The notes below the pieces were generated by a model, which was not told the DNA's origin, made no database searches, and worked only from the letters and a program-made list of their open reading frames with translations. Positions 1-64,000 of a DNA stretch of 64,000 nucleotides are shown here, piece by piece (position 1 is the stretch's first letter; every line of letters starts with the position of its first letter). This stretch comes from Propionimicrobium sp. PCR01-08-3. GTDB taxonomy: Bacteria > Actinomycetota > Actinomycetes > Propionibacteriales > Propionibacteriaceae. A program made the position numbers and the translations under genes. The stretch spans positions 372,001-436,000 of the forward strand of contig NZ_CP127390.1 of assembly GCF_030286045.1 (NCBI RefSeq). The letters are read 5' to 3'.

Positions 1-488
1 AAAACCAGAAGCCGGACCGATGCATGGAGGTCAATGAAAGAACCGTCTCGTCGCGGTAATGCGAGACTGGGTCAGCCCTCGGGCTCCCCACAGTCGCAAC
101 GTCGCACAGGGCTCGGGAACCGAGAGGCATTCAGATGCGTAGTCCCACTAGCTTCCTCCGTGCTAGCACGCCATCTGCGCACCCCTCGTTGCTCGCGGCA
201 TCTGTCAGGTCCATCGGGATGCGTCCACGGCGCTCACCGCTGGAACTGGACTCCGGCGCGAATCCACGGTCGCGCTAGAGGAGGCGAACTAACAGGACCC
301 GGCACCTCACCAGGATGGATTTCCCTCCCAAATACAATCCATCATCACCACGCCCGCAGGTGCCGGGTTCTGTTGCGTCCGGAAACTACGGCGAGCGTGC
401 CGGGCACCTGAGAAAACTCAGAACGCCGATTGCATCCATGCCGGACCTGCGGGATCCCAGGTTGGAAGCACGGTCCACAATGGAGGTC
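1..488. other. Left-edge region with no gene recognised
   Basis: No reading frame here has a convincing start, ribosome binding site or familiar protein. One feature stands out: an 11-base inverted repeat with arms at 297-307 (ACCCGGCACCT) and 358-368, separated by about 50 bases. A related segment at 398-409 repeats the GCCGGGCACCT motif. I looked for cobalamin, FMN, TPP and T-box signature motifs and found none. The stretch could hold the promoter and leader of the ABC operon that follows, or the end of a transcript from outside the window. Confidence 0.4.
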
Positions 489-1169
489 ATGGCCAAGCGC
501 GAGACGGTCCTGAAAGTGACCGACCTGACAAAGAAATATGGCGATCACATCATCGTCGACCGATTCAATCTGTCCGTGAGCTCGGGTGAGGCCGTCGCAC
601 TGACCGGACGCAACGGCTCGGGCAAGTCGACCGTCTTGCGCTGCATCATCGGGGCCGACCGGCCCAGCGACGGACGCGTCGAGGCGTTCGGACGCAAGGT
701 CAGCGAAACCGACCCCCAGTTCCGCCGCGACGTGGCCACCGTGGTGGACGACCTGGACTTCTTCCCCGACCTGTCGGTTGTCGAACATCTCGACCTGTTG
801 GCCCGCGCTCACGGCCTGGCGGACCCCGACACACTGGTCGACGAGGTCTTGGACGAGGTGCAGCTGGTGCCGCAGTCCTCCCAGTTGCCCGGCACGCTGT
901 CCAGCGGCCAGCGCCGCCGGCTGGCCCTGGCGACCGCGCTGGTGCGTCCGCGCAAACTCCTGGTGATGGACGAGCCCGAGCAGCGCCTCGACGTCGAGGG
1001 TGTGGCCTGGCTGGGAGCCCGACTGAAACATGAAATGAGCAAAGGGTTGGCGATCGTGATGGCCAGCCACGAGCCGTCCCTGGTGAACGCGCTGGGAGCC
1101 AGAATCGTGCGGCTCGGCGAGGCGTCCGAGATGAGCGAGTCGCAGGCTGAGCCGGAGTATGAGTTGTGA
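489..1169 (+). CDS. ABC transporter ATP-binding protein
   Basis: This 226-residue protein is a single ABC ATPase domain that would power an unidentified transporter from the cytoplasmic side of the membrane. The Walker A loop GRNGSGKST, the signature LSSGQRRR, the Walker B segment LLVMDEP and a switch histidine in ASHEPS are all present in the right order. An open frame continues upstream to 315, with in-frame ATGs at 438, 480 and 489. I chose 489 because the similarity starts there, although its GGAGG is only a few bases away. Its stop overlaps the GTG start of the next gene, so the two are translationally coupled and probably form one complex. The substrate cannot be read from the sequence. 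Confidence 0.8.
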   Translation: MAKRETVLKVTDLTKKYGDHIIVDRFNLSVSSGEAVALTGRNGSGKSTVLRCIIGADRPSDGRVEAFGRKVSETDPQFRRDVATVVDDLDFFPDLSVVEHLDLLARAHGLADPDTLVDEVLDEVQLVPQSSQLPGTLSSGQRRRLALATALVRPRKLLVMDEPEQRLDVEGVAWLGARLKHEMSKGLAIVMASHEPSLVNALGARIVRLGEASEMSESQAEPEYEL

Positions 1170-2920
1170 GCCGTAACAGCAAACGCAATCGCCGTCAGTC
1201 GAAGCCCAAGGCTCAGCAGCCGCAGCAAACCGCGCCCGCCACCGAACTCGTGGTGGAAGAGCCGGTGACCTATGAGCGCACCGAGCCGTTCGCCGACGTC
1301 GAGGATTATGAGTCCGGGTTGGCCGACGAACGCCAACTTCGGCTGCTGATGAAGGACTGGCGCAAGGGACGCGCCACCCGCACGATCTGGGACATGATCA
1401 CCGACGGCTATGTGATGATCTTCTCGCTGGTCATCATTCTCGCAATGATCATCAGCGGCATCATGTCGATTCAGCAGTCGGCCGCCGGATGCTCCACCTC
1501 GGGCTGTCTGACCTCGCGCGGACTGCTGCCCTGGCTGGTGCTGGCCCTGTTGATCGTCGTCGGGGTGAGCGTGTCCCGGATCTTCGGCCCGGTGATCGCC
1601 TCGGCCGCCGAAGGTTTCTGGCTGCTGGACGCCCCGGTGCGCCGCAGTCGGCTGCTGAACCGGCGGCTGTGGGGAGTCGTCATCGGTGCCGGAGTGATCG
1701 GCGCGATCCTTGGTGGCGCGATCACGATGGTCACCGGCCTCAGCTGGGCATCGATCGCCACCTGGGCTGCCGCCATCGGATGCGCCACCGCCGCGGTGGT
1801 GGCGTTGGCGGCCATTGAGCAGGCAGCCGAACGCACCACGGTGCTGGCCATCGTCCAGACCGTGGTCGGGTTGGTGGCGACCGTCGTGCTGGTGGCGATG
1901 ATCTCGGTGGCCTCCGAGCTGCTGGTTCTGCCGATCGATCCGCGGCACACCGAGGAGTTCGGCATCGTGGTGCTTGCCGCCGCCGCGGTCTGCGTGGTGG
2001 TCTTTTCGGTCGTCGCCCGCCGCAAGCTGCACAACGTACGGCGCACCCGGCTGGTGTCGGGAGGCGATCTGCTGTCGGGCATGCAGGGCGCGATGTTCGC
2101 TTTGGACTTCGGATTGATGCGAGACATCGTGGTCAACCGCCGCTGGCTGACCAAGGGCCATGTGCAGCCGTCGAAGGGCCGGGCTTCGGGACGCGCGACC
2201 CTGGTCTGGCGGGAAGTCGATCGGGTGCTGCACAATCCGCGTGCCGTGCTGGTGCTGCTGGTGAGCGCCGTGGTGCCCTACGCGCTGCTGTCGATGGGCC
2301 TGGGCAACCTCACCCCGGTCATCACCGCCGTGGTTCTGCTGTTCGTCATGGTGCCCTTCTTCGATTCGCTTCGGGTGCTCAGCCGGACGAAGGGTCTGGC
2401 CCGCTGTTTCCCGATGTCGACCTCGCAGCTGAACGGTGCGTTGACGACGGTTCCCGCTGTCTTGGCGCTGATCTGGGGGCTCGCGGCCGGTCCGGCCTTC
2501 GTGCTGATCGGTGACCAGGACGCGACGTTGGCTGGTCTGGGCACCGGTTTGATGAAGGGCCTGATCACCGCGGCCGCCGGGTATATCGCCGCGATCCGCT
2601 GGGTGAGCGCGAAGTCGGCCGACTACTCCTCGCCGATGGTCGCCACCGGCTTCGGCGCCTTGCCTCCGGGCCTGATGTTCAACCTGCTGCGCGGATTCGA
2701 CGTAATCGCGTTGATCACGCTGCCGTTGCTGTTCAACTGGAGCCCGTGGATCTCGGTGATCATCGCCGTCATCTGCTACCAGGTGCTGCGCTCGGGCGGC
2801 ATCAATACTCAAGACCTGATGGAGCAGAACGCGGAGGCTCAGCGCGAACTTGCTGCGGCCAAGGGCGGAGCGTCCGGTTCGAAGGAGAAGATCAGCTACA
2901 CCCGCACGCCGCGCCGCTAG
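1166..2920 (+). CDS. Multi-pass membrane protein, DUF6297-like; likely partner of the ABC ATPase
   Basis: This 584-residue protein has a charged cytoplasmic N-terminus of about 80 residues (Lys/Arg-rich, then acidic), followed by roughly ten or more hydrophobic segments and a basic C-terminal tail. It resembles actinobacterial membrane proteins annotated DUF6297, from memory rather than a search. It starts with GTG inside the stop of the ABC ATPase gene (GTGA overlap), so I infer it is the membrane partner of that ATPase. It shows no permease motif that would name a substrate. The gene is followed by about 260 bases without a gene, holding the pseudoknot-like repeat. Confidence 0.6.
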   Translation: MSRNSKRNRRQSKPKAQQPQQTAPATELVVEEPVTYERTEPFADVEDYESGLADERQLRLLMKDWRKGRATRTIWDMITDGYVMIFSLVIILAMIISGIMSIQQSAAGCSTSGCLTSRGLLPWLVLALLIVVGVSVSRIFGPVIASAAEGFWLLDAPVRRSRLLNRRLWGVVIGAGVIGAILGGAITMVTGLSWASIATWAAAIGCATAAVVALAAIEQAAERTTVLAIVQTVVGLVATVVLVAMISVASELLVLPIDPRHTEEFGIVVLAAAAVCVVVFSVVARRKLHNVRRTRLVSGGDLLSGMQGAMFALDFGLMRDIVVNRRWLTKGHVQPSKGRASGRATLVWREVDRVLHNPRAVLVLLVSAVVPYALLSMGLGNLTPVITAVVLLFVMVPFFDSLRVLSRTKGLARCFPMSTSQLNGALTTVPAVLALIWGLAAGPAFVLIGDQDATLAGLGTGLMKGLITAAAGYIAAIRWVSAKSADYSSPMVATGFGALPPGLMFNLLRGFDVIALITLPLLFNWSPWISVIIAVICYQVLRSGGINTQDLMEQNAEAQRELAAAKGGASGSKEKISYTRTPRR

Positions 2921-3031
2921 CCGCAGCGCCGGACGTAGGCGGGTCGTGCGCGCAAACAATCGGGGCACTCAGGGTTTGGTTTGATCGTCGGACCGGCGGT
3001 CGGGCGCTGCCACGACCACCACCGATATGCT

Positions 3032-3089
3032 GCGCCAGATATTTGAAGCCGCGCCCGATATACCTGGCGCACCATTGCATTACGGGCGC
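3032..3089. repeat. 58-base four-block palindromic element, copy 1
   Basis: Four 7-base blocks are present: GCGCCAG (3032-3038), GCGCCCG (3051-3057), CTGGCGC (3064-3070) and CGGGCGC (3083-3089). Block 1 is the exact reverse complement of block 3, and block 2 of block 4, so the pairing is interlocked as in an H-type pseudoknot. Nested pairing of 1 with 4 and 2 with 3 is also possible with one mismatch each. The gaps are 12, 6 and 12 bases. An inverted copy with identical blocks and gaps lies at 55334-55391. This copy sits between two convergent gene ends. Confidence 0.85.
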
Positions 3090-3179
3090 ACAAATCGTCG
3101 ATGCGGACTAAACCAGGGCTAAACCTGAATCCGCCGATTTACCGCTGCTGCGCGATGGCGGCCATCGACGGAATCAGGC

Positions 3180-3863
3180 TCAACTCGGGTGACGAACGGA
3201 TCCTCCGGTCGCGAGCCGCATCAGGTCGGTGTCGAGATCGATGTCGAGTTCGGTGCCACCGGCCGAGCCGAAGCTGTGCTGATAGCTCTGCCACGACTCG
3301 TCCTTGATCGCACGGGAGAATCCGCTTTGCATCAGCAGCCAGAGCTCGAACGCGGCGCGATCGATGCGCGTGCCCAGCTCGGTGGAGTTCCAGTCCTCGC
3401 TTGCGGCGAAGACCGAGGTCGGCACCGGCAGAGTGCGCAGATACGCGAACAGTGCCCGCATCTGGTCGTCGATCACCAGGGCGTGGCGTGCGCTGCCGGC
3501 GGTCGCGGCCAACACGACAGGTTTGCCGATCAGCAGGTCGTTGTCGAGCACCTGGAAGAACGAGCTGAACAACCCGCTCGGCCCGGCCTTGTAAACCGGG
3601 GAACTCGCCACGATTCCATCGGCGGCGCCCAGCACTTCCACGGCGTGGGTGAGGCCCGACCCGAGCAGGGTCGACATCATAGCGGTGGTGATCTCAGCGG
3701 CGAGCGAGCGCAGATCGATGACGTCGATTTGCAGCTTGCCGCCATGTTGCTCGGCCTGTTCTGCGACACGGCCGGAGATCCGGTCGGCCAACATCCTGGT
3801 GGACGACGGGTCGCTGGTGCCGCCGCTGATCACGGCAAGCCGGTAGGTTGTTGGTTCAGTCAT
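3180..3863 (-). CDS. NADPH-dependent FMN reductase, CE1759-like
   Basis: This 227-residue flavodoxin-fold protein has the typical first strand and FMN phosphate loop (LAVISGGTSDPSSTRMLADRI) near the N-terminus and an SSPVYKAGPSGLFSSFFQVLD segment around residues 87-107. Such enzymes reduce free FMN with NAD(P)H and hand it to a partner oxygenase. The gene lies downstream of marR and a luciferase-like monooxygenase on the same strand, which matches the paired family I know as CE1759 (reductase) with CE1758 (oxygenase). I infer that it supplies reduced flavin to that enzyme. The substrate is unknown. A gap of 88 bases separates it from marR. Confidence 0.8.
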   Translation of the reverse strand: MTEPTTYRLAVISGGTSDPSSTRMLADRISGRVAEQAEQHGGKLQIDVIDLRSLAAEITTAMMSTLLGSGLTHAVEVLGAADGIVASSPVYKAGPSGLFSSFFQVLDNDLLIGKPVVLAATAGSARHALVIDDQMRALFAYLRTLPVPTSVFAASEDWNSTELGTRIDRAAFELWLLMQSGFSRAIKDESWQSYQHSFGSAGGTELDIDLDTDLMRLATGGSVRHPS

Positions 3864-3951
3864 GTCGATGACACTTCTTTCTTCTGCAAATGCGTCGCGG
3901 CAGCGAAGACGGTAGATGCATCGGGACCATTGGGTCTTGGATCATCCAGGG

Positions 3952-4410
3952 TCAGGTGGATTCTGACCGCTGCGTCGGTGCCGTGGCGAGGGACGTGCAC
4001 AGGCGTTCCAGGTCGGATTGCTCGTCCGGGTTCAGCCGGGTTTTGACCAACCGGGCGACGGTGGACGCGTGCCGTCTGCCGGTGCGGCGCTGAGCCGCGC
4101 GTCCGGCTTCGGTGAGCGTGAGCAGCACCGAGCGTCCGTCATCCGGGTCGCGCCTGCGATCGATCAGGCCGCGGGCGATCAGCCGCTCGACCAGCCGGGA
4201 CAGCGCCGGTTGGCTGAGCAGCACATGCCGGTTCAGGTCGCTGAGCCGCTGTGGATGATCGCACTTCGACAGCGTGTAGAGCACGTCGTACTCGCGTATC
4301 GTCAGCTCGTCCCAGATGTCGTCGGCGATGAGTTCGCGCATCACCACCGAGTGGGCGGTGAGCAGCGACTCCCACGCGTCGTTGGCGAGATGTTCGGCGG
4401 ACCGGGTCAT
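3952..4410 (-). CDS. MarR-family transcriptional regulator
   Basis: This 152-residue protein has the MarR winged-helix layout. A dimerisation helix leads into LTIREYDVLYTLSKC, a recognition helix region LLSQPALSRLVERLIARGLIDRRRDPDDGRSVLLTLTEAG with the wing, and a C-terminal helix. The DxDDxR-like RDPDDGRS segment is a family hallmark. The start at 4410 has a GGGAG site. It lies 14 bases downstream of the luciferase-like gene and 88 bases before the FMN reductase, so it probably controls the flavin system in response to a small molecule. I could not settle on an operator; a TGCATGCA palindrome lies near 5653 in the upstream region. Confidence 0.9.
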   Translation of the reverse strand: MTRSAEHLANDAWESLLTAHSVVMRELIADDIWDELTIREYDVLYTLSKCDHPQRLSDLNRHVLLSQPALSRLVERLIARGLIDRRRDPDDGRSVLLTLTEAGRAAQRRTGRRHASTVARLVKTRLNPDEQSDLERLCTSLATAPTQRSEST

Positions 4411-4424
4411 TGCTGCCCACTCCC

Positions 4425-5612
4425 TCAGATCAGGCTCGGGTAGGAGACCTGGCCCGATTCGCTGTCCTGATAGGGCGAGCCACCGGTCACATTGTCGCCG
4501 CGATTGGCGTTCGGACGCGGCTGCCGGGCGGGCTGGTCGCCGTACTTCGCCAACACCTGCGACTCGTGGGTCGGGGCCTCGGCCGATTCCGGATCCCTGC
4601 GGGACTCCAGTTCTTTCCGGAGCACCGGGATGACCTCTTCGCCGAGCAGATCGAGCTGGTTGAGCACCGTGGTCAGCGGCAGACCGGCATGATCCATCAG
4701 GAACAGCTGGCGCTGGTAGTCACCGAACGAGTCGTGGAAGGTGAGCGTCTTCTCGATCATTTCCTGCGGGCTGCCGACGGTCAGCGGCGTCATCTGCGTG
4801 AAGTCCTCCAGCGATGGGCCATGCCCGTAGACCGGGGCCTCATCGAAGTACGGGCGGAACTCCTTGACCGCGTCCTGCGACTTCTTGGCGAGATAGGCCT
4901 GACCACCGAGCCCGACGATCGCCTGCTTTTGGTTGCCATGGCCGTAGTGCTCGAAACGCTTGCGGTAGAAGTCGATCAGCCGCTTGGAGTGTTCGGTGGG
5001 CCAGAAGATGTGGTTGGCGAAGAACCCGTTGCCGTAGTAGGCGGCCTGTTCGGCGATTTCCGGCGTGCGGATCGAGCCGTGCCAGACGAAGGGCGGCACA
5101 TCGTCCAGGGGCCGCGGGGTCGAGGTGAAACCCTGCAGCGGCGTGCGGAACTCGCCCTCCCAATCGACGACATCCTCGCACCATAGCCGGTGCAGCAGGT
5201 TGTAGTTCTCCAGCGCCAGCGGCAGGCCCTGGCGGATGTCGGCGCCGAACCATGGGTAGACCGGAGCGGTGTTGCCGCGTCCGAGCATCAGATCCATCCG
5301 GCCGCCCGAGATATGCTGCAGCATCGCGTACTCCTCGGCGATGCGCACCGGATCATTCGTGGTGATCAGGGTGGTCGAGGTGCTCACGATCAGCTTCTTG
5401 GTGATTGCGGCGATGGCCGCCAGCAGGGTGGTCGGCGATGAGGAGAAGAACGGCGGGTTGTGGTGCTCCCCGATCGCGAAGACGTCCATGCCGACCTCCT
5501 CGGTCTTCTGAGCGATCTGGACGATGCCCTTGATACGCTCCGCCTCGCTGGGCGTGTATCCCGACACCGGATCGCGCGTGATGTCGCTGACCGACATGAT
5601 CCCGAACTGCAT
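4425..5612 (-). CDS. LLM-class flavin-dependent oxidoreductase, CE1758-like
   Basis: The 395-residue product is a bacterial luciferase-like monooxygenase. It opens with MQFGIMSVSDITRDPVSG and has the family segments FAIGEHHNPPFFSSSPTTLLAAIAAITKKL and SGGRMDLMLGRG. Such enzymes use reduced FMN and O2 to oxidise organic substrates. I start at 5612, not at an in-frame ATG at 5660, because family similarity begins at MQFGI and a GGGGAA sequence precedes it. A hydrophilic tail of about 50 residues at the C-terminus looks disordered. It is the first gene of a three-gene minus-strand unit with marR and an FMN reductase. Its substrate is unknown. Confidence 0.85.
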   Translation of the reverse strand: MQFGIMSVSDITRDPVSGYTPSEAERIKGIVQIAQKTEEVGMDVFAIGEHHNPPFFSSSPTTLLAAIAAITKKLIVSTSTTLITTNDPVRIAEEYAMLQHISGGRMDLMLGRGNTAPVYPWFGADIRQGLPLALENYNLLHRLWCEDVVDWEGEFRTPLQGFTSTPRPLDDVPPFVWHGSIRTPEIAEQAAYYGNGFFANHIFWPTEHSKRLIDFYRKRFEHYGHGNQKQAIVGLGGQAYLAKKSQDAVKEFRPYFDEAPVYGHGPSLEDFTQMTPLTVGSPQEMIEKTLTFHDSFGDYQRQLFLMDHAGLPLTTVLNQLDLLGEEVIPVLRKELESRRDPESAEAPTHESQVLAKYGDQPARQPRPNANRGDNVTGGSPYQDSESGQVSYPSLI

Positions 5613-5961
5613 GATCGTTCCCCGTGTTCCCTTCACGAAACTAAATGCGTTTGCATGCATCTCAACAATCCGGGTGCCCTGTTATTCCCGATGCGACACA
5701 ATGCGGGGAGTGCGAAATCTGCGGGGTAGCGATGCGCGTTCTGGTGCTCCGTGGTCGAGCTGGCTGCTGATAGAGGACACCAGCAGGACGGTTGCCGGTC
5801 CGGTTCGAGGCCCGGGTCGGATGAAGTGGAATGGGCCAATCATGTTGGTGCGCACAACAAGATATCGTGAGTGGTTTTTCCTCCTGACGAGTAAGAGCAC
5901 CCACAACGGGGACAGCTGAGCAAGATATGCAGATGGTGATGCCGGGGCGGGCGATACCCTC
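5613..5961. other. Intergenic region between menF and the flavin operon
   Basis: These 349 bases separate the end of menF from the start of the luciferase-like gene, both on the minus strand. Frames in the stretch have no ribosome binding site and resemble nothing I know. It should carry the promoter of the flavin operon. A TGCATGCA palindrome with flanking near-repeats lies around 5644-5660, about 35-45 bases upstream of the chosen start, and is a weak candidate for a MarR site. Confidence 0.4.
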
Positions 5962-7212
5962 TTACAGCGTCCCGCGCAGGGCCGCTTTCATCGGCGCGAA
6001 CTTCGCGTCGGTCTCGGTCAACTCGGCATGGGGTTCGGAGGCGGCCACAATGCCGCCACCGGCGTAGAGTCGCATCCTGCGCGGATCGGTGCCGTCCAGT
6101 TGGCCGCAGCGCAGCGCGATCGCCCATTCGCCGTCGCCCTGAGCGTCGACCCAGCCGACGGGCCCTGCATAGCGTCCGCGATCGAGCTTTTCGTTGTCGG
6201 CGATGACTCGCCGCGCCACGTCGGTCGGCACCCCGCATACGGCGGCGGATGGATGAGCGGCTGCAGCCAGCGCGAGAGTGCTCACCTCGGCGTCCGACAC
6301 CCCGCAGATGTCGGTGGCCAGGTGCATCACATTGGGCAGCGACAATACATAGGGCGCTTCCGGCACGTGCATGCTGAGCAATCGGCTGCCGAGCGCCTCC
6401 ACCACGGAGTTGACGGCGAGTTGATGCTCCTCCAGATCCTTCACGGACGAGATCAGCCGGGCCGCCTGCTGGGTGTCGTCCACGCCGTCGAAATGCGGCA
6501 CGGTACCGGCCAGCACCCGCGAGGTGATCAGGCCGCGCTCACGGCGTACCAGCATCTCGGGAGTCGATCCGACCAGGCCGTCGATCAGATAGTTCCAGCA
6601 CGATCCGTAGCTGGACAGCAGCTGGCGGAGCAGCCACCGCGGGTCGATCTGCTCATCGCTGCGTGCCTCGATATCGCGGGCCAGGACGACCTTGCGGGCT
6701 TCACCGGCCCGGATCCGCCCGGTGGTGGACGCGACGATCTGCATCCAGTCGGTCTCGCTGACGCTGCCTGGGACGAACTGCAAGTTGTCGGGCGCGCACG
6801 GTCGCTCGGCAACTCGGGGCGGCAGCTCGGGGCTCACCCGGTCATAACCGAGCCTGGTGAGCCAGCACTGGCCCTGATGGCGTCCGACGATGACCTCCGG
6901 CACGATCAGCACGGACGAATAGTCGGTGTGGTCCGGGTCAAAGCAGAAGGTGCCGTAGGCCAGCGGCCCGGTGCCGAAGCTGCCGGGCATCTCCGTCTCG
7001 TTCTCGATCGCGGCGACGGTGGCCTGCCACCATTGGTCGGCCTCGGTCATCGAGGACCCTTCCCAGCGGGCAACCTCACCCAAGGCGACGAACCCTTCGT
7101 TGCCGCGAAGGAAACAGGCGTCCTCGACGCACATGAAATCAACCAGCGGGCCGGGGTCGTCGATCCAGATAGTTGACGCATGTAAACGAGATGACCCTGG
7201 GTTAACGATCAC
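5962..7212 (-). CDS. menF: Isochorismate synthase
   Basis: The 416-residue protein converts chorismate to isochorismate, the entry step of menaquinone head-group synthesis. Family motifs are clear in the C-terminal half: KVVLARDIEARSDEQIDP, SCWNYLIDGLVGSTPEMLVRRERG, ITSRVLAGTVPH, HPSAAVCGVP and RGRYAGPVGWVD. The last matches the conserved Y/F-GPVGW segment of chorismate-utilising enzymes. The start is GTG at 7212. It is divergent from the menaquinone reductase gene 77 bases away. A role in siderophore (DHB) synthesis is possible for the family, but no siderophore genes are adjacent, and the quinone context favours menF. Confidence 0.88.
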   Translation of the reverse strand: MIVNPGSSRLHASTIWIDDPGPLVDFMCVEDACFLRGNEGFVALGEVARWEGSSMTEADQWWQATVAAIENETEMPGSFGTGPLAYGTFCFDPDHTDYSSVLIVPEVIVGRHQGQCWLTRLGYDRVSPELPPRVAERPCAPDNLQFVPGSVSETDWMQIVASTTGRIRAGEARKVVLARDIEARSDEQIDPRWLLRQLLSSYGSCWNYLIDGLVGSTPEMLVRRERGLITSRVLAGTVPHFDGVDDTQQAARLISSVKDLEEHQLAVNSVVEALGSRLLSMHVPEAPYVLSLPNVMHLATDICGVSDAEVSTLALAAAAHPSAAVCGVPTDVARRVIADNEKLDRGRYAGPVGWVDAQGDGEWAIALRCGQLDGTDPRRMRLYAGGGIVAASEPHAELTETDAKFAPMKAALRGTL

Positions 7213-7289
7213 CCCACGAGATTACCCGATCCGGCGACGGCGATTGCGAGGCTAGACTGCCCGAGCAGGAACAGCCCGAGGAGGATGCC

Positions 7290-8618
7290 ATGCCGCAAGG
7301 ACCATCGTCGACCATCGGGGGGCCCCGGGCGTCCGCGATGACGATTGCTGAACCCGAACAGACCCAGCAGGCCGACGTGGTGATCGTCGGTGCGGGCCCA
7401 GGCGGATCGACGGCCGCGATCCTGCTGGCGCGCGCCGGGCTCGACGTTCTGCTGCTGGAGAAATCCGAATTCCCGCGCGAGAAGGTGTGCGGCGACGGCC
7501 TGACCCCACGGGCCGTGCGCATGCTCGGCCGGCTCGGCATCGACATCGGCCCGGATTCGGGCTGGATCCGCAACAAGGGCCTGCGCATCTATGGCGGACG
7601 CGTCGAGCCCTTCGACATGCCGTGGCCCGAGCTCAATTCCTTCCCCGACTTCGGCTTGGTCTGCCCGCGCTCGGTCTTCGACGATCTGCTCGCCGGGATG
7701 GCCGCCGAGGCCGGCGCCCGGTTGCACACCGGCGTGCGGGTCAGCGCACCCATCGTCGACGACCGGACGAAGCGGGTGCTGGGCGTGACCGACGTCAAAG
7801 GTCGCGAGTACCGGGCGCCGATCGTGATCGCCTGCGATGGCGTCTCGTCCAGGCTCGCGGAGGCAACCGGACGCTCGCGCCTGGCCTCGCGTCCGATGGG
7901 CGTGGCGGTGCGCAGCTACTACACCAGCCCGAAATCGGACCTCGAATGGATGGAAAGCTACCTCGAACTGTGGGACGGCAAGCCCGGCGAATCGAATCTG
8001 CTGCCCGGCTACGGCTGGGTCTTCGGGCTGGGTGACGGCACCGCCAATGTCGGGCTGGGCATGCTCGATTCCTCCAAGGCCTTCGGTAAGACCGACTACC
8101 GGCAACTGATGCGCAGCTGGCTCGACAACACCCCCGAAGAGTGGGGCTTCCAAGAACAGACCCGTACCGAGCCCATTCGCGGCGCGGCACTGCCGATGGC
8201 GATCAACCGGGCTCCGCTCTATAAGGACGGCCTGATGCTGGTCGGCGATTCGGCGGGCATGGTGAACCCGTTCAATGGTGAGGGCATCTCCTATGCGATG
8301 GAATCTGCCGAGATGGCGGCCCGCGCCATCGTGGACGCGCATGCCCGCGGCTTCGGAACTCCCGGCGCAGAACTGGCCTTCGCGTCCTACATCGGGCAGG
8401 TGAAGCAGGCCTGGGGTGGCTACTACCGGCTGGGCACCGTTTTCGTGAAGTTGATCGGCAACCCGCAGATCATGCATCTGTGCGTGACCTACGGTCTGCC
8501 CGTCAAACCATTGATGCGTTTGGTGCACAAGCTATTGGCACATCTGACAGATGAGCCGGGCACCGATTTAAATGATCATCTAATCAACTTATTGTCCAGG
8601 GTCGCGTTTTCGACATGA
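7290..8618 (+). CDS. menJ: Geranylgeranyl reductase-family flavoprotein, probable menaquinone reductase
   Basis: The 442-residue FAD protein starts with a dinucleotide fold (VVIVGAGPGGSTAAILLARAGLDVLLLEKS, about residues 30-60), then FPREKVCGDGLTPRAV, typical of geranylgeranyl reductases, and a second FAD motif LMLVGDSAGMVNPFNGEGISYAMESAE near 315-340. In mycobacteria the relative MenJ saturates one isoprene unit of menaquinone. The position between menF and nuoA supports that role here, but other polyprenyl reductases are possible. The ATG at 7290 follows GAGGAGG. A -10-like TAGACT lies at 7253-7258, without an obvious -35 box. Confidence 0.8.
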   Translation: MPQGPSSTIGGPRASAMTIAEPEQTQQADVVIVGAGPGGSTAAILLARAGLDVLLLEKSEFPREKVCGDGLTPRAVRMLGRLGIDIGPDSGWIRNKGLRIYGGRVEPFDMPWPELNSFPDFGLVCPRSVFDDLLAGMAAEAGARLHTGVRVSAPIVDDRTKRVLGVTDVKGREYRAPIVIACDGVSSRLAEATGRSRLASRPMGVAVRSYYTSPKSDLEWMESYLELWDGKPGESNLLPGYGWVFGLGDGTANVGLGMLDSSKAFGKTDYRQLMRSWLDNTPEEWGFQEQTRTEPIRGAALPMAINRAPLYKDGLMLVGDSAGMVNPFNGEGISYAMESAEMAARAIVDAHARGFGTPGAELAFASYIGQVKQAWGGYYRLGTVFVKLIGNPQIMHLCVTYGLPVKPLMRLVHKLLAHLTDEPGTDLNDHLINLLSRVAFST

Positions 8619-8643
8619 CGATTCTGTCGTGATAGTACAGAAT
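8610..8643 (+). promoter_or_regulatory. Candidate nuo operon promoter overlapped by an inverted repeat
   Basis: Between menJ and nuoA a -35-like TCGACA (8610-8615) and a -10-like TAGTAC (8633-8638) are 17 bases apart. A perfect 7-base inverted repeat, ATTCTGT (8621-8627) and ACAGAAT (8637-8643), overlaps the -10 box, so a dimeric regulator could act here. The repeat does not match the Rex, FNR or CRP consensus. The promoter hexamers are weak matches and remain tentative. Confidence 0.4.
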
Positions 8644-8702
8644 GGATCTTGATCGCCTTCAGGGGTTGATCGCGGAGAAAACCAGGAGAAGGGCGGGCTG
8701 AC

Positions 8703-9062
8703 ATGAACCCCTATATTCCGCTGGCCGGGTTGGTGGCTCTTGCCACGGTGTTTGTGCTTGTGGCTATCCCTTTGAGTGTGGTGATCGGGCCCGCGCGATA
8801 CAACCGCACCAAGTACGATTCCTTCGAGTGCGGACTTCAAGCGACACCCCAGCCGGCCAATGGCGGACGTTTCTCGGTGAAGTATTACGTAACAGCAATG
8901 TTGTTTATTATGTTCGACATTGAGATCGTATTTCTTTATCCGTGGGCCGTGGCTTTCGGTTCGTTGGACACCCTCGCCGTTGTCGCCATGATTTTGTTCA
9001 TTGTCACCGTCTTCGTCGCCTACTACTACGACCTGCGTCGTGGTGGCCTGGACTGGGACTGA
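8703..9062 (+). CDS. nuoA: NADH-quinone oxidoreductase subunit A
   Basis: This 119-residue membrane subunit of respiratory complex I opens the nuo operon. It has three hydrophobic helices. The segment [47 protein letters not shown] carries the conserved YECG-type loop cysteine and the FDIE charges of TM2. Length matches the family. It starts with ATG 84 bases after the menJ stop, behind an AGGAGAAGGG purine run. The nuo genes follow with overlaps or very short gaps, consistent with one transcript. Confidence 0.95.
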
Positions 9063-9082
9063 GTCGGAAGGGAAAACCCTCC

Positions 9083-9640
9083 ATGGGTATCGAAGATCAT
9101 GTACCTCAGGGCGTCTTGCTGACCACCGTCGAGGCAATCGCCGGGTGGACGCGTAAGGCTTCCTTCTGGCCACTGACGATGGGCCTGGCCTGCTGCGCCA
9201 TCGAGATGATGCAGTTCGGCGGTCCGCGGCACGACTCCGGCCGGTGGGGCCAGGAGGTTTTCCGTGCGTCACCGCGTCAAGCCGACCTGATGATCGTCTC
9301 CGGCCGGGTCAGCCAGAAGATGGCCCCGGTCGTGCGTCAGCTGTGGGACCAGATGCCGAATCCGAAATGGTGTATCTCGATGGGCGTGTGCGCCTCGACC
9401 GGCGGCATGTTCAACAACTACGCGATCATTCAGGGCGTCGACCACATCGTTCCCGTCGACATGTATGTTCCCGGCTGCCCGCCGCGTCCTGACATGCTGA
9501 TCGACGCGGTCTTCAAGCTTCGTGAAAAGGAAGTCCAGTGGGACCCGATCGGTCGCGACCGCGACGATCAGGTCGCCGAGAAGGAAGCCGAGGCGCTCGC
9601 CAGGCCTGCGCTGGTGGAGCAGAAGGGGCTCATGCGATGA
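9083..9640 (+). CDS. nuoB: NADH-quinone oxidoreductase subunit B
   Basis: The 185-residue peripheral subunit carries the N2 iron-sulfur cluster, the last electron carrier before quinone. The ligands are visible as the tandem cysteines in [10 protein letters not shown], the cysteine of [10 protein letters not shown] and that of [11 protein letters not shown] start at the ATG at 9083 ([10 protein letters not shown]). The reading frame runs further upstream into nuoA, but only this start fits the family and a GGAAGGG site. The C-terminal 25 residues are charged and variable. The stop overlaps nuoC by ATGA. Confidence 0.95.
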
Positions 9641-10467
9641 GCGAGAAAAGCTCGGAACCCAGAGATCCGAAGGTAGTTGGCACCGCGGACAATCCGGTGG
9701 CCGGCCCCGAGGAGGTCACCAAGGGTGAGCTTGTTGCGGAGGGCAGCGAGGCCAACGACGAACTCGCGGGTAGCCCGCACTCGCATCTCGACCAGGTACT
9801 GATCGACCAGGAGCCCACCGAAGGCCCGGTCGTCACCGTCCGCAAGGGCATGTGGGGATCGGGATCCGATTCGGGCGACACCTCCGGCTTCTCGGGGATG
9901 ACCCGCACCATCGAGCTCGGCGGCAACGCCACCCCGCCTTTCGGTGGCTGGTTCGATGACGTCGCCGACCGGCTCGCCGAATTGGTGCCGCATTTTGCGT
10001 CCCGCGTGATGGTGTGGCGCGGCGACATCACCTTCTTCGTGCCACGCGAAAAGCTGCTCGAAGTGGTCACGGTGTTGCGCGATGACCCGGCGCTGCGTTT
10101 CGAGGTCTGCATGGGAGTGTCCGGAGTGCACTATCCGGAAATGGCGGGCCAAGAGCTGCACGCCTACTACCACCTGCTCAGCTACACCCACAACCGCCGG
10201 ATCAACCTCGAGGTGACCTGCCCCGACGACGATCCGCACATCCCCAGCATCTGCTCGGTATATCCGATGGTGAACTACCACGAGCGCGAGACCTGGGACA
10301 TGTTCGGCATCATCTTCGATGATCACCCGTCGTTGACCCGCATCCTGATGCCGGACGATTGGGCCGGCTTTCCACAACGTAAGGACTACCCCTTGGGCGG
10401 TATTCCGGTCGAGTACAAGGGAGCAGTCGTTCCGCCTCCCGATGAGCGCAGGAGCTATCAGGCATGA
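9637..10467 (+). CDS. nuoC: NADH-quinone oxidoreductase subunit C
   Basis: This 276-residue peripheral-arm subunit is the 30-kDa-type protein that packs against NuoD. The signature is visible in [42 protein letters not shown]. About 95 N-terminal residues are acidic, low in complexity and absent from shorter homologues; actinobacterial NuoC proteins often have such a lead. NuoC and NuoD are separate here, unlike the fused NuoCD of Escherichia coli. The ATG overlaps the nuoB stop, and the stop overlaps the nuoD start. Confidence 0.93.
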
Positions 10468-11834
10468 GCGAGCAGACCACACATAGCGCGGGTGTGCCGG
10501 GCGACGAGGATGTCTTTGCCGTTCCCGGCGAGCCGATCGTCGACCAGGCCTACCTGTCGTCGGGTGCCGACTGGGATCAGGTCATCGACTCCCAGCGCGA
10601 GCGCGCCGACGAGATCATCGTCGTCAACCTCGGGCCGCAGCACCCCTCCACCCACGGCGTGATGCGTCTGGTGCTGGAGATGGACGGCGAGAACGTGATG
10701 AGCTGTCGTCCGGGCATCGGGTTCTTGCACACCGGCATCGAGAAGAACTCCGAATACCGCACCTGGACGCAAGGCCCCACCTTCTTCACCCGAATGAACT
10801 ATGTGGCCGGCATCCACAACGAGGCAGCCTTCTCGATGGCCGTCGACAAACTGCTGGACATCACCGACGACATTCCCAGGCGTGGCACCCAGCTGCGCAT
10901 CCTGGCGCTGGAGACCAACCGGATCGCCTCTCATCTGACCGCGGTCGGCGCGAACTGTTTGGAGCTGGGCGCGACCTCTCCCCAGGAGGTCGGGCTGCGC
11001 GAGCGGGAACGCACGCTGGAATTCACCGAGGCGCTGACCGGTCTGCGGATGAACAACGCCTACATTCGTCCCGGTGGCGTGCAGAACGACATGCCTGGCG
11101 ACGGCATCGACCTGCTGGACGAGCTGATCAAGCAGCTGAAGAAGAACATCCCGGAGATCGCGGCGTTCATGCTCGACAATCCGATCTTCAAGGCGCGTAC
11201 CCAGCATGTCGGCGTGCTCGATCTCTCGACCTGCATGATGCTCGGCATGACCGGCCCGGTGCTGCGTTCGACCGGTTACCCCTGGGATCTGCGCAAGACC
11301 CAGCCCTATCTCGGCTACGAGCACTACGACTTCGACGTCTGCACCGAGACCAGTTGCGATGCCTACGGGCGTTTTAAGATCCGCTGCGACGAGATGATGC
11401 AATCGCTGCGCATCCTGGAGCAGGTCCGCGACGAGCTCGCCGAGAGCGAGGGCGAGCCCTACCGGGTGCAGGATCCCGACCTGGAATGGCCGAGCGACCT
11501 GACCGTGGGAGCCGACGGCCAGGGCAACTCGAACGAGCACATCAAGCACATCATGGGCGAGTCGATGGAAGCCCTCATCCACCACTTCAAGAAGGTGACC
11601 GAGGGATTCAAGGTGCCGGCCGGCCAGGTGTACGTGCCGATCGAGGGCCCGGCGGGCGAACTCGGCGTCCACCTCGTTTCGGACGGTGGCACCCGGCCTT
11701 ACCGCGCGCATATGCGCGACCCAGGCTTCCACCACATTCAAGCCCTGCCGATCATGACCGAGGGCGGCATGCTGTCAGACCTGCTGATGGCGCTGGCCAG
11801 CATCGACCCCGTCATGGGGGGCGTTGACCGATGA
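10464..11834 (+). CDS. nuoD: NADH-quinone oxidoreductase subunit D
   Basis: The 456-residue 49-kDa-type subunit forms the quinone pocket with NuoB. Family segments include [22 protein letters not shown], with the conserved histidines near the quinone head, then [30 protein letters not shown] and, at the C-terminus, [28 protein letters not shown]. The first 55 residues are a variable acidic lead. The ATG overlaps the nuoC stop. The stop TGA (11832-11834) overlaps the ATG of a 33-codon ORF that leads into nuoE. Confidence 0.95.
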
Positions 11835-11932
11835 CCGACACCTTGCTGACCCAGGGCCCCCGGGGCCGCGCGCGGTCGGCTACCGAAGGGCCGAACACAG
11901 TGGCGCAATCTCTAAGGGGTGAAGCTCGATGA
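11831..11932 (+). CDS. Possible 33-residue peptide bridging nuoD and nuoE
   Basis: An ORF of 33 codons starts with ATG at 11831, inside the nuoD stop, and ends with TGA at 11930-11932, inside the nuoE start. Both junctions are ATGA overlaps, the same arrangement used elsewhere in this operon. The product begins [16 protein letters not shown]; it is arginine-rich and has no membrane segment. It resembles nothing I know. It may act only to carry ribosomes from nuoD to nuoE, encode a small accessory protein, or be chance. An AAGGGG inside it can serve nuoE. Confidence 0.4.
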   Translation: MTDTLLTQGPRGRARSATEGPNTVAQSLRGEAR

Positions 11933-12681
11933 GCGGGCATGAGTTCATCGCGGCATTCGATGATGCCTCGGGTATCGACACGCACGACGAACAGACCAGT
12001 ATCGGTGAGACCACGATCGCGGAGATGCGCGAGATCATGGCCCGCTATCCCGATCAGCGCTCGGCGCTGCTGCCGATGCTGCACCTGGTGCAATCGGTCG
12101 ATGGACGCATCAGCGATGCCGGCGTGAAGATCTGCGCCGACCTGCTGGGCATCTCCACCGCCCAGGTGAACGGGGTCGCGACCTTCTACACGATGTACAA
12201 GCGGCGTCCGGCCGGACACCACCACATCGGGGTTTGCACCACCACGGTGTGCGCGGTGATGGGTGGCGACGTCCTGCTGGATCAGATGAAGGACAAGCTG
12301 GGCATCGACGAGGGCGAGACCACTCCCGACGGCATGTTCAGCCTGGAGCGCCTGGAGTGCAACGCGGCCTGCGACTTCGCTCCGGTGATGATGGTCAACT
12401 GGGAATTCATGGATCAGATGACCCCCGAGAAGGCCAATGAGCTGATCGACAACCTGCAGGCAGGCAAAGAGGTGCACTCCACGCGTGGCGCGCACATCAC
12501 CAGCTGGGCGGAGGCCGAGCGGGTGCTGGCCGGCTTCTCTGATGGGCTGGCCGACGAAGGACCGACCGCAGCCGGCGCCTCGCTGGCCGGGCTCAAGATC
12601 GCTCGCGAGAAGGGCTGGAAATCGCCCACTCCGCCTGCACCTGCCGAACCGGCAGCCGACGATGGAGGTGAGTCCAAGTGA
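11929..12681 (+). CDS. nuoE: NADH-quinone oxidoreductase subunit E
   Basis: The 250-residue thioredoxin-fold subunit of the NADH module binds the [2Fe-2S] cluster N1a. The four ligands appear in CTTTVCAVMGGD (Cx4C) and LECNAACDFAP (Cx3C). An N-terminal helical bundle (IAEMREIMARYPDQRSALLPMLHLVQ) is typical. The C-terminal tail of about 70 residues is alanine/proline-rich and longer than in E. coli. Its ATG overlaps the stop of the 33-codon ORF, and its stop overlaps the GTG of nuoF. Confidence 0.95.
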   Translation: MSGHEFIAAFDDASGIDTHDEQTSIGETTIAEMREIMARYPDQRSALLPMLHLVQSVDGRISDAGVKICADLLGISTAQVNGVATFYTMYKRRPAGHHHIGVCTTTVCAVMGGDVLLDQMKDKLGIDEGETTPDGMFSLERLECNAACDFAPVMMVNWEFMDQMTPEKANELIDNLQAGKEVHSTRGAHITSWAEAERVLAGFSDGLADEGPTAAGASLAGLKIAREKGWKSPTPPAPAEPAADDGGESK

Positions 12682-14018
12682 GCGTTGACGTCCTCACCCC
12701 GACGCTGACCGACAACTGGGATCAGCCCGAGGCCTGGAAGATCGCCAACTATGAGGACCAGGGCGGCTACCGGGCGGCTCGCAAGGCACTCGCGATGAAT
12801 CCGGACGACCTGATCAACCTGGTCAAGGATTCCGGATTGTGCGGCCGCGGCGGCGCAGGCTTCCCGACCGGCGTCAAGTGGAGCTTCATTCCGCAGGACA
12901 ACCCGAACCCCAAGTATCTGGTCATCAACTGCGACGAGTCGGAGCCGGGCACCTGCAAAGACATGCCGATGCTGATGGCCACCCCGCACACCCTGGTGGA
13001 GGGCGCCATCATCAGCTGCTATGCGGTGCGCGCCCACCACGCCTTCATGTATGTGCGCGGCGAAGTGCTGCACGTGATCCGCAGGCTGCGCAAGGCCGTC
13101 GAGGATGCCTACGCCGCGGGCTACCTCGGCAAGAACATCTTCGGCACCGGCTACGACCTCGACATCGTGGTGCACGCCGGCGCGGGCGCCTACATCTGCG
13201 GCGAGGAGACCGCGCTGCTCGACTCCCTCGAGGGACGCCGCGGTCAGCCCAGGCTTCGTCCGCCCTTCCCGGCGGTCGCGGGCCTGTATGCCTCGCCGAC
13301 CGTGGTGAACAACGCGGAGTCGATCGCCTCGGTTCCGGCGATCGTCGATCGCGGGGCCGAGTGGTACAAGTCGATGGGCACCGAGAAGTCGTCCGGATCG
13401 ACGATCTACTCGGTGTCGGGCCATGTGAAGCGTCCGGGTCAATACGAGGCGCCGCTGGGCACCACCTACCGCACCCTGCTGGACCTGGCCGGCGGAATCC
13501 GCGACGGTCACCAGCTGAAGTTCTTCACGCCCGGCGGATCGTCCACGCCGATCTTCACGCCCGAACAACTCGACGTGAACCTCGACTATGAGGGCGTCTC
13601 GGCGGCCGGATCGATTCTGGGCACCAAGGCCCTGCAGACCTTCGACGAGACGGTCTCGGTGGTGCGCACCACATTGCGCTGGACCGAGTTCTACAAGCAC
13701 GAATCCTGCGGCAAATGCACGCCCTGCCGAGAAGGCAGCTGGTGGCTGGTGCAGACCCTGCACAACCTCGAGCAAGGCAAGGGACGCGAGGGCGACATCG
13801 AGAAGATGCTCGACCTGTGCGACAACGTCACGATGAAGAGCTTCTGCACGTTGGCCGACGGCTTCGTGGCCAACATCACCAGCTCGATCAAGTATTTCCG
13901 GGAAGAGTTCGAGGCCGGATATCACACCCCGGCGTGGGAACTGTTCCCCTACGAGAAGAGCGTCTACTTCCCGTATGAACGCGAGAAGATCGCTGTGAGA
14001 CAGGGGGCAGGCGAGTGA
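12678..14018 (+). CDS. nuoF: NADH-quinone oxidoreductase subunit F
   Basis: The 446-residue subunit oxidises NADH. The FMN/NADH-binding glycine-rich segments are GLCGRGGAGFPTGVKW (around residues 54-70) and HAGAGAYICGEETALLDSLEGRRG (around 170-195). The N3 [4Fe-4S] ligands are in ESCGKCTPCREG, with a fourth cysteine in SFCTLADG. Length and motifs match complex I NuoF. It starts with GTG, overlapping the nuoE stop, and ends overlapping the GTG of nuoG. Confidence 0.96.
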   Translation: MSVDVLTPTLTDNWDQPEAWKIANYEDQGGYRAARKALAMNPDDLINLVKDSGLCGRGGAGFPTGVKWSFIPQDNPNPKYLVINCDESEPGTCKDMPMLMATPHTLVEGAIISCYAVRAHHAFMYVRGEVLHVIRRLRKAVEDAYAAGYLGKNIFGTGYDLDIVVHAGAGAYICGEETALLDSLEGRRGQPRLRPPFPAVAGLYASPTVVNNAESIASVPAIVDRGAEWYKSMGTEKSSGSTIYSVSGHVKRPGQYEAPLGTTYRTLLDLAGGIRDGHQLKFFTPGGSSTPIFTPEQLDVNLDYEGVSAAGSILGTKALQTFDETVSVVRTTLRWTEFYKHESCGKCTPCREGSWWLVQTLHNLEQGKGREGDIEKMLDLCDNVTMKSFCTLADGFVANITSSIKYFREEFEAGYHTPAWELFPYEKSVYFPYEREKIAVRQGAGE

Positions 14019-16444
14019 GCACCGACGTCAAGAAGCCGGATGCTGAGGTTGCCAAGCCGGATCTGGTGACCGCCACCATCGATGGTATTCAGGTGAGCGT
14101 GCCGAAGGGCACGCTGGTCATCCGGGCCGCGGAGCGGATGGGCATCGAGATTCCCCGGTTCTGCGACCACGAGTTGCTCGACCCGGTCGCGGCCTGCCGG
14201 CAGTGCATCGTCGAGGTGCCCGACGGCGGCAACGGGCGTCCGATGAAGCCGCAGCCGGCCTGTGCGCTCGCGGTGATGCCGAACATGGTCGTCGAGACCG
14301 CGGCAACCAACGAGAAGGTGGCCAAGCATCAAGAAGGCATGCTCGAGTTCCTGCTGATCAACCACCCGCTGGACTGCCCGATCTGCGACAAGGGCGGCGA
14401 ATGCCCGCTGCAGAACCAGACCATGAGCCACGGCCCCGGCGAATCCCGGTACGAAGGCCTCAAGCGCACCTATCCGAAGCCGGTGAACATCTCGCCGCAG
14501 ATCCTGATCGACCGGGAACGCTGCGTGCTCTGCCAACGCTGCACCAGGTTCGGCGAGCAGATCTCGGGCGACGATTTCATCTCGCTGTCCGAGCGCGGCG
14601 GGCTGAGCCAGATCAACATCTACGCATCACGGCCCTACGTGAGCTACTTCTCGGGCAACATCGTGCAGATCTGCCCGGTGGGGGCGCTGACCAGCGCCGA
14701 CTACCGCTTCCAGGCCCGCCCGTTCGACCTGGTCTCCACCACGACCACCTGCGAGCATTGCGCGTCCGGCTGCGAGTTGCGCACCGACCACCGGCACTTC
14801 CAGGTGAAGCGGAGGCTGGCCGGCAACGACCCCGAGGTCAACGAGCAGTGGAACTGCGACAAGGGGCGTTTCGGCTTCTACTACGGACGCCAGGCAGACC
14901 GGTTGACCAACCCGCTGGTGCGCCGCAACGGAAAGTTGGAGCCCGCCAGCTGGCCCGAGGCCATCGATGCAGCGGTCAACGGACTCAAAGACGCCGGTGC
15001 CGCTGCCGGAGTGCTCACCGGTGGCCGGCTCACCTTGGAGAACGCGTTCGCCTACTCCAAGTTCGCGCGCACCGTGCTGGGCACCAACTCCATCGACTTC
15101 CGCTCCCGCGCCTACGGGGCCGACGAGGCAGGATTCCTGGCCGCAGATGTCGCCGGAGCACCGATGGACGTCACCTTCGCCGACCTGGAGAAGACCGGCA
15201 CTGTGGTGCTGGTCGGCTTCGAGCCGGAAGAGGAGTCGTCCGCGGTCTTCCTGCGGTTGCGCAAGGGCTACCGCAAGAACAGGACGAAGGTTCTCGCTGT
15301 TGCACCATTCCTGACCAACGGTTCGAAGAAGATGGGGGCCACACTTGTCGCGGCCGCTCCCGGTGAGGAACTGAAGGCGCTCGATTCGATCGCCGGGGAG
15401 CTCACCGAAGGAACCATCGTGCTGGTGGGGGAGCGGGCATCGCTTACCCCCGGGCTGCTGGCGAAGATCCGCGGACTTTCCGCCAAGGGCGTGCGCTGGG
15501 CATGGATTCCGCGTCGCGCAGGCGAATTGGCGGCCCTCGAGGCCGGCTGCCTGCCCGGGCTATTGCCCGGCGGCAGGCCCGCAACCGACGCTTCGGCTCG
15601 CGTTGACCTGCAGGCTGCCTGGGGTGTCGACCATCTTCCCGAGGACGAAGGCCTGGACGCCGAGGGCATGCTCGCCGCGGCCGGGTCCGGCGAACTGAAG
15701 GCACTGGTCACCGCGGCCGTCGATCTGGCCGATATGAACGATCCGGAGGCCGCGCAGGCTGCCCTGGCAAGTGACGGCGTCTTCGTGGTCAGCCTGGAAC
15801 AGCGGCGAAGCTCGGTGACCGAGGTCGCCGACGTGGTCTTCCCGGTCGCGCTGCTCGAGGATCAGCTGGGTACCTTCATCAACTGGGAACATCGCGTTCG
15901 TCCGGTGAACATCATCAATGCCAAGGCCCCCTCGGTGATGACCGACGTCCGGGTGCTGGCGGCGCTGGCCGACGCCTTCGGTTCCGATCTGGGCATGCGT
16001 ACTCCGCCGCAGGCCCAGGCCGCCTTCGCCGAGATCAGCGACTGGGAGGGCGCCAGGCCCGGCTTCGTCTCGCAGCCGGCGCGCGCGTCCGAACTCAGGG
16101 CAGGCGAGAGCCAACACGGCCTCAAGCTCGCATCCTGGCATCAGGCCGTGGACGATTCCCGCTGCCTGGACGGTGCCGAAACCCTCAAGATGGCCGCACC
16201 GGCTGCGCGGGTTCGTATCTCGCAGGCCACCGCCGAGCAATTGGGAGCGGCCGATGGCACCACGGTGACGATCAGCACGCAGGCCGGAAGCGTCGAGCTG
16301 CCCGCCGAGATCACCGCGTCCATGGTCGATGACGTGGTCTGGGCGCCGACGAACTCCGGCGCCGAGTTGCTCCGTTTACTGCACGTTCGCCCCGGCGAAC
16401 GGGTTCAGGTGTCGGTTGTCACTACCGCAGGAGGTGCGGCATGA
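14015..16444 (+). CDS. nuoG: NADH-quinone oxidoreductase subunit G
   Basis: The 809-residue subunit carries several iron-sulfur clusters. The N-terminal ferredoxin-like domain has FCDHELLDPVAACRQCIVEV and a later cysteine (N1b). It is followed by the His-Cys cluster region CPICDKGGECPLQNQ (N5) and CVLCQRCTRFGEQI with a later CPVGALT (N4). A further motif CEHCASGC plus NCDKGR lies at the start of the molybdopterin-oxidoreductase-like domain. It matches the off-pathway N7 cluster site found in some bacterial enzymes, so N7 is probably present. The C-terminal half is degenerate as an oxidoreductase. GTG start, overlapping nuoF. Confidence 0.95.
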   Translation: MSTDVKKPDAEVAKPDLVTATIDGIQVSVPKGTLVIRAAERMGIEIPRFCDHELLDPVAACRQCIVEVPDGGNGRPMKPQPACALAVMPNMVVETAATNEKVAKHQEGMLEFLLINHPLDCPICDKGGECPLQNQTMSHGPGESRYEGLKRTYPKPVNISPQILIDRERCVLCQRCTRFGEQISGDDFISLSERGGLSQINIYASRPYVSYFSGNIVQICPVGALTSADYRFQARPFDLVSTTTTCEHCASGCELRTDHRHFQVKRRLAGNDPEVNEQWNCDKGRFGFYYGRQADRLTNPLVRRNGKLEPASWPEAIDAAVNGLKDAGAAAGVLTGGRLTLENAFAYSKFARTVLGTNSIDFRSRAYGADEAGFLAADVAGAPMDVTFADLEKTGTVVLVGFEPEEESSAVFLRLRKGYRKNRTKVLAVAPFLTNGSKKMGATLVAAAPGEELKALDSIAGELTEGTIVLVGERASLTPGLLAKIRGLSAKGVRWAWIPRRAGELAALEAGCLPGLLPGGRPATDASARVDLQAAWGVDHLPEDEGLDAEGMLAAAGSGELKALVTAAVDLADMNDPEAAQAALASDGVFVVSLEQRRSSVTEVADVVFPVALLEDQLGTFINWEHRVRPVNIINAKAPSVMTDVRVLAALADAFGSDLGMRTPPQAQAAFAEISDWEGARPGFVSQPARASELRAGESQHGLKLASWHQAVDDSRCLDGAETLKMAAPAARVRISQATAEQLGAADGTTVTISTQAGSVELPAEITASMVDDVVWAPTNSGAELLRLLHVRPGERVQVSVVTTAGGAA

Positions 16445-17793
16445 CCGGAATGGAAACTGTCTTCCTCGATGACCCCTGGTGGATCGTCCTGATCAAGGTG
16501 GTCGGCATCTTCGTGCTGCTGCTGACCTGGACGATCTTCAACGTCTGGTTCGAGCGGCGAGTGCTCGGCAAGATGCAGAACCGCAAGGGCCCGATCATGA
16601 ACGGACCGCTCGGCCTGGGACAGGCCCTGGGCGACGGCGTGAAGCTGCTGCTCAAGGAGGACTTCCGTCCGGCCCGTACCGACGCGGTGGTATTCAGCCT
16701 CGCCCCGATGCTGACCGGCGTCGCAGCGTTCGCCTCCTGGGCCGTCATTCCGCTGGGTGGCCCGGTGCGCATGTTCGGCGTCGAGACCAGGCTCCAGCTC
16801 ACCGACCTGCCGGTCGCGGCACTGGTCGTGATGGCGATCGCCGGCGTCGGCTTCTACGGATTCGTGCTGGCCGGCTGGTCGTCCAACGGCACCTACTCGC
16901 TGCTCGGCTCGATGCGCGCCACCGCCCAGGTGATCAGCTATGAGATCGCCATGGGCCTGTCGCTGGTGGCGGTGTTCATGTACGCCGGCACGATGTCGAC
17001 CTCGCAGATCGTCGCCGCCCAGCAGGAGCCCATCAATCTGTTCGGGTTCACCATTCCGCTGCCCAGCTGGTACGGCCTGTTGCTGCTGCCCAGCTTCGTC
17101 ATCTACTACATCTCGATGTTCGGCGAGACCAACCGTCAGCCCTTCGACATGCCCGAATGCGAGTCCGAACTGGTGTCGGGCCACATCACCGACTTCTCCG
17201 GATTCCGGTACGCATTGTTCTTCCTCGCCGAGTACATCAACGTCGCCACCGTGTCTGCGGTGTGCGTGACGCTGTTCCTCGGCGGCTACCACGCGCCCTG
17301 GCCGCTGGCCGGCACATTCGTCGATCAGGGCTGGTTCGGTCTGCTCTGGTTCGTGCTCAAGGTGCAGATCATGTTCTTCACGGTCTCCTGGGTGCGGGCC
17401 GCGGTGCCGCGCGTGCGCTACGACCAGATGATGAAACTCGGCTGGAAGGTGCTGATCCCGGCCAACCTGGCCTGGATCGTGCTGCTGGCCCTGGTGCGCG
17501 GCGCATCGGTACACGGCTGGTGGGCCAACCCGATCTTCATCGGCACGCTGATCGTGTTCATCGCGGCGGTGGTCGCGGTCATCTGGATGAGCGGGCCCGA
17601 ACCCGAACCCGAGCCGGAGATAGCCGATGAGGACGCAGAGTTCGACGCGTTCGCGGGAGGCTATCCGGTACCACCGATGCCCGGTCAGAAACTGATCAAC
17701 AAGGTGGTGACCTCGACCGGCACCGAAGAACCGGTCGGCGCAGCGTCCGGATCGGCGCGGCGCTCGTCCACCTCGAATGGAGCTGAACTGTAA
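16441..17793 (+). CDS. nuoH: NADH-quinone oxidoreductase subunit H
   Basis: The 450-residue membrane subunit joins the peripheral arm to the proton-pumping arm and lines the quinone channel. Hallmarks are [14 protein letters not shown] near the N-terminus, [20 protein letters not shown] and [21 protein letters not shown], which carries conserved acidic residues. About eight transmembrane helices are visible. The C-terminal 60 residues are hydrophilic and extend beyond the E. coli protein. The ATG overlaps the nuoG stop, and the last base of the stop is the first of the nuoI ATG. Confidence 0.95.
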
Positions 17794-18344
17794 TGGGAGC
17801 CTGGTCAGGTTTCGGCATCACCTTCAGAACGATGTTCCGCAAGACCTTCACACAGGGTTATCCGCAAAAGGGCCAGGAGAAGGTCACCGCGCCGCGCTAC
17901 CACGGCCGTCACCAGCTGAACCGCTGGCCGGACGGGCTGGAGAAATGCGTGGGCTGCGAGTTGTGCGCCTGGGCATGCCCCGCCGACGCGATCTACGTCG
18001 AAGGCGCCGACAACACCGAAGAAGAGCGCTACTCCCCGGGCGAGCGCTACGGCAAGGTGTATCAGATCAACTATCTGCGCTGCATCCTGTGCGGCTACTG
18101 CATCGAGGCCTGCCCGACGCGTGCCCTCACCATGACCAACGACTTCAAGTTCTCGAACCGGACCCGCGAGCTGATGATCTATGAAAAGGATCAGTTGCTG
18201 GCGCCGCTGCTTCCCGGCATGGAGCAGCCCCCGCATCCGCGCAGGCTCGGCGATGACGAGAAGGACTACTTCCTGGGGCTCCCGCCCACCGGCCAGCTCG
18301 ACACCCGGACCGGCAACCCCGCAGCCAAGGAGGCTGAGAAGTGA
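17793..18344 (+). CDS. nuoI: NADH-quinone oxidoreductase subunit I
   Basis: The 183-residue ferredoxin-like subunit holds clusters N6a and N6b. Two classical motifs, [16 protein letters not shown] and [16 protein letters not shown], give eight cysteine ligands around residues 50-115. A short amphipathic N-terminus anchors such subunits at the membrane interface. The protein ends in a charged tail. The ATG at 17793 shares its first base with the nuoH stop codon. The stop overlaps the GTG start of nuoJ. Confidence 0.96.
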
Positions 18345-19258
18345 TTCCGCTCATTACCGGGCAAGCAGTCGCGTTCTGGATCTTCGCGCTGCTTGCCGTT
18401 GCCGGGGCGCTGGGCATGGTGCTGGCCCGCAAACCCGTGCATTCCGCGATCAGCCTGGCAGGCATGATGGTGGCGCTGGCGTGCCTGTACGCCTCGTTGG
18501 ACGCGCCGTTCTTGTTCGTCGCGCAGATCATCGTCTACACCGGCGCAGTCATGATGCTGTTCTTGTTCACCATGATGATCGTCGGCGTCGACACCACCGA
18601 CTCGCTGATCGAGACGCTGAAAGGTCAGCGGGTCGCGGCGGGCATCTTCGTCTTCGCCTTTGCCGCGCTGCTGATCCTGGCCGTCGGCAACGGCATCGTC
18701 ACCGGCAACGGCGGCCTGGACGAGGCCAACTCCGCGGGCAACGTGCAAGGCGTCGCCCAGATCATCTTCGGCCCGTACGTCTTCGCGTTCATGGTCACCG
18801 CGGCACTGCTGATGATCGCCACCTTGGCGGCCATCGTGCTCGCCCACGGCGAGAAGCTCACCAAGGCCGAAGGCCAGGCCGACAAGGCCCGGCGCAGGAC
18901 CCGGGAGTTCGGGGACACCGGCAAGGATCCGGGCCCGCTGCCCGGCCCCGGCGTCTATGCCCGCAACAACTCGGTCGAATACCCGGCCCTGCTGCCCGAC
19001 GGCCGGATCGCCGAGAAGTCCGTGTCGCCCACACTCAAGATTCGCGGTGTGGCGATCGTCGAGAACGACGGGTTGCGGGCTGCGCACCGTGCCGCCATCA
19101 CCAACTTCATCGAAGTGGAAGACGAGAACGAAGGCACCGACGAAGCCGACATCACCGCCGACGAGCTCGCCGATCCCGGCCAGCCGGAGCGTCCGGCGCT
19201 CGGGGACGCCGGCCACGATTCCGGCGATGACTCCGACACCTCTGAGGAGAAGCGATGA
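18341..19258 (+). CDS. nuoJ: NADH-quinone oxidoreductase subunit J
   Basis: The 305-residue membrane subunit has five predicted helices in its first 170 residues, including the conserved [20 protein letters not shown] helix (TM3) that undergoes rearrangement in complex I. The remaining 130 residues are a soluble, acidic C-terminal extension without known motifs, so the protein is much longer than E. coli NuoJ; long tails are common in actinobacteria. The GTG start has GGAGG nine bases upstream and overlaps the nuoI stop. The stop overlaps nuoK. Confidence 0.93.
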
Positions 19259-19554
19259 GTCCGAACGCCTATCTCGTCTTATCGGCGATCTTGTTCTCGA
19301 TCGGCGTGCTGGGATTCCTGGTCCGCCGCAATGTACTGATCGCCTTCATGTCGGTGGAGCTGATGCTGAACTCCGCCAACCTCGCGATGGTCGCATTCAG
19401 CTATGCCAACGGCAACCTGCTGGGACAGGTCGGGGCATTCTTCGTGATGGTGGTGGCCGCCGCCGAGGTTGTCATCGGATTGGCCATCATCATGATCATC
19501 TTCAAGACCCGCCGCTCGGCCTCGGTCGACGACCAGAACCAGCTGAAGCACTGA
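19255..19554 (+). CDS. nuoK: NADH-quinone oxidoreductase subunit K
   Basis: The 99-residue, three-helix membrane subunit has the expected length. Helix 2 carries the conserved glutamate in [18 protein letters not shown] and helix 3 a second one in [16 protein letters not shown]. Both take part in proton transfer in the MrpC-like module. The ATG overlaps the nuoJ stop. Only seven bases separate it from nuoL. Confidence 0.96.
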
Positions 19555-19561
19555 GGGGGCA

Positions 19562-21472
19562 GTGGTGAGTCCGTTGGAAATTGTTATCCCTGTGGAAGCT
19601 ACAGGGTTGTTCTCGTACGCCTGGCTGATGATTGCGATACCGGCGCTGGTGTCCGCGATCCTGCTGCTGGGCGGTAAAGCCACGAACGCCTGGGGGCATT
19701 GGCTCGGCGTGCTGGGCGGGCTCGGCTCGTTCGCCATCGCCTTCGTGCTGTGGCTTCAGATGCTGGGCTCACCGGCCGGTGAGCGCGCCGTCGAGGTTCC
19801 GGTCTTCGACTGGTTCAACATCGGCACGCTCCAGGTGAGCGCCGATCTGCTGGTCGACCAACTGTCGATCCTCTTCGCGCTGCTGGTGACCGGCGTCGGC
19901 TCGCTGATCTTCATCTATTCGGTCGGCTACATGGCCCATGATCCGAACAAGCGGCTGTTCTTCGCCTTCCTGAACCTGTTCATCACCGCCATGCTGACGT
20001 TGGTGCTCGCCGACAACTACGCGCTGCTCTTTCTCGGTTGGGAAGGTGTGGGCCTGGCGTCCTATCTGCTGATCGGGTTCTGGCAGGAACGTCACTCGGC
20101 AGCGCTGGCCGCCAAGAAGGCCTTCGTGATGAACCGTGTCGGCGACCTCGGCCTGCTGATGGCACTGTTCACCATGGTCGGCCTGTTCGGCTCGGTGAAC
20201 TTCACCGAGGTCAACCAATCGGTCGGCGAGTCAAACCCTGGCTGGCTGACCGCGATCGGCTTGTTCCTGCTGCTGGCAGCCTGCGGCAAGTCTGCTCAGG
20301 TACCGTTGCAGGCCTGGCTGTTGGACGCCATGGAGGGTCCCACCCCGGTTTCGGCGCTCATCCACGCGGCGACCATGGTCACCGCCGGTGTCTACCTGGT
20401 GGTGCGCAGCCATGCGATCTACGAACTGACGGCCGCCGCCTCGCTGGCGGTCTGCATCGTCGGCGTGGTCACGCTGCTGGCAGGTGCCTGGATCGGGTCG
20501 ACCAAGGACGACATCAAGAAGGTGCTGGCCGGTTCGACCATGAGCCAGATCGGCTACATGATGCTGGCCGCGGGCATCGGGCCCGCCGGCGGCGCGTTCG
20601 CGATCTTCCACCTGTTCACCCACGGCTTCTTCAAGGCGAACATGTTCTTGGGTGCCGGTTCGATCATGCACGGCATGAACGACGACACCGACATGCGGCA
20701 CTTCGGCGCGCTGCGCAAGGCGATGCCCTGGACGTTCTGGACGTTCGCGGTCGGCTACCTGGCGATCATCGGCATCCCGCCGTTCGCCGGCTTCTACTCC
20801 AAGGACCACATCGTGGTCGCCGCCTGGGATCGTGGCTGGTACTTCGGCGCGCTGGCGATCCTCGGCGCAGGCATCACCGCGTTCTACATGACGCGCCTGA
20901 TGATGATGACCTTCTTCGGCACCAAGCGCTGGGCCGACGGCGTCCACCCGCACGAATCGCCGAAGGTGATGGTGTTCCCGCTGGTGGTGCTGTCGATCGG
21001 AGCCGCCGTGCTCGGCATGGTCTTGAACACCGCGATCCAGCACTGGCTGGCTCCGCCGACCGGTGGGCATCCCCACGACGCCACGCTGTGGGACATCCCG
21101 TGGCAGGGCTGGGTCACCTTGGCAGTGGTGCTGCTCGGTGTGGCCATCGGCTACCTGGCCTACCGCGGCCAGATCAGCTATGAGCAGCCCCGCACCCTCA
21201 ACCCGATCGTCTATATCGGACGCAACGATCTGCTCGCCGACAAGTTCAACGACGCGGTGTTCGTGCGCGGTGGCGGCAAGGCGGCCCAAGGTGTGGCGCT
21301 GGTCGACGACGTGTTGATCGACGGCGGAGTGCGCAGTGCCGCGACCGTCGCGACCGGTATCGGTGGGGTGCTCGCCAAGCTGCAAAGCGGATACACCCGA
21401 AACTACGGCCTGACGATGGTGATCGGTGTCATCGTGGTCGGCGCTGTCTTGTTCCTCGGCCGGCTGGCCTGA
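19562..21472 (+). CDS. nuoL: NADH-quinone oxidoreductase subunit L
   Basis: The 636-residue antiporter-like subunit forms the distal proton channel. Key segments are LLFLGWEGVGLASYLLIGFW, with the TM5 glutamate, the channel helices in KSAQVPLQAWLLDAMEGPTPVSALIHAATMVTAGVYLVVR, and STMSQIGYMMLAAGIG. The C-terminal amphipathic and anchoring helices that run along the membrane arm are present. The start is one of two adjacent GTG codons (19562 or 19565), directly behind a GGGGG run; I report the first. Confidence 0.95.
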   Translation: MVSPLEIVIPVEATGLFSYAWLMIAIPALVSAILLLGGKATNAWGHWLGVLGGLGSFAIAFVLWLQMLGSPAGERAVEVPVFDWFNIGTLQVSADLLVDQLSILFALLVTGVGSLIFIYSVGYMAHDPNKRLFFAFLNLFITAMLTLVLADNYALLFLGWEGVGLASYLLIGFWQERHSAALAAKKAFVMNRVGDLGLLMALFTMVGLFGSVNFTEVNQSVGESNPGWLTAIGLFLLLAACGKSAQVPLQAWLLDAMEGPTPVSALIHAATMVTAGVYLVVRSHAIYELTAAASLAVCIVGVVTLLAGAWIGSTKDDIKKVLAGSTMSQIGYMMLAAGIGPAGGAFAIFHLFTHGFFKANMFLGAGSIMHGMNDDTDMRHFGALRKAMPWTFWTFAVGYLAIIGIPPFAGFYSKDHIVVAAWDRGWYFGALAILGAGITAFYMTRLMMMTFFGTKRWADGVHPHESPKVMVFPLVVLSIGAAVLGMVLNTAIQHWLAPPTGGHPHDATLWDIPWQGWVTLAVVLLGVAIGYLAYRGQISYEQPRTLNPIVYIGRNDLLADKFNDAVFVRGGGKAAQGVALVDDVLIDGGVRSAATVATGIGGVLAKLQSGYTRNYGLTMVIGVIVVGAVLFLGRLA

Positions 21473-21486
21473 GGGGAGGAGCTCAG

Positions 21487-23016
21487 ATGGATAACTCGAT
21501 CCCCTTGCTGACGATCCTCGGCCTGGTGCCGTTGGTCTTCGCGCTGATCGCATTCGTGGCGAAAGCGAAGACCGGCAAGCAGCTGGCCTTCGTCGGCTCG
21601 CTGGTCACCTTGGCCCTCGGTGTCTGGGCGTTCTTCGCCGCAGGCTCGTCCGATCTGTCGGAGACGATCTCCTGGATCCCACAGATCGGCGCCTGGTATG
21701 CGCTGTCGCTGGACGGCATGGGCCGGGCGATGGTGCTGCTGACCGTGCTCCTGGTGCCGGTCGTGTTGGGCGCCGAATGGACGCTGGACACCAAGACCGT
21801 TACCGGACACGAAGAACCCCGCTGGGGCGGCAACGTCTTCGGCGCGCTCGCCCTGCTGGTGGAAAGCTTCGCGCTGTACGTCTTCATGTCGGCCGATGTG
21901 CTGCTGTTCTACATCTTCTTCGAGGCAACGCTGATCCCGATGTTCTTCCTGATCACCGGCTGGGGCGGAGCCAAGCGGGGCAGGGCAGCGATGAAGTTCC
22001 TGCTGTACTCGCTGGCCGGCGGCCTGATCATGCTGTTCGCGGTGATCGGTGTCTACGGTGTCACCTCGGCGGCCGGCGCGCCCAGTTTCCTCATCGACGA
22101 CTTCGCGGGCCTGCCGTTGGACGAGACAACCCAGAAAGCGCTGTTCGTCGGTTTCTTCATCGCATTCGCGATCAAGGCCCCGATGGTGCCGGTGCACACC
22201 TGGCTGCCCGACACCGCCGAGCAGGCGGCGCCCGGGGCAAGCGCACTGCTGGTCGGCATCCTCGACAAGATCGGCACCTTCGGAATGATCCGGATCTGTT
22301 TGGGTATGCTGCCCGGCGCGTCCTTGTGGGCGACCCCGCTGGTCGTGGCGCTCGCGGTGATCTCGATCATCTACGGTGCCGTGTTGGCCATCACCAGCAA
22401 GAATTTGCTGCGGCTGGTCTCTTACACCTCGATCAGCCACTTCGGTTTCATGGTGCTCGGCATCTTCGCCTTCACCACCACGTCGATGGGCGGATCGATC
22501 TTCTACATGCTGGCTCACGGATTCAGCTCCGCGGCACTGTTCGTGGCGGTCGGATTCCTGCTGAATCGGCGCGGCTCGGTCGAGATCGCGGACTTCGGCG
22601 GTGTGCGGCAGCTGGCCCCGCTGCTGGCCGGGGTCTTCCTGTTCTCCGGACTTGCGACGCTGGGGCTGCCCGGTACCGCGAACTTCGTCGGTGAGTTCTC
22701 GATCATGACCGGTGCCTATCCGCGTCAGCTCGTGGGCGTGATCGTCGCGGTGCTCGGTACGGTGCTCGCTGCGGTCTACATGCTGTGGGCCTATCAGCGG
22801 GTGTTCACCGGCAAGCCCACCGCCGAGGTGACCAAGACCGTCACCGGTGACTTGGACGCTCGCGAGAGGCTCGTGATCGCCCCGCTGATCGCGCTGCTGT
22901 TGCTGTTCGGGTTCTACCCGCAGCCGATGATCAACGTGGTTGAACAGACGGCCACGGCGACCATGAATGTCGTTGGCATGACCGATCCGCAGCCCGGGTC
23001 GATGGGAGGAAAGTGA
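21487..23016 (+). CDS. nuoM: NADH-quinone oxidoreductase subunit M
   Basis: The 509-residue antiporter-like subunit has the conserved IFFEATLIPMFFLITGWGG segment (TM5 glutamate), the channel lysines and histidines in FAIKAPMVPVHTWLPDTAEQAAPGASALLVGILDKIGTFGMIR, and SYTSISHFGFMVLGIFAF. Around fourteen transmembrane segments are visible. The ATG at 21487 follows GGGGAGGAG with good spacing. The stop overlaps nuoN. Confidence 0.96.
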   Translation: MDNSIPLLTILGLVPLVFALIAFVAKAKTGKQLAFVGSLVTLALGVWAFFAAGSSDLSETISWIPQIGAWYALSLDGMGRAMVLLTVLLVPVVLGAEWTLDTKTVTGHEEPRWGGNVFGALALLVESFALYVFMSADVLLFYIFFEATLIPMFFLITGWGGAKRGRAAMKFLLYSLAGGLIMLFAVIGVYGVTSAAGAPSFLIDDFAGLPLDETTQKALFVGFFIAFAIKAPMVPVHTWLPDTAEQAAPGASALLVGILDKIGTFGMIRICLGMLPGASLWATPLVVALAVISIIYGAVLAITSKNLLRLVSYTSISHFGFMVLGIFAFTTTSMGGSIFYMLAHGFSSAALFVAVGFLLNRRGSVEIADFGGVRQLAPLLAGVFLFSGLATLGLPGTANFVGEFSIMTGAYPRQLVGVIVAVLGTVLAAVYMLWAYQRVFTGKPTAEVTKTVTGDLDARERLVIAPLIALLLLFGFYPQPMINVVEQTATATMNVVGMTDPQPGSMGGK

Positions 23017-24566
23017 TGATCGAGGAGTTTCTGCCTGCCGCACCGATCTTGTTGGTGCTGGTGGGCGGCACGATCGCCATCGTCCTGGAGGGTGCGGTTC
23101 CCCGGCTGGTTCGTCCGACCGTTCAGGCCTGCTGGACTCTGCTGGTGCTGGTCGCGGCCTTCGGTTGGACGCTGGTCGATTGGCTGGCCTCGGCCCCTCA
23201 GCTGACCGCCATGAATGCCTTGAGCGTGGATGGTCCGGCACAGCTCGCCTGGATGCTGTTGTTGTTCTTCGGTGCGCTTGCGGTGCTGCTCTTCGCCGAC
23301 CGGCGGGTCGGCGGCGGGGAATCGCCGTTCGCACCCAGCGCTTCGGCGGCGCCCAGTTCGCAGGCCGAGCGTGAAGCCATCGCCGCCCGCCAGGAGCAGA
23401 CCGAGGTCTTCCCGCTGCTGCTCTTCTCGATCGGCGGCATGATGGTCTTCGTCTGCGCCAATGATCTGCTCACGATGTTCGTCGCGCTTGAGGTCTTGTC
23501 GTTCCCGCTGTATGTGCTCTGCGGTATGGCGCGTCGGCGTCGGCTGCTGAGCCAGGAGGCATCGCTGAAATACTTCCTGCTCGGCGCCTTGAGTTCCGGA
23601 GTCTTCCTGTACGGCGTGGCGCTCACCTTCGGATACGCGGGCTCGTTCCACTTCCGCGACATCGACATCGCCATTCAGGCCGGTGCCCAGTCGCCGTGGT
23701 TGCTGCTCGCCGGACTCGGCCTGGTCACGGTCGGCGTGTTGTTCAAGATGGGTGCGGTGCCCTTCCATAACTGGGTGCCCGATGTCTACCAGGGCGCTCC
23801 GACCCCGGTCACCGCATTCATGGCCATCTGCACGAAGCTGGCCGCTGCCTTGGGTCTGCTACGGCTGCTCTATGTGGCGCTCGGCTCGCTGCGCTGGGAT
23901 TGGCAGCCTGCTCTCGCGGTGGTCGCCGTGGCGACCATGGTCGTCGGTTCGTTCGCCGGCCTGCTGCAGTCGGACGCCAAGCGGCTGTTGGCCTACTCGT
24001 CGATCGCGCACGCCGGATTCATCCTGGTCGGCGTCATCGGCGCCGTGACCACGGCCAACGGATTGGCCGAGGGCTGGAGCGGCTCGGTGTCGTCCATCTT
24101 CGTCTACCTGGCCGCCTACGGTCTGGCCACGGTGGGTGCTTTCGCGATCGTCACCCTGGTGCGCCGCTCGGGTGCCGAGGCCACCAGCTTCGAAGCATGG
24201 GCAGGGCTCGGACGCAGAGATCCGCTGCTCGGCGTGCTGATGACGATCTTCCTGCTGAGCATGGCGGGTATTCCGCTGACCGGCGGGTTCATCGGCAAGC
24301 TGACCGTGTTCTCCGCGGCCTGGGCGGGCGGCTACTCCTGGCTGGTGCTGATCGCCGTGATCGCGTCCCTGGTGACCGCCGGCTTCTACTTCCGGGTCGT
24401 CTGGATCATGTTCGGCCAGGCGCCGAGCACCGAGGTCGCACTGGTCAGCCCGGGAATCGGGACCCAGGTGGTGATTTGGATCGGCGTTATCGGTACGCTA
24501 CTTCTTGGCGTGCTACCCGGCCCGCTGTTGGACATCGCGATCAACTCGGCAGGATTCATACGCTGA
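23016..24566 (+). CDS. nuoN: NADH-quinone oxidoreductase subunit N
   Basis: The 516-residue antiporter-like subunit ends the nuo operon. It has the conserved FVALEVLSFPLYVLCG helix, the KMGAVPFHNWVPDVYQGAPTPVTAFMAICTKLAA channel segment and LLAYSSIAHAGFILVG. Around residues 100-130 lies a charged, serine/alanine-rich cytoplasmic loop. Two starts are possible: GTG at 23013 or ATG at 23016. I chose ATG because GGGAGGA at 23004-23010 is better spaced from it. The stop is two bases before the ATG of the polyprenyl synthase. Confidence 0.94.
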   Translation: MIEEFLPAAPILLVLVGGTIAIVLEGAVPRLVRPTVQACWTLLVLVAAFGWTLVDWLASAPQLTAMNALSVDGPAQLAWMLLLFFGALAVLLFADRRVGGGESPFAPSASAAPSSQAEREAIAARQEQTEVFPLLLFSIGGMMVFVCANDLLTMFVALEVLSFPLYVLCGMARRRRLLSQEASLKYFLLGALSSGVFLYGVALTFGYAGSFHFRDIDIAIQAGAQSPWLLLAGLGLVTVGVLFKMGAVPFHNWVPDVYQGAPTPVTAFMAICTKLAAALGLLRLLYVALGSLRWDWQPALAVVAVATMVVGSFAGLLQSDAKRLLAYSSIAHAGFILVGVIGAVTTANGLAEGWSGSVSSIFVYLAAYGLATVGAFAIVTLVRRSGAEATSFEAWAGLGRRDPLLGVLMTIFLLSMAGIPLTGGFIGKLTVFSAAWAGGYSWLVLIAVIASLVTAGFYFRVVWIMFGQAPSTEVALVSPGIGTQVVIWIGVIGTLLLGVLPGPLLDIAINSAGFIR

Positions 24567-24568
24567 TA

Positions 24569-25534
24569 ATGGCTGACGAACAATTTGCGCAAACCGTTGC
24601 ATCCCAGCTTGCCGTCATCGAAGACAAGTTGTTGGAGGCAACGGTTTCGCAATATTCGTTCGTAACCAATGCCGCCGATCATGTCATTTCGGCGGGAGGC
24701 AAGCGGTTCCGCCCAGCGATGGTGGTGACCGCCGCTCATCTCGGCGATCACTTCGATGTGGATCGGCTGGTCAGTGCAGCCCTGGTGATGGAGCTCACCC
24801 ACGTCGCCAGTCTGTATCACGATGACGTGATGGACGAGGCCGAACTCCGGCGCGGAGTGACGAGCGCCAACCAGCGCTACGGCAATTCGACGGCCATCCT
24901 GGTCGGGGACTACCTGTTCGCGAAGGCATCGAGCCAGGTCGCGACCCTCGGTGTCGATTACGTCGATCTGCAGGCGCGCACCTTCGCCGAGCTGGTCGAA
25001 GGGCAGATGGCCGAAACCGCGGGGCCCGGCCCCGGTGAGGATCCCGTTGACCACCACTTCAAGGTGCTCGCGGGCAAGACCGCCTCGTTGATCCGTACCT
25101 CGGCGGTGTTCGGTGGCATGATCGGCGGGGTTTCCGACGAGAGCCTGGCGGCATTGGCCCGATTCGGTTTCGAGATCGGCATGGTCTTCCAGCTGTCGGA
25201 CGACCTGATCGACATCGTCTCGGAGAAGACCGGTAAGACCCCCGGCACCGATCTGCGGGAGGGCGTGCCGACACTGCCGACGCTGCTGCTGGCGTCCTCC
25301 GACGACGCCGCAGATCGGCAGCTCGCCCGCTTCATCGCCGGCGGCCTGGACGACGACGCCGAACTCGCGAAAGCCCTGGCGGCGCTGCGGGCCAGCTCGG
25401 TGATCGACCGGACCAGGGACGAGATCACCCGGCGAGCCGATAACGCGCGCGGCTATCTGGCCCCGCTGCCCGATTGCGACGCCAAGGACGCGCTCGCCAG
25501 GCTGTGCGACGAGGTCGTCACCCGCTCGTCCTAG
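24569..25534 (+). CDS. Long-chain polyprenyl diphosphate synthase
   Basis: The 321-residue all-helical enzyme adds isopentenyl units to make the long side chain of menaquinone or a related lipid. The first aspartate-rich motif is HDDVMDEAELRRG, preceded by MELTHVASLY, and the second is QLSDDLIDIVSEKTGKTPGTDLREGVPTLP. Lysine and arginine of GGKRFRPAMV bind isopentenyl diphosphate. Large residues before the first motif are scarce, consistent with long products. It follows nuoN by two bases, so it is probably on the same transcript, and I infer that it makes the menaquinone tail. Chain length cannot be read. Confidence 0.88.
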   Translation: MADEQFAQTVASQLAVIEDKLLEATVSQYSFVTNAADHVISAGGKRFRPAMVVTAAHLGDHFDVDRLVSAALVMELTHVASLYHDDVMDEAELRRGVTSANQRYGNSTAILVGDYLFAKASSQVATLGVDYVDLQARTFAELVEGQMAETAGPGPGEDPVDHHFKVLAGKTASLIRTSAVFGGMIGGVSDESLAALARFGFEIGMVFQLSDDLIDIVSEKTGKTPGTDLREGVPTLPTLLLASSDDAADRQLARFIAGGLDDDAELAKALAALRASSVIDRTRDEITRRADNARGYLAPLPDCDAKDALARLCDEVVTRSS

Positions 25535-25555
25535 CCCAGCGAAGCGGGTAATCGC

Positions 25556-26509
25556 CTACTTCGAGATGATGTCCATGATCTTCTGGTAGCCGGTCGGGAG
25601 ATTGATCCCTGCCACCGAGGATGCCTCGGTCATCTCGATCAGATGCACGTCGTGAGTCGCGATCGCCGGTACTTCTGCCACCGCGGTGCCGGAAAGAAGC
25701 TCATCGAAAGGTTCTTCGCCTGCTCCCTGGAAGTTCTCCAGGAGAATGATGTCGGGGTCGGCTCTGACAAGTGTTTCGGCGTCGATGGCCCCGGTGCTGG
25801 TGATGCCCGCAGCGGCTGCCGCGTCGGTGGCACCGGCACGCAGGGCCAGGCCGGGCAGCATATTGTCCGACGCCATGGCCATCACATTTCCGCCCCGCGC
25901 CATCAAGACGAGCACGCTTGGCTGTTGATCGGACTTTTGGGCGTCGATCTCGGCGATCGATTCACGTAACCGGTCGGCATAGTCCTCGGCCGCCGACTGC
26001 TGTCCAACCGCTTCGCCGACCTTGAGCAATGCCTCGGCGTAGGCCTCCGGGGTGCCGAAGTCGGCCGATTCGAACGCGATCATCGGCACGCCGGCGGCCG
26101 CCAGCTGCTCGGCCGCACTCTTCTCGCCGCCATGCCGCGAGGTCGTCAGCACCAGATCGGGTTGGTACGAGAGAATCTGTTCGGCGTCCGGATTGATCCC
26201 GGCAGGCAAGGTGTTCTCCACCTGCTGGGCCAGCTGCGGAACCATACCCATTGCGGGGGATTGCGAGCCGGCGGCTATCCCGGCCATCGAATCCGGTCCG
26301 GCCAACAGCAGCGCCATGTCGGCGGTTTCGCTGGTGACCGCGATGATTCGCTGGGGCATGACGACAGTGGACGCTGCGGTCGGCGAGGTGTCGTGTGGTG
26401 AAGGTGAATTCGTGGCTGAGGTGCCGGAGGAACACCCGGCGAGCAGGGCTGTCCCGAGGGCCAGCGCCCAGCCTGCTCTCGGCAACCGAGCGCGAAGAGA
26501 TGCTTTCAT
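25556..26509 (-). CDS. Iron-type ABC transporter substrate-binding lipoprotein
   Basis: This 317-residue exported lipoprotein has a signal peptide (MKASLRARLPRAGWALALGTALLAGC) with lipobox LAGC, so it is anchored by cysteine 26. The rest is a FecB/BtuF-type class III binding protein: QRIIAVTSETADMALLLAG, INPDAEQILSYQPDLVLTT, then a long central helix and a second lobe. It delivers a metal chelate (siderophore, haem or possibly cobalamin) to the permease. The ATG at 26509 follows AGAAAGGAA. It is the last gene of a three-gene operon with permease and ATPase and ends 21 bases from the convergent polyprenyl synthase gene. Confidence 0.85.
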   Translation of the reverse strand: MKASLRARLPRAGWALALGTALLAGCSSGTSATNSPSPHDTSPTAASTVVMPQRIIAVTSETADMALLLAGPDSMAGIAAGSQSPAMGMVPQLAQQVENTLPAGINPDAEQILSYQPDLVLTTSRHGGEKSAAEQLAAAGVPMIAFESADFGTPEAYAEALLKVGEAVGQQSAAEDYADRLRESIAEIDAQKSDQQPSVLVLMARGGNVMAMASDNMLPGLALRAGATDAAAAAGITSTGAIDAETLVRADPDIILLENFQGAGEEPFDELLSGTAVAEVPAIATHDVHLIEMTEASSVAGINLPTGYQKIMDIISK

Positions 26510-26530
26510 CTGATTCCTTTCTGATGGGTG

Positions 26531-27325
26531 TCACAACGGTGTGACGTCGAGGGCACCGGTGACCGGTGAGATGCGAATATCGGTGTCGATGCCGTAGGCC
26601 ATGCGCAGCAAGCGCGGGGTCAATACCTCGTCCGGTCGGCCCTGGGCGGCCAAGGTGGCACCTGCTGGCCCGGGAGCCAGCAGCACGAGGTCGTCGCAGA
26701 AGCGGGCCGCCAGCGACAGGTCGTGCAGTACGACCAGGACCAGTCGGCTGTGGGGGTCGGACTCCAGCCAGGGCCGCAATAGCGACAGCACAGCCATTTG
26801 GTGGGTCATGTCGAGGGCAGACACCGGTTCGTCGAGAATGAGCGCCGGAGCGTCCTGGGCGAGGGCTCGAGCCAGGCCGGTGAGTTGGCGTTCTCCGCCG
26901 CTGGTCGCGGCTACCGGACGCTCGGCCCATTTGTCGGCGCCGGTCATCCGCAGAGCCTGTTGGACGGCGCGGCGCTCGTCCGGATCGATCGCAGCGAACC
27001 GGGACCTTCTCGCGTAGCGTCCCAACTCGACCAGCTGTCGTCCGGTGAAGTCGGCAGCCGAAATCGTGTGCTGTGCGAGGTAGGCGAGATGGCGCGCACG
27101 GCTGCGTGGATTCATGCTGCGCAGGTCAATCCCGCCCACCCGCACGGTGCCCTGATAGTCGACCAGCCCCAGCAGAGCCTTGACAAGAGTCGACTTCCCG
27201 GTACCGTTTGGCCCGATCAGCCCGTGAATCCGGCCGGGACGAATATCGAGCGTCAGGTCGTCGACGATGGTCCGCACCCCATAGCGAACCGTGAGACCCG
27301 TGGCCCGCAACCCTGCCGATGTCAT
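26531..27325 (-). CDS. Iron-type ABC transporter ATP-binding protein
   Basis: The 264-residue protein is a FecE-type ATPase. It has Walker A (GPNGTGKSTLVKALLG), the Q-loop region LAYLAQHT, the signature TSGGERQLTGLARALAQ, in which SGGER replaces the more common SGGQ(R), Walker B (ALILDEPVSALD) and a switch histidine in VVLHDLSLAARF. It energises uptake of an iron chelate or haem. The ATG overlaps the stop of the permease gene by ATGA. The binding-protein gene follows 21 bases downstream. Confidence 0.92.
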   Translation of the reverse strand: MTSAGLRATGLTVRYGVRTIVDDLTLDIRPGRIHGLIGPNGTGKSTLVKALLGLVDYQGTVRVGGIDLRSMNPRSRARHLAYLAQHTISAADFTGRQLVELGRYARRSRFAAIDPDERRAVQQALRMTGADKWAERPVAATSGGERQLTGLARALAQDAPALILDEPVSALDMTHQMAVLSLLRPWLESDPHSRLVLVVLHDLSLAARFCDDLVLLAPGPAGATLAAQGRPDEVLTPRLLRMAYGIDTDIRISPVTGALDVTPL

Positions 27326-28341
27326 CGCGCTGCCTGCCTACGCAGGACGAGAAATAGCAGGAAGGGGGCACCGATCAGGGCGGTGAGGGTGCCTGTCTGG
27401 AGCACCACGGGTGTGAAGATCATCCTTGCCGCGGTGTCGGCCGCGGTCAGAAAGATGGCTCCCAGCATGAATGAGGCAGGCAGCAGGAAGGTGTGATCGG
27501 AGCCGAATAGCAAGCGCACCAGATGAGGCACCACAAGGCCGACGAATGAGATGATGCCGGTGGCGGCCACCCCGGACGCGGTCGCCAGCGCGGCGAACGC
27601 CAGGACCAGGTTCGAGACCAGGCGGACATGGACCCCACTCGACTGCGCAGTAGTGGGTCCCAGTGCCAGCATGTTCAGTTCGCGGGCGAAGAACAGCGTC
27701 CCTGCTACGCCGACCATCAACGGCGGGGCGACCATGGTGACGTCGGCCATGGTGCCTCCGGTGAGGTCACCATTGAGCCAGAACATCGCCGAGCGGGCAT
27801 CCTCCGAATTGACGGCATTGGCTATCAGCGCGGCGGTGAGCGCACCCAGGAACGAGTTCAGGGCGATGCCGACCAATAGAAGTGAGGCTGTCGAGGCGCC
27901 TCGCCGTCCGAACCCGATGATCTGGACGATGGCGCTGGCCGCGAGGGCGCCGGCGAAGGCTCCGACCGGAAGTGCCCATGACGTGGCGCTCACAGCGCCG
28001 GTAACGATCAATGCTGCCGCGACCACGGCAGCACCGGCCGACACCCCGGTGATGCCCGGCTCGGCGAGAGGATTGCCGAACACCGCTTGCATCGCGGCGC
28101 CTGCGACGGACAGACCACCGCCCACCAGAATCGAGATGAGGATTCGGGGCAGCCGGATCTGGGTGATGAGCGCGTCCTGCGCGCCTGCTCCGATATTCGT
28201 GGTGGCCAGGTGCCCAAGAGCCCGCAAGGCCTGTGTCATGGGGACACCGACCGGTCCGATGCATACTCCCACGAGGGCGGCGGCCGCGACGAGCACGGCA
28301 AGTGCCACCAGCAGACGGATCTGTGTGCGTGTCAGTGTCAT
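27322..28341 (-). CDS. FecCD-family iron-chelate ABC permease
   Basis: The 339-residue permease has about nine or ten hydrophobic helices. Family segments are visible: RLPRILISILVGGGLSVAGAAMQAVFGNPLAEPGITGVSAGA near residues 62-105 and ATGIISFVGLVVPHLVRLLFGSDHTFLLPASFMLGA near 265-300. It is the first full-length gene of the operon. Its ATG has no Shine-Dalgarno sequence but overlaps, by ATGA, the stop of an 11-residue ORF just upstream, so it may depend on coupling. A promoter with a Fur-like box lies at 28381-28410, suggesting iron control. Confidence 0.9.
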   Translation of the reverse strand: MTLTRTQIRLLVALAVLVAAAALVGVCIGPVGVPMTQALRALGHLATTNIGAGAQDALITQIRLPRILISILVGGGLSVAGAAMQAVFGNPLAEPGITGVSAGAAVVAAALIVTGAVSATSWALPVGAFAGALAASAIVQIIGFGRRGASTASLLLVGIALNSFLGALTAALIANAVNSEDARSAMFWLNGDLTGGTMADVTMVAPPLMVGVAGTLFFARELNMLALGPTTAQSSGVHVRLVSNLVLAFAALATASGVAATGIISFVGLVVPHLVRLLFGSDHTFLLPASFMLGAIFLTAADTAARMIFTPVVLQTGTLTALIGAPFLLFLVLRRQAAR

Positions 28342-28373
28342 GACGCGGCAATCAGAATCAACGCGAATGTCAT
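28338..28373 (-). CDS. Possible leaderless 11-residue leader peptide of the iron permease
   Basis: An 11-codon ORF (MTFALILIAAS) runs from ATG at 28373 to a TGA at 28340-28338 that overlaps the permease ATG. Its ATG lies eight bases after the -10-like TAGTCT, about where transcription should start, so the mRNA would be leaderless; no ribosome binding site precedes either start. Ribosomes that finish the peptide could re-initiate on the permease gene. This is inference from spacing and overlap; the ORF is short enough to arise by chance. Confidence 0.4.
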   Translation of the reverse strand: MTFALILIAAS

Positions 28374-28380
28374 GGCGAGC

Positions 28381-28410
28381 AGACTAGAGGATAATGATTC
28401 TCAATATCAA
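28381..28410 (-). promoter_or_regulatory. Iron-uptake promoter with Fur-family operator
   Basis: On the minus strand TTGATA (28410-28405) and TAGTCT (28386-28381) are 18 bases apart and fit a -35/-10 pair. Within them, on the plus strand at 28390-28408, is GATAATGATTCTCAATATC. It matches the 19-base Fur consensus GATAATGATAATCATTATC at 16 positions. On the minus strand it reads TGAGAATCATTATC, close to the 7-1-7 Fur-family form. A bound repressor would block the polymerase. Fur, or the related Zur, fits better than DtxR/IdeR, whose TTAGGTTAGCCTAACCTAA site is different. Confidence 0.7.
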
Positions 28411-28436
28411 ACCGCGGCGGTTTCGGACAGGGGCAA

Positions 28437-28482
28437 ACAAAAGCCCGGTGTGCACATCCAGGAACAGACGTGCACACCAGGC
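28437..28482 (-). terminator. Intrinsic terminator after the DUF805 gene
   Basis: On the minus strand a GTGTGCAC/GTGCACAC-type hairpin (9-base perfect arms at 28478-28470 and 28455-28447, extended by G/C pairs) is followed by a T-rich run, TTTTGTTT. It lies about 20 bases beyond the stop of the DUF805 gene, so it should end that transcript before the iron-uptake promoter. Confidence 0.7.
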
Positions 28483-28502
28483 CTTCGTGATGGGGGCTCG
28501 GG

Positions 28503-28892
28503 TCAGTAGGCGGAGGCTCCGTTGGTCACCGGGGCGCCGTACTGGTTCGGGCCGGGGGTCGGCGCCATCAGGCAGAGGATCAGCACGATGATCTGACCGA
28601 TGAACGGAATGAGATTCAGCAGCACCAGGAGCCCGCTCTTGCCGGTGTCGTGCAATCTGCGGACACTCACCGTGATCGACGGCAGCAGGATCGCGAGGCC
28701 GAACAAGCTCACCACGATGGTGAAGGGTGAGTTGCCGTTCGCGTTCATCGTGAGATTCACCAAGATGCCGAGCACGAAGTTGATGACGAAGCACGACAGA
28801 ACCCAGGTGCCCCATTCGGCCCGGCTGGCGCGTCCGTCGAAGACGATGTACTTCGACAGGGTGTATTTCAAAGAATCGATGATGTTGTTCAT
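28503..28892 (-). CDS. DUF805 family small membrane protein
   Basis: The 129-residue protein has the DUF805 pattern: an N-terminal amphipathic lead (MNNIIDSLKYTLSKYIVFDGRASRAEWG), then three to four hydrophobic helices, with the conserved SVRRLHDTGKSG loop between them. Function is unknown for the family. The frame is open upstream to 29174, but I start at 28892, where AGGAG is seven bases away and family similarity begins. The gene is divergent from the lipoprotein gene at 29150 and ends at a clear terminator. Confidence 0.88.
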   Translation of the reverse strand: MNNIIDSLKYTLSKYIVFDGRASRAEWGTWVLSCFVINFVLGILVNLTMNANGNSPFTIVVSLFGLAILLPSITVSVRRLHDTGKSGLLVLLNLIPFIGQIIVLILCLMAPTPGPNQYGAPVTNGASAY

Positions 28893-29149
28893 GTGCTCTC
28901 CTTTGGTGAAGGGCGACGGTTCTCTTCTTGAGTTAAGCGCCCGCAGGGCGGGCGGCTCGATGTACAGCGGAGCCTTGATCAATGAGCCTAGCCGGACGCC
29001 GGGCCAGACATCCCGGTAGCCATTCAGCTTGTCGCGATCACCGGCGGTAGTCGAATCTCGGGCTTGTCGACTTGCCGACCTGCAACTTGCTCGCGGCATT
29101 GCGGCATGTGGACCACTGGTGCCGGACGCCGAGCCACTAGGCTTGGCGC

Positions 29150-29785
29150 ATGAAGGGTCATTATCTGTGCGCAAGCGCCATTGCAGTCCTGGTCGGACTC
29201 GCCGCCTGCACCGGCGAACCCAACGACATCCCGGCTACCAGCGATCAGACCTCGGCGTCATCGACGCCACAGACTCCGTCGGGTTCGGTTGATGCCTCTT
29301 CCGCGTCGACGTCGTCACCTGCCGTGCCGGAGCCTTCGACACCCCAGACCCCGTACGACACGACCCCGACCGAGGCAGCCGGTTCATCGTCGGCTCATGG
29401 TTTCGAGATGACCGATGTCCGTGTCGGCGACCACGATGGGTTCGACAGGGTGGTGGTCGAGTTCACCGGCGGTCAGATCTCGGATCTGGCCTGGTTGACC
29501 AGCTACGAACAAGACCCGGCCACTCAGGGCAAGGGCGATCCCATCGACCTGGGAGCCGACGCCTATCTCAGGGTGATCGTCCGGGGGCAGCTGTTCCCGC
29601 CCACGTCCGATGACCCGCCGAGTGGTGTGCTGCCGTCGGCAGCCCAGGGCAATGTGACCGGCGTCTATGTCGATCCGGTCTTCGAAGGGGACTCGGTGGT
29701 ATGGATCGGGCTGGACGCCGAACGTGGCTTCGCCGTATCCACGCTGGACGATCCGGGCCGCCTGGTCATCGACATCGAAGAGTGA
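29150..29785 (+). CDS. Secreted lipoprotein with AMIN-like domain
   Basis: The 211-residue protein has a short signal peptide (MKGHYLCASAIAVLVGLAAC) with a lipobox ending at cysteine 20, then a Ser/Thr/Pro-rich linker of about 60 residues that would span the outer layer. A C-terminal beta-rich domain follows, with VRVGDHDGFDRVVVEFTGG and GDSVVWIGLDAERGFAVSTLDDPGRLVIDI. This domain resembles the AMIN-like domain of actinobacterial lipoproteins, which may bind cell-wall material. The exact role is unknown. Codon use is like its neighbours. A hairpin at 29804-29835 lies just past its end. Confidence 0.78.
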   Translation: MKGHYLCASAIAVLVGLAACTGEPNDIPATSDQTSASSTPQTPSGSVDASSASTSSPAVPEPSTPQTPYDTTPTEAAGSSSAHGFEMTDVRVGDHDGFDRVVVEFTGGQISDLAWLTSYEQDPATQGKGDPIDLGADAYLRVIVRGQLFPPTSDDPPSGVLPSAAQGNVTGVYVDPVFEGDSVVWIGLDAERGFAVSTLDDPGRLVIDIEE

Positions 29786-29803
29786 TGGTGCACCGAAAAC
29801 AAC

Positions 29804-29835
29804 CGGTCCCACCCGGGGACGACCGGATGGGACCG
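29804..29835. terminator. Hairpin between convergent genes, possible bidirectional terminator
   Basis: Perfect 8-base arms CGGTCCCA (29804-29811) and TGGGACCG (29828-29835) flank a 16-base loop. The hairpin lies between the stops of the AMIN-like lipoprotein gene and the convergent M13 peptidase gene. There is no long T run on either side, but many actinobacterial terminators lack one. Confidence 0.5.
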
Positions 29836-29858
29836 AATTGCTGATGCTGGCGGTGAGG

Positions 29859-31808
29859 TCACCAGATTCGGACGCGCTCGCTCGGCTCGAGCCATAGCTC
29901 ATCTCCGGGCCGGGTGCCGAAGGCCTCATGGAACTCGTTGATGTTGCGCACCGTCTGGTTGCAGCGCAACTCGTCGGGGGAGTGCGGGTCGGTCGCCAGC
30001 CGCTCCTTGAGGGCCTGTGGACGCATGATCGTGCGCCAGGTCTGCGCCCAGCCGTAGAAGAGCCGCTGGGCGGCGGGGATGCCGTCGACCGGTTCGGGAT
30101 CGTGGTCGCCGACCGCGATCCGCCAGGCGTGGTAGGCGACCTGCAGGCCACCTAGGTCGCCGATGTTCTCGCCGAGGGTGAGCTCACCGTTGACGTGCAC
30201 ATCGGGCACCTCGGCGGGGGCCAGTTCGTTGAACTGGGCGACCAGCGACTTGGTGCGCTGCTCGAACGCCGCACGGTCTTCGTCGGTCCACCAGTTGCGC
30301 AGCCTGCCGTCTCCGTCGCAGGTGGAACCCTGGTCGTCGAAGCCGTGGCCGATCTCGTGGCCGATCACCGCGCCGATGCCGCCGTAGTTGACGGCATCGT
30401 CCGCGTCCGCGTTGAAGAACGGCGGCTGCAAGATGGCGGCCGGGAAGACGATCTCGTTGCGCAGCGGGTGATAGTAGGCGTTGACGGTCTGCGGGTACAT
30501 CAGCCATTCCTCGGGGTCGATCGGGCCCGACAGCTGATGAATCATATAGTCGAAGGCGAAGCTCTCGGCGCGCAGCACATTGCCCAGCAGATCGTCCGCG
30601 GTCAACTCGAGCGCAGAGTAGTCGCGCCAGCGATTCGGGTAGCCGATCTTGGCGCGGAACTTGCTGAGCTTCTTGAGTGCCTCGGCGCGGGTGTCGTCGG
30701 TCATCCAATCCAGCGTGGAGATCGACTGCCGGTAGGCCTCCAGCAGATTCGCCACCAGTTCTTCGGCGCGGGCCTTGGTGGCGGGCGGGAAGTGATCGGC
30801 CACGTAGATGCGCCCGACCGCCTCACCCAGCACGCCTTCGACCAGCGAGACACCGCGCTTCCAGCGTTCGCGGAGCACCGGGATGCCTTGCAGGGTCTTG
30901 CCGTAGAACTCGAAGTTCTGGTTCACCATGGCGCCGGTCAGGTAGGGCGCGAGCGCGTCGATGATCTGCCAGCGTTCCCACGCCTTCCAGTCGTCCAGAG
31001 CGTCCGCATTCACCAGGGATGCGACGTCGGGCAGGAAGGTGCGCTGGCAGTTGACGACCTCGGCGACGGCCTCGGCGGGCAGCTCCGCCCCGGCCAGGAA
31101 TTCGTCCCAGGCCAGATCGGGGCTGAGCCGGCAGAACTCCTCCCAGGTCTGCGGGAAGTACATCTGCACCATGTCGCGGGTGCGTACCTTGTCCCAATGG
31201 CAACCGGCCACCTTGGTCTCCAGCTCGAAGATCCGGCGGGCCTGGTCGGCGGCGTCCGGCAAGCCGGCGAGGGTGAGCATCGCTTCGATGTGCGCAAGGT
31301 AGGCCTCGCGGATCTCAGCGTGCTCGGGTAGCCGGTAGTACTCCTCGTCCGGCAGGCTGATGCCCGACTGGCCGACGAACAGCAGATAGCGGGCCGGATT
31401 GCCGGGGTCCGAATCGTTGTCGAGATCGACGAGGGCGCCGATGCCGCGCCTGGCCGACCAGCCCCAGAAGTGTGCCAACTCGGCGACCGAACTGATCGCG
31501 TCCACCTTTTCGAGCAGCGGGACGAGGGGAGCGACGCCGAGCGCCTCGACGGCATCGGAATCCATGAACGATGCGTAGAGGTTCGCGATTCGCGTGCTGT
31601 CCGGGTCTCCGTCGGGCGTGCAGGCATCAACGATCTGCCGGATCGCCGCCTCGGATTCCTCCCGTAGCTCGTGGAAGGCACCCCAGCCGCTGCGGTCTTC
31701 CGGGATTTCGGCGGTCTTCAACCACGAGCCGTTCACATGCCGGAAGAGGTCGTCGGCCGGACGCACATCGCGATCGAAAAAAGCTTGATTCAATGCTTCG
31801 GTAGTCAC
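29859..31808 (-). CDS. M13 family (neprilysin-like) zinc metallopeptidase
   Basis: The 649-residue protein is a full-length M13 peptidase. The catalytic zinc site is VIGHEIGHGFDDQG (HExxH), and the third ligand is the first glutamate in LTLGENIGDLGGLQVAYHAW. The substrate-anchoring NAYYHPLRNEIVFPAAILQPPFF segment precedes it, and the family ending with a conserved tryptophan/arginine region (ERVRIW) is intact. It has no signal peptide or membrane anchor, so it acts in the cytoplasm, as PepO-like enzymes do on oligopeptides. The start is GTG at 31808 with a weak ribosome binding site. It is a single gene between convergent and tandem neighbours. Confidence 0.93.
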   Translation of the reverse strand: MTTEALNQAFFDRDVRPADDLFRHVNGSWLKTAEIPEDRSGWGAFHELREESEAAIRQIVDACTPDGDPDSTRIANLYASFMDSDAVEALGVAPLVPLLEKVDAISSVAELAHFWGWSARRGIGALVDLDNDSDPGNPARYLLFVGQSGISLPDEEYYRLPEHAEIREAYLAHIEAMLTLAGLPDAADQARRIFELETKVAGCHWDKVRTRDMVQMYFPQTWEEFCRLSPDLAWDEFLAGAELPAEAVAEVVNCQRTFLPDVASLVNADALDDWKAWERWQIIDALAPYLTGAMVNQNFEFYGKTLQGIPVLRERWKRGVSLVEGVLGEAVGRIYVADHFPPATKARAEELVANLLEAYRQSISTLDWMTDDTRAEALKKLSKFRAKIGYPNRWRDYSALELTADDLLGNVLRAESFAFDYMIHQLSGPIDPEEWLMYPQTVNAYYHPLRNEIVFPAAILQPPFFNADADDAVNYGGIGAVIGHEIGHGFDDQGSTCDGDGRLRNWWTDEDRAAFEQRTKSLVAQFNELAPAEVPDVHVNGELTLGENIGDLGGLQVAYHAWRIAVGDHDPEPVDGIPAAQRLFYGWAQTWRTIMRPQALKERLATDPHSPDELRCNQTVRNINEFHEAFGTRPGDELWLEPSERVRIW

Positions 31809-31870
31809 CGACTCAGCCTACCCATGCGCGACGGAGCGTGGCGTCCCGATGAGTTCCGCCATCTGCGAGA

Positions 31871-32950
31871 TCAGGCGACCATCCAGGTATCGTCCCCGGC
31901 GAGCAACGCCTGCAACTGGGCAGACTTCTCGTCCGCGCTGTCGGGGGCGCCACCCTGGGCGGTGGCGATCTGTTGGCGCGACATGTCATCGAAAGTCGGA
32001 CGCTCGACACTGCGGAAGACACCGATCGGGCTGCGCTTCATCACCCCGGAGTCGGTGAGCCTGCTCAGCGCGAACGCCCGGGTCGGGTCGGCGGCGTGAG
32101 GATCGTGCCGAATCACCTTGTCCAAGCCGACCTCAGCGACGCGGGCGAGTTCGAGATGGCCGTCGGCGGCCTGCACGACCCCGAAATCTCCGCCCGCGGT
32201 CAGCACGGGCTCGCCGGCCTCGAGCTTGATGACGCCATCCGAGTCGGGGCCGGTCAGGTCGTCCCATGCTCCGTCATTGAAGATCGGGCAATTCTGGTAG
32301 ACCTCGACCAGCGAGGATCCGCGGTGCTCGAATGCGGCGCGCAGGGTCGCGGTCAGATGCGTCCGGTCGGAGTCGATGCTGCGGGCCACGAAACTGGCCT
32401 CGGCGCCCAACGCCAGGCTGACCGCGTTGACCGGGGTGTCCAACGATCCGTCGGGGCTCGACTTGGTGACCTTGCCCAGCTCACTGGTCGGCGAGTACTG
32501 GCCCTTGGTCAAGCCGTAGATGCGGTTGTTGAACAGCACGACCGTGATGTTCACGTTGCGCCGCAGCGCGTGCACCAGATGATTGGCCCCGATCGACAGC
32601 GCGTCGCCGTCGCCGGTCGCCACCATGATCGCCAGATCGGGTCGGGTGACGGCCAGGCCGGTGGCGATCGTCAGGGCCCGGCCGTGGATCGAGTGCATGC
32701 CGTAGCTGTTGACGTAATACGGAAATCTCGCCGCGCAGCCGATGCCCGAGATCACCACCGTGTTCTCGCGGGCGATCCCCAGCTCGGGCAGCAGCCCCTG
32801 CACCGTGCTCAAGATCGCGTAGTCGCCACAGCCCGGACACCAGCGCACCTCCTGGTCGCTGGTGAAATCCTTGCGTTTCAGCGGATTGATGGCGAGCGGC
32901 ACCTGATGCAGGCCGCCGGGGCTCGCCGACGATGCGATGGGCTCAGGCAT
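31871..32950 (-). CDS. korB: 2-oxoacid:ferredoxin oxidoreductase beta subunit
   Basis: The 359-residue subunit binds thiamine diphosphate and one [4Fe-4S] cluster. The cluster region begins with RWCPGCGDYAILS. The thiamine/Mg site is ATGDGDALSIGANHLVHALRRNVNITVVLFNNRIYGLTKGQYSPTS. With the alpha subunit it would decarboxylate 2-oxoglutarate (or another 2-oxoacid) to the CoA ester, reducing ferredoxin. I start at the ATG at 32950, which follows GGAGG and overlaps the end of korA by eight bases. The two-gene form without gamma and delta genes is the actinobacterial KorAB type, able to serve in an oxidative TCA variant. Confidence 0.9.
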   Translation of the reverse strand: MPEPIASSASPGGLHQVPLAINPLKRKDFTSDQEVRWCPGCGDYAILSTVQGLLPELGIARENTVVISGIGCAARFPYYVNSYGMHSIHGRALTIATGLAVTRPDLAIMVATGDGDALSIGANHLVHALRRNVNITVVLFNNRIYGLTKGQYSPTSELGKVTKSSPDGSLDTPVNAVSLALGAEASFVARSIDSDRTHLTATLRAAFEHRGSSLVEVYQNCPIFNDGAWDDLTGPDSDGVIKLEAGEPVLTAGGDFGVVQAADGHLELARVAEVGLDKVIRHDPHAADPTRAFALSRLTDSGVMKRSPIGVFRSVERPTFDDMSRQQIATAQGGAPDSADEKSAQLQALLAGDDTWMVA

Positions 32951-34790
32951 GCTGAACCTCCTCCACTTCACTCAACAGATATTCGGTCAACTCGCTGACG
33001 CTCAGCGGCAGGCCACGCATCCTCGACCAGCTTCTGGCGTCCACCAGATACTTGGCCCGCAGCACGGTGGTCAACTGGCCGAGATTGACCTCGGGGACGA
33101 TCACCCGATCGGCGCGGTGCAGCAGATCGGAAAGGTTGCCCGGCAAGGGATTCAGATTGCGCAGATGAATCTGGGCGATCGGGACGCCGAGCTCGCGCAC
33201 CCTGCGCACCGCGGCCGTGATGGCTCCCCAGCTGGATCCCCAGCCCACGACGGCCAGCCTGGCGACCCCACTCGGATCGTCCCAGCCGACGTCCGGCACC
33301 GGAATGCGGGCGATATGCTCGGCGCGCAGCTTGACCATCAGATCGTGATTGTCGGCGTCGTAGCTGACAGAGCCCAGGCCGTTCGACTTCTCCAGGCCAC
33401 CGATACGATGCTCCAGGCCCGGCGTGCCGGGCAACGCCCAGGGCCTGTTCAGGGTCTCGGGGTCACGCCGGTACGGCGCGAACGTGCCCTGCTCGGTGTT
33501 CGGCTCGGTGGCGAAACCCGGATCGATACCGGGTAAGGTCGCCGCTTCCGGAACCAGCCAGGGCTCCGAACCGTTGGCCAGGTATGCGTCCGATAGCATG
33601 ATCACCGGAGTGCGGCGCTCGATGGCGAGCTTGCAGGCCTCGAAGGCGGCCCGGAAGCAATCCGAGGGTGAAGCAGGCGCGATGACCGGCAGCGGCGATT
33701 CACCGTTGCGTCCCCACATCGCCTGCAGCAGGTCGGCCTGCTCGGTCTTGGTGGGCATACCGGTGGAGGGGCCGGCGCGTTGCACATCGATGACCACCAG
33801 CGGCAGCTCGGTCATCACGGCCAGGTTGATCATCTCTTGCTTGAGTGCGAGGCCCGGCCCCGAGGTGGTGGTGACCCCGAGGGCTCCGCCGAACGAGGCG
33901 CCCAGGGCCGCGCCGACCGCAGCGATCTCGTCCTCGGCCTGGAAGGTCTCGACGCCGAACCCTTTTCGTTTGCTCAGCTCGTGCAGCAGATCCGATGCCG
34001 GAGTGATCGGGTAGGCGCCCAGGAACAACTGCAATCCGGACGCCACCGAGGCGGCCAGCAAACCGAGCGCGGTGGCCTGATTGCCGGAGATCTGGCGGTA
34101 CTGGCCAGCTTTCTGGGCGATCGGGGCCACCTCATAGCGCACGGCGAAGGTCTCGGTGTTCTCGCCATAGTTCCAGCCGCCCTCCAGGGCTGCCAGGTTG
34201 GCGTCGCGCACGTCGGGGTTGGACGCGAACTTGTGCGCCAACCATTCTCTGGTCGGGGTCATGTCGCGGCTGAACAGCCAGCTGACCAGGCCCAACGCGA
34301 ACATGTTGCGCGTCCGGGAGATGGCCTTGCGGCCCAGCCCGAGCCCCTCGACGGCCTGAGCCGTGGTCTTGGTCAGATCGAGGGTTACCACCTGATAGGT
34401 GGCCTCCAAGCCGTCGTCCTCGAGTGGGTTGGAGGTGTATCCGGCGTGGTTGAGGTTGCGTTTGGTGAACTCGGACGAATCGGTGATCAGCACCCCGCCT
34501 CGGCGCAGTGCCCGCAGATGGACCTTCAGTGCGGCGGGGTTCATGGCCACCAACACATCGAGATCTTCGCCGGGGGTCACGATGTCCCGGTCCGCGAAGT
34601 GCACCTGGAAGCTGCTGACGCCCCCGAGGCTGCCTTGCGGGGCCCGAATCTCGGCAGGAAAATCGGGCAAGGTGACGATGTCGTTGCCCTGCCGCGCCGA
34701 TTCGGTACCGAACCTGCCGCCGGTGAGCTGCATACCGTCTCCAGAATCACCAGCAAACCGCACGACCACCCTGCTGACTTGCTCGGGCAC
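32943..34790 (-). CDS. korA: 2-oxoacid:ferredoxin oxidoreductase alpha subunit (gamma-alpha fusion)
   Basis: The 615-residue protein fuses a gamma domain (about 1-190: VVVRFAGDSGDGMQLTG, FPAEIRAPQGSLGGVSSFQVHF) to an alpha pyrimidine-binding domain (GNQATALGLLAASVASGLQLFLGAYPITPASDLLHEL, ATTSGPGLALKQEMINLAVMTELPLVVIDVQRAGPSTGMPTKTEQADL). It partners KorB. I use the GTG at 34790, seven bases after GGAGG. An ATG at 34829 is in frame but has no ribosome binding site. 2-Oxoglutarate is the likely substrate by family, but the sequence alone does not fix it. It is divergent from mptB. Confidence 0.9.
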   Translation of the reverse strand: MPEQVSRVVVRFAGDSGDGMQLTGGRFGTESARQGNDIVTLPDFPAEIRAPQGSLGGVSSFQVHFADRDIVTPGEDLDVLVAMNPAALKVHLRALRRGGVLITDSSEFTKRNLNHAGYTSNPLEDDGLEATYQVVTLDLTKTTAQAVEGLGLGRKAISRTRNMFALGLVSWLFSRDMTPTREWLAHKFASNPDVRDANLAALEGGWNYGENTETFAVRYEVAPIAQKAGQYRQISGNQATALGLLAASVASGLQLFLGAYPITPASDLLHELSKRKGFGVETFQAEDEIAAVGAALGASFGGALGVTTTSGPGLALKQEMINLAVMTELPLVVIDVQRAGPSTGMPTKTEQADLLQAMWGRNGESPLPVIAPASPSDCFRAAFEACKLAIERRTPVIMLSDAYLANGSEPWLVPEAATLPGIDPGFATEPNTEQGTFAPYRRDPETLNRPWALPGTPGLEHRIGGLEKSNGLGSVSYDADNHDLMVKLRAEHIARIPVPDVGWDDPSGVARLAVVGWGSSWGAITAAVRRVRELGVPIAQIHLRNLNPLPGNLSDLLHRADRVIVPEVNLGQLTTVLRAKYLVDARSWSRMRGLPLSVSELTEYLLSEVEEVQHA

Positions 34791-35005
34791 CGGTAACCTC
34801 CAAATTCGCGGACATGAGGCCGCGCGCACCAGTTGGCGCAGCCTTCGAGAGGTCGCGCAACCTCTCCAACGCTTTTTCTACGATAGTTGTTGCGAAAAAC
34901 CTGGCCGCCCGCTCACAGGTGGTTATGCCGTCTCTGCCCGCTCGTTCACTCAGGGCGTAGGGTTGACCCCATGCCCGCAGATCGCCGTCGACCGATGCCG
35001 GGTTC

Positions 35006-36754
35006 GTGGGCTGCTGGTTTGGACGCGACCGGATGCGCGGCGAAATCAATCGAGCAGGTGCCGAACGACGCCGATGGGTTGCGTGGCTCGGCCGGGTCGT
35101 CGGGGTGCCAGTCGTGCTGAGGATATGGCTGGCTCAGATCGCGGACGCCTGGCGCGCAAAGAACGTCCGCCGGGGCTTCTATGGCACCTTGCTCATCACG
35201 CTCGGCGCATTCTCACCGGCCTATCTGCCCCGCAACTCGCCGTGGTGGCAGATGCTTTCGGACGCCGACGTCTCCGGCTGGCCGGCCAAGCTCACCGGGA
35301 CACTGCTCACCATGGTGGGGCTCTTCTTGCTGTTGGACGCCTGGTTCAGGCTGCGGCCACGCAAGAACGCGAGCGAACCCGAACAATATGTTTACTACCA
35401 CGTGCGACACTGGGCGATCCTGCTGATCTGGGGCGCCCCCTTCCTGTTCGCGCCACCGATCTTCAGCCACGACGCCTACAGCTATGCCGCGCAGGGCTGG
35501 CTGATTCACAACAACATCAACCCCTACGAGGCCGGCCCTGCCGTGCTGCCCGGGGCCTTCGCCGACCAGGTGTCGTGGGTGTGGCGCGACACCCCGGCGC
35601 CCTACGGGCCGCTGGCCTTGCAGCTGCAGCACGCGATCGTCGACGTGATGGGATTCAGGCCTTACGCGTCCGCGGTGGCGATGCGCATCCTCGCGCTGGT
35701 CGGAGTCGGCCTGATCGGGCTGCTGATTCCGCGGATCGCCCGCATCAGGGGTGCCGACCCGGCGTTCGCCGCCTGGTTCGGCACCCTCAACCCGGTTCTG
35801 GTGATCGACTTCGTCGGCGGCTCACACAATGATTCGCTGATGATGGGGCTGGTGGTTGCCGGGCTGTGGGTGACCCTGTGGGGGGCGAAGCCCACGGGGG
35901 AGGGCCTGGAGACCGGGCAGGAACGTTCAGCCGTGGGCGGGCTGGAGCCAGGCTTACCGGCCGACTCACCTTCCGGCCGCCGCTGGCGCACTATCACCGG
36001 TCTCAATTGGTGGTGGCTGGTGGGGGCCGTGCTGATCGGGCTGGGTGCGACCATCAAACAGCCGGCCATCATGGCCGCTTACGCACTGCCGCTGATGGCG
36101 CGTCCGTGGGCCAATTGGAGCGTGCGAGAGGTGGCGATCACGGCGGCGCGGGTGCTTGCCAGTTTCGCTGTGGCCATCGGCACCTTTTGCCTGGTGAGCC
36201 TGGCGACCGGGCTCGGCTTCGGCTGGATCAACGCGGTCAGCGTGCCCGGCAGAGTGGTGACCATCGCTCCGTTCACCGTGATCGGGCAGGCCATCCAGCT
36301 GGTGCTGAACCTGTTCGGCCTCGACCCCAGTGGTTGGGCCGCGATCACCGTGTCCCGCACGGTCGGCGTGATCTTCGCCGCCCTGGTGATAGCGGCGATG
36401 GCCGTGACGATCGCGAGGACGCGTCCGATTCTGTTCTTGGCGCTCGGCTATCTGACCGCAGCATTGTCGCTGCCGGCAGTGCGCAGCTGGTACATGTTGT
36501 GGGGAGGGCTGCTGCTGCCGGTCGCCGCCCCGCCGCGCCGGGTGGTGAACATCGCGGTGTGGACGACGGTGGTGCTGCTTTGCTACAACGGCATCAATAT
36601 GGCGTGGCGTAACGACACCATGGCGCTGGGCTTCGCCGCCGCCGCGGGCATCGCCTGGCTGGCTCGTACCCACGGCGGCGCGGCACCGGGCACCGGCAAC
36701 CGGCGGCGCCGGATTCCCGCAGGAGCAGACCATATCGAGTTGCAGAAGGACTGA
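35006..36754 (+). CDS. mptB: Polyprenyl-phosphomannose-dependent alpha-1,6-mannosyltransferase, MptB-like
   Basis: The 582-residue integral membrane GT-C glycosyltransferase would extend the mannan core of lipomannan-like glycolipids using polyprenyl-phosphomannose outside the membrane. About a dozen helices are visible. The family segments PPIFSHDAYSYAAQGWLIHNNINPYEAGP, with an acidic residue in the first extracytoplasmic loop, and NPVLVIDFVGGSHNDSLMMGL are clear. A proline/glycine-rich insertion occurs around residues 295-330. The start is uncertain: GTG 35006 or ATG 35033. The stop is followed five bases later by the enoyl-CoA hydratase-like gene, so the two are probably co-transcribed though unrelated in function. 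Confidence 0.82.
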   Translation: MGCWFGRDRMRGEINRAGAERRRWVAWLGRVVGVPVVLRIWLAQIADAWRAKNVRRGFYGTLLITLGAFSPAYLPRNSPWWQMLSDADVSGWPAKLTGTLLTMVGLFLLLDAWFRLRPRKNASEPEQYVYYHVRHWAILLIWGAPFLFAPPIFSHDAYSYAAQGWLIHNNINPYEAGPAVLPGAFADQVSWVWRDTPAPYGPLALQLQHAIVDVMGFRPYASAVAMRILALVGVGLIGLLIPRIARIRGADPAFAAWFGTLNPVLVIDFVGGSHNDSLMMGLVVAGLWVTLWGAKPTGEGLETGQERSAVGGLEPGLPADSPSGRRWRTITGLNWWWLVGAVLIGLGATIKQPAIMAAYALPLMARPWANWSVREVAITAARVLASFAVAIGTFCLVSLATGLGFGWINAVSVPGRVVTIAPFTVIGQAIQLVLNLFGLDPSGWAAITVSRTVGVIFAALVIAAMAVTIARTRPILFLALGYLTAALSLPAVRSWYMLWGGLLLPVAAPPRRVVNIAVWTTVVLLCYNGINMAWRNDTMALGFAAAAGIAWLARTHGGAAPGTGNRRRRIPAGADHIELQKD

Positions 36755-36759
36755 TTGAT

Positions 36760-37704
36760 GTGACCAGTGAAATCGTGACCGAGATCTCGGACGGCGTGGG
36801 CACCATCGTGCTCAATCGTCCGAAGAGCATCAACGCGCTCACTTGGGCGATGGTCGGCGAGCTGTCGGATACCTTGCACGCCTGGGCCGATGACGACCGC
36901 GTCCGGCAGGTGAGTCTCGCGGGCGCGGGGGAGCGTGGTTTTTGTGCGGGTGCCGATGTGAAAGCGTTGCGCGAAGACGTCATCGCGGGACGAGAACAGC
37001 ACGCGCTGGACTTCTTGTACACCGAGTACGAACTCGAGCAATACATCGCCTACTACCCCAAACCGGTGACCTCCTACCTGGTCGGCGTGGCGATGGGTGC
37101 CGGGCTCGGCGTCGGCCTGCACAACACGAACAGCATCGGCGAGCCTGGCACCCGCTGGGCGATGCCCGAGGTCGCCATCGGACTGTGGCCCGACGTCGGC
37201 GTCTGCTATGAGCTCTCGCGGACCCCGGGACACACCGGCGAATACCTCGCGATGAGCGGCGAGACCACCGACGGCGAGTCGGCGCATTGGGCCGGGCTGC
37301 TGGTCGAATGCCGCGGCTGCACAGGTCCCGGCGCATCGCCGCTCGCCGGAGCCGCGCTGTGGATCGACGACTGCTTCAGCAAGCCGGACGCTCCGAGCAT
37401 CCTGGCCGCCCTGGAAGCTCATCCGAATCCGGACGCCCGGCAGGCCGCGAAAACGATCCGTTCGCGCAGCCCGCTGTCGGTGTGCATCGCGCTGCAGGCG
37501 GTGCGAGGCGCCCGCCAGATGCCCAACGTTGCACAGGTCTTCGACCAGGACCGCACCCTGGCCACCACCTTGATGGCCAACCCGGCAGACTTCGTCGAGG
37601 GAGTGCGCTCCAAGATGATCGACAAGGATGGTGCCCCCAAGTGGCGGCACGCCCGGGTCGAGGACGTCGACCCTGCGCTGGTCGCGGCCCGGTTCCAGGC
37701 CTGA
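36760..37704 (+). CDS. Enoyl-CoA hydratase/isomerase family protein, 3-hydroxyisobutyryl-CoA hydrolase-like
   Basis: The 314-residue crotonase-fold protein has the oxyanion-hole segments GAGERGFCAGADVKALREDV (around 48-67) and YLVGVAMGAGLGVGLHNTNSIGEPGTRWAMPEVAIGLWPDVGVCYELSRTPG (around 105-155). The MPEVAIGLWPDVG stretch resembles 3-hydroxyisobutyryl-CoA hydrolases, which act in valine breakdown, more than true enoyl-CoA hydratases. No other valine-degradation gene is nearby, so the assignment is tentative. The GTG start has AGAAGGA upstream and lies five bases after mptB. Confidence 0.78.
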   Translation: MTSEIVTEISDGVGTIVLNRPKSINALTWAMVGELSDTLHAWADDDRVRQVSLAGAGERGFCAGADVKALREDVIAGREQHALDFLYTEYELEQYIAYYPKPVTSYLVGVAMGAGLGVGLHNTNSIGEPGTRWAMPEVAIGLWPDVGVCYELSRTPGHTGEYLAMSGETTDGESAHWAGLLVECRGCTGPGASPLAGAALWIDDCFSKPDAPSILAALEAHPNPDARQAAKTIRSRSPLSVCIALQAVRGARQMPNVAQVFDQDRTLATTLMANPADFVEGVRSKMIDKDGAPKWRHARVEDVDPALVAARFQA

Positions 37705-37787
37705 AGCCAAGCGCCATCTCCATTGGCCGGCGATCCGTGCGCTGTCCGCGGTGACCAGGTAGCCGAGGCACACTCGACGCCGCGAAA

Positions 37788-37970
37788 GTGCTTGCCCTGT
37801 TTCAAGAGCTTTCTGATCGTCTCGCTGAAGCTGGTTTATCAGCACAGTTGTTTGTCGTGGGCGGTGCTGCGATGGCACTTGCTTATGATCCCAAGGGATT
37901 CCTGCCTGGAGACGACGAGAACCCTCACACCGTATTCGAGACATTCTCGACTCCGTGGTCTGGCAACTAG
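37788..37970 (+). pseudogene. Remnant of a DUF6036-like nucleotidyltransferase gene
   Basis: A 60-residue frame starts at GTG 37788. Its first part (FQELSDRLAEAGLSAQLFVVGGAAMALAYD) matches the start of DUF6036-type nucleotidyltransferases with the VGGAAMALAYD motif. The text then jumps to PKGFLPGDDENPHTVFE, which in full-length relatives lies some 40-60 residues further on, after the catalytic RxTxDVD region. I infer an internal deletion that removed the active site; the frame then ends early at TAG. The 303 bases between the flanking genes hold nothing else recognisable. The call rests on remembered family patterns. Confidence 0.55.
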
Positions 37971-38007
37971 CCGGACTATGACGGCATTGCCGGCTCGGTT
38001 GCTTCGT

Positions 38008-38913
38008 TCAGATCGCGTAGTCGATGACCACCGGGGCGTGGTCGCTGATCCTGGCCTCGTAGGACGATTCCCGGTCCGTGCCACCAGTGGTTGCGGATTT
38101 CGCAAGCTTCGGGGTGGCCAGTTGGTAGTCGATCCGCCAGCCGGTGTCATTGGTGAACGCCTGGCCGCGCCAGCTCCACCACGAGTAGGGCCCCTCCGCC
38201 TCCGGATACAGCCGCCGCATTACATCGACCATCGTCCGCGGCGAAACGATGGTGTCGAACCACTCCCGCTCCTCGGGCAGGAACCCGGCCGACTTCTGAT
38301 TGCTTCGCCAATTCCTCAGATCGTTGCGGGTGTGCGCGATGTTGAAATCGCCCATCACCAGGTACTCGCGGCCACGCATCGCAGCAGCCCTACGGGCGTG
38401 CTGCAGATGTTTCGCGAACCCGGCCAGAAAGACCATCTTGCGCTGGTATCTGATCTGCGCGGCCTCGCTCATCGGCGCATTGCCTGGCGCGTACGGAGTG
38501 TCCCCTTTGGGTATGTACACGCTGGCGACGGTGAGCGGAGCAGAGGCGAGATCGACCTCGATGTAGCGTCCCTCGGCCATGAACTCGCGCAGCTCACGCG
38601 CCAACGGATAGTCGTTGCCCAATTCGGCCGGCTCCGGCTGACTACCGGACGCCCAACACAACGCGTGGGAGCCCCAGGCGCGAACCGCCGACACCGGCTG
38701 TTTGGTGAGCAACGCCACACCGTTGCGTCCGGCCAACGTGCCCGGATCGTAGGCCACGTGATAGTCGCCGAAAATGCCCAGCGGCAACTGATCGGCCGAA
38801 CAGCGCACCTCCTGTAACGCCACGACATCGGGTGTCCGGGCATCGCGCCAGGTTGCGAAACCTCGCCGCTCAGCTGCCCGGATTCCGTTGACATTGTGTG
38901 TGGCGATGCGCAT
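38008..38913 (-). CDS. xthA: Exodeoxyribonuclease III
   Basis: The 301-residue enzyme is an AP endonuclease/3'-5' exonuclease of base excision repair. Motifs in order are MRIATHNVNGIRAA, VVALQEVRC with the metal-binding glutamate, SVYIPKG, MGDFNIAHTRNDLRNW with the D-x-N catalytic pair, GWRIDYQLATPKLA and ISDHAPVVIDYAI with the Asp-His of the active site. I start at ATG 38913, where the family begins, not four codons upstream at 38925. It stands alone, divergent from the tetR gene. Confidence 0.92.
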   Translation of the reverse strand: MRIATHNVNGIRAAERRGFATWRDARTPDVVALQEVRCSADQLPLGIFGDYHVAYDPGTLAGRNGVALLTKQPVSAVRAWGSHALCWASGSQPEPAELGNDYPLARELREFMAEGRYIEVDLASAPLTVASVYIPKGDTPYAPGNAPMSEAAQIRYQRKMVFLAGFAKHLQHARRAAAMRGREYLVMGDFNIAHTRNDLRNWRSNQKSAGFLPEEREWFDTIVSPRTMVDVMRRLYPEAEGPYSWWSWRGQAFTNDTGWRIDYQLATPKLAKSATTGGTDRESSYEARISDHAPVVIDYAI

Positions 38914-39021
38914 GAGGCCAACCATAGGAGATGCCTGCGATCTTTTCTGACTCGCCGCCAGGTTCCGGTATGAGGTTACGGGCTGTTCAGGCTTGGGAAG
39001 AGGCGGATCCTTCGCTATTAT

Positions 39022-39033
39022 CTGATCGATCAG
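39022..39033. promoter_or_regulatory. Candidate TetR operator
   Basis: A perfect 12-base palindrome, CTGATCGATCAG, lies 48 bases upstream of the tetR ATG in an AT-rich stretch that continues as TTAATTAATT. Its position and the GATC core fit self-regulation by the adjacent TetR protein. The promoter boxes around it are not clear enough to name. Confidence 0.5.
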
Positions 39034-39080
39034 TTAATTAATTTCTTATGTACTTGCCCCGCGAAAACAGGGAGGGGACG

Positions 39081-39668
39081 ATGGCCAGGACGATCGATCC
39101 GGAGAAGGTCGCCAAGAAGAAGGCGGAGATCGCCGAAGTCGCCGCAAGGCTCTTCGCGTCCCAGGGCTTCGAAAGCACCAGCGTCGCCCAGGTCGCGAAA
39201 GAGGTCGGCACCAGTCCCGCGAGCATCTTCTACTATTTTCCGGATAAGGCGTCCCTATTCCGTGCGCCCTTCGAGGCCGACCTGCCGGTGGCAGAGAAGC
39301 TCATTGAGCAGCATCGGAACACTACCGATCCACTCTCCTCGATCCTCGACGTGGTAACAGTGCTCGCAGCGGATGCCGCTTACCCGTACGCCCAGGGGAT
39401 GCTCGTCGAATCCTTACGCAGAATGGGACATGACCCGCACCTCATTGCGGTCTCTGAGAAGGTCGCGTCCACCCAACGACAGGGACTCGCCGAACTCATC
39501 GCCCGTGCGATCGAGGCGGGCCAGGTCGATCCCACGCTTGATCCCGATCAGAGCGCTGGCTGGCTGATGGCGATTGTCGACGCCTGCTACCTCAACACCC
39601 AACCCGGGCACGACCCGTCAGCACAGGTGCGGCGCACTGCGCTGGGCTATCTGAAGCCAGGTAACTGA
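39081..39668 (+). CDS. TetR-family transcriptional regulator
   Basis: The 195-residue protein starts with a TetR DNA-binding domain: AAEVAARLFASQGFESTSVAQVAKEVGTSPASIFYYFPDKASLFRAPFE (helix-turn-helix around 22-60). A helical ligand-binding domain follows. I start at ATG 39081, behind GGGAGGGG; an upstream in-frame ATG at 39048 lacks a site. A YqeB-like membrane protein gene follows 12 bases later and is a likely target. The effector is unknown. Confidence 0.9.
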   Translation: MARTIDPEKVAKKKAEIAEVAARLFASQGFESTSVAQVAKEVGTSPASIFYYFPDKASLFRAPFEADLPVAEKLIEQHRNTTDPLSSILDVVTVLAADAAYPYAQGMLVESLRRMGHDPHLIAVSEKVASTQRQGLAELIARAIEAGQVDPTLDPDQSAGWLMAIVDACYLNTQPGHDPSAQVRRTALGYLKPGN

Positions 39669-39680
39669 AAGGATCTGACC

Positions 39681-40379
39681 TTGTCCGATAGGAGTGCAAT
39701 CACCGTCGCTGTACCCGCGAAGTATCGACCGATTTTTACCACCACAGGGGCAGCCATCGGCCTGATTGCCGCGTTCGTCGTCGGCCCGGTTGTCGGCTGG
39801 CTGTTGGGCCTGATGGGGGATGCTCCCGGCCTGTTGCGCCTGGCTGCAGAGCTTCCGTTCGCGTGGGCCGTACCGGTCTTGCTGATCGTCGGTGCTATTG
39901 CGGGCTTCCTCATCTGTCAGTCCTGGATAGAGGACGCCGGCACGATCGAGGTCGCGGTCGAGGGGCTCACCGTACACACGAAGGACGTCGACCGATTCGT
40001 CTCCCGCGACCGGATCGTGCAGGTCGTGAGGTCCGGAAAGGAATTGGTGCTGCTGGACGACCGTGGCGAGATCTACCGCGGCGGTATCGAAGGGGAGCTG
40101 GTACCCGGACTACGGATGGCCTTGGAAGCCCACGGATATCCATCACTGATCGATGGTGATCCCTATGAAGGGACGTTCACCACATGGGTTGATGGGGACG
40201 GACGACTGACGGAGACCGTCGAGGAGCTGCTGCGTGACCGGCGCCGGGCACTGGCAGACAAGCGCCCGGGAGCTGCAGAAGCCGCGCAAGACAAGCTCCG
40301 CTCGTTGGGTGTGATGGTTCGCGACCGGGACGGACATCAGCAGTACCGCTTGGCCGACGAGTCGCCAGGGGTGTTGTAG
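39681..40379 (+). CDS. YqeB-like membrane protein
   Basis: The 232-residue protein has two hydrophobic helices in the first 80 residues (TTGAAIGLIAAFVVGPVVGW and FAWAVPVLLIVGAIAGFLIC). A beta-rich cytoplasmic domain follows (IEVAVEGLTVHTKDVDRFVSRDRIVQVVRSGKELVLLDDRG) like a PH-type domain, then a helical tail ending near LGVMVRDRDGHQQYRL. This order resembles actinobacterial YqeB-family proteins, whose function is unknown. The start is TTG at 39681 with AAGGA upstream. It lies 12 bases after tetR and is probably regulated by it. Confidence 0.68.
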   Translation: MSDRSAITVAVPAKYRPIFTTTGAAIGLIAAFVVGPVVGWLLGLMGDAPGLLRLAAELPFAWAVPVLLIVGAIAGFLICQSWIEDAGTIEVAVEGLTVHTKDVDRFVSRDRIVQVVRSGKELVLLDDRGEIYRGGIEGELVPGLRMALEAHGYPSLIDGDPYEGTFTTWVDGDGRLTETVEELLRDRRRALADKRPGAAEAAQDKLRSLGVMVRDRDGHQQYRLADESPGVL

Positions 40380-40495
40380 CCTGCGCATTTCGAGACGGGC
40401 CGAGGTGAGTGCGGTCAGAGTATATGTCGGCTTGTCACAGAGGTTGTGAGGGACGTTCGGGAAGTCCATACAGACCGGGCGCCTAAGCTCGATGA

Positions 40496-40957
40496 ATGAG
40501 CAAGAAGCGGACGCCGGCCGGCCGGCCCGATCCAGGTCATGGCACACATCTGAGTTTCCGCAGCAAGGCGGCCTGGATAGCGGTCATCTGCTGGTGGGCG
40601 GCCGTGCTGCTCGCGGTGGGCGGCTTGGCCTTGTTGAACAGCTGGCTGGCCGACGAATCGCGCGTCGGTGCCGGGCGTGCCGGTATCTGGCTGATCGGTT
40701 TCGCCGCAGCAGCCGCGCTGACCGGCACGATCGGCAGCATCGGCTCCGTGCTCCGAGACTCCGGACGCATCCGGATCGGTGCAATCTTCTTGCTGGCGTT
40801 GCCGGTCGTCGGGATCGTCGTCGCGCTGATCGCCGTGTCGTCCACCGTCTTGAACCCGACCGATCCACTGATGGTGATCTGGGCGATCGTCTCTGCGCTC
40901 CTGCTGTTTTTCGGGACGCTGCTGATCGTCATACCCGAGCATCTGGGTATTTTCTGA
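40496..40957 (+). CDS. Small four-helix membrane protein of unknown function
   Basis: The 153-residue protein has a basic N-terminus (MSKKRTPAGRPDPGHG) and four hydrophobic segments at about 25-48, 62-82, 90-112 and 120-148. I recognise no family motif. It starts with ATG at 40496 and is followed 42 bases later by the S4-domain gene. About 115 bases of upstream sequence could hold its promoter. Confidence 0.65.
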   Translation: MSKKRTPAGRPDPGHGTHLSFRSKAAWIAVICWWAAVLLAVGGLALLNSWLADESRVGAGRAGIWLIGFAAAAALTGTIGSIGSVLRDSGRIRIGAIFLLALPVVGIVVALIAVSSTVLNPTDPLMVIWAIVSALLLFFGTLLIVIPEHLGIF

Positions 40958-40999
40958 GCCGGGTTGAATCCCCACCGGCGAGCGACAAGGATTCAGGCT

Positions 41000-41221
41000 A
41001 TGAGCATCGAAACCGTTGAGGTCGGTGGCACCATCCGGCTCGGGCAGTTCCTCAAGTACGCGGGAATCGCCGATTCCGGGGCGCACGCTCGCGAACTGAT
41101 CGAGGCGGGTGACGTCGAGGTCGACGGCGAACCCGAGACCCGCCGCGGACGTCAATTGCACGGCGGCGAAGTGGTTACCGTGATCACCGACGCTTTCGAG
41201 ACCGCAGTGCGGGTGGCCTGA
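41000..41221 (+). CDS. S4-domain RNA-binding protein
   Basis: The 73-residue protein is essentially one S4 domain: TIRLGQFLKYAGIADSGAHARELIEAGDVEVDGEPETRRGRQLHGGEVVTV. It resembles YaaA/RlbA-type small S4 proteins that bind structured RNA such as rRNA or tRNA. I start at ATG 41000 (MSIETVEVGG), preceded by AAGGA; the frame is open twelve codons further upstream. The UbiB-family gene starts 15 bases downstream. Confidence 0.85.
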   Translation: MSIETVEVGGTIRLGQFLKYAGIADSGAHARELIEAGDVEVDGEPETRRGRQLHGGEVVTVITDAFETAVRVA

Positions 41222-41236
41222 GCCGGGGAGTCACGA

Positions 41237-43204
41237 ATGAGCTTCTGGGAGATCCTCGGCCAAGGCGCCGCCGCGATCTACAGCCTGATCACTCTCGCGA
41301 TCGTCACCGTCCTGGTGGCGCGCACCAGCAAACGGGTGCTCGGCATTCAGGTCTCGGCCTTTCGCGCACTGATCGTTGTCATCGGCCTGTTCTCGATACT
41401 CGGGCCGTTGGCCGTCTACTTCGGCGACGACACGCAGTTCGACGACACGAGCACCGCAGGCGTCATCTCGGTCACGGTGTTGTTGATCGCCCTCGCCCTG
41501 GGTGCCTTCGCGATCGGCATGCTGGTGCTGATGGTGCTGGAGATCATCATCCCGACCGGCTCGACTCCCCCTTTGCGAGTGCTGCTGACCGGCTGGCGGG
41601 CTCGGTTCAGACGAACCGGACGCTACCTGCAGATCATGGCTATTCTGTTCCGCCGGGGCCTGACCGCCCCGCTTCGCGGCGTGCTGAACGTCGGGCCGAG
41701 CACCGCCGAGTCGGTCAGACTGGCCATGCAGGACGCCGGCGTCACCTTCGTCAAGCTGGGCCAGCTTTTGTCGACCCGAAGCGATCTGCTGCCACCGGAG
41801 TTCATCACCGAGCTGTCCAAACTGACCAGTCAGGTTGAGGCGCAGCCCTACTCGCGCGTCCAGAAGGCGCTGACCGCCGAACTCGGCGACAACCTCGGCA
41901 GGCTCGAGGTCGATCCCGAGCCGCTTGCCTCGGCGTCGCTGGCCCAAGTGCACGCGGCGGTGCTGGACGAAGACACACAGGTGGTCGTCAAGGTACAGCG
42001 GACCAATGCGCGCGAGCAGGTGGCGATCGACCTGCAGATCCTCAGACGCCTGGCCCGCCGGCTCGCGCGCAACGCCGACTGGGCGCGCAAGCTCGGGGTG
42101 GACGACATCGTCGGCGGTTTCGCCGACTCGGTGCGCGACGAACTCGATTTCACGATCGAAGTGAACAACATGGATACCTTGCGTCCGGCATTGGTGGCCG
42201 GGGGAGTGCGGGTGCCCGAGGTCTATCACGAGCTAAGCGACGACCGGCTGATCGTGATGGACCGCTTCGACGGAACGCCGGTGGCGCGAGCCGGCGAGTT
42301 GCTTTCGGCCATGCCCCAGCCGACTCGCGAACGGGCGGCCACGGTGTTGTTGAAGGCGGTCCTGGGGCAGATTCTCGACCAGGGTGTCTTCCACGCCGAC
42401 CTGCATGCCGGCAACGTGCTGGTCTGGCCCGATGGTGCGGTCGGCCTGCTCGACTACGGCTCGGTGGGCCGGTTGGACGCCACCGCCCGGCGCAACCTGG
42501 GTCTGCTGCTCTGGTCGGTCGACGCGGATGATCCGGCGCTCGCCACCGACTCGGTGCTCGAACTGCTCGACCACGACGGTCAACTCGATGAGCACGATCT
42601 GCAGCGCCGACTGGGCGCCATCATCACCCAGGTGCGGGCCGGGGCGACCGGCAGCACGATGGCCTTCTTCACTCAGCTGCTGCGGCTGGTGATGGATAAA
42701 GGGATGAGCGTGCCGGGCAATATCGCCTTGGCCATGCGTTCGCTGGGTGCCTTGGAGGGGACGCTCAAGCTCATCAACCCCGCGCTCGACCTGATTGCGA
42801 CCGGACGAGACCAGGCACGTTCGGTGATCGGGGACATCACGCCGGAGGGCGCGAAGAAACAGATCGCCAACCAGGCGATCCGGCTGGTGCCGCTGGTCAG
42901 CCATCTGCCGAGGAGAATCAATCGCATCACCGAAGATCTGTCGACCGGACGCTTCACCAGCCATGTTCGGGTGGTCTCGCATCCGGACGATCAGGCGTTC
43001 CTGACCGGACTGGCGAACCAGGTGGTGGTCGCGGTGCTGGCCGGGTTCGCGGTGATCGGCGCGATCTTGCTGGTGACCGCCGATGGGGGCCCGACGATCG
43101 AGGGAACCTACCGGCTCTTCGACATCCTCGGATTCCTGCTCGGGTTCGCCGGTTTCATCCTGGCGCTGAGGTCGGTCGCCATGGTCTTCGGACGCCGGAC
43201 CTGA
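41237..43204 (+). CDS. UbiB/ABC1 (AarF) family atypical kinase
   Basis: The 655-residue protein has the UbiB signature. The KxGQ motif is K173LGQ in FVKLGQLLSTRSDLLPPEFITELSKL, the alanine-rich loop is ASASLAQVHAAV, the catalytic HADLHAGN begins at His386 and the metal-binding D406YG stands in place of DFG. Three hydrophobic segments precede the kinase domain and two follow it (about 595-640), so it is membrane-bound. In proteobacteria the family supports ubiquinone synthesis. Here, with a menaquinone pathway nearby, the role is probably in isoprenoid-lipid handling, but this is inference. ATG start with GGGGAG upstream. Confidence 0.88.
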   Translation: MSFWEILGQGAAAIYSLITLAIVTVLVARTSKRVLGIQVSAFRALIVVIGLFSILGPLAVYFGDDTQFDDTSTAGVISVTVLLIALALGAFAIGMLVLMVLEIIIPTGSTPPLRVLLTGWRARFRRTGRYLQIMAILFRRGLTAPLRGVLNVGPSTAESVRLAMQDAGVTFVKLGQLLSTRSDLLPPEFITELSKLTSQVEAQPYSRVQKALTAELGDNLGRLEVDPEPLASASLAQVHAAVLDEDTQVVVKVQRTNAREQVAIDLQILRRLARRLARNADWARKLGVDDIVGGFADSVRDELDFTIEVNNMDTLRPALVAGGVRVPEVYHELSDDRLIVMDRFDGTPVARAGELLSAMPQPTRERAATVLLKAVLGQILDQGVFHADLHAGNVLVWPDGAVGLLDYGSVGRLDATARRNLGLLLWSVDADDPALATDSVLELLDHDGQLDEHDLQRRLGAIITQVRAGATGSTMAFFTQLLRLVMDKGMSVPGNIALAMRSLGALEGTLKLINPALDLIATGRDQARSVIGDITPEGAKKQIANQAIRLVPLVSHLPRRINRITEDLSTGRFTSHVRVVSHPDDQAFLTGLANQVVVAVLAGFAVIGAILLVTADGGPTIEGTYRLFDILGFLLGFAGFILALRSVAMVFGRRT

Positions 43205-43311
43205 GCGTCGGCTTGTGTATGAATGCACAAAGCTCTTCTCGGGCGTCGGCAAATGATGCGGGGGCTGCGGCATGCTGATGTCGTCCGTTGGCGCGAGATC
43301 GGAGGAGCATC

Positions 43312-44124
43312 ATGGCCGCATCGTCGCCGAATCCCATAAGCGAAGTCCTGATCGCCTGGGCCGGTATCAAGGACGACGCAAGCCGTACCTTTGCGTCCGG
43401 TGACCTCGCCGGTGCCGAGCGGGAGCTGCGGGGCGCCATTGCGATACTCGCGAGCGCAGCACCCTCGGCCCAGGCCTCGACCTTCTCGGATGGCGATGAC
43501 GGTATCCGGCTGCGTCTGGGAGGCGTTGACGGCTCCATGTGGCGGAAGTATCTGGCCCTCGCCGACGCGATGCGGCTGCTGATAAACGCCAAGATCCACC
43601 GGATGGTGGCCGAGCCGGCGTTCGCCAACATCAAGAACCTTGAGGCGATCGACCAGCTGTGGGAACGCGCCAAACTGTCCAGGCAGCTGGGGCAGGCAAG
43701 TTTCCGCGATCCGCCGGCACCGAGCTACGAACTCGCCGCCGCGCGCACCGAGGCGAACCTCCTCCTCTGGCGTCATCAGCTCGCGGGCGGCCACACTCAT
43801 CTTGAGGTGGGATCAAATCACGTTCGGCATTTTGAGGTGCTGCTGGATCAAGCCCAGCGTCCGGAGACCGCGGCCGATTACGTTCGGCAGGCGCGAATCC
43901 GGATCGATACCTGTCACCGGCTCCTCGAGCAGTCGCAGCACATCGCGCCCGACGTCGTCCGTAGTGAGTCAGCGATGTTGAGCGATACCGAATACGTCTG
44001 GGCGGTGCTGGACGCCAGGGACGAGGTCACCGGTGAGCTTTATGCAAACCGCTCCCGGCAAGCCACCTTGATTGCCGCGCAGTACCAGAAGATAGCCAAT
44101 TCGCGCCCGCCTGAAGTGGGCTAG
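43312..44124 (+). CDS. Hypothetical helical protein
   Basis: The 270-residue protein is soluble and mostly alpha-helical. It has no signal peptide, membrane segment or motif I recognise. Segments such as [28 protein letters not shown] and [18 protein letters not shown] suggest helical hairpins like those of TPR-type repeats, without a clear repeat unit. The ATG at 43312 has GGAGGAG with good spacing, which supports it as a real gene. Its TAG shares four bases (CTAG) with the stop of the convergent yajQ gene. Confidence 0.7.
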
Positions 44125-44612
44125 CGATAGTTCACGAACTGGATGGCGAAGTCGTAGTCGGCGTCCTTGATGAGCTGCTGCACCTGCTGCAGGGCATCGC
44201 GGGATTTGGAACTCACCCGGAGTTCGTCGCCTTGGATCTGCGCCTTCACGCCCTTGGGGCCCTCATCGCGGATCAGTTTCGAGATCTTCTTCGCGTTGTC
44301 CTGGGAGATGCCGTTCTGCATGTCGGCAGTCATGTGCCACAGCTTGCCTGATAGCTTCGGGTCGCTCGCCTGAACCGACTTGAGGTCGACCTTGCGGCGC
44401 ACCAGCTTCGACTGGAAGACATCCCAGATCGCCTTGACCCGCTCCTCGCCGCTGGCCTGCATCGCGATCTGATCGCCCGACCATTCGATCGCGGCGTCGG
44501 TGCCCTTGAAGTCGAAACGCTGCCGCACCTCACGGGCGGCCTGATTGAGCGCATTGTCGACCTCCTGCCGGTCGACCTTGGAGACGATGTCGAAAGAACT
44601 GTCCGCAGCCAT
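44121..44612 (-). CDS. YajQ-family nucleotide-binding protein
   Basis: The 163-residue protein matches the whole YajQ family: [33 protein letters not shown] at the start, [11 protein letters not shown] in the middle and [63 protein letters not shown] at the end. Members bind nucleotides; some bind cyclic di-GMP or tRNA. The partner in this organism is unknown. The ATG is at 44612. The stop overlaps that of the convergent hypothetical gene. Confidence 0.93.
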
Positions 44613-44788
44613 GGGGCAACCTTAATCCATTACGACGCCTGCGGGACCGCCAGTGACCAATCACCTCGGCATCCATGGCCACGCGAGCGGTGCCCCAATT
44701 GCCCGGCGTCATCTACGAGCTCTCGGGCGGGTCTCCTCTACCTGTCTCATGGACGGGATTCGCGAACCAGTACGAGCCGATCCCGGTT

Positions 44789-44817
44789 ATGACATCTCTC
44801 GGGGCGTCTGCTATCGT
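44789..44817 (+). promoter_or_regulatory. Promoter of tRNA-Tyr
   Basis: ATGACA (44789-44794) and TATCGT (44812-44817) are 17 bases apart and match -35 and -10 consensus well. Transcription would start near 44824, about 17 bases before the mature tRNA. Confidence 0.6.
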
Positions 44818-44840
44818 CTTTTCTCGCTGGTTAGCAATAC

Positions 44841-44925
44841 GGCAGCTTGCCCGAGCGGCCAAAGGGAGCGGTCTGTAAAACCGTCGGCTTCGCCTACGAT
44901 GGTTCGAATCCATCAGCTGCCACCA
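44841..44925 (+). tRNA. tRNA-Tyr (GTA)
   Basis: The 85-base gene folds as a tRNA with a long variable arm, as expected for bacterial tRNA-Tyr. Acceptor GGCAGCT pairs with AGCTGCC, the anticodon GTA is at 44875-44877, and the T-loop is TTCGAAT. The 3' CCA is encoded (44923-44925), unlike the three other tRNA genes in the window. A tandem hairpin repeat starts 45 bases downstream. Confidence 0.95.
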
Positions 44926-44969
44926 GTATCGAAGGTCTCCTGATCCGTCTGGCTCAGGAGACCTTTTCG

Positions 44970-45148
44970 CTCGGCTCAGTCGGTGTGTTTCGCGCTTCGC
45001 GCGTCAACACTTTCAATCGCCTCGGAAGTTGCGAGCAAGCTCGCACTCCACTCGGCTCAATCAGTGTGTTTCTCGCTTCGCTCGGCAACACCTTCCATCG
45101 GCTCGGAAACGTGAGCAAGCTCCCGTTTCCCTCGCCTCAGTCGGTGTA
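44970..45148. repeat. 80-81 base tandem repeat, 2.2 copies, with conserved hairpins
   Basis: Unit 1 is 44970-45050, unit 2 is 45051-45130, and a partial third runs from 45131 to about 45148 into the end of psuG. Each unit starts CTCGGCTCA (CTCGCCTCA in the third). Each full unit carries a hairpin near its end built on GAGCAAGCTC. The outer stem differs between units, TTGCGAG/CTCGCA in unit 1 and GGAAACG/CGTTTCC in unit 2, yet pairs in both. It lies between tRNA-Tyr and the convergent psuG gene. Confidence 0.85.
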
Positions 45149-46060
45149 ATGCGGGGTGGTCGCCAACTCCTTGGCGATCTGGGCGCCGAGCGCCACGTTA
45201 CGGCGATACAACTCGGTGTTGAGCTCGCGGGCCCGGCCCTTGGTGGCTTCCTCGAAGCTGGCCAGCAGGACCTGGGTGTCCTCGGGGCCCTGGGGGGCCG
45301 GCAGATTGGACGCGATTTCGGCTGCCTCGCTGACCCGGGATTGGTAGTCGTCCACCTGAAGCTCGGGAGGTGTCGGATTGGCGACCAGCAGCGACTGGCC
45401 GAGCCCCAGCTCATCTCGGGCTCGGGCGATATCGGCGACCTCGGAGGGATCGGTGACCTGATGATCGACCTCGTAGCCGGTATCGGCCTGATACATGCTG
45501 GGGAAGTGCGAGGTGCGGTAGCCGAGCACCGGGATACCCATCGTCTCGAGACGCTCCAAGGTTGCCGCGACGTCCAGCATCGGACGAACTCCCGAGGTGA
45601 CCAGCACCAGCGGATGGGTCGATAAGGCCATCAGATCACTGGACTCCTGAATGAGATTGCCGCTCTTACTCGCCCGATGCACGCCACCCAACCCGGTGGT
45701 CGCGCAGACCTTGATACCGGCCCGGTGGGCGAGATGAACGGCGGCTGCCAGTGCCGTGCCGCCGGTCAGCTTCCGGGTCTCCACGACCGGCAGATCGCTG
45801 ATCGAGACGCGTACGGTGCCGGGCTCATTGGCTATCCGCGCGAGCTCGTCGTCGGTCAGGCCGATAACCAGATCACCGTCGATGACGGCGATCGCGGCCG
45901 GTACCACATCGGATGCAAGGATCTGCTGCTGCACAGCCTGAGCCATCTCGAGGTTGAGGGGCCGGGGCATCGAGTGCGTGATGTTCGCGGTCTCCAGGGC
46001 AAGCACGGGATAGCCGTGGTCAAGCGCGTCGCGCACCAGCGGGCTGTAACGAATCGTCAC
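45137..46060 (-). CDS. psuG: Pseudouridine-5'-phosphate glycosidase
   Basis: The 307-residue enzyme splits pseudouridine 5'-phosphate into uracil and ribose 5-phosphate. Recognisable segments are PVLALETANITHSMPRPLNLEMAQ, PAAIAVIDGDLVIGLTDDEL, TVRVSISDLPVVETRKLTGGTALAAAVHLAHRAGIKVCATTGLGGVHR and VLGYRTSHFPSMYQADTGYEVDHQVTDPSEVADI. I start at GTG 46060, six to seven bases after GGAGG; the frame is open upstream to 46258. The usual kinase partner psuK is not next to it. Its 3' end lies within the partial third unit of the hairpin repeat. Confidence 0.92.
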   Translation of the reverse strand: MTIRYSPLVRDALDHGYPVLALETANITHSMPRPLNLEMAQAVQQQILASDVVPAAIAVIDGDLVIGLTDDELARIANEPGTVRVSISDLPVVETRKLTGGTALAAAVHLAHRAGIKVCATTGLGGVHRASKSGNLIQESSDLMALSTHPLVLVTSGVRPMLDVAATLERLETMGIPVLGYRTSHFPSMYQADTGYEVDHQVTDPSEVADIARARDELGLGQSLLVANPTPPELQVDDYQSRVSEAAEIASNLPAPQGPEDTQVLLASFEEATKGRARELNTELYRRNVALGAQIAKELATTPHYTD

Positions 46061-46265
46061 CAATCCTCCAAGATCGTCAGTCCGGGTCAGGCCCCGGGTC
46101 CGTCTACGCGCGCCGCCTTGATATCCACGGTCAACTACGTCGCATGCCGGTGGTATGCCAGGCAGTGGTTGCCGTCCGCCGACCTCGCGCGCCGTCACCA
46201 GGGCGACCGAAATCGCGACTGGTGCGTTCATCGTAACCACACCGGCCACGGCAAGCATTGCCGAT

Positions 46266-46294
46266 TTGATAGTTCGGAGAAAGAACGATAGGTT
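46266..46294 (+). promoter_or_regulatory. Promoter of tRNA-Thr/tRNA-Met
   Basis: TTGATA (46266-46271) and TAGGTT (46289-46294) are 17 bases apart. Transcription would start near 46301, seven bases before tRNA-Thr. The tRNA-Met and rpmG genes follow closely and could share this promoter. Confidence 0.65.
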
Positions 46295-46307
46295 ATCTCC
46301 TCGGCTG

Positions 46308-46380
<73 letters not shown>

Positions 46381-46437
46381 CCGTCGAACTCGGAGGTTCC
46401 GCTACCGCAGCAGAGCTACTATCTGGGGAAGACGCAA

Positions 46438-46510
46438 GGCGGGATAGCTCAGGCGGTAGAGCAAGCGGCTCATAATCGCTGTGTCGCGGGTTCGAGTCCC
46501 GCTCCCGCTA
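46438..46510 (+). tRNA. tRNA-Met (CAT), elongator
   Basis: The 73-base tRNA has acceptor GGCGGGA pairing with TCCCGCT (one G-T pair), D-arm GCTC/GAGC, anticodon stem AGCGG/TCGCT with anticodon CAT at 46471-46473, and T-arm GCGGG/CCCGC. It lacks the three G-C pairs in the anticodon stem and the 1-72 mismatch of initiator tRNA, so it is elongator Met. The lysidine-modified Ile form is less likely given the sequence. rpmG follows 37 bases later, a common actinobacterial order. Confidence 0.93.
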
Positions 46511-46547
46511 CCGCAACACACGTCACACGAGCTGAAGAAGGACCATC

Positions 46548-46718
46548 ATGGCGAAGAAAGCGGCGGACGTTCGTCCGAAGATCACTTTGGCGTGCACGGA
46601 GTGTAAAAATCGCAACTACATCACCAAGAAGAACCGCCGTAACACGCCGGATCGTCTTGAGTTGATGAAGTTCTGCCCCCGCGATGGCAAGCACACCCTG
46701 CACCGCGAGACCCGCTGA
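46548..46718 (+). CDS. rpmG: 50S ribosomal protein L33
   Basis: The 56-residue protein begins [20 protein letters not shown] and continues with [29 protein letters not shown] in typical L33 form. Zinc-binding L33 proteins have two Cys pairs (CxxC and CxxC). Here the first pair is C16/C19, but the second has only C43, because the sequence CPRDGKH has aspartate where a second cysteine is usual. It may bind zinc with three cysteines plus His or Asp, or weakly. ATG at 46548 with GAAGAAGGA upstream. A strong terminator follows. Confidence 0.95.
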
Positions 46719-46743
46719 GTCTCGCTGAAGACCAAAAGCTGAC

Positions 46744-46772
46744 AAGCCGCCTGCTGATGCAGGCGGCTTTTT
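46744..46772 (+). terminator. Intrinsic terminator of the tRNA-Thr/tRNA-Met/rpmG unit
   Basis: An 11-base stem (AAGCCGCCTGC and GCAGGCGGCTT) with a TGAT loop is followed by TTT, 25 bases after the rpmG stop. It is a textbook rho-independent terminator. Confidence 0.9.
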
Positions 46773-46923
46773 GGCGTCGCTGCTTCGTGTTTCGACGAGC
46801 TTGCTGGTGTCTTGGCGAGATGGGTGAGTTTTGGGCGTGCCCGAGCCGCAACCTGGCTGCTCAGCCCGGGTGCAGTGTGGTTTGCGGTGGGCCGAAGCCT
46901 GGTATTTCGGCTAGCTTGGGTGG

Positions 46924-47355
46924 GTGCCTATTTCCGCAGAACACGTCGGACGCAGCTATCCGGCGACCAAGCCGTATCGGGTGAGCCGCGCAAAGATCGC
47001 CGAGTTCGCCACCGCGCTGCACGACGATAACCCCGCCTACTTCGACCAGGACGACCCGATCGCGCCCCCCACCTTCGCCGCAGTGATTGCTGCCCAGGCA
47101 TGGGACGCCATGTTCACCGATCCCGACCTCGGGCTGGCCCTGCGCCGGACGATTCACGCCGATCAGCGGTTCGACATCGTCCGCCCGCTTCGCGAGGGCG
47201 ACGACGTGGTGGCCACCTTGACCATCGAGAAGGTCCGCAGCCGCGGCAACGTCGACATGGTCACCGTAGGGGTCGCGCTGTCGACGGTCTCAGGCGAGGA
47301 GCTCGGTACCGCCACCAGCCAACTGATCCATACCCGTGAGGAGGCCGCGGCATGA
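46924..47355 (+). CDS. MaoC-like (3R)-hydroxyacyl-ACP dehydratase subunit, HadA-like
   Basis: The 143-residue hot-dog-fold protein is an FAS1-type dehydratase N domain: YRVSRAKIAEFATALHDDNPAYFDQ and PPTFAAVIAAQAWDAMF, then IHADQRFDIVRPLREGDDVVATLTIEKVRSRGNVDMVTVGVAL. It lacks the catalytic Asp-His pair, as structural HadA/HadC subunits do, and should pair with HadB encoded next. Together they dehydrate 3-hydroxyacyl-ACP in fatty acid elongation. GTG start at 46924. The stop overlaps the start of hadB by four bases. The order rpmG-hadA-hadB is also seen in mycobacteria. Confidence 0.85.
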   Translation: MPISAEHVGRSYPATKPYRVSRAKIAEFATALHDDNPAYFDQDDPIAPPTFAAVIAAQAWDAMFTDPDLGLALRRTIHADQRFDIVRPLREGDDVVATLTIEKVRSRGNVDMVTVGVALSTVSGEELGTATSQLIHTREEAAA

Positions 47356-47774
47356 GCGGCGCCGACCTTTCCCAGATCGCGGTGGGCGATCAGCTGTCCG
47401 CTCTCGAACTGCATCTGACCAGGCAAGACGTGGTGCGCTACTCGGGAGCCTCCACCGACTTCAACCCGATTCACTACTCCGACCGGATGGCCCAGGCGAT
47501 CGGGCTGCCCGGGGTCGTCGTCCACGGCATGTGGACGATGGGTGCCGCGCTGCGCATCGTGACCGACTGGGCCGGCGATCCTGCGCGGGTGGCCAGCTAC
47601 TTCGTCCGCTTTGTCAACCCGGTGCCGGTGCCCGACACCGACGAAGGCACGACCGTCGAGGTGCATGCCCAGGTCAGCGCCGTCGATGACCAGCTGGCGA
47701 CCATTGCCATCGAAGCAACCCACGACGGCAATAAGGTGCTCGGGGCCGCCAAAGCGACCGTTCGGCTTGGTTGA
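47352..47774 (+). CDS. MaoC-family (3R)-hydroxyacyl-ACP dehydratase subunit, HadB-like
   Basis: The 140-residue hot-dog-fold protein carries the hydratase-2 motif RYSGASTDFNPIHYSDRMAQAIGLPGVVVHGMWTMG, with catalytic Asp36 and His41. It is the catalytic half of the HadAB dehydratase. The ATG overlaps the hadA stop (ATGA). The murB ATG lies seven bases after its stop, so cell-wall precursor and fatty acid synthesis genes appear to share a transcript. Confidence 0.88.
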   Translation: MSGADLSQIAVGDQLSALELHLTRQDVVRYSGASTDFNPIHYSDRMAQAIGLPGVVVHGMWTMGAALRIVTDWAGDPARVASYFVRFVNPVPVPDTDEGTTVEVHAQVSAVDDQLATIAIEATHDGNKVLGAAKATVRLG

Positions 47775-47781
47775 GGAATTG

Positions 47782-48930
47782 ATGACTGAATCCACTTGGG
47801 TGCCCGAAGACATCGTCCCTGTGACCGAGGAGAGTTGCTCGGTCGAGAGGCTATCGGGTCAGCTGCCCGCCCAGCGGACGAGCGACTCCCCGGTTCTCGC
47901 CGAACACACCACCTTCAAGATCGGTGGGCCCGCCAATAAGCTGGTCCGCGCAACAACCCGCGACGAGATCATTGCCGCGGTGAGCGAGGCCGACCGGGCA
48001 GGCGAGCCGCTGCTGGTGCTCTCCGGCGGATCGAACGTGCTGATCGGCGACGAGGGATTCGACGGCACGGTCGTGCTGGTCGACAACCACGGCCTGGAGG
48101 CCGAGGTGAGCGGCTGCGGCGGGGCGTTCGTCCAGGTGCAGGCCGGCGAAGTCTGGGACGACTTCGTCGCATACACCATTTCTCAGGACTGGGCCGGTAT
48201 CGAGGCGCTCAGCGGAATCCCCGGGCTGGTGGGAGCCGCCCCGATTCAAAACATCGGCGCCTACGGGCAAGAGGTCGCCCAGACCATCGCGCGGGTGCGC
48301 ACCTGGGACCGCCAGAAGCAAGAACTGAAGACCTTCATGGCCAGCGACTGCAACTTCGGATACCGCGACTCGGTGTTCAAGCGCTCCAGGGCCGACGACC
48401 AGGCGACCGGACGCTTTGTGGTTCTCGACGTCTGGTTCCAATTCGGGCTAGCCAGTCTGAGCGAGCCGGTGCGGTATACCCAGCTGGCGCAGACCCTGGG
48501 GGTCGAGGTGGGGGAGCGAGTCGATGCCCGCAAGGTCCGCGAGGCCGTGTGGGCGTTGCGGGCAGGCAAGGGCATGGTCATCGACCCACATGATCACGAC
48601 ACCTGGTCGGCCGGCAGCTTCTTCATGAATCCGATAGTGGACGAGTCGGTCGCTGCCCGGTTGCCGAGCACGGCCCCACGGTTCGCCCAGCCGGACGGCC
48701 GGATCAAGACGTCGGCGGCCTGGCTGATCGACCACGCCGGATTCGGCAGGGGATACCCGGCCGAAGGCGCGGCGAGGCTGTCCAGCAAGCACGTGCTGGC
48801 GCTCACCAACCACCAGGACGCCACGGCTGCCGACATCGTCTCCCTCGCCCGCACGGTGCGGGCAGGGGTCATGGAGCGGTTCGGAATCCGTCTCGAGCCT
48901 GAGCCAGTACTTGTCGGCCTCGAGATCTGA
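47782..48930 (+). CDS. murB: UDP-N-acetylenolpyruvoylglucosamine reductase
   Basis: The 382-residue FAD enzyme makes UDP-N-acetylmuramate for peptidoglycan. Motifs are TTFKIGGPANKLV, VLSGGSNVLIGDEGFDG, GIPGLVGAAPIQNIGAYGQEV and SAGSFFMNPIV with catalytic Ser279, plus the C-terminal glutamate in RLEPEPVLVGLEI. The presence of the Tyr-loop region (QNIGAYGQE with a later insertion) indicates the type I form. I start at ATG 47782, after GAGGA; the frame is open far upstream in the shadow of hadB. It converges with the aminotransferase gene, 19 bases away. Confidence 0.94.
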   Translation: MTESTWVPEDIVPVTEESCSVERLSGQLPAQRTSDSPVLAEHTTFKIGGPANKLVRATTRDEIIAAVSEADRAGEPLLVLSGGSNVLIGDEGFDGTVVLVDNHGLEAEVSGCGGAFVQVQAGEVWDDFVAYTISQDWAGIEALSGIPGLVGAAPIQNIGAYGQEVAQTIARVRTWDRQKQELKTFMASDCNFGYRDSVFKRSRADDQATGRFVVLDVWFQFGLASLSEPVRYTQLAQTLGVEVGERVDARKVREAVWALRAGKGMVIDPHDHDTWSAGSFFMNPIVDESVAARLPSTAPRFAQPDGRIKTSAAWLIDHAGFGRGYPAEGAARLSSKHVLALTNHQDATAADIVSLARTVRAGVMERFGIRLEPEPVLVGLEI

Positions 48931-48949
48931 GGATCATCGCTTTGATCTC

Positions 48950-50149
48950 TCAGCCCTTGACGACAGCGGCGATCGCCTTGGCCACGTACTCGACGTTGTT
49001 CTCGTTGAGGGCGGCCACGCAGATGCGTCCGGCGTCGGTGCCGTAGACCCCGAACTGGTCGCGAAGCCGCAGCATCTGATCACGGTTCAATCCTGAATAG
49101 CTGAACATGCCGACCTGCTCGGCGACATAGCCCATTTCGGGCAGCCCCTCGGCCGCCAGATGGGAGGCCAACGAGACCCGCATCGACTTGATGCGCTCGC
49201 GCATCTCGGTCAGCTCGGCGGCCCATTCGGCGCGAAGTGCCGGGTCGGCGAACACGCTCGCCACCAGCTGCGCGCCGTGCGTCGGTGGGTTGGAATAATT
49301 CGTCCGGATCACGATCTTCATCTGAGATCGCACCCGTTGGGCCTCATCAGTATCTCGGCAGACGATCGACAGCGCTCCCACCCGCTCGCCGTAGAGCCCG
49401 AAGTTCTTGGAGAACGAACTCGAGCAGAACAGGTTGCCGAGCCTGGTGGCGAAGGTGCGTGCCACCCAGGCGTCGGAGTCCAGGCCCTCGCTGAACCCTT
49501 GATAGGCCATATCGAGGAAGGGCACCAACCCGCGCTGCTCCACGACGTCCAACACCTGCAGCCACTGATCGTGCTTCAGGTCGTAGCCGGTCGGATTGTG
49601 GCAGCAGGCGTGCAGCACCACGATCGTGCCGGGTTCCGCCTGGCGAAGATCGGCCAGCATGCCCGCGAAGTCGATGCCGCGATTCTCAGCGTCGTAATAG
49701 CGGTAGGCGGAGACCTCAAATCCTGCCCGCGAAAACAGCTGCCGGTGATTCTCCCAGGAGGGGTCGCTGATCAGTACTGTGGCGCCCGGGTTCACCTGGC
49801 GCAAGAAGTCGGCGCCGAGCTTCAGCGCGCCGGTGCCGCCGAGGGCCTCCAAGGTGACGACCCGCCCTGCGGCGAGCACATCGGAATCCTTACCAAAGAC
49901 CAGAGCCTGCACGTCGGCGGTATAGCTTTTCAGGCCATCGATCGGCAGATAGCCGCGCGGCCTGGGATCCTCGGCAAGCTTCTGCTCGGCGAGCTTCACG
50001 CAGCGCATCAGCGGCAACTTACCCGAAGCGTTCTGATAAACACCGACCCCCAGATTCACCTTGGCCGGACGCTGATCGGCGTTGTACTTTTCCGTGATGC
50101 CCAAAATGGGGTCGGCCGGGGCTTGCTCGACGGAACTGAAAAGCGTCAT
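48950..50149 (-). CDS. Aromatic/aspartate aminotransferase (class I)
   Basis: The 399-residue PLP enzyme is of the TyrB/AspC type (subgroup I-alpha), resembling proteobacterial and eukaryotic aspartate aminotransferases. It has VNLGVGVYQNASGKLPLMRCVKLAE, HACCHNPTGYD, FLDMAYQGFSEGL with Asp213, and SSSFSKNFGLYGERVG with the PLP lysine 248. It transfers amino groups between 2-oxoglutarate and aspartate or aromatic amino acids; which is preferred cannot be read. The ATG at 50149 follows AAGGA. The frame is open upstream to 50425 but lacks similarity there. Confidence 0.9.
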   Translation of the reverse strand: MTLFSSVEQAPADPILGITEKYNADQRPAKVNLGVGVYQNASGKLPLMRCVKLAEQKLAEDPRPRGYLPIDGLKSYTADVQALVFGKDSDVLAAGRVVTLEALGGTGALKLGADFLRQVNPGATVLISDPSWENHRQLFSRAGFEVSAYRYYDAENRGIDFAGMLADLRQAEPGTIVVLHACCHNPTGYDLKHDQWLQVLDVVEQRGLVPFLDMAYQGFSEGLDSDAWVARTFATRLGNLFCSSSFSKNFGLYGERVGALSIVCRDTDEAQRVRSQMKIVIRTNYSNPPTHGAQLVASVFADPALRAEWAAELTEMRERIKSMRVSLASHLAAEGLPEMGYVAEQVGMFSYSGLNRDQMLRLRDQFGVYGTDAGRICVAALNENNVEYVAKAIAAVVKG

Positions 50150-50494
50150 GGGTAAATCCTTCGCATTAGGTTCGTGCGGTGCCAACGCTACTGCCGCGAG
50201 TCTGCCGAGCAGCCGGGGTTTTGCTGAATGGAACTGCAATCGCCGGCGGTCGATGACGGTCAGCCAGGTGTTTTCTCGAGCGCTTGCGCCCGCTATCCCT
50301 GAGGTCTGCACCCCGTTTCGCCAATTCGCTTGCGCGAACTCGCCGTGATCCGGGCGTCCGGTTGGGTGCTTGGCAATGCGAAGCGGCCTCGGTTCGCATT
50401 GCCGTAGGCGACCTAGTACACTCAAATACTTGTCGGCAACTTTCAGCGTCCGACCCTGCCTTCAAGCAGGGACGCAGAGCTGGGCCGATGGTGA
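50150..50494. other. Intergenic region between aminotransferase and tRNA-Trp
   Basis: These 345 bases lie between two divergent units, so promoters for the aminotransferase (minus) and the tRNA-Trp/secE unit (plus) should be here. For the latter, TTCGCA (50393-50398) and TACACT (50417-50422) at 18 bases are a weak candidate pair. I see no gene or strong repeat. Confidence 0.4.
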
Positions 50495-50567
<73 letters not shown>

Positions 50568-50646
50568 CGAACCGGGCGTGGGTCGAGGCGCGTTCCTTGC
50601 CCCACGCCAGTTTCATGACAGCAGGAAATTCGGTGGAGGACGAGTA

Positions 50647-51174
50647 GTGGCCGATAGCAGCAAGTCCCGCGGCGATGGCAAGCCGACGCGCGCAGCTTCG
50701 CCGACCCCGGAAAGCGACGCCGAAGAGCCGAACCCCGAGACCCTCGATCATGATGCCGATAACGATGCGGACGCCGCCGACCAGGCCACTGAGGCTGACG
50801 AGTCCGGCGACGACCTCGACGGCAGCGCAGACGATGCGGGCGATGCCGAGCAAGCAGACGAGGCCGACGACGAATCGGCCGAAGCGGAACTCGCCAAGCC
50901 GAAGCCTGTCAAACGCAATCAGACCGTAGCCCCGGTCAAGAAGGCCAAGCCGACCCCCAAGCAGTCGGACGCCAAGAAGGGCGAACGCAAGAGCACAACC
51001 CCGGTGCAGTTCGTCAAGCAGGCGGTCGGCGAATTGAAGAAGGTCGTGTGGCCGACCCCGCACACCACGTGGCAGTACTTCTTGGTCGTGCTGGTTTTCG
51101 TGCTATTCATCATGGCTTTCGTGGCCGGCCTGGACGCCCTGTTCGGCTGGCTGCTGTTGCTGTGGCTGGCCTGA
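50647..51174 (+). CDS. secE: Preprotein translocase subunit SecE with long acidic N-terminal extension
   Basis: The 175-residue protein ends with a normal single-span SecE: TTPVQFVKQAVGELKKVVWPTPHTTWQYFLVVLVFVLFIMAFVAGLDALFGWLLLLWL. It carries the amphipathic helix and VVWPT hinge that clamp SecY. The first 110 or so residues are an unusual low-complexity lead, about 60 of them rich in Asp/Glu/Ala, followed by a Lys/Pro-rich stretch. E. coli SecE has extra membrane helices there instead. The GTG at 50647 follows GGAGGA. nusG follows 17 bases later. Confidence 0.93.
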   Translation: MADSSKSRGDGKPTRAASPTPESDAEEPNPETLDHDADNDADAADQATEADESGDDLDGSADDAGDAEQADEADDESAEAELAKPKPVKRNQTVAPVKKAKPTPKQSDAKKGERKSTTPVQFVKQAVGELKKVVWPTPHTTWQYFLVVLVFVLFIMAFVAGLDALFGWLLLLWLA

Positions 51175-51191
51175 TCGACACAGGAGGAATG

Positions 51192-52046
51192 ATGAGCCAA
51201 GACGCCGATGACGACCTGAGTCGCGACGATATCGAGATCGACCTGGGTGAGAACCCCGACGATGATTCGCAGTCTTCGGACGACGTCGAGATCAATCTCG
51301 ACTTTGCCGACTTCTCCGAGCCCGAGGAAGACTCGGACGATCTGGGCATTGACCTGTCTCCCGAATCCGATGAGAGCGAGCAGGGCGCCGAATCGGACGA
51401 GGCAGCCGAGCAGGCGTCCGAGGAGACTGACGAAGCCCTCGAGAAGGCACTCGACGAGTTGCGCGCCGAACTTCGCGCGAAGCCGGGTGACTGGTACGTC
51501 GTGCACACCTACTCCGGCATGGAGAACAGGGTCAAGCAGAACATCGATGCCCGGGTGATCTCGCTCAACCTCGAGGACTATATCTACGAGACCGTCGTCC
51601 CGACCGAGGACGCCGTCGAGATCCGCAACGGCCAGAAGAAGACCGTCACCCGCACGTTCATGCCCGGCTATGTGCTGGTGCGCATGGATCTGACGGACGA
51701 GGCCTGGTCAGCGGTGCGTCACACGGCCTCGGTGACCGGGTTCGTCGGCCACGCCCAGCAGCCGGTGCCGCTGGACATGGCAGAGGTGGAGCGCATGCTG
51801 ACCCCTGCGGTGCAGGCCAAGGTTGCCGCCAGCGAACAGGCGCCGGCCGCCAAGCGCAAGAAGATCGAGGTCGTCGACTACCAGGTGGGCGATTCGGTGC
51901 AGATCATCGATGGCGCCTTCGCCGGCGTGCACGCCTCGATCACCGAGATCAACCCCCACAACCAGCGCGTGAAGGCCATGGTCGAGATCCTGGGCCGCGA
52001 GACCCCGGTAGACTTGACCTTCGCCCAGATCCAAAAGGTCGTCTAG
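51192..52046 (+). CDS. nusG: Transcription termination/antitermination factor NusG
   Basis: The 284-residue protein has an acidic, probably disordered N-terminal lead of about 95 residues, then the NGN domain (DWYVVHTYSGMENRVKQNIDARV to TFMPGYVLVRMDLTDEAWSAVRHTASVTGFVG), which contacts RNA polymerase, and a C-terminal KOW domain (YQVGDSVQIIDGAFAGVHASITEINPHNQRVKAMVEILGRETPVDL), which contacts Rho or the ribosome. I start at ATG 51192, better spaced from AGGAGG than the adjacent ATG at 51189. Acidic leads are known in actinobacterial NusG. The gene lies between secE and rplK. Confidence 0.94.
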   Translation: MSQDADDDLSRDDIEIDLGENPDDDSQSSDDVEINLDFADFSEPEEDSDDLGIDLSPESDESEQGAESDEAAEQASEETDEALEKALDELRAELRAKPGDWYVVHTYSGMENRVKQNIDARVISLNLEDYIYETVVPTEDAVEIRNGQKKTVTRTFMPGYVLVRMDLTDEAWSAVRHTASVTGFVGHAQQPVPLDMAEVERMLTPAVQAKVAASEQAPAAKRKKIEVVDYQVGDSVQIIDGAFAGVHASITEINPHNQRVKAMVEILGRETPVDLTFAQIQKVV

Positions 52047-52059
52047 ACCTTCGAAGTCT

Positions 52060-52081
52060 GGTGCCGCTTCGGCGGCAACCG
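52060..52081 (+). terminator. UUCG hairpin after nusG
   Basis: TGCCGC and GCGGCA (52062-52067, 52072-52077) close a TTCG tetraloop, with further G/C pairing outside, 14 bases after the nusG stop. There is no T run. It may weaken read-through into rplK, stabilise the nusG mRNA end or form part of the rplK leader. Confidence 0.45.
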
Positions 52082-52181
52082 GCGTCAGGTAGGACGAGGG
52101 CCGTCTACTTCGTCCGACTCGATGCCAAGCCCGAATTCAGCGATTCGGGATAGGTAGGAACAGAACAGAAAAGGACCCAAA

Positions 52182-52610
52182 ATGCCTCCTAAGAAGAAGG
52201 TAGCGGCGATCGTCAAGATCGCTATTCAAGCGGGTGCCGCCACTCCGGCTCCGCCCGTCGGTACTGCTCTTGGCCCCCATGGCGTCAACATCATGGAGTT
52301 CGTCAAGGCATACAACGCCAAGACCGAAGCCCAGCGCGGCACCGTCGTGCCGGCCGAGATCACCATCTTTGAGGACCGGACCTTCACCTTCATCGTGAAG
52401 ACCCCGCCCGCCGCAGAGCTGATCAAGAAGGCCGCCGGCCTGCAGAAGGGCTCGGGCGTCCCCAACAAGGAGAAGGTCGGCAAGATTACCAAGGATCAGG
52501 TGCGCGAAATCGCCAACACCAAGATGCCCGACCTGAATGCCAACGACATCGAGCAGGCGATGAAGATCGTCGAGGGCTCGGCCCGTTCGATGGGCGTCAC
52601 CGTCGAATGA
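52182..52610 (+). CDS. rplK: 50S ribosomal protein L11
   Basis: The 142-residue protein has the N-terminal domain with the proline-rich helix ([23 protein letters not shown]), where thiostrepton acts, and the C-terminal RNA-binding domain ([42 protein letters not shown]) for the GTPase-associated 23S rRNA. Length is as usual. The ATG follows AAAAGGA. rplA follows 123 bases downstream. Confidence 0.97.
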
Positions 52611-52733
52611 TCCGCTGACGCGGAGCATCTGGGTGCAGCAGGCACCACGACATAATCAACCCCTGGAAGGGCGGACTGGCCCGCACCAGGACCTGGTGAA
52701 TCAGCTCGCGAGGCTGACAGAAAGGAACCAGAC

Positions 52734-53444
52734 ATGAAGCACAGCAAGCGCTATCGCGCTTCGGCAGAGCTGCGGGACGGCGATCAGCTCTACACGCCGG
52801 AAGAAGCAATCGCGATCATCAAGAAGTTCCCGGCAGGGGGATTCGACGAGTCGATCGAGGTATCGATGCGGCTCGGCGTCGATCCCCGCAAGGCCGACCA
52901 GATGGTCCGCGGCACGGTGAATCTGCCCAACGGCACCGGCAAGACGGCAAGGGTCCTCGTCTTCGCCCAGGGCGCCAAGGCCACCGAGGCCCTCGAGGCA
53001 GGTGCCGATGAGGTCGGCTCCGACGAGTTGATCGAGAAGGTCGGTGCAGGCTACCTCGACTTCGACGCCGTGGTTGCGACTCCCGATCTGATGGGCAAGG
53101 TCGGACGCCTGGGCCGCGTGCTCGGCCCCCGCGGCCTGATGCCGAACCCCAAGACCGGCACCGTGACCATGGACGTCACCAAGGCGGTCAGCGACATCAA
53201 GGGCGGCAAGATCGAGTTCCGCGTCGACCGGCACGGCAACCTGCAGTTCATCGTCGGCAAGGCCAGCTTCACCGAACAGGCTCTGCTGGAGAACTACCGC
53301 GCCGCGATGGACGAGGTTTCCCGCCTGAAGCCGAACACCTCGAAGGGACGCTACGTCCGCAAGATCACCGTTTCGACGACCATGGGCCCCGGCGTTCCGG
53401 TGGACGTGGCCGCCTCGAAGCCGGCGACCGAGACCGCTGCCTGA
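52734..53444 (+). CDS. rplA: 50S ribosomal protein L1
   Basis: The 236-residue protein has the full two-domain L1 fold. The first RNA-contact segment is [36 protein letters not shown]-like (residues about 25-65), and the signature [32 protein letters not shown] lies near 115-145. L1 forms the ribosomal stalk at the E site and represses its own operon by binding mRNA. The 123-base space before it may carry that site, though I cannot point to it. ATG start with GAAAGGAA upstream. Confidence 0.97.
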
Positions 53445-53522
53445 TAGCGACCGGTAGCACCGGGTGTGTTCCCGGATTCGTCAATGGCGAGCGCGGTGCT
53501 AATCGGCGGGTTTAGGTTAACG

Positions 53523-53560
53523 AACGATCCCTGCCAGGTTGATTCCTGGCGGGGATCGTT
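53523..53560 (+). terminator. Long hairpin after rplA
   Basis: Arms AACGATCCC (53523-53531) and GGGATCGTT (53552-53560), with a further 6-base stem GCCAGG/CCTGGC inside after one mismatch, make a 15-base-pair hairpin with loop TTGATT, 78 bases after the rplA stop. No T run follows. It probably ends or processes the secE-to-rplA transcript. Confidence 0.65.
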
Positions 53561-53651
53561 GGCTTCTGAACCAGCAAGATGCGTCGTGCCTGGTCCATCG
53601 CGACGTGGCTCGTCCAATGGCGATCGAAGTGTCCATCGTCCGTGTGTAGAC

Positions 53652-53730
53652 GCTCGCCGTCCTGCATGGATGCTCGCCGTCCTGCATAACGCCTACTCAA
53701 ACTAAGTTTGCTGCTGTTGCAACGTAGGCG
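53652..53730. repeat. 20-base tandem repeat and nested palindromes in the rplA-rplJ gap
   Basis: GCTCGCCGTCCTGCAT occurs at 53652-53667 and again at 53672-53687, a period of 20. Directly after it CGCCTAC (53690-53696) and GTAGGCG (53724-53730) form an inverted repeat. Just inside the left arm is a second palindrome, CAAACT-A-AGTTTG (53698-53710). The whole 784-base gap (53445-54228) has no convincing gene. Besides this cluster it holds the rplA hairpin, the rplJ promoter and the L10 leader. Confidence 0.6.
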
Positions 53731-53841
53731 AACTCCTTTTGGGTGAGTGGCGTGCACGGCGATAGGCGTTCGTGGGTTATGGCGAGCGATGTGCATCGCG
53801 CCGAACGGATGGCAACCGATCGTCCGTCATCGGTGCTCGAT

Positions 53842-53870
53842 TTGGCTCGTCAAGGCTTGCCGACTAACAT
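53842..53870 (+). promoter_or_regulatory. Candidate rplJL promoter
   Basis: TTGGCT (53842-53847) and TAACAT (53865-53870) are 17 bases apart. Transcription would start near 53877, just where the L10 leader-like sequence begins. Confidence 0.55.
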
Positions 53871-53876
53871 GAATCG

Positions 53877-54006
53877 GGCCGAAGACCGCAGGTAGGTGTA
53901 CTTCAAAGTCCGCAAGGACGCCGGCGCAGGTGGAACCAGCATTGAGCTGCCCGAACAATCAGGCAGTGTGAGTGCCCCGGAGACGCCCGCGTCCCGGGGG
54001 TTTTTT
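53877..54006 (+). promoter_or_regulatory. Ribosomal protein L10 leader-like RNA
   Basis: The sequence from GCCGAAGACCGCAGG onward, with GTCCGCAAGGAC and GCCGGCGCAGGTGG segments, resembles the actinobacterial L10 leader by memory. In that leader, L10 complexed with L7/L12 binds to lower rplJL expression. It ends in a terminator-like hairpin with a T run at 53975-54006, about 220 bases before rplJ, so control may be by attenuation as well as at translation. Confidence 0.6.
53975..54006 (+). terminator. Attenuator-like terminator before rplJ
   Basis: CCCCGG-A-GACG pairs with CGTC-CCGGGG (ten base pairs, one bulge) and is followed by six T residues at 54001-54006. It lies inside the rplJ leader with no gene end near it, which suggests regulated premature termination. 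A second CCCGGG at 54011-54016 could pair with the stem in an alternative fold. Confidence 0.65.
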
Positions 54007-54228
54007 ATGTCCCGGGTAGTGCATGATCTCGCGGACTTGGGTACTAGCCCGGACGAATCGGCGGCTCGACGCCGGCATCGGATGGGTGCGATGGCCAGCT
54101 GGATTTGCGACGACGACTCAACGGTCGCTCGGAGGAGTCAGAGGATGGCCAGCGCGCTCGATGGTGTCGCCCATCAGGTCGATAGGACGATGGATCCGGG
54201 TATCAACAAGAAGTGGGAAGGAGACCCA

Positions 54229-54813
54229 ATGGCGAGGCCTGACAAGGCAGCCGCGGTCGCGCAGCTGGCAGACGAGTTCTCCAGCAGCAACGCCGTCGTG
54301 TTGACCGAGTATCGCGGACTCACCGTCAAGAACCTGAAGGACCTTCGCAGGTCCCTGGGGGAGGACGCCAGCTACGCCGTTGCGAAGAACACCCTGGCTC
54401 TGATTGCCGCCCGGCAGGCCGGCGTCGAAGGACTCGACGACGAACTGACCGGACCGACCGCACTCGCCTTCGTCAAGGGCGATGTGGCCACGGCAGCCAA
54501 GAAACTGCGTGATTTCGCAAAGGCCAATCCGCTTCTGGTCATCAAGAGCGGCGTTCTCGAGGGCAAGGTCCTCAACGCCGAACAGGTCAAGAAGCTGGCC
54601 GATCTCGAATCGCGTGAAGTCCTGCTGTCCAAGCTGGCTGGCGCGATGAAGGCTTCGCTGAGCACTGCGGTTGGCACCTTCGCCGCCCCGCTCACGCAGG
54701 CTGCACAGCTTTTCGGCGCTTTGGAAACCAAGCAAGCCGACCAGAAGCCCGACACCTCGGCAGCTGCCGAGACCACCACCGACGCGGCAGCCGCGGCTGC
54801 TGACAACCAGTAA
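54229..54813 (+). CDS. rplJ: 50S ribosomal protein L10
   Basis: The 194-residue protein forms the base of the L7/L12 stalk. The N-terminal rRNA-binding domain runs from [21 protein letters not shown] through [34 protein letters not shown]. The C-terminal helix binds L7/L12 dimers, and an alanine/threonine-rich tail follows. I start at ATG 54229, eight bases after GGAAGGAG; the frame runs open upstream through the leader RNA. rplL follows 15 bases later. Confidence 0.96.
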
Positions 54814-54828
54814 GAAAGGACGCCAATC

Positions 54829-55218
54829 ATGGCGAAGCTGAGCACCGAGGAGCTCCTTGACCAGTTCAAGGAGATGTCCCTCATCGAGTTGTCCGAGTTC
54901 GTGAAGGCTTTCGAAGACGCCTTCGATGTCAAGGCCGCCGCTCCGGTTGCCGTCGCCGCTGCCGCAGCTCCGGCTGCCGGCGAGGAGGCTCCGGCCGCCG
55001 AGGAGAAGACCGAGTTCGACGTCATCCTCGAGGCCGCCGGCGACAAGAAGATCGGCGTCATCAAGGCCGTTCGTTCGCTGACCAGCCTGGGCCTCAAGGA
55101 GGCCAAGGATCTCGTCGAGTCTGCCCCGAAGGCCGTTCTCGAGAACGCCAAGAAGGAAGACGCCGACAAGGCCAAGGAGGCCCTGGAGGCCGAGGGCGCC
55201 ACCGTCACCCTCAAGTGA
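54829..55218 (+). CDS. rplL: 50S ribosomal protein L7/L12
   Basis: The 129-residue protein has the N-terminal dimerisation domain ([31 protein letters not shown]), an Ala/Pro-rich hinge, and the C-terminal factor-binding domain ([71 protein letters not shown]). It recruits elongation and initiation factors to the ribosome. ATG with AGAAAGGA upstream; a terminator lies 52 bases after the stop. Confidence 0.97.
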
Positions 55219-55270
55219 CCAAGGCACCTTTGCCGGGTATCTGCTGATCGCAGAGAACTCATCAGCGAAC

Positions 55271-55300
55271 AGGGGCGGACGCATTGCGTCCGCCCCTCTT
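55271..55300 (+). terminator. Terminator after rplL
   Basis: A 12-base perfect stem, AGGGGCGGACGC and GCGTCCGCCCCT, with loop ATT is followed by CTT. It should end most rplJL transcripts before rpoB. The rest of the 571-base rplL-rpoB gap has the pseudoknot-like repeat and the rpoB promoter palindrome. Confidence 0.85.
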
Positions 55301-55333
55301 CGCGTCCTCGCCGCCACTCGCTTGGCGGTAGGC

Positions 55334-55391
55334 GCGCCCGATGTAGTAAGCCGCGCCAGGTATATCGGGCGCGTGATCGGATTTCTGGCGC
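55334..55391. repeat. 58-base four-block palindromic element, copy 2 (inverted)
   Basis: Blocks GCGCCCG (55334-55340), GCGCCAG (55353-55359), CGGGCGC (55366-55372) and CTGGCGC (55385-55391) are spaced 12, 6 and 12 bases apart. This is the exact reverse-complement arrangement of 3032-3089. The central 20 bases (GCGCCAGGTATATCGGGCGC) are identical in both copies. More inverted repeats follow: GTGATCGG (55373-55380) with CCGATCAC (55415-55422), and CGGGAAT (55391-55397) with ATTCCCG (55411-55417). Confidence 0.85.
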
Positions 55392-55721
55392 GGGAATGCG
55401 GGCGAATGCGATTCCCGATCACCAGGCCGAGGACCGCGCGATCGCGCAAACGCGGCTGAGCCAGCGGGTAAGCGGCAATCCGAGCGCACTATCTGCGCTC
55501 CGCAGTCATCCAGATGGCCCGTTGGCAACCCGCTTGCAGCAAGCTGGTGGCCAGCAAAATAGCCGGCTCACCGGCATCTCCGCTTGACTGATGGGCCTTG
55601 CTTGATGCACCCTTTTCGTGGAAGCGAGCCCAGGACCAGACGGGCGGGTCGGAGTTGACCCGTTGATTTGCATCCGGTATATAGCGCGAGCTATAGTTTT
55701 TTGTTGCACATATCGTTTGGT

Positions 55722-55744
55722 GACCCATGTATTTGACATGGGTC
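55722..55744. promoter_or_regulatory. Palindrome over the candidate rpoB promoter -35 box
   Basis: GACCCATGT (55722-55730) and ACATGGGTC (55736-55744) are perfect 9-base arms around ATTTG. The consensus -35 TTGACA (55733-55738) sits across the loop and right arm. Seventeen bases on, the -10 region (CATAGA, 55755-55760 or so) is poor, about 30 bases before rpoB. A TATAGC-GCGA-GCTATA hairpin followed by six Ts at 55680-55702 lies upstream and may be a weak terminator. Confidence 0.5.
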
Positions 55745-55789
55745 GTTCAGCATGCATAGAACCACCGTGAGTTCTGGAAGGACCACATC

Positions 55790-58700
55790 TTGGCCACCTC
55801 GCGCAATGCGTCGAAGAACACCAACGTCATCTCCACCAGCGGCCGTATCTCGTTTGCCAAGATCGCCGAGCCGCTGCAGGTGCCTAATCTACTCGACCTG
55901 CAGATTGATTCGTTCAACTGGCTGATCGGCAGTGAGGCCTGGCAGCAAAAGACGGAGCAGGCCCTGGAGCAGGGCAGGACTGACGTCAACACCAGGTCGG
56001 GCCTGGAGGAGATCTTCGACGAGATCAGCCCTATTGAGGACTTCAATCAGACGATGTCGCTGAGTTTCCGCGACCATCGTTTCGAGGAGCCCAAGCACTC
56101 GATCGACGAATGCAAGGATCGCGACACCACGTACGCGGCCCCGCTGTTCGTGACCGCCGAGTTCATGAACAATGAGACCGGCGAGATCAAGAGCCAGACC
56201 GTGTTCATCGGCGATTTCCCGTTGATGACCGACAAGGGCACGTTCATCGTCAGCGGCACCGAGCGCGTGGTGGTGAGCCAGCTCGTCCGCTCTCCCGGTG
56301 TGTACTTCGAGCAGACCCCCGACAAGACCTCCGACAAGGACATCTTCACCTGCAAGGTGATCCCGTCGCGTGGTGCCTGGCTGGAGTTCGAGATCGACAA
56401 GCGCGACCAGGTCGGCGTCCGGTTGGACCGTAAGCGCAAGCAGAACGTCACCGTGCTGCTGAAGGCGCTCGGCTGGAGCGAGGATCGCATCCTCGAGCAG
56501 TTCGGCCAGTACGAGTCGATCCGGATGACCCTCGAGAAGGATCACGTCACCACTCAGGACGAGGCCCTGCTCGACATCTACCGCAAGCTGCGCCCGGGCG
56601 AGCCGCCGGCCCGCGATGCGGCCGAGCAGTTGCTCACCAACTACTACTTCAACCCGAAGCGCTACGACCTGGCCAAGGTCGGACGTTACAAGATCAACCA
56701 GAAGCTGGGCCTGAACCTGCCGTTCGACACCCAGGTGCTGACGATCGACGACATCGTCGCTGCGATCGACTACATCTGCGCGCTGCATGAGGGCAAGACC
56801 GAGATCGAGCGTGAGGGCGGCCAGACCGTTCTGGTCGAGGCCGATGACATCGACCACTTCGGCAACCGCCGGCTGCGTACCGTGGGCGAGCTGATCCAAA
56901 ACCAGCTGCGCACCGGTCTGGGACGCATGGAGCGGGTCGTCCGCGACCGGATGACCACCCAGGACATCGAGGCGATCACCCCGTCGACCCTGATCAACAT
57001 TCGTCCGGTGACCGCGGCGCTGAAGGAGTTCTTCGGCACCTCGCAGCTGTCCCAGTTCATGGACCAGAACAACCCGCTGGCCGAGCTGACGCACAAGCGT
57101 CGTCTGTCGGCGCTGGGCCCCGGCGGCCTGAGCCGTGACCGGGCAGGCATGGAAGTCCGAGACGTGCACCCCTCGCACTACGGACGCATGTGCCCGATCG
57201 AGACCCCTGAAGGCCCGAACATCGGCCTGATCGGATCGCTGGCCTCGTTCGCCCGGGTGAACGCCTTCGGGTTCATCGAAACCCCGTACCGCAAGGTCGT
57301 CGACGGCCGCGTCACCGACGAGATCGACTATCTGACCGCGCACGAAGAAGACCGGTACAACATCGCGCAGGCCAATGCGGAGCTGGACGAGAACGGCCGC
57401 TTCGTCGAAGACCACGTCGTGGTGCGTGTGCGCCACGGCGATGCGGACGCCGTCCCCGCGAGCGAAGTCGGTTACATCGACGTCTCGCCGCGCCAAATGG
57501 TGTCGGTCGCCACCGCGCTGATCCCGTTCCTCGAGCACGACGATGCGTCGCGTGCCTTGATGGGCGCGAACATGCAGCGCCAAGCCGTGCCGCTGATCCG
57601 CAGCGAGGCTCCCTACGTCGGTACCGGCATGGAATACCGCGCCGCTGTCGACGTCGGCGATGTCACGCTGGCTCATCGTCCGGGTGTGGTCACCAGCGTT
57701 TCCGGAGACCTGATCGAGGTCGCCAACGACGATGGCTCCTACGAGACCTTCCGGCTGGAGAAGTTCCGCCGCTCGAACGCGGGCACCTGCGTCAACCAGC
57801 GTCCGATGGTGCATGCGGGCGACCGTGTCGAGGCCGGCACCCCGCTGGCCGACGGCCCCTGCACCGACAACGCCGAGTTGGCGCTCGGACGCAACCTGCT
57901 GGTCGCGTTCATGCCCTGGGAGGGCCTCAACTACGAGGACGCGATCATTCTCAGCCAGCGCATCGTGAGTGACGACGTGCTCACCTCGATCCACATCGAG
58001 GAGCACGAGGTCGATGCCCGCGACACCAAGCTCGGCCCCGAAGAGATCACCCGCGACATCCCGAACGTCTCCGACGACATGCTCGCCAACCTCGACGAGC
58101 GCGGCATCATCCGCATCGGAGCCGAGGTCACCACCGGCGACATCCTGGTCGGCAAGGTCACCCCGAAGGGCGAGACCGAGCTGACTCCCGAGGAGCGCCT
58201 GCTGCGCGCCATCTTCGGCGAGAAGGCCCGCGAGGTGCGCGACACCTCGATGAAGGTGCCGCACGGCGAAGACGGAACCGTCATCGGTGTGCGCGTCTTC
58301 GACCGCGAAGAGGACGATGAGCTGCCCCCGGGCGTGAACCAGATGGTGCGCGTCTACGTTGCCCAGAAGCGCAAGGTGCAGGTGGGCGACAAGCTCGCCG
58401 GCCGGCACGGCAACAAGGGTGTCATCTCGAAGATCCTGCCGCTGGAAGACATGCCGTTCCTGCCCGATGGCACTCCGGTCGACATCATCTTGAACCCGCT
58501 GGGTGTGCCGTCGCGAATGAACGTGGGTCAGGTGCTGGAAACTCACCTCGGCTGGATCGCCCACTCCGGTTGGGACATCACCGAGGTGGACGAGGACTGG
58601 GCCGAACGGCTGCGCGATGTCGGCCTGGGCCAGGTGTCCGGCGACCAGCGGCTGGCCACTCCGGTGTTCGACGGCGCAGGCGAGGACGAGATCGGTGGTC

Positions 58701-59278
58701 TGCTGACCAACGGTCTGCCTAACCGCGACGGTGTTCGGATGGTGAACGGTGACGGCAAGGCCACCTTGTTCGACGGACGCTCCGGCGAGCCTTTCCCGGA
58801 GAAGGTCGGTCTGGGTTACATGTACATGCTGAAGCTGCACCACCTGGTCGACGACAAGATCCACGCGCGCTCGACCGGTCCGTACTCGATGATCACCCAG
58901 CAGCCGCTGGGTGGTAAGGCACAGTTCGGTGGCCAGCGTTTCGGTGAGATGGAGGTGTGGGCTCTGGAGGCGTACGGCGCCGCCTGGGCGCTGCAAGAGA
59001 TGCTCACCATCAAGTCCGATGACGTGCCCGGCCGCGTCAAGGTCTACGAGGCAATCGTCAAGGGGGAGAACATCCCCGAGCCCGGCATCCCCGAGTCGTT
59101 CAAGGTGCTCGTCAAGGAAATGAAGTCCTTGTGCCTGAACGTCGAGGTGCTGAGCAGCGACGGTGAGGTTGTCGATCTGCGCGACAGCGAGGACGACTAT
59201 CGCACTCAGGAAGACTTGGGAATCGACCTGTCGAGGCGTCCGGGTGCTGACTCGTTCGCCATCGTGGACGAAGTCTGA
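55790..59278 (+). CDS. rpoB: DNA-directed RNA polymerase beta subunit
   Basis: The 1162-residue subunit has the full set of beta-subunit regions: [13 protein letters not shown] at the start, the rifampicin-pocket region [67 protein letters not shown], and the C-terminal [38 protein letters not shown]. Asp425, His435 and Ser440, equal to E. coli 516, 526 and 531, are the sensitive-type residues. It starts with TTG at 55790 behind GGAAGGA; no in-frame ATG fits. rpoC follows 53 bases later. Confidence 0.97.
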
Positions 59279-59331
59279 TCCGCCAACCCTCAAACGCTAC
59301 GACCAACGACCCATATTCGGGAGACAAACAA

Positions 59332-63222
<3,891 letters not shown>

Positions 63223-63276
63223 TTTCTTGAAGCCGGCTTGAGTGTCCGATTGAGGCACTGATCGGTTGAAACGTGG

Positions 63277-63311
63277 AAGGGGCGTTCGAGGGCAAACCTC
63301 GGGCGCCCCTT
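63277..63311 (+). terminator. Terminator after rpoC
   Basis: AAGGGGCG and CGCCCCTT pair outside a 2x2 internal loop, with CGAGG/CCTCG inside and a 5-base loop, 55 bases past the rpoC stop. It has no T run but is strong and well placed to end the rpoBC transcript. Confidence 0.8.
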
Positions 63312-63574
63312 ACCCGTGTTCGCGTGTTTGGTGGCCGGTCCGCGCGATGGCGTGGCAGCGATCCACCTGCGGTTCGCCTCCGACGCCAGGCCCGCCGTCA
63401 GGCGTAGTTGCGGGCGTCCGACGTAGTGCCCAGGGAGTATCCGGCAGTTCCCGGCAACCGGGTTGCCGTGCTAGCAGCACCCGTGGTGTACTTCACGGGT
63501 GCACCCGGACGCTCTGGCCGACGATGGCCGTATGCCCTGGTTGAGTTGATTTGTGTCGATGTGAAAGAGGTCCG
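63312..63574. other. Region with paired palindromes before a secreted-protein gene
   Basis: Between the rpoC terminator and the last gene no other coding frame is convincing. Two strong palindromes lie close together: CGGCAACC-G-GGTTGCCG (63452-63468) and GCACCCGTG/CACGGGTGC with an 8-base loop (63477-63502). They are 73-123 bases upstream of the next ATG and could be operators. Confidence 0.5.
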
Positions 63575-64000
63575 ATGAGAACATCACAGAAGGTAGCCGC
63601 AGGACTCGGTGCCCTCGCATTGGCCGGATCGTTGAGCTTCGGGACAGTGAGTTTCGCCCGTGCCGCAATCGAGCCGATGCTCACGATCGCGTCTGTTGAA
63701 GTTGACGAGGATGACGTTCCTGTTCTGACCGATGCCCCCTGGATCGATGCGACGGTTTCCGGCTGCTCCGAAGCAGATGGGGTAGTGAGCATCTATGCAC
63801 AGCTAAGCTCCAGCGATCTTGATGGCCATGTCGTCTGGGAGGACACCTATGATGCGCCGGAAAGTGGAGATTTGCAGATTCAGTCGGTGACCCCGCTACC
63901 GGGCATCTTCTATGACTTTGATATCTCCTGTATGGAGGCGGCAGATGATGATCCCGCTGACGGCCACCCGGACTCGGCCCTGTTCAGGTCCGGCACGGGA
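63575..64000 (+). CDS. Secreted protein of unknown function (5' part)
   Basis: The frame opens with ATG at 63575, behind GAGG, and runs through the window end (142 codons seen). The N-terminus MRTSQKVAAGLGALALAGSL, with SFGTVSFARA after it, is a Sec signal peptide with a likely cleavage after ARA. The mature part is acidic and beta-rich in style (ASVEVDEDDVPVLTDAPWIDATVSGC), with two cysteines (in SGCSEAD and ISCMEAA) that may form a disulfide. I recognise no family. Codon use is less GC-biased than in the housekeeping genes before it. Confidence 0.75.
   Translation, partial: MRTSQKVAAGLGALALAGSLSFGTVSFARAAIEPMLTIASVEVDEDDVPVLTDAPWIDATVSGCSEADGVVSIYAQLSSSDLDGHVVWEDTYDAPESGDLQIQSVTPLPGIFYDFDISCMEAADDDPADGHPDSALFRSGTG

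Follow-up and report, generated by a model that had tools for sequence, protein, structure and literature searches.

Worn four-unit palindromes and a palindrome-bracketed nuclease-like gene: a probable, so far overlooked type of small mobile DNA in actinobacteria

Two short palindromic elements in a 64-kb stretch of DNA are best read as worn, gene-less copies of a four-unit palindrome that is partnered with a mobile palindrome-gene-palindrome cassette and spread by the action of a nuclease. We put the probability of this reading at roughly 0.7. Together with its gene, the palindrome appears to be a type of small mobile DNA that has so far gone unnoticed. The evidence comes from the copies scattered through several genomes, from a gene that such copies bracket, from the recurrence of that bracketing in other actinobacteria, and from sites that are occupied in one genome and empty in another.

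Results

Two copies of one element in opposite orientations

The window is the whole 64-kb stretch of DNA that was analyzed (positions 372001 to 436000 of contig C1 in its own genome, here G000). A pattern scan found the four 7-base blocks at 12-6-12 spacing exactly as the original prediction had described them, at 3032 to 3089 and 55334 to 55391. At up to three mismatches the four-block pattern matched the window at these two already noted places only, and 100 dinucleotide shuffles of the window gave a mean of 0.00 matches. The whole modeled element of copy 1 is 78 bp long and lies at 3022 to 3099 (unstranded; covariance model R1, E value of 4.3e-8). Its plus-strand units are GCGCCAG at 3032 to 3038 and, 19 bp past it, GCGCCCG at 3051 to 3057, followed by inverted, minus-strand units at 3064 to 3070 and 3083 to 3089. 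Copy 2 is modeled at 55324 to 55401 (unstranded; R1, E value of 8.6e-9) in the orientation opposite to copy 1, with plus-strand units GCGCCCG at 55334 to 55340 and GCGCCAG at 55353 to 55359 and inverted, minus-strand units at 55366 to 55372 and 55385 to 55391. The units were placed from the sequence and the pattern scan. The R1 training set includes both window copies, so their E values are not independent. The 20-base center, said at the outset to be identical, is identical after one copy is reverse complemented and not as read on one strand, so the two are the same element in opposite orientations. The interlocked order of the blocks hinges on one A/C position per block.

Both gene contexts were located as expected. 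Copy 1 sits between the convergent open reading frames (ORFs) 1166 to 2920 (plus strand) and 3180 to 3863 (minus strand), and copy 2 sits downstream of rplL (54829 to 55218, plus strand) and before rpoB, with gene names read from the translations. A separate hairpin at about 55271 to 55297, upstream of copy 2, was seen by eye.

A family of nested palindromes

The suggestion of a REP-like or multisite DNA element with further copies was borne out by searching the genome and its relatives for the pattern. At up to three mismatches G000 holds 25 copies, compared with 0 for a reversed control pattern. At up to two mismatches, copies are also present in 4 of 36 other genomes, and the counts across the 37 genomes were 24 in G000, 11 in G005, 15 in G007, 13 in G010, and 2 in G020, with no copies at that threshold in the remaining 32; the reversed control matched a single place over the 37 genomes, in G031. 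The element unit is approximately GCGCC[AC]GRNAT, present twice in direct orientation at a 19-bp period and then twice inverted, and the element is about 72 to 78 bp long. Viewed as a nested palindrome, it has 26-bp arms and a 6-bp center, and the flanks also match in many G000 copies. The two window copies and the copy at locus L032 are paired at 16 of 26 nested positions, and the remaining 22 of the 25 G000 copies at 18 to 25 of 26. By ORF calls, 20 of the 25 G000 copies are intergenic (13 in codirectional, 6 in convergent, and 1 in divergent gaps), and the five calls inside ORFs include a doubtful antisense ORF at rplL. ORF calls place 3 of the 13 G010 copies in gaps between divergent genes.

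The positions of the copies bear on a possible parS-like or nucleoid-occlusion-like role, in which the elements would tag the chromosome's origin half. With dnaA taken as the origin and the contigs taken as circular, G000 has 20 of its 25 copies in that half (P = 0.004), and G010 has 12 of its 13 there (P = 0.003). However, the bias seen in those two genomes is absent in G005, where 6 of 12 copies fall in the origin half, and positions turn over between species. We rejected origin marking, which on this evidence is extremely improbable.

The original prediction had offered an H-type pseudoknot, formed by interlocked pairing of the blocks, as one possible structure. Pairing was compared over an alignment of 61 copies. 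Of the 16 G007 copies present in fetched stretches, 7 were omitted from it as near-identical orthologues of copies in G005. Under nested pairing, 82.1% of cells were paired versus 70.4% in shuffles, double-changed cells numbered 286 versus 132.0, and the covariation score was 0.344 versus 0.146; the 21 nested pairs with double-sided change were not in excess over shuffles (20.4). Under interlocked pairing, the corresponding values were 90.0% versus 87.8%, 22 cells versus 13.0, and a score of 0.064 versus 0.039, above all 500 shuffles. The interlocked signal is much weaker than the nested one and is carried by two pairs (shuffle mean, 2.4 pairs with double-sided change), and some such signal is expected under either pairing because the interlocked blocks belong to one repeated unit. 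With 22 double-changed cells and a score of 0.064 set against 286 cells and 0.344, the pseudoknot is not favored, and it was rejected as the better reading, compensatory change in the interlocked helices beyond that in the nested ones not being found in the 61 copies. The interpretation first given to the elements is thus supported in part, for the REP-like, multisite DNA element, with the pseudoknot as the less favored structure.

Copy-by-copy pairing was also followed within single genomes. In G000 alone there was no copy-by-copy covariation, with 73.5% paired versus 75.8% when the 3' letters were redealt, and its linkers paired at 0.450 versus 0.485 with arms swapped. Copy-by-copy pairing of the linkers is present in G010 (0.904 versus 0.764; P = 0.000) and in G005 (0.781 versus 0.648; P = 0.002), and the result for G007 is only suggestive (0.792 versus 0.711; P = 0.084). 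The arms vary between genomes, and complementarity tends to persist. These results from the four genomes indicate that the features kept are the units and their spacing, and that the perfection of the hairpin depends on the genome.

An action of the elements as RNA, whether as pseudoknot, hairpin, or bidirectional terminator at 3' ends, would fit a consensus that is a long hairpin, two intact copies that fold at −74 and −71.9 kcal/mol (z = −14.6 and −14.8), and the many copies downstream of genes. It is nonetheless highly improbable, given that the window copies fold hardly beyond shuffles (z = −1.78 and −1.26), that G000 linkers show no copy-by-copy covariation, and that the same palindromes travel with a gene. 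A terminator was rejected, no terminator-like call falling on either window copy; the single call was elsewhere, at 55575 to 55562. At gathering scores, Rfam found four tRNAs in the window and nothing else.

A nuclease-like gene between palindromes

Pairs of copies about 1.1 kb apart enclose a gene of one family in G000, G007, and G010. The same gene in G005 has an intact copy on one side and an internally deleted remnant on the other. This remnant, at L040:8090-8130, has a deletion between its arms and is intact in the close genome G007. The bracketed gene of G000 (L038:4832-5738, which is C1:3081831-3082737 of that genome) runs in two overlapping frames, 4832 to 5107 and 5097 to 5738, and an assembly error may be behind this. 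Two further G000 relatives of the nuclease gene, at L118 and L119, have no adjoining strong palindrome, defined as one that reaches 18 or more on the palindrome score used here. Four cassettes were read, and no second gene was called between their palindromes. The two GCGCC-type palindromes of G020 occur in a genome with no relative of the gene at an E value of 1e-10, and they may be an orphan family or one whose gene was lost.

The protein has about 300 residues and joins an AbiEi-like half to a nuclease half that resembles Vsr and I-Bth0305I. The N-terminal half matches AbiEi profiles with a best E value of 2.9e-13. Pfam and NCBIfam gave nothing above the cutoff, with weak matches to AbiEi_1 (E value of 0.0063) and DUF559 (E value of 0.16). 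An AlphaFold2 model of the protein has a mean pLDDT of 94.0 and a pTM of 0.90. In fold comparisons of this model, the I-Bth0305I domain (3r3p_A) covered residues 191 to 302 (Z = 11.6; root mean square deviation [rmsd], 2.7 over 97 residues), Vsr (1cw0_A) matched the C-terminal half (Z = 9.9), and the AbiEi antitoxin structure 6y8q covered residues 2 to 186 (Z = 9.5; rmsd, 6.8 over 161 residues). Nucleotidyltransferase toxins also match the N-terminal half in the fold search, at a middling Z of up to 8.6. Foldseek alone gave an E value of 3.7e-5 for AbiEi and only 0.1 for I-Bth0305I (3r3p_B). An alignment of 41 sequences has invariant acidic residues in the C-terminal half, namely E194, D227, E238, and D240 in protein P0001. 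The product of the bracketed gene is an unusual protein that probably cuts DNA. Relatives carry the public names DUF559, AbiEi-domain, or hypothetical protein, and one plasmid relative is annotated as AbiEi. Plasmid records hold eight relatives, all below 60% identity, and phage records hold no relative of the nuclease protein. Two genomes, G013 and G099, have 10 to 11 relatives of the nuclease gene each.

Bracketing across actinobacteria

Of 198 genomes from the bacterial family, 122 had relatives of the gene (E value of 1e-10). A first set comprised 39 of these genes, each with 8 kb on either side. They were chosen manually among the higher-ranking matches, in most cases one to a genome and not close to a contig end. 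Strong palindromes occurred within 500 bp of the gene 24 times versus 9 times in the other ∼585 kb; 16 of the 39 genes had one within 600 bp, 7 of them on both sides. When only intergenic DNA was considered, strong palindromes were present in 22 of 68 gene-adjoining regions versus 7 of 184 others, and shuffled flanks gave 0 in 780. The near palindromes with a clear internal direct repeat had a best period of 19 bp in 18 of 21 cases.

A joint test, which asks for a palindrome together with a 19- or 20-bp repeat and is looser than the strong-palindrome score, marked 24 of the 39 genes as bracketed, 19 of them on both sides and the others on one, compared with 5 of 975 far windows; at wrong periods it scored 0 and 1 of 78. 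Because the test was devised after the loci of the first set had been inspected, it was run unchanged on held-out loci, 80 in all and drawn from named genomes, of which 69 were kept after nine already used, L189 (match length), and L218 (short flank) were dropped. There, 46 of 69 genes were bracketed, 20 of them on both sides and the others on one, compared with 4 of 520 far windows, and the wrong periods gave 3 and 1 of 138. Among the 46 are genes from 15 named actinobacterial genera: Microlunatus, Micropruina, Propionicimonas, Acidipropionibacterium, Blastococcus, Geodermatophilus, Modestobacter, Pseudonocardia, Nocardia, Rhodococcus, Prescottella, Williamsia, Gordonia, Tomitella, and Hoyosella. 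The palindromes of the relatives have the same build as the G000 element and a different sequence. No recognizable palindrome adjoined 15 of the 39 and 23 of the 69 genes, and these proportions are not those of random samples of the family, because the genes of both sets came from searches with one protein or with a small alignment of its relatives.

The palindromes could be operators, with an AbiEi-like regulator or nucleoid factor binding them at its own gene in autoregulation and also elsewhere, some other route having spread them, and the nuclease half serving defense or repair. AbiEi antitoxins autoregulate through inverted repeats, the N-terminal half resembles AbiEi, and the G000 units are kept while the linkers lack copy-by-copy pairing, as would be the case for protein sites. 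Such a role at a promoter alone would not call for palindromes on both sides of 19 of 39 and 20 of 69 genes, and few copies lie in divergent gaps (1 of 25 in G000 and 3 of 13 in G010), a count to be read with the reservation that codirectional gaps may also hold promoters. Operators would also leave unexplained that the gene and both palindromes are missing together from empty sites and that eight identical scattered copies in Acidipropionibacterium jensenii imply recent copying, both described below. We consider the operator explanation unlikely.

Palindromes match their gene and scatter without it

The upstream and downstream palindromes of one gene have a mean likeness of 0.87 and a minimum of 0.77 (19 loci, one counted twice); for palindromes of different genes, the mean is 0.44, the 95th percentile 0.61, and the maximum 0.87. 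Palindrome likeness rises with protein identity for both the N-terminal part (Mantel r = 0.386) and the C-terminal part (r = 0.288), with 0 of 500 permutations reaching the value for either part and near-identical pairs excluded, a correlation that cannot tell recognition from shared ancestry.

Scattered copies were counted for two further palindrome types, and in G167, G172, G156, G165, G122, and G112 they carry the unit that adjoins the gene. A CGCCCCC-type pattern, derived from gene flanks in G165, G167, and G172, has 54 copies in G167, 17 in G172, 9 in G156, 6 in G165, 4 in G015, 2 in G166, and 1 in G159, with none in the other 8 of 15 genomes searched. A CCGCACC-type pattern, derived from G122, has 72 copies in G122, 38 in G112, 37 in G121, 15 in G113, 3 in G111, and 2 in G116, with none in the other 6 of 12 genomes searched. 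Reversed controls of both types gave 0. Placed copies of these scattered types flank the gene on both sides in G165, G167, G156, G112, and G116 and on one side in G111, and they include cases missed by the strict palindrome score; the gene-to-copy tie was not made for G113, G015, G159, and G166. The CCGCACC-type copies of G121 are unlike the palindromes beside the gene examined there (L137), and another relative of the gene in that genome may partner the 37 copies. Hybrid elements with two unit types in one palindrome occur in G156 and G112 (GCTACCG with GCCCCCG, and CCGCGCGC with CCGCACCC). From their sequences, these look as if units of two nuclease lineages recombine.

Empty sites and recent copies

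Related genomes carry the cassette at different places. At the pta site, the G000 cassette occupies a gap of ∼1.39 kb, and the flanking genes are adjacent in G001, G002, G003, G004, G005, and G007; G006 was not resolved in this comparison. At the glyRS site, the cassette is present in G005 and G007, and homologous DNA is joined by ∼107 bp in G001 (1,366 bp in G005) and by ∼115 bp in G004. There is no cassette at this site in G000, G002, or G006, and G003 gave no match; G000 and G006 are not clean empty sites because the far side is not homologous. The gene and both palindromes are absent jointly at the empty sites.

When the two nearest ORFs on either side are used to define a place, 0 of 12 G005 elements share one with a G000 element. 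Eleven of the 12 G005 sites are common to G007, with flanks 92 to 100% alike, so movement is not frequent. No clean filled/empty pair was found between G005 and G007, and the fetched G005 DNA has nothing that corresponds to the stretch holding four of the G007 elements. One orthologous pair of elements (L045:5088 in G005 and L057:5053 in G007) differs in one arm, which has switched to another common arm type and therefore suggests exchange or conversion between copies.

A. jensenii DSM 20535 (L193; the same places are G038 and G214) has nine copies on six contigs. Eight are identical over 66 bp and the ninth differs at one position; the gene lies between two of these nine copies. The eight identical copies imply recent copying. 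Homology stops about 3 bp outside the 66 bp, CCA and TGG being the most frequent outer bases (five of nine), and the flanks are unrelated beyond that point. By eye, and without a base-level empty site, no target-site duplication was seen at the nine copies. Four congeners lack the element at one of the sites, where the intergenic DNA is too divergent to place the junction. The 73-nucleotide A. jensenii element had no match in plasmid records. A half element is present at L256:2989-3021 in A. jensenii, consisting of two direct units and then unrelated sequence from the center onward.

The original prediction had also pointed to a REP-associated transposase (TnpA-REP) gene. The Y1 transposase family, PF01797, was found in 0 of 9 genomes, among them G000, G005, G007, G010, and G020, with positive controls, and a RAYT/TnpAREP partner was rejected. 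This negative also bears on the reading of the palindromes as MITE-like, nonautonomous elements of an ordinary transposon with the nuclease gene as a frequent passenger, although Y1 was the sole transposase family searched. Elements that are short, repeated, built of inverted repeats, and mostly intergenic would suit that reading. It is quite improbable all the same, since palindromes that flank the gene on both sides lie within 500 bp of it, so that a transposase gene would hardly fit between them, the four cassettes read gave no call of a second gene, palindrome sequence tracks gene sequence, and no target-site duplication was seen by eye at the recent A. jensenii copies.

Discussion

We return to the reading in which the window elements are worn relics of a gene-palindrome partnership. 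The full partner of the palindrome is the palindrome-gene-palindrome cassette, placed differently in related genomes, with gene-less palindromes scattered mostly between genes. From the bracketing and the joint absence at empty sites, we infer that the nuclease spreads the palindromes. The AbiEi-like half would bind the units, the nuclease half would nick or cut at the palindrome or at the target, and the palindrome, sometimes with the gene, would thereby be copied elsewhere. The system in G000 is probably inactive, because its bracketed gene lies in two frames and its copies have drifted. In broader terms, we think it fairly likely that there is a large, so far overlooked actinobacterial class of mobile DNA in which a one-gene nuclease, part AbiEi type and part homing-like, recognizes a four-unit palindrome, the cassette moves and seeds tens of gene-less palindromes, the palindromes are lineage specific, and the whole is independent of REP/RAYT.

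To our knowledge, REP palindromes have been tied to HuH TnpAREP alone. If the present reading is true, there is a second, unrelated gene-palindrome partnership, and the arrangement arose twice. It would also give a likely role to a protein family named DUF559, AbiEi-domain, or hypothetical, and would offer numerous naturally occurring combinations of protein and DNA site from which specificity could be decoded. The apparently recent spread and the bracketed gene in A. jensenii DSM 20535 make the question directly testable. Among the matches listed from a partial full-text literature (title and start of abstract), none tied AbiEi-, DUF559-, or Vsr-like proteins to dispersed palindromes, which is not proof of absence in print because that coverage is partial. 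In PMC12306157, Acidipropionibacterium thoenii appears in one row of a table of counts, and the text does not mention RAYT, nuclease, or transposase.

Three known kinds of system each share a part of what is seen here. The C-terminal fold is like that of the homing endonuclease I-Bth0305I (EDxHD) and of Vsr (Z of 11.6 and 9.9), and, as with homing endonucleases, the nuclease-like gene is inserted at some sites and absent there in relatives. Unlike homing endonuclease genes, it is bracketed by palindromes that also occur as gene-less copies (up to 72 per genome), and the N-terminal half of its product is AbiEi-like. That half recalls the AbiE type IV toxin-antitoxin system in its matches to AbiEi profiles (E value of 2.9e-13) and to 6y8q; in contrast to AbiE, it is fused to a nuclease-like half, and no second gene was called inside the four cassettes read. 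The IS200/IS605 elements, as the accessible part of PMC8266576 describes them, likewise have a gene bordered by palindromes, whereas the Y1 transposase was lacking here in nine of nine genomes.

The closest likeness is to REPtrons (TnpAREP with REP palindromes), of which the system would be an independent analogue. In the same accessible text, REPtrons are described as having dispersed intergenic palindromes, a single palindrome-bordered gene, inverse combinations of repeats, and coevolution of gene and palindrome, with the palindromes tied to one enzyme type, HuH TnpAREP (PMC8266576). Set beside that account of REPtron or REPIN-RAYT systems, scattered intergenic palindromes, one bordered gene, inverse combinations, and gene-palindrome correspondence are present here too, and the palindromes that border the gene are also dispersed genome-wide. 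The differences are that the protein here is AbiEi-like plus Vsr-like and not HuH/Y1, and that the units repeat at 19 or 20 bp in a two-plus-two inverted order with no shared GTAG or CGTC end tag. In the outer 10-base flanks of 61 copies, GTAG occurred once inward and twice outward and CGTC three and seven times. A further difference is that the cassette here has empty sites, whereas the part of PMC8266576 at hand states no evidence of mobility for tnpAREP. We do not class the system as a REPtron, because both the HuH transposase and the terminal tag are lacking. By analogy, it is best read as a palindrome-gene system that would work like a REPtron, with an unrelated protein in the place of the transposase.
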